Shown piece by piece: positions 1 through 24,535 of a stretch of 24,535 nt of DNA. Made by a program: the position numbers and the translations under genes. Each line of letters starts with the position of its first letter. Positions within the stretch are counted from its first letter, which is position 1. This DNA comes from a virus. The notes beneath the pieces were generated by a model, which searched no databases, was not told the DNA's origin, and saw only the letters and a list, made by a program, of their open reading frames with translations. The DNA is taken from IMG/VR virus record IMGVR_UViG_3300009149_000264, positions 1 through 24,535 of that record. The stretch is one strand, 5' to 3'.

Positions 1-104
1 AAAAAATATTAGTGATAATTTTAAAAAATTAAATCAATATACCTTTAACACCTTGTTGGAATGTATATTGATTTAATTTTCTAAAATTATCACTAATATT
101 TTTT
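1..104. repeat. 42-bp inverted repeat at window edge
   Basis: Positions 1-42 are the reverse complement of 63-104 with a single mismatch (a24 against c81), separated by a 20-nt loop. The left arm begins exactly at base 1. The right arm is ordinary tape-measure coding sequence, so the left arm is a fold-back copy of it. The likeliest explanation is a contig-end or chimeric-read artefact. A real terminal hairpin or inversion junction is possible. The reading frame of the tape-measure gene hits a stop inside the copied arm. Confidence 0.9.
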
Positions 105-814
105 AAAACTTTAGTTGTATTAACACCCATTCTTTCTGAGGTATCTACAACACCTTGAACATAATCTACTGTTGCACTAGCATTAAGTCCCATATATTCG
201 AATTGTGCACCAAGTTTAGTTGCTTCTTGAATACCAAGTCCAGTACCTTTACCAATACTTTCAATATCAATAACCATTTGTGATGTTAATACATTAGCAC
301 GACCAGTTTCATCGGCAAAACCTTGCATAATAGTTTGAATATCAGCAAGTGACCCACCCATTCGTAAAACTTCAGCCTTAGAACCCATAAAACTTTCACG
401 CATAGATGCTGCTTTTGCACCAGATAAACCAAGATTAAGATTTGTTGTTTTAATTAATTTATCTTGTTCTTGTAAATAATTCCAACCCATTTTTAAATGA
501 GCAACTAATTGTTTAGTTAAATCAATACTATTTTTTCTAAAAGTATTACCCTTTTCAAGTTTTTTATTAGTTTTTTCTAATTCAGCATTTAAATCACCTT
601 GTTGTTTACGAAGTTCTCCAAGTGTAATTGAATGGTCTTTACCGTCTTGATTTTGTTCTTTAGTTAATTGAGTGATTAGTTTTTGAATATCATAAATTTG
701 CTGAGTAATTATTGCATTATTTTTCTCAGCAGCACTAACACCATTAATAAGATTAATTTGTCTTTCGGTTTCTTCATTAGTCCTTTTTAATATATCTAAT
801 CTTGGGTCAGCCAT
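29..814 (-). CDS. Tail tape-measure protein, N-terminal part (truncated)
   Basis: The visible 261 residues look like the start of a phage tape-measure protein, which sets tail length and sits inside the tail tube. About 110 charged, heptad-like coiled-coil residues come first, then a Gly/Ala-rich segment typical of these proteins (residues about 125-240, including a GMGVNT-like stretch near SERMGVNTTKVL). Real tape measures are far longer. This frame ends only because it enters the inverted repeat at the window edge, so the last few residues (after FQQGVKG) are probably not genuine. It is the last gene of a minus-strand unit after the gp26-like gene and its -1-frame partner, the standard place for a tape measure. 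It has its own candidate late promoter at 831-840, 16 nt before the ATG. The family call rests on context and composition, not on a sharp motif. Confidence 0.7.
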   Translation of the reverse strand: MADPRLDILKRTNEETERQINLINGVSAAEKNNAIITQQIYDIQKLITQLTKEQNQDGKDHSITLGELRKQQGDLNAELEKTNKKLEKGNTFRKNSIDLTKQLVAHLKMGWNYLQEQDKLIKTTNLNLGLSGAKAASMRESFMGSKAEVLRMGGSLADIQTIMQGFADETGRANVLTSQMVIDIESIGKGTGLGIQEATKLGAQFEYMGLNASATVDYVQGVVDTSERMGVNTTKVLKNISDNFRKLNQYTFQQGVKGILI

Positions 815-830
815 TTTATTTTATTGTTTT

Positions 831-840
831 ATATAAATAC
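831..840 (-). promoter_or_regulatory. Candidate late promoter (GTATTTATAT) of tape-measure gene
   Basis: Read on the minus strand this is GTATTTATAT, 16 nt upstream of the ATG at 814. It directly abuts the T-run of the terminator hairpin at 844-870, giving a compact terminator/promoter junction. It is one of nine copies of the motif, each oriented toward its gene. Confidence 0.5.
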
Positions 841-843
841 AAA

Positions 844-870
844 AGACCGAGAAATATATTATCTCGGTCT
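844..870 (-). terminator. Rho-independent terminator between chaperone-like genes and tape measure
   Basis: A perfect 9-bp stem, AGACCGAGA (844-852) against TCTCGGTCT (862-870), closes a 9-nt A/T loop. On the minus strand it is followed by TTT before the promoter motif. The final codons and stop of the 58-codon ORF lie within the hairpin. The stem is symmetrical, but the T-run favours the minus strand. Confidence 0.7.
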
Positions 871-1035
871 AAAATTATTTTTATTTTCTGCTTTATCTCG
901 CTGTTTGTCTACCTCTTCAAATTCTTTTTCTAATAAATGCAAGAAGTGTCTTCTACGATAAATTGGTATATTTTCGATATAATGTGCCTGAAACTTAGCG
1001 TGTTTGGTCAATATATATATCTCTTCATCGACCAT
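859..1035 (-). CDS. 58-aa ORF in -1 frame; probable frameshift extension of gp26-like protein
   Basis: From ATG 1035 this encodes 58 residues, mostly charged and helical (MVDEEIYILT at the start, ending NNFRPR), stopping at TAA 861-859 inside the terminator hairpin. No family is recognised from sequence. Its frame is the -1 frame of the gp26-like gene and stays open back through the slippery heptamer at 1059-1065. A -1 shift would add eight linker residues (HLAGDYKK) and then the whole ORF to that protein. By position, directly before the tape measure, it matches the T part of the G/GT tail-assembly chaperones. Independent translation from its own ATG (18 nt past the upstream stop codon) is also possible. 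The open frame and position are seen; the chaperone role is inferred. Confidence 0.65.
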   Translation of the reverse strand: MVDEEIYILTKHAKFQAHYIENIPIYRRRHFLHLLEKEFEEVDKQRDKAENKNNFRPR

Positions 1036-1065
1036 TTTTTTATAGTCACCCGCTAAGTGTTTGGG
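994..1065 (-). promoter_or_regulatory. Candidate programmed -1 ribosomal frameshift site with nested stem structure
   Basis: The heptamer C-CCA-AAC (1065-1059, minus strand) fits X-XXY-YYZ in exact register with the gp26-like frame, two codons before its TAG stop and just after a run of nine T. In the mRNA an 8-bp perfect stem follows at once: ACUUAGCG (1058-1051) with CGCUAAGU (1000-993). It encloses a second 7-bp stem, GGUCGAU (1033-1027) with AUUGACC (1012-1006), with one G-U wobble. The outer stem starts with essentially no spacer, closer than usual, so partial melting would be needed. The shifted product would be about 396 residues instead of 331. Confidence 0.65.
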
Positions 1066-2048
1066 AAAAAAAAATCGACTCCCACAGATAATTGTGCTTT
1101 GAATTTATATCCATTCTTGGCAGTAAATTCATATTCCATATCAACATCAGGACTAACATCCAATATTTTTCTACGAATTGTTAAAGCATCAAGTGCTGGC
1201 ATTGCATCAACAAATTTACTAATATATGACCTATCATTTTTTTCATCAATACTAATAATATGTGATTTAAGTTTAAGTGTACTATAATCACTATATTCTT
1301 GTCCAAATGCTTCCATATGTGCTTCAGCTTGTTTTAATAATATAGTTTCTTCACCAGACGTTAATAATCTAAATTTAATGTTTTTCTTACGCATTGGGAT
1401 AAAAACATTAAAATTACCTTCATTATCAGGAGTTTCATTAACCTTTTTGTATCTTAATTTTAATAAATCGACAGTTGTTTTAAAAACAACATTAGTTCTT
1501 GGGTCAGGTACGTGAACCGTGTATTCAGGACCATAACTACTTGAACGTAAAAATAAAATAATCGCATTTCTATCACCAGTAAGTAAATCATTAACATTAA
1601 TACCTTTTGTTTTGATTTTTCTTTTTAATAAAATATCTAATACTGTATTATTTTCAATTAAAGATGGTGTTGTAAGAAGGTCTTCGTCAGTTGATGTCAT
1701 ATATTCAATAGCAACTTCCGAAATATTATTAGAATAATATAATCCTTTTGATGGTAATTTAATTAATTCATATGAAGTCATTAAATCAGGGTCAGTTTCT
1801 CTACTCATCGTTGCCTGATAATCTTCTTTATTAAAATTAGATGATGGAATATCAGTACCAACTGCTTTAGGAATATCATTACCCAATATTCCAGCATTAT
1901 TAAAATTATGTTCAGGTGGTTTTTCATCAAGAGGTAATGATGTTACTGATTCAGGACTTGGAAGAGTACCAGCTTCACGCATTTCTTTATATTTATTTAA
2001 TAAATCACCGATTGGTTCTTTTTTGTGTTGTTCTTGATTATTTTCCAT
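1053..2048 (-). CDS. T4 gp26-like baseplate/tail assembly protein
   Basis: The 331 residues comprise a polar, probably disordered N-terminus (about 1-85) and a conserved core. The core begins LPSKGLYY and carries a DLLTGDRNAIILFLRSSSYG stretch (around residues 155-175), the signature arrangement I associate with the T4 gp26-type baseplate hub assembly family. The C-terminal part (about 210-331) is mixed alpha/beta. T4 gp26 is shorter (about 208 residues), so the N-terminal extension is extra. It sits two genes upstream of the tape measure, as gp26 does in T4 (26, 51, ... 29). Its 3' end carries the candidate -1 frameshift signal, suggesting it also supplies the long and short forms of a tail-assembly chaperone. 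A candidate late promoter lies at 2077-2086. Stop is TAG. Family assignment is fairly good; the chaperone role is inferred. Confidence 0.7.
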   Translation of the reverse strand: MENNQEQHKKEPIGDLLNKYKEMREAGTLPSPESVTSLPLDEKPPEHNFNNAGILGNDIPKAVGTDIPSSNFNKEDYQATMSRETDPDLMTSYELIKLPSKGLYYSNNISEVAIEYMTSTDEDLLTTPSLIENNTVLDILLKRKIKTKGINVNDLLTGDRNAIILFLRSSSYGPEYTVHVPDPRTNVVFKTTVDLLKLRYKKVNETPDNEGNFNVFIPMRKKNIKFRLLTSGEETILLKQAEAHMEAFGQEYSDYSTLKLKSHIISIDEKNDRSYISKFVDAMPALDALTIRRKILDVSPDVDMEYEFTAKNGYKFKAQLSVGVDFFFPNT

Positions 2049-2076
2049 TAATTATAATTTTTTATTATCATTTTGT

Positions 2077-2086
2077 GATAAATACT
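2077..2086 (-). promoter_or_regulatory. Candidate late promoter (AGTATTTATC) of gp26-like gene
   Basis: Minus-strand AGTATTTATC, 28 nt before the ATG at 2048, followed by an A-rich stretch (CACAAAATG). It faces away from the PhoH gene at 2164, so the 115-bp gap is a divergent control region. Confidence 0.5.
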
Positions 2087-2163
2087 AAGAAAAAAATTTT
2101 TTAACTAATTCAAGATTTTTAATTAAAACTCGTATTATTAAATATATAACATTAAAAAATAAT

Positions 2164-2997
2164 ATGGGTAGAGATAGAAATAAAGAAGATAAGGATTTTG
2201 AAGAATTAACATCGATAGCACCTGCTAATTCTAATGAACATGTTAATGATATAAAAAAAATTATTAAACATTTAATATCAAAAGATACTAAAATTAAAGC
2301 AAAAAATGAAAGTCAGAAAAAGTTAATTCAATCGATTAAAAATAATGAAATAACTATTTGTGCAGGTCCTGCTGGGACTGGGAAAACTTTCGTTTCACTT
2401 GCTCTTGCACTTTCTTTATTAAGAAAAGATAGTAATAGATTTAAAACAATTTATTTGGTTAAGTCTGTTACAACACTTAAAGGTGAAGAAGTTGGATTTA
2501 TTAAAGGTGATTTAAAAGATAAAATAGACCCAGCAATGTTAAGTTATTATATTAATATTGAAAAATTAATATTAAAAAACAGTTTTACTAGTTTAGTAGC
2601 TCAAGATATTATTAGACCATTTCCTTTAGCATATATTAGGGGAGTAAGTCTTGATGATTGTATAATAATTGCAGATGAAATGCAAAACGTAACTTTTGAT
2701 AATTCAAGAACATTATTAACTCGAATTGGAAATAATTGTAAATTAATTGTTCTTGGTGATATTAATCAAGTTGATATGAAAAATAAAAATGAAAGTTCAT
2801 TAGATGTACTTTTAAACATGTTTAATGACGTTGATAAGATAGGTGCGATAAGAATGTCAGATAAAGACAAAAACATCAGGAATCCACTTATAAACATCAT
2901 TGAAGAGAAGTATAAAGAATATATTTCTCTTAATGGAAAGAATAATGGAAACGGTAAATCATATAAAGATTTATTAAAACAACAATTAAACGATTAA
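2164..2997 (+). CDS. phoH: PhoH-like P-loop ATPase
   Basis: This is a 277-residue P-loop NTPase of the PhoH family, common in large phages and linked to nucleic-acid metabolism, though its exact phage role is unsettled. The Walker A is GPAGTGKT at residues 68-75 and the Walker B is IIIADEMQN with the acidic pair at 171-172. A sensor-like IVLGDINQVD follows at about 195-204, all in the usual order and spacing. The first 55 residues are polar and probably a flexible extension. It opens a plus-strand run of six tightly packed genes (2164-6899). The upstream gap has no (A)GTATTTAT motif and no clear TAnnTTTG box; a weaker GTATTATTA at 2132-2140 is the nearest match. The start is the only ATG giving the full N-terminus, 3 nt after a run of A/T with no Shine-Dalgarno. 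Confidence 0.92.
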   Translation: MGRDRNKEDKDFEELTSIAPANSNEHVNDIKKIIKHLISKDTKIKAKNESQKKLIQSIKNNEITICAGPAGTGKTFVSLALALSLLRKDSNRFKTIYLVKSVTTLKGEEVGFIKGDLKDKIDPAMLSYYINIEKLILKNSFTSLVAQDIIRPFPLAYIRGVSLDDCIIIADEMQNVTFDNSRTLLTRIGNNCKLIVLGDINQVDMKNKNESSLDVLLNMFNDVDKIGAIRMSDKDKNIRNPLINIIEEKYKEYISLNGKNNGNGKSYKDLLKQQLND

Positions 2998-2999
2998 TT

Positions 3000-3278
3000 A
3001 TGGAACATTTAATCTTAGTAATGTATATTGGTGTGGAAGGAATTAGACAAGAAGATATTGAAAATTTTGTTAATATAATATCAGAAAAGTTAACACCATC
3101 GATTGAAGGAGAATTTATTGTAATTCCGACACAATCCCCCAATACTAGAGTTGAATGTATTAATCCAAAATATATTACAGATGTTGATTTAATTAATGAA
3201 CATACTGAAAAAATTAAAGAATTACAAGAAAATCTCCAATATCAATTGGAACAAATAAAAATAAAAAATAATGAGTAA
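3000..3278 (+). CDS. Hypothetical 92-aa protein
   Basis: I do not recognise this protein. The first half (residues 1-60) looks like a small alpha/beta fold with alternating hydrophobics (LILVMYIGVEG, EFIVIPTQ). The last 30 residues are a lysine/glutamate-rich helix likely to form a coiled coil (KELQENLQYQLEQIKIK). It starts 2 nt after the PhoH stop and overlaps the next gene by 8 nt, so it is translationally linked to both. An alternative start at the second Met (MYIGVEG) would remove seven residues. Confidence 0.75.
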   Translation: MEHLILVMYIGVEGIRQEDIENFVNIISEKLTPSIEGEFIVIPTQSPNTRVECINPKYITDVDLINEHTEKIKELQENLQYQLEQIKIKNNE

Positions 3279-4017
3279 AATAAGAGTTGGAATTGACGTT
3301 GATGAAGTATTACGTAGTAAATGGCTTCAATTTGATAGATTTTATGTTCAGGAGTTCGGTGAAGAAAAACTAAAAAAAGAACCAGAATATTCATATGATT
3401 TTTGGAATGATTATCCTTGGGAAGATACTGTTGAAGTTGAAAAAGAATTAAAAGAACCTGAAGAAATGCCTGATAATATTAATCCAATTCATTATCAGGT
3501 AGATAAAAATGGTGAAGCTGATGCAGATTCGTTTTTATTTAAAGAAACTAAAGAAATTAAATTAACAGCAAGAGAAGTATTTAATAGATTTATATATCAG
3601 GATTTTCTATTTGAAATTTTTGGTGCAGCACCAAAATTATATCCTCAATTAGATTTAGATGTTAACAATTTCTTAGAAAAATATCAGAATACTGTTGATT
3701 TTACAATATTATCTATTGAAAATAAATTTAGCATACCACCAACACTATTCTTTTTAAGTAAAATATCATCAAGATTTAAGAAATATGAATTTTTGGAAAA
3801 ATCTATTGATAAATGGAAAAATGTTGATGTATTAATTACAACAGACCCTGAAATCATTAAACTAGGTGTTCCTTGGGGTAAGAAACTAATTAAATTAAGA
3901 CGACCCTTTAATGATAAATTAAAATCAGGTACACTAGATGTATTACAAATTGTCGAATTAATTGAGAACGTTGAGTTCCAGAAAATAATAAAATATAAAA
4001 ACAAAAAAATAAAATGA
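3271..4017 (+). CDS. HAD-like hydrolase / nucleotidase-type protein
   Basis: The 248 residues begin with a beta strand and GIDVDEVLR (residues 7-15), a HAD-superfamily motif I in which D9 would be the nucleophile and D11 the general acid. A possible motif II is TILSIEN (about 149-155). A Lys-rich segment and DVLITTDPEII (about 186-196) sit where motif III acids are expected. This arrangement resembles 5'(3')-deoxyribonucleotidase-like proteins found in phages, which would fit the nucleotide-metabolism genes elsewhere in the window. The long acidic insertion (about 40-100, many E/D/P) is unusual and replaces a normal cap domain. The next gene starts within its stop (ATGA overlap), so coupling with the glycosyltransferases is likely. 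Substrate is unknown. Confidence is good for the motif I fold, modest for activity. Confidence 0.65.
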   Translation: MSKIRVGIDVDEVLRSKWLQFDRFYVQEFGEEKLKKEPEYSYDFWNDYPWEDTVEVEKELKEPEEMPDNINPIHYQVDKNGEADADSFLFKETKEIKLTAREVFNRFIYQDFLFEIFGAAPKLYPQLDLDVNNFLEKYQNTVDFTILSIENKFSIPPTLFFLSKISSRFKKYEFLEKSIDKWKNVDVLITTDPEIIKLGVPWGKKLIKLRRPFNDKLKSGTLDVLQIVELIENVEFQKIIKYKNKKIK

Positions 4018-5168
4018 GCGAAGAATTACAAAAATCAGCAGAACTGACAGCACAAGAACAAATTGAAAAAATTAAGATTAGTCTTGATAGAATATCAAAT
4101 AAGAAATCAAAGTTTCTGTTTGTAGTACCAGAATCACAAAATCCAGTTGCAAGTGTATATGAAATATATTTTCATGCAACCGTTGTAAAAAATATGGGTT
4201 ACGAGGTAATTATGATGGTTGAAAAAGGTGATTATGTTATACCATTATGGATTGAAAAAGAACTTACTGATCATGTTCATATGTCGATGTCAGACCCTAA
4301 ACTTACGGTCGGTCCTGAAGACGTTATGGTTATTCCAGAGGTTTATTCAAACATCATGGAACAAACAAAAAAATTACCTTGTATGAGAATTGGACTATTA
4401 CAATCAATTGATTATATGGTAAATTCATTAATCCCGGGTACGGATTGGTCATCTTTCGGAATTCAAGATGTTATAACAACATCACCATCACTTAAAGATA
4501 TGATTGAAACATATTATGGTGAAAATAAATTTAATATTAAAACATATAATGTTGGTATTCCAGAATATTTTGAAAAAAGTAAATTACCACAAAAACCAAT
4601 AATTTCTGTTATAGGTAGAAACGCTAATGAAATATCAAAATTTGTGAAATTATTTTTCAGTAAATATCCACAATATAATTGGGTTACTTTTGACCCAATG
4701 GTAACGAAAAGTAAACCACCACAACCAATGCGCAGAGTTGATTTTGCTAAAAGATTAAAAGAAAATTTTGCAGCAATTTGGATTGATAGAATTGCATCAT
4801 TTGGTACATTTCCTTTAGAATGTATGAAATCTGGAACGATCCCAATTTGTTTAAAACCAGATATTATGCCAGAATATTTAATTGAAAGAGATGAAGAAGG
4901 TAAGGCAGTTAAAGTTGTTGATGGTGCTGGTGTTTGGACTGAAAATTATTATGATCTTCCACGATTAGTTGGTGATGTACTTGTAAAATTTTTAGATGAT
5001 AATATTTCTCCAACATTATATGATGAAATGGAATATATTGCATCAAAATATAACCAAATCGATAGTGAAAATAAATTGGTAGAAATTTATACTGAATTTA
5101 TAAATAAAAGAATTGAATTATTAAATAATGCGATTCAACCAGTTCAACCAGAATCAGTAAAAAAATAA
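4014..5168 (+). CDS. GT-B (family 4-like) glycosyltransferase
   Basis: The 384-residue protein has two Rossmann-like halves. The N-terminal one starts KFLFVVPE (33-40) and includes EVIMMVEKGD and GPEDVMVIPEVYS. The C-terminal one starts PIISVIGRNANE (195-206). The SFGTFPLECMKSGTIPI segment (262-278) matches the GT4 nucleotide-sugar binding region, with E269 where the second Glu of the E-x7-E motif falls. It would transfer a sugar from a nucleotide donor. The acceptor is unknown and could be virion protein, DNA or host surface glycan. It overlaps the HAD-like gene by 4 nt and is followed 25 nt later by a GT-A enzyme, suggesting the two act on one acceptor. There is no signal peptide or membrane segment, so it is cytoplasmic. 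The tail is Pro/Gln-rich. Confidence 0.8.
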   Translation: MSEELQKSAELTAQEQIEKIKISLDRISNKKSKFLFVVPESQNPVASVYEIYFHATVVKNMGYEVIMMVEKGDYVIPLWIEKELTDHVHMSMSDPKLTVGPEDVMVIPEVYSNIMEQTKKLPCMRIGLLQSIDYMVNSLIPGTDWSSFGIQDVITTSPSLKDMIETYYGENKFNIKTYNVGIPEYFEKSKLPQKPIISVIGRNANEISKFVKLFFSKYPQYNWVTFDPMVTKSKPPQPMRRVDFAKRLKENFAAIWIDRIASFGTFPLECMKSGTIPICLKPDIMPEYLIERDEEGKAVKVVDGAGVWTENYYDLPRLVGDVLVKFLDDNISPTLYDEMEYIASKYNQIDSENKLVEIYTEFINKRIELLNNAIQPVQPESVKK

Positions 5169-5193
5169 TATTAATAATAAAACAAAATTAAAA

Positions 5194-6012
5194 ATGAAAA
5201 TATCTGTAATTATTCCATTTCATGAGATAAATGACAAAAATTATGATTTATTAAAAAAAGCAATTAAATCAATTGAAAAACAAAATGATCAGGATTATCC
5301 AGAATTATTTATTGTTTATCCAAGTGAAATCGAAGAAGAGTTATTAGGAAAATTAGTTCCTGAACAATCAGCAATTGAAGATGGTATAACGCCAATTTTC
5401 ATTAAAAATGAAGGTAAAACGGATTATCAATCACAAGTTAATCTTGGTGTTGATAATGTTAATACTGAATATTTTTCAGTACTTGAATTTGATGATGAAT
5501 ATAGTGAAACTTATTTTATGAACGCTATGGAATATGTTGATAATTTTCCTGAAATCGACATATTAATGACAATGATGATTGAAGTTAATGAAAAGAATGA
5601 GGGAATAAAATTAACTAATGAAACTGTTTGGGCACAACAATTTGTTGGTGAAAATGGTGAAATGGGTTATTTAAATGTTAATGCTTTAAAACAATATACC
5701 GATTTTAAATTAAGTGGTGCAGTAATTAAAACTTCAGAATTTAAAAATCTTGGTGGATATAAAAGTAATATTAAAATGACTTTTATGTATGAATTCTTAC
5801 TTAGAGCATTAAATAATGCATCAAAAATTTTTACAATACCTAAAATTGGTTATAAACACTTTGCAACACGTGAAGGTAGTTTATTCGATGGGTATTTGAA
5901 AACAATGCCAATACCTGAAAGAAAATTTTGGTTTGAGACAGCGACAAAAGAATCAAATTTTATTAATGATAGACCGATTGATACATCAAAAATAATGAGT
6001 ATTGTTAAATAA
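5194..6012 (+). CDS. GT-A (family 2-like) glycosyltransferase
   Basis: The 272 residues open with MKISVIIPFHE, the classic GT2 first strand, followed by a helix with LLKKAIKSIEKQ. The metal-binding DxD-like site is EFDDEYSE (about 98-105), after SVLEFDD. A later acceptor-side region includes GAVIKTSEFKNLGGY (about 175-189), a common GT2 pattern. There is no transmembrane helix, so it is a soluble cytoplasmic enzyme. It sits between the GT-B enzyme and the sigma factor on the same strand with short gaps (25 and 8 nt). The pair suggests stepwise building of a disaccharide or longer glycan. The acceptor is unknown. The DxD is present, so I expect activity. Confidence 0.82.
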   Translation: MKISVIIPFHEINDKNYDLLKKAIKSIEKQNDQDYPELFIVYPSEIEEELLGKLVPEQSAIEDGITPIFIKNEGKTDYQSQVNLGVDNVNTEYFSVLEFDDEYSETYFMNAMEYVDNFPEIDILMTMMIEVNEKNEGIKLTNETVWAQQFVGENGEMGYLNVNALKQYTDFKLSGAVIKTSEFKNLGGYKSNIKMTFMYEFLLRALNNASKIFTIPKIGYKHFATREGSLFDGYLKTMPIPERKFWFETATKESNFINDRPIDTSKIMSIVK

Positions 6013-6020
6013 TTTTATCG

Positions 6021-6899
6021 ATGAGTAAAATTAAGAAAAAAAATACACATTATTTTGCTGATAAAGAAGAAAAAGGTGTTATAGATTATATTACTTCTGA
6101 TTCGCTGGAAGAAAAAAATAAAATCTATAATAAAATATTGATTGAACCATTTAGAAAAATGATTCAATCTATATTAAGACGATACCCCATCCATATTGGT
6201 AATTATGATATGGATGAGGTTGAGTCTAATGCACTTACACATTTAATTGAACATATGGTTAAATATAGACCATTTATTGTCGAACGTAAATTAATAAATT
6301 CATTTGATGATAAATGGAATAAGCTAGGAATTAAATATCGATATATGAAACGTAACGATGCTGAAGATTGTTTAGATGATTTAAATGACTTAAACGATGG
6401 ATATCAGTACAGAATATTTATTTCAAGAGCATTTAGTTATTGTCAGACAATAATTCGAAATTATTATAAAGACCATAGTAAAAAAAGTTATAATGAGAAG
6501 AAAACTATTTTAAGTTTTGATGATTATGTCGATGAAATTAATAATAATATCGAATATACATATGAAATGGAGTTGGAAAATCAACAACAACTTGAAAAAT
6601 TAATTAATTGTGTTGTCGATAAAATTGATAGTAGAATAGATAATGATCCAACAATTAAAAAGAATGAAATACTTGTTGGTGATGCAATTATTAACGTGTT
6701 AAAAAATTGGCAAGTATTATTTATGGAAGATTCTCCAGAAGGTAAATATGAAAAACGAATAACCAATAAATTTGCAAAAAATAAAATATTATTATTTTTA
6801 AAAGAACAAACTGGATTAACAACTAAAGAAATTCGAATTGGAATTAAACCATTTAAGGAAATTTATTTTATCGAGAAGATTGATTATTTAGATGATTAA
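6021..6899 (+). CDS. Late-type RNA polymerase sigma factor (T4 gp55-like)
   Basis: The 292-residue protein resembles phage-encoded sigma factors of the gp55 group. One helix-rich region (about 37-85, with IQSILRRYPIHIGNYDMDEVESNALTHL split over two helices) looks like sigma region 2.1/2.2. A second (about 133-160) has AFSYCQTIIRNYYKDHSKK, the region 2.3/2.4-like helix followed by a basic stretch. The C-terminus has FLKEQTGLTTKEIRIGI (about 262-278), possibly a helix-turn-helix. T4 gp55 is only 185 residues. In T4, gp55 works with a sliding clamp to read late promoters; here it is the natural candidate for reading the (A)GTATTTAT motif upstream of the structural genes. It is the last gene of the PhoH run, expressed before the late genes. 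The assignment rests on remembered family patterns. Confidence 0.65.
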   Translation: MSKIKKKNTHYFADKEEKGVIDYITSDSLEEKNKIYNKILIEPFRKMIQSILRRYPIHIGNYDMDEVESNALTHLIEHMVKYRPFIVERKLINSFDDKWNKLGIKYRYMKRNDAEDCLDDLNDLNDGYQYRIFISRAFSYCQTIIRNYYKDHSKKSYNEKKTILSFDDYVDEINNNIEYTYEMELENQQQLEKLINCVVDKIDSRIDNDPTIKKNEILVGDAIINVLKNWQVLFMEDSPEGKYEKRITNKFAKNKILLFLKEQTGLTTKEIRIGIKPFKEIYFIEKIDYLDD

Positions 6900-6910
6900 A
6901 ATAAATAATC

Positions 6911-6920
6911 CGTATTTATA
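6911..6920 (+). promoter_or_regulatory. Candidate late promoter (CGTATTTATA) of the 6939 operon
   Basis: CGTATTTATA lies in the 39-nt gap after the sigma gene, 18 nt before the ATG at 6939. It marks the switch from the metabolic run to the structural run on the same strand. Confidence 0.5.
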
Positions 6921-6938
6921 TGTACTAAAACTATAACA

Positions 6939-7325
6939 ATGGCGAGACCAAAACGTAAGAAACTAGAATTTACCGAAGATAGTGTAAATAAGCTACTTCA
7001 AGAAATATATGAAGATAGTCACAATCAAAAAGCAAAAATTACCAGACTATTTAATAAATGGGAGACCAAAGTTAAGGAGAATGGTGAGGTTGCTGCAATC
7101 GGTGACCAAATTGTTAAACTTATTGCTGCTGAAGCTAAAAATGTTGATCAAAAAATTATGTTACTTCGTTATTTAAAAGAAGTAGTATTTGATAAAAAAG
7201 ATGGTGGTACTGGTAGTAACGGAAGCGTACAAAATGAACAACAAGGTGAAGTAAGTACTGATAGAAGAAATGAATTATTAGATTTTGTTCAAAAAGAACT
7301 TGAAGAAAAGGAAAAGAAAAAATAA
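6939..7325 (+). CDS. Hypothetical 128-aa protein; possible small terminase subunit
   Basis: This small, strongly charged protein has a basic start (MARPKRKK), a helical core (residues about 12-85) and a low-complexity Gly/Ser/Gln linker around 90-105 followed by a Lys/Glu-rich tail. The core includes AAIGDQIVKLIAAEAKN and a leucine-rich LLRYLKEVVFD. The all-helical, oligomer-type core resembles small terminase subunits of T4-like phages, but I see no decisive motif and give that as a possibility only. It leads a late operon (candidate late promoter at 6911-6920). Its TAA shares an A with the next ATG (TAATG), so the following gene is translationally coupled. Confidence 0.7.
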   Translation: MARPKRKKLEFTEDSVNKLLQEIYEDSHNQKAKITRLFNKWETKVKENGEVAAIGDQIVKLIAAEAKNVDQKIMLLRYLKEVVFDKKDGGTGSNGSVQNEQQGEVSTDRRNELLDFVQKELEEKEKKK

Positions 7326-8641
7326 TGAGTTTAGCTGACAACAAAAGAAGTGTTTTTACTACAATTGGTTCATATAATTCATTAATGGAACAAGGTAATG
7401 ATTTATTTAAAACCGATTCATTTTCATCTATTAACAATAAAGATGATATTGTACCATTTTTACTTGATGTTTTAAAAACTGTTGCTGGTACTATGGTAAT
7501 TAAAGAAGCAATTGGTGGATTATTTGGTGAAGTAATTGATAAAAGTGAAGCAATTTTAAAAACTGCATTGAAAAAACAATTTATTCAGTCAAATTCTAAT
7601 GATGTAATGTCATCATCATTTATGATTAATGGAATAACAGTACCAGTTAAAGATATTGATATCGGTGGGAAATTAAAGATTAATCCAAATAGTTCTGAAG
7701 GTAATTTAATTTATGGGTCAGTAACAAACACATTTAATAGTGTTGCTTATGATGCCATATTAAATTCTGGTACTTATGAGACTTTCAATAATATTAACAT
7801 TAAATATGTTGAAGCGTTAGATAGTTTTCAAATAAAACCTAATGGTTCAGCACAAACAATTGGCGAATTTTTTATTAATTTTATTGATAATACTGAACTT
7901 ATTAATAAAAAAGAACTTATAAGTTCAGTTATGGATAAGTTTTATGGTACATTATCAAATAATCAAAATAAAACAATTTCAGAACTTTATGATGAATTAT
8001 TAATCGAAACTCAATTACAACAAGTTCTTGATGATGATGATTCTTTTGTTATTTTACCAGATAAATATGATGAATTACTTACAAAAGCAAATGAATTAGC
8101 AGAAGGTGATGTTTCATATGATTTGGGTTGTGGATTAATGCCAGCATCATTAAGTTTTGATGATTTTAGTAATTTGGTTTCAACAATATCTGGTGCTACC
8201 GACCCATTTTTTATTGGTGATAAACTCGGAGAAACAATTGAAAAAAGCACTGATCTTACAGATACACTAACAACCGAAAATAAAGAAACTATAAAAGATA
8301 GTTTTTTCCAGAGAATTATTAAGATTTTAACTGTTAAAATGTTAGAAGCAATAACCACAGCACCTCAGATTCGTGTATTAATGGGTATAATGAGTTCATT
8401 ACAAAATGATGGGGTTATCTTGATTAGTAAAGCAACTGAAGATTTGAAGTATTTTAAAACAATAATTAAATGTTTAGCAAAAGAAATTATTGAAATTGTT
8501 GGTGAATATTTATTTACATTAGCAATTTCATATTTAATTAAATTAATAAAACCAGTTATAACTAAAGTACTTAAAGAAAAAATAAATCAATATAAAGGAA
8601 TTATAACAAGTCTAACTGGAGTATCAAATTTTATAAATTAA
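7325..8641 (+). CDS. Probable virion/baseplate structural protein (438 aa)
   Basis: No family is recognised. The 438-residue protein has a Ser/Asn-rich N-terminus, a central mixed region with several Asp/Glu clusters (for example LDDDDSFVILPDKYD near residue 240), and a hydrophobic helical C-terminal third (about 330-430: IIKILTVKMLEAI, CLAKEIIEIVGEYLF, ISYLIKLIKPVI). Those helices could be amphipathic membrane-contacting segments or a bundle. It belongs to the tightly coupled block 6939-10146 that ends in the gp5-like hub, so a baseplate or tail role is the best guess. It starts with a TAATG overlap with the previous gene and is followed after 1 nt by the next. Confidence 0.75.
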   Translation: MSLADNKRSVFTTIGSYNSLMEQGNDLFKTDSFSSINNKDDIVPFLLDVLKTVAGTMVIKEAIGGLFGEVIDKSEAILKTALKKQFIQSNSNDVMSSSFMINGITVPVKDIDIGGKLKINPNSSEGNLIYGSVTNTFNSVAYDAILNSGTYETFNNINIKYVEALDSFQIKPNGSAQTIGEFFINFIDNTELINKKELISSVMDKFYGTLSNNQNKTISELYDELLIETQLQQVLDDDDSFVILPDKYDELLTKANELAEGDVSYDLGCGLMPASLSFDDFSNLVSTISGATDPFFIGDKLGETIEKSTDLTDTLTTENKETIKDSFFQRIIKILTVKMLEAITTAPQIRVLMGIMSSLQNDGVILISKATEDLKYFKTIIKCLAKEIIEIVGEYLFTLAISYLIKLIKPVITKVLKEKINQYKGIITSLTGVSNFIN

Positions 8642-8642
8642 A

Positions 8643-9050
8643 ATGGCAATAGAATATAGTAATATTGATGCAATTATTGGTGGTTTTACGAAAGTATTAA
8701 ACCTATCATCCATAGGCGGACCGCCACCAGTGCCAACACCATTAATTTTGGTTGGTGTGCCTCAACGTGCAGGACTATCACCAACTAAAATTGCGTCACG
8801 TATTATTGCAAGAAAATCAGAAGCTGGACTACCTGTTGGAGCATTACCATCAGGTTCAATTAATCCAGATGAATTAATGGAAAGAATTAGGGTTGAAGAA
8901 ATTATTAAAGCAATCCAACAAGATATGATTATTTCGGTAGGTGTACCGCCCGGGATTACGTTAACAGCAACAGGTATATCACCAACAGGACCTGTATCAG
9001 TTTTCGGTTCAACTGTCACATTTATAAAAGGTTATGGAGTAGCACAATAA
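8643..9050 (+). CDS. Gly/Pro-rich virion protein, possible spike-tip or baseplate component
   Basis: The 135 residues are unusually rich in Gly, Pro, Ile and Val, with a GGPPPVPTPLILVGVP run near residues 25-40 and a repetitive beta-like C-terminus (VPPGITLTATG, then GPVSVFGSTVTF). Such composition suits a compact extracellular virion part. The tail has a loose resemblance to PAAR/spike-type repeats but lacks recognisable metal ligands. The gp5-like hub encoded two genes later has no lysozyme or long beta-helix, so a separate spike component would be expected nearby. It overlaps the next start (TAATG). Function is inferred from context only. Confidence 0.7.
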   Translation: MAIEYSNIDAIIGGFTKVLNLSSIGGPPPVPTPLILVGVPQRAGLSPTKIASRIIARKSEAGLPVGALPSGSINPDELMERIRVEEIIKAIQQDMIISVGVPPGITLTATGISPTGPVSVFGSTVTFIKGYGVAQ

Positions 9051-9253
9051 TGGAAAATTTAGATAAATATACACAAATTGAACTTCAGAAAATGGGTAAT
9101 GATATCAAGATGCAACATAATAAGTTGAAACAAGAACTTATAGCAGATACTTATAAAATGGAAGAACTTGAAAAAGAAATTAATGAAAAAGTTGTGTTAA
9201 TGGAAATGTTTGAAAAAAAATATGTTGAAATTGTTGAAAAAATAATAGAATAA
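9050..9253 (+). CDS. Small coiled-coil protein (67 aa)
   Basis: Nearly the whole 67-residue sequence is one charged helix with heptad hydrophobics (LDKYTQIELQKMG, LKQELIADTYKMEELEK), ending KYVEIVEKIIE. No family is recognised. It is joined to both neighbours by TAATG start-stop overlaps, so it is made in step with the flanking virion genes. It could be a chaperone or a minor baseplate linker. Confidence 0.75.
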   Translation: MENLDKYTQIELQKMGNDIKMQHNKLKQELIADTYKMEELEKEINEKVVLMEMFEKKYVEIVEKIIE

Positions 9254-10146
9254 TGGGATTTGATAAGCCAATTGTACAGACAAGTAATCCTAATAAAAAG
9301 GAAAATACTAGCATTGTTAGAAATAGAACAATTTTCTACGGTGAAGTTATTGATATTAGTGATGATACTGATGGTGGAAGAATTAAGGTTAGAATCCCTG
9401 AACTTGATAATAGGACCGCTAATAATGACTTACCTTGGTCTTATCCATTTATGCCTAAATTTTTCCATATTTATCCCCAAGTTGGTGAAATAGTTAGGGT
9501 TTTAATTGAAGATAATAAATTTACTGAAAGAAGTAGATTTTGGATGGGAAGTATTATTTCACAACCACAAAAAATTGGTTTTGATTCAAAATTTACTGCA
9601 CTTTCAACAACAAACTTAGGATTAACTCGACCAGAAAAAGCACCTAGTACATATCCAGATGCCGATGGTATATATCCAACAAGAGATGATGTTGCGATTG
9701 TTGGAAAAGTTAATACTGATGTAATTTTAAGACTAAATGAGGTACATCTAAGAGCAGGTAAACATGAAAATGATGATGTTCTTAAACTTAACACAAAAAA
9801 TCCAGCATCAATTGATATGGTTTTTGAGCCAAATGAAAATGATGATGGTGTTTTTTATAGTAATACCGTTATTCAAGCAGATAAAATTGCAATTATTACA
9901 CATAATGGAAATCCTCGATTTAAAGTGGCAAAAGTAACACCAGAGGATAGAATTAGAATATTTGAAGAAGGACACCCATTGGCTCGTGCTGATGTTTTAA
10001 TAGAAGCATTAGAGATTATTAGGGTTGCATTAATTGGTCACGTACATGGATATTCAGGACTAGATGCAGATAAAAATTCTGTAATAAAAAAACTTGAAAA
10101 ATTACAATTCGAACAAATTTTACAAAAAGATATTGTAATAAACTAA
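9253..10146 (+). CDS. gp5-like baseplate hub protein (OB-fold)
   Basis: Residues about 27-105 form a gp5/VgrG-type OB fold: FYGEVIDISDDTDGGRIKVR, a PWSYPFMP loop, then VGEIVRVLIED and FWMGSII. The first part is the strand-turn-strand typical of phage hub proteins. Near the C-terminus (about 264-270) HVHGYSG gives the H-x-H feature often seen in these proteins. T4 gp5 (575 residues) carries a lysozyme domain and a beta-helix needle after the OB fold. At 297 residues this protein has neither, so the cell-wall hydrolase and spike must be encoded elsewhere. It closes the coupled late block 6939-10146. The next gene has its own host-type promoter. Confidence 0.8.
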   Translation: MGFDKPIVQTSNPNKKENTSIVRNRTIFYGEVIDISDDTDGGRIKVRIPELDNRTANNDLPWSYPFMPKFFHIYPQVGEIVRVLIEDNKFTERSRFWMGSIISQPQKIGFDSKFTALSTTNLGLTRPEKAPSTYPDADGIYPTRDDVAIVGKVNTDVILRLNEVHLRAGKHENDDVLKLNTKNPASIDMVFEPNENDDGVFYSNTVIQADKIAIITHNGNPRFKVAKVTPEDRIRIFEEGHPLARADVLIEALEIIRVALIGHVHGYSGLDADKNSVIKKLEKLQFEQILQKDIVIN

Positions 10147-10162
10147 AAAGTTTTTACTTTTG
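10132..10162 (+). promoter_or_regulatory. Bacteroidota-type promoter (TTG - 19 bp - TACTTTTG)
   Basis: The -33 element is (A)TTG at 10132-10135 and the -7 box is TACTTTTG at 10155-10162, matching TAnnTTTG, with a 19-bp spacer. This fits the Bacteroides primary-sigma consensus. The expected transcription start falls at or near the ATG at 10168, so the message may be leaderless or nearly so. The -33 element is inside the end of the hub gene. Confidence 0.65.
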
Positions 10163-10167
10163 TAATT

Positions 10168-10968
10168 ATGGAAATCGAAATTCCCCATAAATTTTTCACA
10201 ACATTTAATAATGTTACTTATTATGATGAACCACATAAATATTATGTTGGTGATGGTGAGTTAATTAGTGTTACCACTATTATTGGTCAATACGAAGTTG
10301 AGTTTGATGAGGAATTATGGTCTGAAAGAAAAGCTAGAGAACTCAAAATCCCTCAAAAAGATGTTAAACGTGCTTGGAGATTTATAAATAAAAAAGGCAC
10401 AATGAAAGGTTCAATTATTCATGATGAAACAGAAAACCTATTTTTAAATAAAGTCTTTCCATATCCAAAACACTTAATTCTTGAAGAATTTGGTTTTGAC
10501 CCGATTCGTATTGAATATGATATAACAAAAAAACATGTTCTGAATTTTTATAATAGAGTGAAGGATATTCTAATCCCAATTAGAACTGAAATGATTATTT
10601 ATGATGAAGAATCATTAATTGGGGGAATGCTTGATATGTTATTTTATAATACACGTTCTAAAGAATTTGAAATCTGGGATTGGAAAACTAATAAAAAATT
10701 CACAGATAAAAATAAAAAACAACAATTATTACATGAATTAGAATTATTAGATGAATGTGATTTAGAAATTTATTCAATTCAACTTTCATTATATAAATTA
10801 ATAATTGAAAAAAACACTAATATAAAACTTGGAAAATCATATATTGTATGGTTCAGCCATAATAATGAAAATTATGAAATAATTCCAACAATTGATAGAC
10901 AATATTATGCAAATATTGTTATGAATAATAGAATTAAAGAACTAAAAAAAATGCTATCTAATAGATAG
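10168..10968 (+). CDS. PD-(D/E)XK (RecB/Cas4-like) nuclease
   Basis: The 266-residue protein shows the RecB-type nuclease core in order: GSIIHDETE with H85, TEMIIY with E141, GGMLDMLF with D156, and EIWDWKTNKKF with D171 and K173 (the D/E-x-K pair). A C-terminal YSIQLSLYKLII stretch (about 197-208) matches the Q-x-x-x-Y helix common in this superfamily. No cysteine cluster for an Fe-S site is seen, which argues against true Cas4. It probably acts on phage or host DNA ends in recombination, repair or host DNA breakdown. It is a single-gene unit with its own host-type promoter and ends inside a terminator hairpin (TAG at 10966-10968). That places it in the early class, although it lies amid late genes. 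Confidence 0.82.
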   Translation: MEIEIPHKFFTTFNNVTYYDEPHKYYVGDGELISVTTIIGQYEVEFDEELWSERKARELKIPQKDVKRAWRFINKKGTMKGSIIHDETENLFLNKVFPYPKHLILEEFGFDPIRIEYDITKKHVLNFYNRVKDILIPIRTEMIIYDEESLIGGMLDMLFYNTRSKEFEIWDWKTNKKFTDKNKKQQLLHELELLDECDLEIYSIQLSLYKLIIEKNTNIKLGKSYIVWFSHNNENYEIIPTIDRQYYANIVMNNRIKELKKMLSNR

Positions 10969-10977
10969 CATTTTTTT
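10944..10977. terminator. Bidirectional terminator between nuclease and tail tube genes
   Basis: A perfect 9-bp stem, ATGCTATCT (10951-10959) and AGATAGCAT (10963-10971), has a 3-nt loop. It is flanked by seven A on the left (10944-10950) and seven T on the right (10971-10977), so it can stop transcription from both sides of this convergent junction. The last codons and TAG stop of the nuclease gene are inside the stem. Confidence 0.88.
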
Positions 10978-11001
10978 ATCTTAATAATAATTTTTATTTT
11001 A

Positions 11002-11499
11002 TTAGAGGTTCAAAATACATCTCCATGGTTGAATTTCCAATGTGATATTTGTTAATTCATCATTTCCATAATCATTTTCACCAAAGTCAATACTAGTAAT
11101 CATACATTGTTCTAAGAACCATTTTTCAACCTCAACACCTGTTGGGTCTAATGATTTTAAAGTAATGTCTTTTTTATAACCTGCTGCATAACCCATACGT
11201 CCTGTAAGTGATTCAGCATGTAAACGAACCCATTCCATAAGTTGTTGTGAGGTAGAAGGACCGATCGGGTCTAAAAATGTCACTGACATCGCATCCCAAG
11301 TATATCTACCAGCAACATAGTTTTGTTCGTTCATATATTGAATTGGAACACTATTAATTTTCATCGAAGGTCTTTTAAACTTTTGAACCTTCCAAACTTG
11401 AATTCCTAATGAGTCGTCAAATACGGCAAAAAATCGATTAACTCTTTTTGGTTCATATTCGAACGGCATCGTTCTTATCATTGTTTCTTCTGTTGCCAT
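11002..11499 (-). CDS. Tail tube protein (T4 gp19-like)
   Basis: The 165 residues match the size and layout of gp19-type tail tube subunits (T4 gp19 is 163). Features are an N-terminal FEYEPKRVNRFFAVFDD strand pair, then VQKFKRPSMKINSVPIQY, the WDAMSVTFLDPIG turn, and a final LTNITLEIQPWRCIL strand. The subunits stack as hexamers to form the inner tube through which DNA passes. The gene follows the sheath gene on the minus strand, the usual sheath-tube order, but has its own candidate late promoter (11540-11549), which would allow the high output needed. It converges on the nuclease gene across a strong two-way terminator. Confidence 0.9.
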   Translation of the reverse strand: MATEETMIRTMPFEYEPKRVNRFFAVFDDSLGIQVWKVQKFKRPSMKINSVPIQYMNEQNYVAGRYTWDAMSVTFLDPIGPSTSQQLMEWVRLHAESLTGRMGYAAGYKKDITLKSLDPTGVEVEKWFLEQCMITSIDFGENDYGNDELTNITLEIQPWRCILNL

Positions 11500-11539
11500 T
11501 ATATTTTATATTAAATTTCTATTTATTTATGTCTTTTAT

Positions 11540-11549
11540 AATAAATACT
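11540..11549 (-). promoter_or_regulatory. Candidate late promoter (AGTATTTATT) of tail tube gene
   Basis: Minus-strand AGTATTTATT sits in the short sheath-tube gap, 40 nt before the tube ATG at 11499, followed by ATAAAAGA. It suggests the tube is transcribed on its own as well as from the sheath promoter. Confidence 0.5.
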
Positions 11550-11565
11550 CTATTATTTAAAAATT

Positions 11566-14304
11566 TTAACCAACGTCATCGAAATTTGCACCAGTAGGTG
11601 TAATTGTAAACGTAATTCCAATGAATTCTAAAGCACGTGTTGGTTTCAAGAATATTTCACCATATAATTCATTTCTATCACGAGTTTCAGTTGTATTATT
11701 ACTATCGTCCATTTTAACTCTGAAGTCAGTTAAACCTCTTTCTCTCTTAATACTATCAAGTATTGGGTTTACCTTGTTCATGAATTGATCAATTGTTTGT
11801 TGATCATTTTGTTCGAATAAAAGTCTAACTGAAATATTAGCAATAAGAACTTTAATTTGAAGTAATAATCTACGAACATTAATTCTATCAAGTGCACTTT
11901 CTTTAACTTGAAGTGTTTTCTGTCCAAATATCGCAGTACCTGTATCAGCAAAATCTGCCATTGGGTTAATTCTACCTGCATAAAGAATATCTCTAGCTTC
12001 CAAAGAAAGTTTAAATTGAGATTTTAATGCGTTTGTAACACCACGAGTAAGACCAGCAGGTGCAAACCAAGGGAATGAAATGTTGTCGGTAAATGCCATT
12101 GCTTTTACCACCTCACCTGTTGGTGGAATATAAACATTCACGTTATTCTGACTATCACGGATTTGAATCCAAGGATAATAAGTACAACCATAATTTGAAT
12201 CAATTTCTGCTGTATCAAGTAAATCAACAATATTATTTGCAGCATTAACATCTGCCTTACCACTATCACCTATTGTTGGCACATTATCAATACTTGCTTG
12301 TGGAGCATCTATAACATATAAAGTATCAGTTCTTTGTAGTTCAATCATATCTATTGTATTTTGAACCAAAGTTGTTTGGTCTGCCCAATTGATGCCCGGG
12401 GTTGCAAATATATTAATTGTAACATTTTCAGGGTTTGCAAAAGTGTCAATCGCTAATTCCCATGCTTGGAAATCATTTGTTGGAACTACCAATGGTTGAC
12501 TTGGATAACCTGATTGTCTACCAGCTTGAACATAACCATCACCATATGAACGTTCTCTTCTATTAACATCCCAACCATCAAAACCACCAGCAGGTACTAA
12601 TGTGAATTTTCTTTTCTTAACATCATAATATGGGTTAGTAGAGGTTTCAACTTCTTGATATGTTGAAAAATCACCTTCACCAACTTTAAATGATTCCTGA
12701 GTACCATTAACATAAACTAAACTTGCACCACTATCCATATGGAAACCATCAGATTTAGTGAATCCTGTTTCTGCTTGTCCATCGTACCAATTATTAAAAT
12801 TAAACATGTCTTGATTAATACCCTTGCCAGTATATGCAAGTTCCGATATACCTAAATATGTTTTACTTGTTTTATCAGTAGTTTCATATGTTGTTTTATA
12901 GAAAATATCAGGAGCAATACCATTAATTGCATCATAATTACAAAACATAAAACCTTCAAAACCTGCTGGATATACATCAAGTGGTAAATCATCAGCAATT
13001 TCAATCATAATATATTTACTTAAAAGAGTATATTCTCCATCGCTAGTACCAATACGCTGACCAATATAATTTGATTGACCTTTAATCATTGTACATCTAG
13101 TAAAGATTTCAAGAACTAAAGGATTTGCATCAGTATCGTAAAAACTACGAATGTAAATATCAAATTCACCAGTATATGGGTCGATATTAGTAATACTAAT
13201 TTTAATTTCTTTGTTAGCTGAATTACCGTCAGAAATACTAATAAATTTGAAAAGTCTATCAACACTATTACCCTTTAATTGTGATACAACCCAAGGAGTT
13301 TCAGGTGTTTTAAATTCAGTTTCATAATTACTAAATAACTCACTAGTACCTTCAACCAATGTAGTGTTAATTGCATATGCAATACCATCTTCATCAAGTT
13401 TTCTAATTAAGTCAGGATAAATAGCCTCAACCCAAATCATAGTGTTCTTATCTTTTGGGTCGTAACCAATTACATTTGGTAAGAAACTGCTACTATCTGG
13501 GTCTAATGATACTTTATAATTTTCTGTTGTTGCTGTACTTGAAGCAATCAAATTAAAACTACCAAAAATATCACCAGTTGGATTTAATGTTCCTGATGTA
13601 GTGTTACCACTAATTGTAACACTAGTTGTTGAAAATGTTGTAACTGGAATACTATCAATTGGAGTAGTTGAATTTCCCCTACTTCTAACAACTGCCAACA
13701 CCATATCTTCATAATCACCATATGATGTTGCAGAATATTCTTGTACACTATCAGTAACAGTTCCTACACCAGCAACATATGTTGTTGCGGTAAAACTGTG
13801 TACGAATTGTGTAAATCCTGAAACACTTTTAGTATATCCAGATTCAAGTACACCTGTTGAACCAAGACTTCCTAGTGAAACACCAAGATATGAACCACCA
13901 CTAAATGGAATATCAGTAGTAACAACTGGTGAACCAACTACAACAGCAGTTGTTTCATCAACACCAGCACTCATAGTAATATTCCAAGCAGTACCTGCTT
14001 GGTATCCACTAAGTCCAAGAACTCTGGTTACCCAAAGTTGTTGTGCTTCTTCTAGGAATGCGTTTGCCACATAAGGTACTTGATATTGTAATGTTTTTTC
14101 AGCGTTCTGAAATCTTTTTATACTTTGTCCTCCAAACCTTTCTTTAAACTGTGTTTGGTCTTGAATATATATAGGTTCAAACGCAGGACCTTTAAGCGTT
14201 TCACCAGCTAATCCTAAAGTTGTTATACCCACATTACGTGTTACGTAAGTTAAGTCACGTTCTTTAAATTTTACACCCGGAGAGGTGAATACAAAATCTG
14301 CCAT
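11566..14304 (-). CDS. Tail sheath protein (T4 gp18-like)
   Basis: The 912-residue protein is the contractile tail sheath. The N-terminus has the usual FTSPGVKFKERDLTYV strand and GLAGETLKGPAFEP (about 30-44). The conserved C-terminal domain is clear: INVRRLLLQIKVLIANISV, then LLFEQNDQQTIDQFMNKV, RGLTDFRVKMDD, and FLKPTRALEFIGITFTITPTG. T4 gp18 has 659 residues, so about 250 are extra. Most of the surplus seems to be a Ser/Thr/Gly-rich segment around residues 110-290, probably a surface-exposed insertion domain that could decorate the virion or carry sugars. It is the first gene of the minus-strand sheath-tube pair, with a 61-nt gap to a candidate late promoter. Confidence 0.93.
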   Translation of the reverse strand: MADFVFTSPGVKFKERDLTYVTRNVGITTLGLAGETLKGPAFEPIYIQDQTQFKERFGGQSIKRFQNAEKTLQYQVPYVANAFLEEAQQLWVTRVLGLSGYQAGTAWNITMSAGVDETTAVVVGSPVVTTDIPFSGGSYLGVSLGSLGSTGVLESGYTKSVSGFTQFVHSFTATTYVAGVGTVTDSVQEYSATSYGDYEDMVLAVVRSRGNSTTPIDSIPVTTFSTTSVTISGNTTSGTLNPTGDIFGSFNLIASSTATTENYKVSLDPDSSSFLPNVIGYDPKDKNTMIWVEAIYPDLIRKLDEDGIAYAINTTLVEGTSELFSNYETEFKTPETPWVVSQLKGNSVDRLFKFISISDGNSANKEIKISITNIDPYTGEFDIYIRSFYDTDANPLVLEIFTRCTMIKGQSNYIGQRIGTSDGEYTLLSKYIMIEIADDLPLDVYPAGFEGFMFCNYDAINGIAPDIFYKTTYETTDKTSKTYLGISELAYTGKGINQDMFNFNNWYDGQAETGFTKSDGFHMDSGASLVYVNGTQESFKVGEGDFSTYQEVETSTNPYYDVKKRKFTLVPAGGFDGWDVNRRERSYGDGYVQAGRQSGYPSQPLVVPTNDFQAWELAIDTFANPENVTINIFATPGINWADQTTLVQNTIDMIELQRTDTLYVIDAPQASIDNVPTIGDSGKADVNAANNIVDLLDTAEIDSNYGCTYYPWIQIRDSQNNVNVYIPPTGEVVKAMAFTDNISFPWFAPAGLTRGVTNALKSQFKLSLEARDILYAGRINPMADFADTGTAIFGQKTLQVKESALDRINVRRLLLQIKVLIANISVRLLFEQNDQQTIDQFMNKVNPILDSIKRERGLTDFRVKMDDSNNTTETRDRNELYGEIFLKPTRALEFIGITFTITPTGANFDDVG

Positions 14305-14365
14305 ATTATTTATTTATTTAATATTTATTATTTTTTTATAATCGTAAGCAATGCTTATTCTTTTC

Positions 14366-14375
14366 AATAAATACT
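14366..14375 (-). promoter_or_regulatory. Candidate late promoter (AGTATTTATT) of sheath gene
   Basis: Minus-strand AGTATTTATT followed by GAAAAGAA, 61 nt before the sheath ATG. This is the longest leader among the nine copies, and it contains the TAAGCA/TGCTTA palindrome. Confidence 0.5.
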
Positions 14376-14580
14376 GAAAAAATATCGAAAAGGTGTATTA
14401 TATAAATTATTATAATATTGTTATAATCACCAATTACACCAGATTTATCACTTTTTTATCTAAATTATGTTCGATTTTTAAGTTTTTCCATTTTTTCGTT
14501 AAAAATTCGGTTCGATTTCTCTAAATTTTTTTATAAAAAAAATGAAAATAAATTCAAATAAGTTGGGTTTTTCTCGTATT

Positions 14581-14590
14581 AGTATTTATA
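14581..14590 (+). promoter_or_regulatory. Candidate late promoter (AGTATTTATA) of 724-aa virion gene
   Basis: AGTATTTATA followed by ATAAACA, 15 nt before the ATG at 14606. It points opposite to the sheath copy, each toward its own gene. Confidence 0.55.
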
Positions 14591-14605
14591 ATAAACATTT
14601 TAATT

Positions 14606-16780
14606 ATGAATAAATCACAACGAATTCATTTAAGTAGTGGTGACACTGGAAACGATAATCAAGATAAATATATTAAGGTCAAACTCGAACAAGATGTCGA
14701 TACTCTTGAATTTATGTCGATAAGTCTTGGTACTACGGATGTATATCAAAATTTTAATTCAGATTATGGTGTTTTAATTGGAAGAGTTATTGCTTATGGT
14801 GGTGTTGGAATTCCTAATGCTAAAATTAGCATATTTATCCCATTAACTGATGAAGATGCACAAGACCCAGATATATATAGTTTCTATCCATATAAAACAC
14901 CAAGAGATAAGAATAATGATGGTAAAAGATATAATTTATTACCAAGAGTTGCAGAATTAGATAAGACAGGGCAAATATCACCAAAACAACCATTTGGTAG
15001 TTTTCCTATTAAAGAAGAAGTTGTGGGAAATCAACCAATTCTTGAGGTTTATAAAAAATATTATAAATATACTGCATTAACAAATGATTCTGGTGATTAT
15101 ATGATTTTTGGTGTCCCAACTGGTACACAAACAGTTCATTTAAGTCTCGATATTACCGATATTGGTGAATTTAGTATGACACCTGCTGCAATGGTAACTA
15201 ATTTAGGTTATTCACCTAATCTATTTACAGATAATAATACCAAAATTAAACCAAGTACCGATTTAAATGATTTACCTAATATTGAAACGCAAGAAATTAC
15301 TGTTGATGTTAGACCTTTCTGGGGTGATACAGAAAATTTCGAAATTGGAATAACAAGACAAGATTTTAGAGTTCGTTCGATTTTAAGTAACTCATTTACT
15401 GTTTTTGGTAGTGTGTTTACTGATAGTAATAATACAATTTGGGGTCAAGATTTAGTTAAATTTGATTCAAGAATTAATGAATTAAATAAACTTAATGAAG
15501 ATGAATGGGAAAGTGCTAGTATTTCAACTAAAAGAATTGGTTTAATATCGGAAAAAATATATTATTATCCTGTTGATGTCTCGGATGAAGAAATTGATGC
15601 AAGCATTATTAATCCAAATAACGATCCACTTTATGAAAAGATGAAAATTTTAGATAAATCAGACTATTCAGTATATAAAAGAAATGGTGATTTTGCATTT
15701 ATAATTAATTGTAATAGAAATAAAATAATTACTGATGATAGGGGTAATAAAATATTAATTGATAATAATTCAATTGATGGGGTTTTTAGTAAGTTTAGAG
15801 GATTTATTACTCTTGAATTATCGTTAAATGATGTTCCTTCTAATGCAACTTCCGATATTAGTACAAGTATTAAATTAGAAAATATTAGATTTAAATTAAA
15901 ATTTCCTCAACAAGCACCAAGAAATGGTAGTTTTAATTTAGAGGAACAACAATCTAATGAAAATAATATATGGAGAAATCAATCATTTACTTTTGAAAAT
16001 TCAAAATATTATAGTTTTTCTAGGTTTCATGGTACAGTTTATTGTCAAAATGAAGAAGATAATAGTTCTAATTATGAAACTTGGAGAAACAATCAATTAC
16101 GTTCATTTAATGGTTTTTGGAATGAAGATAAAATTAATTATGCTGGAAATAAATTACATTTCTGGAATTCTGGAATAATATTAAGTAGTGATATTATTAA
16201 TGATGAATATGATATTGATAATAAGAAAATGGAATTTCCATCTAATTGTATTGTGCATGGGAATTATAAGGGATTTGGTGCACAATGGATGAATTTAAGT
16301 ATTTATTTACCACAAACAACATTAGTTAATGGTAAATATAAGAAAATTGATTATGTCAGGGGTTTAACCAATTTTAGTAGACAAACTAAAGGAGAACGTT
16401 GGTCAGAATATAATAATTATTATTATTTTGATAATACTCAAGATATTGCTGCTGGTGATGTTAATACTAAGTTTTTTGCTCGTTCTGATTTACATTGGAC
16501 TGATATTATTGAAGTGCCATTATCTGATATTCAAAAAATGAAAAAAATTAATAAAAAAGGTTTTACTCTTACAGAATTACCATTAACTGGTGAAACATAT
16601 AGGAATGGTGATTATATTCCAGTAAACCCTACAATTAATTGGGATAGTGCTTGTCCATTAAACGGAGGTAAGGTTAATGGTGAACCAACAGCACCGTCTG
16701 ATAAAGAAACATATTTTTATAAGGGTATTGGTAGTGCAAATTGTATTGATTATTTATATGAAATTGGTATTGTTACTTAA
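14606..16780 (+). CDS. Large virion protein with carboxypeptidase-regulatory-like domain
   Basis: The 724-residue protein has a bipartite beta domain near its N-terminus: GRVIAYGGVGIPNAKISIFI (59-78), then TNDSGDYMIFGVPTGTQTVH (159-178). This is the two-part signature of carboxypeptidase-regulatory/Ig-like folds (G-x-V...G-x-P-x-x-x-A-x-V, then D-x-x-G-x-Y...P-x-G). Between them lies an 80-residue insertion rich in D, P and K. The rest is Asn/Ser/aromatic-rich with repeated short beta stretches, as in fibre or baseplate appendage proteins. It begins a late unit of three such genes on the plus strand, so a tail fibre or baseplate outer component is likely. No signal peptide is seen, so it is assembled into virions in the cytoplasm. 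The specific role is inferred. Confidence 0.72.
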   Translation: MNKSQRIHLSSGDTGNDNQDKYIKVKLEQDVDTLEFMSISLGTTDVYQNFNSDYGVLIGRVIAYGGVGIPNAKISIFIPLTDEDAQDPDIYSFYPYKTPRDKNNDGKRYNLLPRVAELDKTGQISPKQPFGSFPIKEEVVGNQPILEVYKKYYKYTALTNDSGDYMIFGVPTGTQTVHLSLDITDIGEFSMTPAAMVTNLGYSPNLFTDNNTKIKPSTDLNDLPNIETQEITVDVRPFWGDTENFEIGITRQDFRVRSILSNSFTVFGSVFTDSNNTIWGQDLVKFDSRINELNKLNEDEWESASISTKRIGLISEKIYYYPVDVSDEEIDASIINPNNDPLYEKMKILDKSDYSVYKRNGDFAFIINCNRNKIITDDRGNKILIDNNSIDGVFSKFRGFITLELSLNDVPSNATSDISTSIKLENIRFKLKFPQQAPRNGSFNLEEQQSNENNIWRNQSFTFENSKYYSFSRFHGTVYCQNEEDNSSNYETWRNNQLRSFNGFWNEDKINYAGNKLHFWNSGIILSSDIINDEYDIDNKKMEFPSNCIVHGNYKGFGAQWMNLSIYLPQTTLVNGKYKKIDYVRGLTNFSRQTKGERWSEYNNYYYFDNTQDIAAGDVNTKFFARSDLHWTDIIEVPLSDIQKMKKINKKGFTLTELPLTGETYRNGDYIPVNPTINWDSACPLNGGKVNGEPTAPSDKETYFYKGIGSANCIDYLYEIGIVT

Positions 16781-16789
16781 TTATTTTAT

Positions 16790-16799
16790 TGTATTTATT
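16790..16799 (+). promoter_or_regulatory. Candidate late promoter (TGTATTTATT) immediately before 531-aa gene
   Basis: TGTATTTATT ends only 4 nt before the ATG at 16804. If this is a -10-type element the transcript would be leaderless or would start inside the gene, so it is the weakest of the nine copies. Confidence 0.35.
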
Positions 16800-16803
16800 G
16801 TAA

Positions 16804-18399
16804 ATGGATTATAAACAAGAAATATTACTTGGTAGTGAAAAAAACATTAAGAGCGTTAATGTTGATAACAACAATAAAATTGAGATTACTAATAACGTAT
16901 CTGAACTTAATGAATTTACTGTTAATGATGTTGTAAATAGTAGTTTAACTTTTGATGTCGAAAGAGAAAAAAAACAGATTTATCGATTTTATGGTAGAAT
17001 TGAATTTATATCATTATTAAATGGTCTTAGTAATGATTATTCGCAATTACAAGATTTCTTTACAATAATACAATCAGGAGAAACAAAAAACTTAATAAAT
17101 TCCTTTAATTTTTATTTAGTTGCACCTAGTTCCAATGAGGAATATTATAATATTTCTGGCGATAGTTATCTAAGAAGTTTTGATGTAATTTCAAATAGAT
17201 TAGATTTTGAAATATATAATGCAGGATTTAGTAATAATTTATATGGTGAACAAGTCTATATATTCAATTTTAAGAGCGATTTTGACGTTAGTAATTATTT
17301 TGATAGTCTAGGCTTCCCTTTAACAGAAATGTTCATATATGCTCAATATAAGCCTCAAGGGGGTGAAGAAATGTCATTCACCACATGGACAATTCCCACA
17401 GGACTTCCAAATAAGGGGTTATTTTATAATAAAATTTTAAGTGTTGATCACGTTGTTGAAACAAATGATGAAGATAATATTATGGATGTCATAACATATA
17501 TACCATCAGAATATTTTCAGGAACAAACCCAAATACAAAAATTTTATATTAAAACACCATATGATAATAATACTAAGTGGTTGGAATGGACATATAACCC
17601 ATTTATATCATTAAGATTACGATATCTTGATGGTGTTGTTAGTACAGCACCATTAAGTGAAATTGCTGAAAATTCATCTTTATTAAGTATTCAAGTTTAC
17701 GGTGTATCATCAACAAATTTTACCGCAACCAAATTATTAAAAAAATCGATAATCAATTCTGTTAGAACTGTTGATAAATGGGATTCAGGAATAACAAATA
17801 ATTATATGTGGAATTATAATTCTGGAGAATTATATTTTCAATCGTCAGGCACATATGAAATTAATTTTCAAACCGAAATTAGATTACCAATACATACCGA
17901 TAAATATATTGATGAAACATATTTAGAAGAGTTTTCAAATGGTAGTTGGGGTGAAATTCCTAATACAAGGAGAAAATACCAAATCAGTAGTCCAATACAA
18001 GGAACTAACATTATAAAATCATTTGGAATTGGTGATGGTATTAGAGTTAGAATATCAGTAATACCAAATCCTGATGAAAGAAAGGTTGATATTATTCCAG
18101 ATTATGCAAAAATGATTGAAAGTGATGGTAAATATGTTTGGCGTGATATTTTACCACAAGGATATGTTGACCCAATTACTAATCTTGGTGTTGATTATCC
18201 ATTTTTAAACGGAAAAAGGTATTTATTTAAAACAGTTGTTTTTGATGTTTCACCGAATTTAAGTAACGAGTCTTATAATAAACATCAAAATACAATTGAC
18301 GTATTTAATGAAATATCCTATTATAAGAATGCAACAACACTAGATTTAACGCCAGCAACCAATAATCAATTGAATAATATAGGTAAACCATGTCAATAA
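16804..18399 (+). CDS. Probable tail fibre/baseplate appendage protein (531 aa)
   Basis: No family is recognised. The sequence is Asn/Ser/Tyr/Phe-rich with many short beta stretches, for example KKQIYRFYGRIEFISLL (about 56-72), EQVYIFNFKSDFDVSNYFD (about 147-165) and SFTTWTIPTG near 194-203. Low charge and aromatic density are typical of fibre and baseplate appendage proteins. It lies between the 724-aa gene (23-nt gap) and the 275-aa gene (10-nt overlap), forming a three-gene virion cassette on the plus strand. The stop lies inside the start of the next gene, so the two are coupled. Confidence 0.68.
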   Translation: MDYKQEILLGSEKNIKSVNVDNNNKIEITNNVSELNEFTVNDVVNSSLTFDVEREKKQIYRFYGRIEFISLLNGLSNDYSQLQDFFTIIQSGETKNLINSFNFYLVAPSSNEEYYNISGDSYLRSFDVISNRLDFEIYNAGFSNNLYGEQVYIFNFKSDFDVSNYFDSLGFPLTEMFIYAQYKPQGGEEMSFTTWTIPTGLPNKGLFYNKILSVDHVVETNDEDNIMDVITYIPSEYFQEQTQIQKFYIKTPYDNNTKWLEWTYNPFISLRLRYLDGVVSTAPLSEIAENSSLLSIQVYGVSSTNFTATKLLKKSIINSVRTVDKWDSGITNNYMWNYNSGELYFQSSGTYEINFQTEIRLPIHTDKYIDETYLEEFSNGSWGEIPNTRRKYQISSPIQGTNIIKSFGIGDGIRVRISVIPNPDERKVDIIPDYAKMIESDGKYVWRDILPQGYVDPITNLGVDYPFLNGKRYLFKTVVFDVSPNLSNESYNKHQNTIDVFNEISYYKNATTLDLTPATNNQLNNIGKPCQ

Positions 18400-19217
18400 T
18401 TAAAGAAACAATAAAATTAAATATTAATAATACTGGTTCAACAATTATTTTTGGATTAGGTGGTAATAATCATTTTAGTGGTTATCAAAACGAAATAAAT
18501 GATCTAACAGAAGAAACTAAAATTGAATTAACAAACAATATTATTGATTATGAGGTTACTAGGTTTCAGTATGGTGGAAATTTAGTAAATTTAAATTTTT
18601 ATTTAACTACTGGTTTAACATATTATAATAGTTTTATTGATGGTGCAGGATTTTCACGAAATGAGGTTGATTCGAGAAATCTTAAATTACATAATAGTTT
18701 CTTTATTATGGATTTTTATGATTCTTATGATAATAATACACAAACAAAAATATTCACAATTTATCAAACACAAATATTAAATGGAAATGAATTTGATAAT
18801 ATACAAATACCGTCATATCGAATATATCACGATTCAATTAATCAATTTTATAGTTGGTATCTTCCCAAATCATTTATTGCTGAACAAACTGGTTCAACTA
18901 TAACTGGTTATGTGAAATTTAGTTTTTATAATGCAAAATATGGTAGTTTAGCTTTATTTTATAATAAAGATAATCAAAGTAATACAACACCAGAAAAAAT
19001 ATATTTTAAAGTAAAATTAGATTTAAGTTCCTTGACATGGGAATTTGATTATTCTGGAATTAATTTTCCACCAGATGTAACAGCATATCAATTACCACTT
19101 AATAATTTATATTCACAAAAAGTTAATGATGGGATTCAAAATTTTGATAATAAACAACAGGTTCACCCAAGTGGAAACACATTCCAAGTTTCTGGTGGAA
19201 CTTATACAATATTATAA
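18390..19217 (+). CDS. Probable virion appendage protein (275 aa)
   Basis: The 275 residues share the Asn/Tyr/Phe/Ser-rich, beta-prone composition of the preceding protein (for example NLVNLNFYLTTGLTYYNSF, about 63-81) and have no recognisable domain. The C-terminus, NTFQVSGGTYTIL, looks like a final beta strand. It starts 10 nt inside the 531-aa gene and ends overlapping the convergent gp15-like gene by 16 nt. No terminator fits between the two, so antisense transcription through both 3' ends is expected. Likely a partner of the preceding gene product in a fibre or baseplate. Confidence 0.65.
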   Translation: MSIIKETIKLNINNTGSTIIFGLGGNNHFSGYQNEINDLTEETKIELTNNIIDYEVTRFQYGGNLVNLNFYLTTGLTYYNSFIDGAGFSRNEVDSRNLKLHNSFFIMDFYDSYDNNTQTKIFTIYQTQILNGNEFDNIQIPSYRIYHDSINQFYSWYLPKSFIAEQTGSTITGYVKFSFYNAKYGSLALFYNKDNQSNTTPEKIYFKVKLDLSSLTWEFDYSGINFPPDVTAYQLPLNNLYSQKVNDGIQNFDNKQQVHPSGNTFQVSGGTYTIL

Positions 19218-19966
19218 CCAATTCTTGTTTTTCTGATTGTTTTAACTATTTCAAATTCCTTTTCGTCTTGAATAAAACCTAATATTTTTAATGCGTACTT
19301 CGAAACGAAGAAACGGTCACCATCAATATTTTCAATTGGATTGGCTTCAGCAAAACCTTCAAATAATAACGGCATTGGACTTCCATTAACCCAAATATAT
19401 CCTTGTTGTGATGCAAAATATTTCAAAATTTGTTCATCATAACTATTTACATCAACCCTATATTTAGTAAATAATGCAACTTCATAAACCATATCAACAT
19501 TTACTGGTTCAGGCATTCTAAATTGTAAATAAATAACCTGACCTTCATCCAAAATTGGGACATTTACATATCTGAACTTACGTGGTTGTGGAATTCTATG
19601 TTTTGTACCAAGTCTCGTTCCCTTTTGTTTATCAATACGTCTAACGGTAATATATGGTGTTGGAACGTTTTTATTGTTATCCATGAATTTCCAAGTTTTA
19701 CTAAACTCACCCCAACGGTCATTATCTAAATAAAATGTTGGTACAATTTCACCATCAAGAGTTAATCTCATCCCATCAAGATTAACAAAATCAAAAAGTG
19801 TTCGGTCTAAATCTTCAAATAATATGGTTCTTGGAAGATATTTAGTTTTTTCATCAGTTTGATTCATAAGTTCTTCAATCCTATCGAAACCATATTTAAG
19901 ATATTCAGTACCAATCTTTGGTGGATTAATATCAAGAGTTAATTTTTTCTTTTTTGGAACTGCCAT
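19202..19966 (-). CDS. T4 gp15-like tail completion / sheath terminator protein
   Basis: The C-terminal half aligns by eye with T4 gp15, which caps the tail and joins it to the head. Here PVNVDMVYEVALFTKYRVD (about 151-169) and DEQILKYFASQQ correspond to gp15's IKMIYELSIFTRYEDD and VEQILPYF. They are followed by ENIDGDRFFVSKYALKILGF (about 213-232), corresponding to the IDGDNLSRRRIEWSLTFEV region. At 254 residues it is close to gp15's 272. The N-terminus is basic (MAVPKKKK). In T4 gp15 is encoded shortly before the sheath (gp18) and tube (gp19). The same order holds here along the minus strand, interrupted by the plus-strand fibre block. Its late-promoter motif is 14 nt upstream. The alignment is from memory, so I am moderately sure. 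Confidence 0.62.
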   Translation of the reverse strand: MAVPKKKKLTLDINPPKIGTEYLKYGFDRIEELMNQTDEKTKYLPRTILFEDLDRTLFDFVNLDGMRLTLDGEIVPTFYLDNDRWGEFSKTWKFMDNNKNVPTPYITVRRIDKQKGTRLGTKHRIPQPRKFRYVNVPILDEGQVIYLQFRMPEPVNVDMVYEVALFTKYRVDVNSYDEQILKYFASQQGYIWVNGSPMPLLFEGFAEANPIENIDGDRFFVSKYALKILGFIQDEKEFEIVKTIRKTRIGYNIV

Positions 19967-19980
19967 GTAATCAATTTTTA

Positions 19981-19990
19981 TATAAATACT
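19981..19990 (-). promoter_or_regulatory. Candidate late promoter (AGTATTTATA) of gp15-like gene
   Basis: Minus-strand AGTATTTATA followed by TAAAAATTG, 14 nt before the ATG at 19966. It sits back to back with the host-type promoter at 19992-20022, so late and early classes diverge from one 75-bp gap. Confidence 0.55.
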
Positions 19991-19991
19991 C

Positions 19992-20022
19992 TTTGATTTT
20001 AAATTTTAAATAATTACATTTG
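19992..20022 (+). promoter_or_regulatory. Bacteroidota-type promoter (TTTG - 19 bp - TACATTTG)
   Basis: TTTG at 19992-19995 and TACATTTG at 20015-20022 match both halves of the Bacteroides consensus with a 19-bp spacer. The start of transcription is expected near 20028, leaving a leader of about 14 nt before ATG 20042. It drives the KTSC/dUTPase/ThyA run. Confidence 0.72.
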
Positions 20023-20041
20023 CTAACTTAATATCATTATT

Positions 20042-20377
20042 ATGCTAGTAGAACGTAAAGAAATTTTGAATGAAGACAATAGTATTGGTTATATCGAATC
20101 CGTTTTTAAATCCGATAATATATTAAAAACCACATATTTTCCTAAAATGCAAAGACTTTATATTGCATTTAGTCGTGGTGATACCTATTCTTATGGAAAC
20201 ATTAGTCCAGAATTTTATGAAGAATTTGAACAAGCCGAATCACATGGGAAGTTTTTTTATAAGAACATTAATAAGAAAAAACAATATCCATATCGTAGAG
20301 AGTTTACTTTATACCCTACTGAAGTGAAAGATTTAAAAGAAATTGTTGAAAATAATAAAACTGAAGAAGATGATTAG
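20042..20377 (+). CDS. KTSC-domain protein (111 aa)
   Basis: Residues about 25-80 match the small KTSC domain: a strand pair MQRLYIAFSRGDTYSYGNIS followed by EFYEEFEQAESHGKFFYKNI. This has the typical L-x-V-x-F-x-x-G-x-x-Y-x-Y and A-x-S-x-G-x-x-F pattern. The domain is common in phages and may bind nucleic acid, but its role is not established. The C-terminus is acidic (ENNKTEEDD). It is the first gene after the host-type promoter, so probably early. Its TAG stop overlaps the next start by 8 nt. Confidence 0.82.
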   Translation: MLVERKEILNEDNSIGYIESVFKSDNILKTTYFPKMQRLYIAFSRGDTYSYGNISPEFYEEFEQAESHGKFFYKNINKKKQYPYRREFTLYPTEVKDLKEIVENNKTEEDD

Positions 20378-20675
20378 TCCTGATGAATATGAAAACCAAA
20401 TTTCATTACTTAAAGAAGCATTGAAATTTTATGCCGACCCAAATAATTATATGGCAAAAACCGAACATTCGTTTCCGATAATGTATAAGGATGTTGGTCA
20501 TCAAGCCAGATTTGCACTTGAACAATTAAAAATTGTTGAAGAAGCAAATGAAAAAATTAAAAATGATTATGATAGAATTATTGATGATACCATTAAATTA
20601 ATCGAAAACCACCCAATTAATTTAACTGATACAATAAAAAATTTAAAAGATTTGGATAATTTGAAAATTATATAG
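20370..20675 (+). CDS. Hypothetical 101-aa phage protein
   Basis: I chose ATG 20370 (MISPDEYENQ) over an in-frame ATG 27 nt upstream. It sits right after a purine-rich GAAGAAG and overlaps the preceding stop by only 8 nt, the spacing seen elsewhere here. The N-terminal half has the LKEALKFYADPNNY...DVGHQARFALEQLK pattern, which recurs in many uncharacterised phage proteins. The rest is a charged helical tail. Function is unknown. Its position in the early operon before dUTPase suggests an accessory role in takeover or nucleotide metabolism, without firmer evidence. Confidence 0.72.
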   Translation: MISPDEYENQISLLKEALKFYADPNNYMAKTEHSFPIMYKDVGHQARFALEQLKIVEEANEKIKNDYDRIIDDTIKLIENHPINLTDTIKNLKDLDNLKII

Positions 20676-20734
20676 CATTTATTGATTTTTCATAGGATTA
20701 AATATTATTAAACAAAAAAGAGATAAATCAATAT

Positions 20735-21208
20735 ATGAAGTTGTTAGTAAAATATCATAATGAAAATTGTAGGATTGAATCACATGGGGCATGGTTTGAT
20801 TTAAAATCTGCTGAAAATGTTAAATTAAAGAAATTAGAATTTAAGCTAATTAAATTAGGTGTATCAATTAAATTACCCAAATATTTTCAAGCAAATATTG
20901 TACCTAGAAGTGGAACGTACAAAAAATATAATATAATTCAAGCTAATCATTATGGTGTTGTAGACGGTCCTGATAAAATTAGTGATGGGTATTCAGGAAA
21001 TAATGATATTTGGATGTTTCCTGCTATTGCGTTAGAAAATTCAAGCATTAATGAAGGTGAAAGAATTTGTCAATTTGAAATTAGACCAATAATGAATGCT
21101 CCTTGGTATGTGAAATTAAAATGGGTTTTAAATAATAAAATTAAAATAATTGAAGTTCAAAATTTAATATCTGACAATAGAGGTGGTTTTGGTTCTACTG
21201 GTAATTAA
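20735..21208 (+). CDS. dut: dUTPase (trimeric type)
   Basis: dUTPase splits dUTP into dUMP and pyrophosphate, keeping uracil out of DNA and feeding dUMP to the ThyA encoded 16 nt downstream. The conserved motifs are visible: I, WFDLKSA (20-26); II, PRSGT (57-61); III, GVVDGPDKISDGYSG (74-88); IV, ERICQFEI (109-116); and V, RGGFGSTG near the C-terminus. At 157 residues it has normal length for a homotrimer. Motif III is longer than usual: several residues (GPDKIS) separate the G-V-V-D start from the G-Y-x-G end, where standard enzymes have only two or three. Otherwise it looks functional. A 59-nt gap precedes it with no recognisable promoter. Confidence 0.92.
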   Translation: MKLLVKYHNENCRIESHGAWFDLKSAENVKLKKLEFKLIKLGVSIKLPKYFQANIVPRSGTYKKYNIIQANHYGVVDGPDKISDGYSGNNDIWMFPAIALENSSINEGERICQFEIRPIMNAPWYVKLKWVLNNKIKIIEVQNLISDNRGGFGSTGN

Positions 21209-21224
21209 ATAATAAAAAGATAAT

Positions 21225-22055
21225 ATGATTAAAGCAGATAAATATTACATCGATAATTTAAATAGTATTAAAACTGATGGTGTCCTAGATGAAAATCCAA
21301 GACCTAAATATAAAGATGGAACACCAGCACACACTAAATTTATTACACAAGTAGTCGAATATTATGATATTTCAAAAAATGAATTTCCAATAACAACATT
21401 AAGAAATACAGCAATAAAAACAGGTATTAGAGAAATTCTTTGGATTTATCAAAAACAATCAAATTCATTAAAAATTGCAAGAGAAATGGGTATTGGTTGG
21501 TGGGATGAATGGAATATTGGTAATGATACTATTGGTGAGAGATATGGAAAAACAGTTAGAAATTATGATATGATGAATAATCTATTAAATAATTTAAAAA
21601 AAGACCCATTTGGTAGAAGACATATTCTTAATTTATATCAAGAATCTGATTTAAATAATTCGAAAGGTTTATATCCTTGTTGTTATGAAACTATATGGTC
21701 AGTTAGAAAAATTAATGGTGAATTTTATTTAGATTTAACAATGATTCAAAGAAGTAATGATTATATAATGGCTGGATACATTAATAAAATACAATATGTT
21801 GCCTTTCAAATGATGGTTGCATCACATTTAAATTATAATGTGGGTATGTTTTGTCATTTTGTTCAGAATTTACATGTTTATGATAGACATAATAATGCAA
21901 TGGATGAAATTCTTAATAAAACCCCATTAAATATTCAACCATCAATTAAAATTAAAGAAAATAAAAATTTTTATGATTTTAATGTTGATGATTTTGAAAT
22001 AAAAAATATTGAAGGAATCATGAAATTAAACTCTGAATTAGAAATTGCAATTTAA
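21225..22055 (+). CDS. thyA: Thymidylate synthase (ThyA)
   Basis: ThyA methylates dUMP to dTMP using methylene-tetrahydrofolate. The catalytic site is YPCCYETIW (150-158), with C152 as nucleophile. It is followed by QRSNDY (175-180, phosphate binding and Asp) and GYINKIQY, whose Asn fits a dUMP rather than dCMP substrate. NLHVYDRH (about 215-222) contains the H-x-Y pair. The PC-x-YET form and 276-residue length resemble the Bacillus subtilis/phage phi3T branch rather than the E. coli type. GTPAHTKF near 32-39 and RRHILNLYQ (131-139) are also typical. It follows dUTPase directly, giving a dUTP to dUMP to dTMP route. All key residues seem intact. Confidence 0.93.
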   Translation: MIKADKYYIDNLNSIKTDGVLDENPRPKYKDGTPAHTKFITQVVEYYDISKNEFPITTLRNTAIKTGIREILWIYQKQSNSLKIAREMGIGWWDEWNIGNDTIGERYGKTVRNYDMMNNLLNNLKKDPFGRRHILNLYQESDLNNSKGLYPCCYETIWSVRKINGEFYLDLTMIQRSNDYIMAGYINKIQYVAFQMMVASHLNYNVGMFCHFVQNLHVYDRHNNAMDEILNKTPLNIQPSIKIKENKNFYDFNVDDFEIKNIEGIMKLNSELEIAI

Positions 22056-22064
22056 ATAAATTGA

Positions 22065-22304
22065 ATGATAATATTGTATATAGTAATATTACTGTTGATA
22101 ATGGTAATAATTATGTTAGTAATAACATTGTTACTATTTACAAAAAAATCAACATATTTATGTAATAAAGAAAAAGAATATATTATCTTCGTTATGGATA
22201 TTTTTAAAGAATTCGGTAATGATTTAGGAATCCAATCCAAAGATCAACATAAACAATTAGTAGAGGAACTTGAAAAAATAAAAACAAAACACTTAAAAAA
22301 ATGA
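22065..22304 (+). CDS. Small single-pass membrane protein (79 aa)
   Basis: Residues 2-26 are an unbroken hydrophobic segment (IILYIVILLLIMVIIMLVIT and on to LLLF) followed by KK, predicting one N-terminal transmembrane helix with the charged remainder in the cytoplasm. The tail is a Lys/Glu-rich helix (VEELEKIKTKHLKK). No family is recognised. It starts 9 nt after ThyA and overlaps the next gene by ATGA. A role at the host membrane, such as exclusion or lysis timing, is conceivable but unsupported. Confidence 0.65.
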   Translation: MIILYIVILLLIMVIIMLVITLLLFTKKSTYLCNKEKEYIIFVMDIFKEFGNDLGIQSKDQHKQLVEELEKIKTKHLKK

Positions 22305-22576
22305 ATAAGCTAGAAATTATAAATGAACATTTAGAAGAAATGGAAATCCAAACATTATCTGCTGATGGTTTTGATGATGCAATATTAGGAATTGTGACTG
22401 ATTTCAATTCCTCTGAAAGAATAGCATATTCAGTAACAAAATGTATTGAAATTTTAATGACTCGTGATAACATGAGCATGGAAGATGCTGTTGAATATTT
22501 TGATTTTAATGTCAGGGGAGCATATATGGGTGTTGGAACACCGTTATGGATTGATGATGGAATGTTTAGTGATTAA
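22301..22576 (+). CDS. Conserved hypothetical phage protein (91 aa)
   Basis: This protein belongs to a pattern I recognise from many phages without known function: an N-terminal helix, GFDDAILGIV (around 23-32), then CIEILMTRDNMSMEDAVEYF (about 48-67) and a short C-terminal module, FNVRGAYMGVGTPLWIDDG (69-87). It overlaps the membrane-protein gene by 4 nt (ATGA) and ends the early plus-strand run. A second, frameshifted copy of its C-terminal module (TPLYIDDG) lies after the next gene, at 23436-23483. Confidence 0.78.
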   Translation: MNKLEIINEHLEEMEIQTLSADGFDDAILGIVTDFNSSERIAYSVTKCIEILMTRDNMSMEDAVEYFDFNVRGAYMGVGTPLWIDDGMFSD

Positions 22577-22609
22577 ATATTAAACGATTATTTATTTTTA
22601 TATAGATTT

Positions 22610-22619
22610 AGTATTTATA
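22610..22619 (+). promoter_or_regulatory. Candidate late promoter (AGTATTTATA) of LRR fibre gene
   Basis: AGTATTTATA lies in the 58-nt gap after the early run, 15 nt before ATG 22635, and is followed by TGAAAAT. It separates a late, virion-type gene from the metabolic operon on the same strand. Confidence 0.52.
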
Positions 22620-22634
22620 TGAAAATAAATTATT

Positions 22635-23333
22635 ATGATATTATTATCTAAACCACGAGAAATTGATTTCTCGTCATTAAAATTAACTTTTAGTGATATT
22701 AATAATGCTCCCGTTACATCACCTAATTCTGTTTCGGATTGGAATACTCTCTTTAATCTCCCAACTAAAGGAATTGAATTTGATTCAGTTAAAATTTCAG
22801 GTAATATTGTTAGATTATATGGTGGTGGTGATATGACATTAGAACCTGTTTTTGGTTTTAATACTTATTTACTTAAATATGAAGATTATAGTGGTGTAAC
22901 AATAAATATGGAAGGATATTGTTTTGGATATGCATTTAATGTCAAAACAATATATGCACCTAATGTAGTATCTGCTGGTGATTATTGTTTTGCACAAGCA
23001 AATTCATTAACATCAATATATTTACCGTTACTTGTAACTGCTGGTAATTACTGTTTTAATTCACAATATTATAATACGAATTTACAATTACCATCACTTA
23101 CAGGTTGTACATTTGGTTGTTTTGCTGTCGATTCAAATTTATCAAACCTATATATTCCATTATGTACCAATTTAGGTGGAACTACTGGGGATAATGCTGT
23201 TTTTGATGGTATAACTGGTAATACAATTAATTTAACAATACCAAGTTCATTAATGACTAATAATGGTGGAAGTCCTGATGGTGATATTCAAAATTTACAA
23301 GCAAATAATGTTGTAACAATAATAACAGTTTAA
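22635..23333 (+). CDS. BspA-type leucine-rich-repeat protein, likely tail fibre/adhesin
   Basis: The 232-residue protein contains four LRR_5 (BspA-like) repeats with an exact 22-residue period: Cys-Phe pairs at 96-97, 118-119, 140-141 and 162-163. They lie in the frame N-V-x-x-A-G-x-Y-C-F-x-x-x-x-x-L-T-S-I-Y-L-P. These form a curved solenoid used for binding. The N-terminus (1-90) is a separate domain and may anchor the protein. BspA-like repeats are widespread in Bacteroidota surface proteins, so this may be a receptor-binding protein acquired from, or matched to, such hosts. No signal peptide is present, which fits a virion protein. A degenerate copy of its first codons follows at 23344. 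Confidence 0.78.
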   Translation: MILLSKPREIDFSSLKLTFSDINNAPVTSPNSVSDWNTLFNLPTKGIEFDSVKISGNIVRLYGGGDMTLEPVFGFNTYLLKYEDYSGVTINMEGYCFGYAFNVKTIYAPNVVSAGDYCFAQANSLTSIYLPLLVTAGNYCFNSQYYNTNLQLPSLTGCTFGCFAVDSNLSNLYIPLCTNLGGTTGDNAVFDGITGNTINLTIPSSLMTNNGGSPDGDIQNLQANNVVTIITV

Positions 23334-23343
23334 CATATTAAAT

Positions 23344-23493
23344 ATTATATTATTATCAAAACCACAAGCAGCAGCACCAGAACCTACTGGTGAGACATTT
23401 AGTTTTACATATAACACTGTTGATGGTGCAATGCTATGGGTGAAAAAACACCATTATATATTGATGATGGGTTATTTTTTTAGTTTGAAATAA
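23344..23493 (+). pseudogene. Gene remnant joining N-terminus of LRR-type fibre and C-terminus of 22301-type protein
   Basis: From 23344 the frame reads IILLSKPQAAAPEPTG, matching the start of the LRR gene (MILLSKPREI) also in DNA, but with ATT where that gene has ATG. It runs on to TYNTVDGAM and then loses the register of homology. In another frame, 23436-23483 reads MGEKTPLYIDDGLFF-stop, clearly similar to MGVGTPLWIDDGMFSD at the end of the 22301 gene. The fragment thus combines pieces of both flanking genes with a frameshift between them. It overlaps the end of the convergent gene at 23480. Probably a decayed fusion left by duplication or recombination; expression from a non-ATG start is not excluded. 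Confidence 0.6.
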
Positions 23494-24226
23494 AATCTAG
23501 TGACTCTGAACCACCCTCAATAAATAATTCAGCTAAATCACTTCTTTGATGTGATACATCTAAGATTTTATTAATTAAAACTATAATTTCTGTTACATCA
23601 TTACTGTTAGCTAATTCTTCACCTAAATTATATAATGGTTTAAGACCATAATCGCTAAGAACCCATTGACCATTAGAAAATAGTGGTAAATAATCATCCA
23701 TATGTTTTACTTCATCTAAAAATTCATAAGCTGATGTAAAATTATATTCCCTTAAATAATTATCGTTCCCAGTTTCTTTATATTTCATCTTACACCAAGC
23801 AGTAAATTCACCATCTGGTGTAATTTTATCAGTATCACCAGTAAATAAATTATATTGATTAGAATCATATGATTCAGAATTATCAAATTCATCATAAAAT
23901 TCATCAAATGGGAAATATTGAGAATGTCCTGCAATGGCAGTTAATATATCTAATTTAGCAATATTTGATAATATTAAATCTTTCCATTGAAATATTTTTG
24001 ATTCTGGAAATCTCATAAATCTTCCATATCTCATAAACTCTTGTAATGCTTTATGATATTGGTTTTTTGGTATTACTCTAAATTTAACATGTTCTTCATT
24101 ATTTATCATACCAAATATATCTCTGGTGTAATCACTATGAAGTTCATCCCAATCATTCATATTCATGTTTTCATTAAGATAGAATGATTTTATTTCCTCA
24201 TTAATTATTTTTAAAATATTAATCAT
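23480..24226 (-). CDS. Hypothetical 248-aa protein
   Basis: No family is recognised. I start at ATG 24226 (MINILKIINEEI), which follows the upstream stop at once (TAA-T-ATG). An in-frame ATG at 24247 would overlap the upstream gene by 20 nt and add seven residues. The start peptide is an amphipathic helix. The remainder is acidic, with many Asp/Asn/Tyr, including an FPFDEFYDEFDNSESYD cluster (about 104-120) and a helical C-terminus (ITEI-like TEIIVLINKILDVSHQ, about 215-230). It is the second gene of a minus-strand unit after a virion-type gene, so it may be an assembly or virion accessory protein. No late-promoter motif precedes it, consistent with co-transcription. Confidence 0.7.
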   Translation of the reverse strand: MINILKIINEEIKSFYLNENMNMNDWDELHSDYTRDIFGMINNEEHVKFRVIPKNQYHKALQEFMRYGRFMRFPESKIFQWKDLILSNIAKLDILTAIAGHSQYFPFDEFYDEFDNSESYDSNQYNLFTGDTDKITPDGEFTAWCKMKYKETGNDNYLREYNFTSAYEFLDEVKHMDDYLPLFSNGQWVLSDYGLKPLYNLGEELANSNDVTEIIVLINKILDVSHQRSDLAELFIEGGSESLDFISN

Positions 24227-24227
24227 A

Positions 24228-24535
24228 TTAGAATCCTTTTGTTTCATTTAGGAAAGGTACAACATCTTCTTTTATAGGAACTCCAACTATACGTTTCCAG
24301 TAACTTTTGAACCCACCAATTGTTTTACTGGTTTCATCTGTAACATTGTTTGCACTTTCAATTTCGTAATATCTATTTTTTTCACCACTCATATTATATT
24401 CAACAATATCACCTCTATCAATTTCTAGTTGTTTTTCTTCAAGTTCTTTTAAATAAACACCGAAACTAATATTACCACTATCATCACGAACAATTCCACC
24501 CTGATTACTACCATAATATTCTTGTTGACCTTCTG
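24228..24535 (-). CDS. Virion protein, C-terminal part (possible gp14-like neck protein)
   Basis: The gene enters from the right edge and ends at TAA 24230-24228; 102 residues are visible. The segment FGVYLKELEEKQLEIDRGD followed by IVEYNMSGEKNRYYEIESAN resembles the EGDLIYFPMDN...LFEINWVEP section of the T4 gp14 neck protein, which joins head and tail. The end, VVPFLNETKGF, is not diagnostic. In T4, 14 lies just before 15, and here the gp15-like gene is the next recognisable tail gene on this strand (19202-19966), separated by plus-strand inserts. That synteny supports a neck role, but the match is short and from memory. The next gene starts 1 nt after its stop. Confidence 0.6.
   Translation of the reverse strand, partial: EGQQEYYGSNQGGIVRDDSGNISFGVYLKELEEKQLEIDRGDIVEYNMSGEKNRYYEIESANNVTDETSKTIGGFKSYWKRIVGVPIKEDVVPFLNETKGF

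Follow-up and report, generated by a model that had tools for sequence, protein, structure and literature searches.

Long-tailed phages generally make their tail-assembly chaperones (TACs) in a short and a long form, G and GT, through a programmed frameshift (Xu, Hendrix and Duda, 2004; reviewed in PMC5009743), and the 2016 review lists T4 as the exception to G-T frameshifting (PMC5009743). For T4-like phages, papers citing a 2022 study report that gp26 was assigned as TAC-N and gp51 as TAC-NC, in a two-gene form in T4 (Vladimirov, Gautam and Davidson, 2022, cited in PMC10885494), and that T4-like TAC-N genes carry poly-T -1 sites (Vladimirov, Gautam and Davidson, 2022, Virology 566:9-15, cited in PMC12846349). 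The TAC locus of the Vandenendeviridae also uses a -1 frameshift, at which a T-rich motif, GTTTTT, is conserved (PMC12846349); the likeness seen to the locus described here lies in the shift and the motif. In 0305phi8-36, gp143 and gp144 form a paralogue pair in place of a frameshift, as gp26 and gp51 do in T4, and differ from the present locus both in this and in being other proteins (PMC2147016).

Here we describe a locus from a virus record of 24.5 kb and 28% GC, the whole of which we call the window (Table 1). It resembles lambda G/GT in position, in a predicted -1 shift shortly before the first ORF ends and in its predicted short and long forms, whereas its proteins belong to a different family by sequence. 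The lambda slip site is G_GGA_AAG. The 2022 T4-like study is reported in its abstract to have found frameshifting kept in several T4-like groups, with T4 using genes 26 and 51. As far as the citing papers convey that study, the window shares with the T4-like TAC genes a gp26-family G, a probable gp51-type T, a poly-T -1 site and a place before the presumed tape measure; it differs from T4, where the two genes are separate, and represents another, uncultivated clade with a covarying stem in addition. The initial annotation of this DNA had proposed a tie of gp26 to the tail chaperones. That link is not new, the T4-like TAC genes having been assigned earlier according to these secondary accounts (PMC10885494, PMC12846349). 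The poly-T -1 sites are likewise already reported there, and what the window adds is the uncultivated clade and the covarying stimulator.

We put at roughly 90% the probability that this is the tail-assembly chaperone locus of a T4-like myophage, in which a -1 slip on U_UUU_UUC, helped by a two-stem hairpin, produces a G-T fusion. The majority of ribosomes would stop at the TAG (1055-1053) and release the short gp26-type protein (G, TAC-N). A minority would slip by -1 on U_UUU_UUC (1071-1065), aided by the hairpin that begins 6 nt further on, and so produce the long fusion of G and T (TAC-NC) with the junction VDFFF-PKHLAGDYKK, a predicted protein containing a peptide that spans VDFFFPKHLAGDYK. 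That the shift occurs, and how efficiently, we infer from sequence. By analogy with lambda, G and GT would cover the tape-measure protein and bring in tube subunits, a chaperone function suggested by the protein family, by the place of the genes and by what G and GT are known to do.

Table 1. Features of the putative chaperone locus, in window positions
Feature	Position	Strand	Support
G / TAC-N, gp26-family protein, 331 aa	1053..2048	-	PF12322 T4_baseplate E 9e-7; phrog_150 E 7e-7
0-frame TAG stop of gp26-family ORF	1053..1055	-	
T / TAC-C, -1 frame after shift (PKHLAGDYKK... to TAA)	859..1065	-	-1 ORF in 55/55 distinct junctions
58-codon ORF counted from internal ATG; likely no independent gene	859..1035	-	ATG absent in 6/55 homologues
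Presumed tape-measure gene start, broken near contig end	29..814	-	position
T_TTT_TTC, slippery heptamer and most likely site of the shift	1065..1071	-	53/55 distinct homologous junctions
Overlapping heptamer T_TTT_TTT	1068..1074	-	49/55 homologues
CCCAAAC, probably not the shift site	1059..1065	-	12/55 homologues; 0-nt spacer to stem
Outer stem, 5' arm	1051..1058	-	91% of cells paired; compensatory changes
Outer stem, 3' arm	993..1000	-	pairs with 1058-1051, 8 bp perfect
Inner stem, 5' arm	1027..1033	-	83% of cells paired; compensatory changes
Inner stem, 3' arm	1006..1012	-	pairs with 1033-1027, 7 bp including one G-U

Two scans of viral contigs returned 12 and 79 loci, which came to 55 distinct junctions once duplicates and truncated loci were removed. 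All 55 have the second ORF in the -1 frame and encode the same protein (42-82% amino acid identity for T in a chosen set of homologues), which supports the initial proposal that, ahead of the tape measure, a programmed -1 shift links a gp26-family protein with a small C-terminal domain. In the window no stop interrupts the -1 frame between a point 49 nt 5' of the 0-frame stop and the TAA at 861-859. The nine-T run at 1074-1066, the longest T-run of the window, yields both T_TTT_TTT and T_TTT_TTC in X_XXY_YYZ register, and at least one of these U heptamers is present in every one of the 55 junctions: homologues that have lost one (GAC TTT TTT TTC; GAT TTT TTT TCC or TCT) always retain the other. 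TTC makes up just 18% of the upstream Phe codons in the same homologous genes, so its fixation at the slip codon is not a matter of codon bias.

The fold computed for the window has an energy of -18.1 kcal/mol, better than shuffles (z -3.4; homologue mean z -2.2), and the 6-nt spacer between U_UUU_UUC and the outer stem fits the usual distance of about 5-9 nt for a programmed -1 signal. Unconstrained RNAalifold on 54 sequences did not choose the named stems, returning a different weak structure (-0.38 kcal/mol), after which we tested those stems directly for covariation. In the alignment of 54 sequences, pairing holds for 87% of cells across both stems. Double-change cells number 45 against 20 +/- 3.5 in shuffles, and the covariation score is 0.215 against 0.03-0.09 when the partners are slid, both with controls that remove relatedness incompletely. 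The double changes of the outer stem affect the third positions of -1-frame codons (CAC/CAT with AAG/AAA; GCG/GCA with CAC/CAT), and the stem is incomplete in more divergent homologues. The sole Rfam match, to HrrF, lay below threshold and was taken as chance.

The same T9 run offers another route to the fusion, since transcriptional slippage adding one U to some mRNAs would give the same product without a ribosomal shift. T-runs of such length are known transcriptional slippage sites, for example in Shigella mxiE, and the run is maintained at nine T in 47 of the 55 homologues and at eight in the other 8. However, several T4-like relatives carry T_TTT_TTC with six T only (AGTTTTTTCG, GATTTTTTCG), and six T in a row is too short for efficient transcriptional slippage; the covarying stems at a 6-nt spacer also fit a stimulator acting on the ribosome. 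We consider slippage by the polymerase unlikely, although it is, with independent translation of the small ORF, one of the two main rivals to survive.

The second of these, that the 58-codon ORF is a small protein in its own right starting at ATG 1035, is less likely still. Database records annotate the gp51-like ORF as separate, and the ATG is kept in 49 of the 55 homologues. Yet two of the six that lack it (L045 and L047) offer none of the codons ATG, GTG and TTG at that position, and in a sister group with a +1 arrangement (below) a Met occurs among the first 25 T residues in only 6 of 71 junctions among the matches listed. The segment between slip site and ATG itself evolves as -1-frame protein: of the single-base codon differences there, 74.5% are synonymous when read in the -1 frame, compared with 25.7% and 7.8% in the two remaining frames, indicating that the stretch is translated in the -1 frame. 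Together, -1-frame coding ahead of the ATG and the absence of the ATG from six homologues argue that T is translated as part of a fusion protein. The ribosomal G-T fusion would correct two mis-annotations, the 58-aa orphan ORF and the 'independent gp51', in many uncultivated T4-like phages.

The initial annotation placed the slip on CCCAAAC. Every element it listed is there, from the heptamer at 1065-1059, in correct register two codons before the TAG, to the open -1 frame and the stems; the T9 run directly 5' of CCCAAAC had gone unremarked. Of the features it named for comparison among homologues, the -1 frame is kept throughout and the stems covary, whereas CCCAAAC occurs in only 12 of the 55 homologues against 53 for U_UUU_UUC. 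At its position other homologues have CCCCAGC, CCCCGCA, CCCAAGC and others with the fusion frame unchanged, and its spacer to the outer stem is 0 nt rather than 6. We therefore regard CCCAAAC as a very improbable shift site, and the expected junction peptide changes with the slip on U_UUU_UUC, from VDFFFPN-HLAG to VDFFFPK-HLAG. This places the most likely shift site on U_UUU_UUC and provides a covariation-supported stimulator that is directly testable. A chance overlap in an AT-rich genome with nothing programmed, which the 94 in-frame X_XXY_YYZ heptamers among the 7497 codons of the window's ORFs might suggest, is refuted by the conservation of frame, U heptamer and protein in 55/55 homologues; at 28% GC a lone heptamer proves little, and the comparative evidence carries the case.

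G passes the curated PF12322 cut-off (29.2 bits against 24.5, residues 90-315). In BFVD, its AlphaFold model (pLDDT 74) finds as matches predicted structures of gp26-type proteins from other phages; the best PDB fold matches are chains B and A of the HK97 TAC 2ob9, at a non-significant E of 0.69 and a TM of 0.46 by target. A sequence search for a solved structure found none, and a scan of genome contigs that took the LR756508 protein as query turned up no relative in bacteria. Sampled loci of Kyanoviridae, KVP40-like phages, phiW-14, ZPAH1 and Ackermannviridae have a -1 ORF across the gp26 stop, with T_TTT_TTC or T_TTT_TTT at the corresponding place in 5 of 7 sampled T4-like relatives, and the products of these -1 ORFs match phrog_634, the gp51 family (E 2e-30 to 0.011). 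T4 gp51 itself matches PF12322 over its first 200 residues (E 4e-52) and phrog_634 over its last 100, making it a gp26 paralogue with a T domain attached. On this reading G is of gp26 type and GT probably of gp51 type.

The T domain of the window clade reaches gp51 through intermediates. Its profile matches that of the +1 group at 97% (hhalign), the two combined match a Kyanoviridae/KVP40-type set at 96%, and that set matches the gp51 C-terminus at 94%; the window T sequence alone gives a non-significant E of 0.21 against phrog_634, and the direct comparison of the window-clade profile with the gp51 C-terminus is weak. Window and relatives alike have two overlapping ORFs directly 5' of the tape measure, as G/GT-type chaperone loci do, with the tape measure assigned by position in the window clade. 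Annotated isolates have the order sheath-tube-gp26-small ORF-tape measure, with the tape measure annotated next to the locus in LIS04 and in Flavobacterium phage immuto, an example of the +1 type described below. Relatives have a single ORF of 818-851 aa in that place, and a family search with the window's own presumed tape-measure ORF gave no convincing match.

We also identified a large sister group with T in the +1 frame. Relatives of a protein of Microcystis phage Mel-JY01 (L015), taken from 80 of at least 600 stretches, and 20 from another query gave 76 distinct junctions. Among the matches listed, 71 of the 76 show a +1 T ORF immediately 3' of a site that reads TTT TTT TGG CCT in 59, TTC TTT TGG CCT in 10 and TTT TTT TAC CCT in 2, and three more listed junctions have CTT TTT TGG CCT with a +1 T ORF. 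Across the listed members (L117-L213), a near-invariant TTT TTT TGG CCT joins homologous G and T domains, and UUU_UGG_CCU resembles the +1 sites of RF2 and Ty1. A -1 call for two members (L156, L185) was rejected as an artefact of choosing the longest ORF; both have TTT TTT TGG CCT and a +1 T ORF. In two others (L206, L212) the T domain appears to form a separate ORF beyond the stop of G, where an internal ATG is present and no overlap is clear, possibly a third arrangement. GXN1, SP-15 and LIS04 (L017, L019, L021) have +1 T ORFs, unannotated or annotated from an internal start, at another conserved junction, in which NNN NCC CGA TT comes after TTC TTT or TTT TTT.

Since the +1 group and the window clade have homologous T domains, a single chaperone family apparently combines -1, +1 and two-gene solutions. 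Several other T4-like groups besides the window clade also have the -1 arrangement at U_UUU_UUC. We lean slightly towards a flip of shift direction within the gp26/gp51 family, between -1 at U_UUU_UUC and +1 at UUU_UGG_CCU, with separate genes in T4 and perhaps in L206/L212. We found no description of the +1 group in the literature, where the main 2022 study of T4-like TACs was represented by the papers that cite it. With this group included, the family is well suited to studying how a programmed shift can switch direction or give way to two genes.

Further observations concern the surroundings of the locus. The contig end (window 1-120) repeats, in inverted orientation, sequence lying about 60-100 bases further in; this is probably an assembly artefact, and it cuts the presumed tape-measure ORF at base 29. 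The motif GTATTTATA occurs five times in the window (6912+, 14582+, 22611+, 19989- and 840-) against about two expected; all five copies lie 23-27 nt 5' of a gene start, and it also precedes the tape-measure gene in relatives. It is a candidate for a late promoter in this group of phages. Between the T stop and the tape-measure gene, the minus strand carries a terminator-like hairpin at 845-869 (GACCGAGA...TCTCGGTC followed by TTTT), whose pairing relatives keep through compensating changes.
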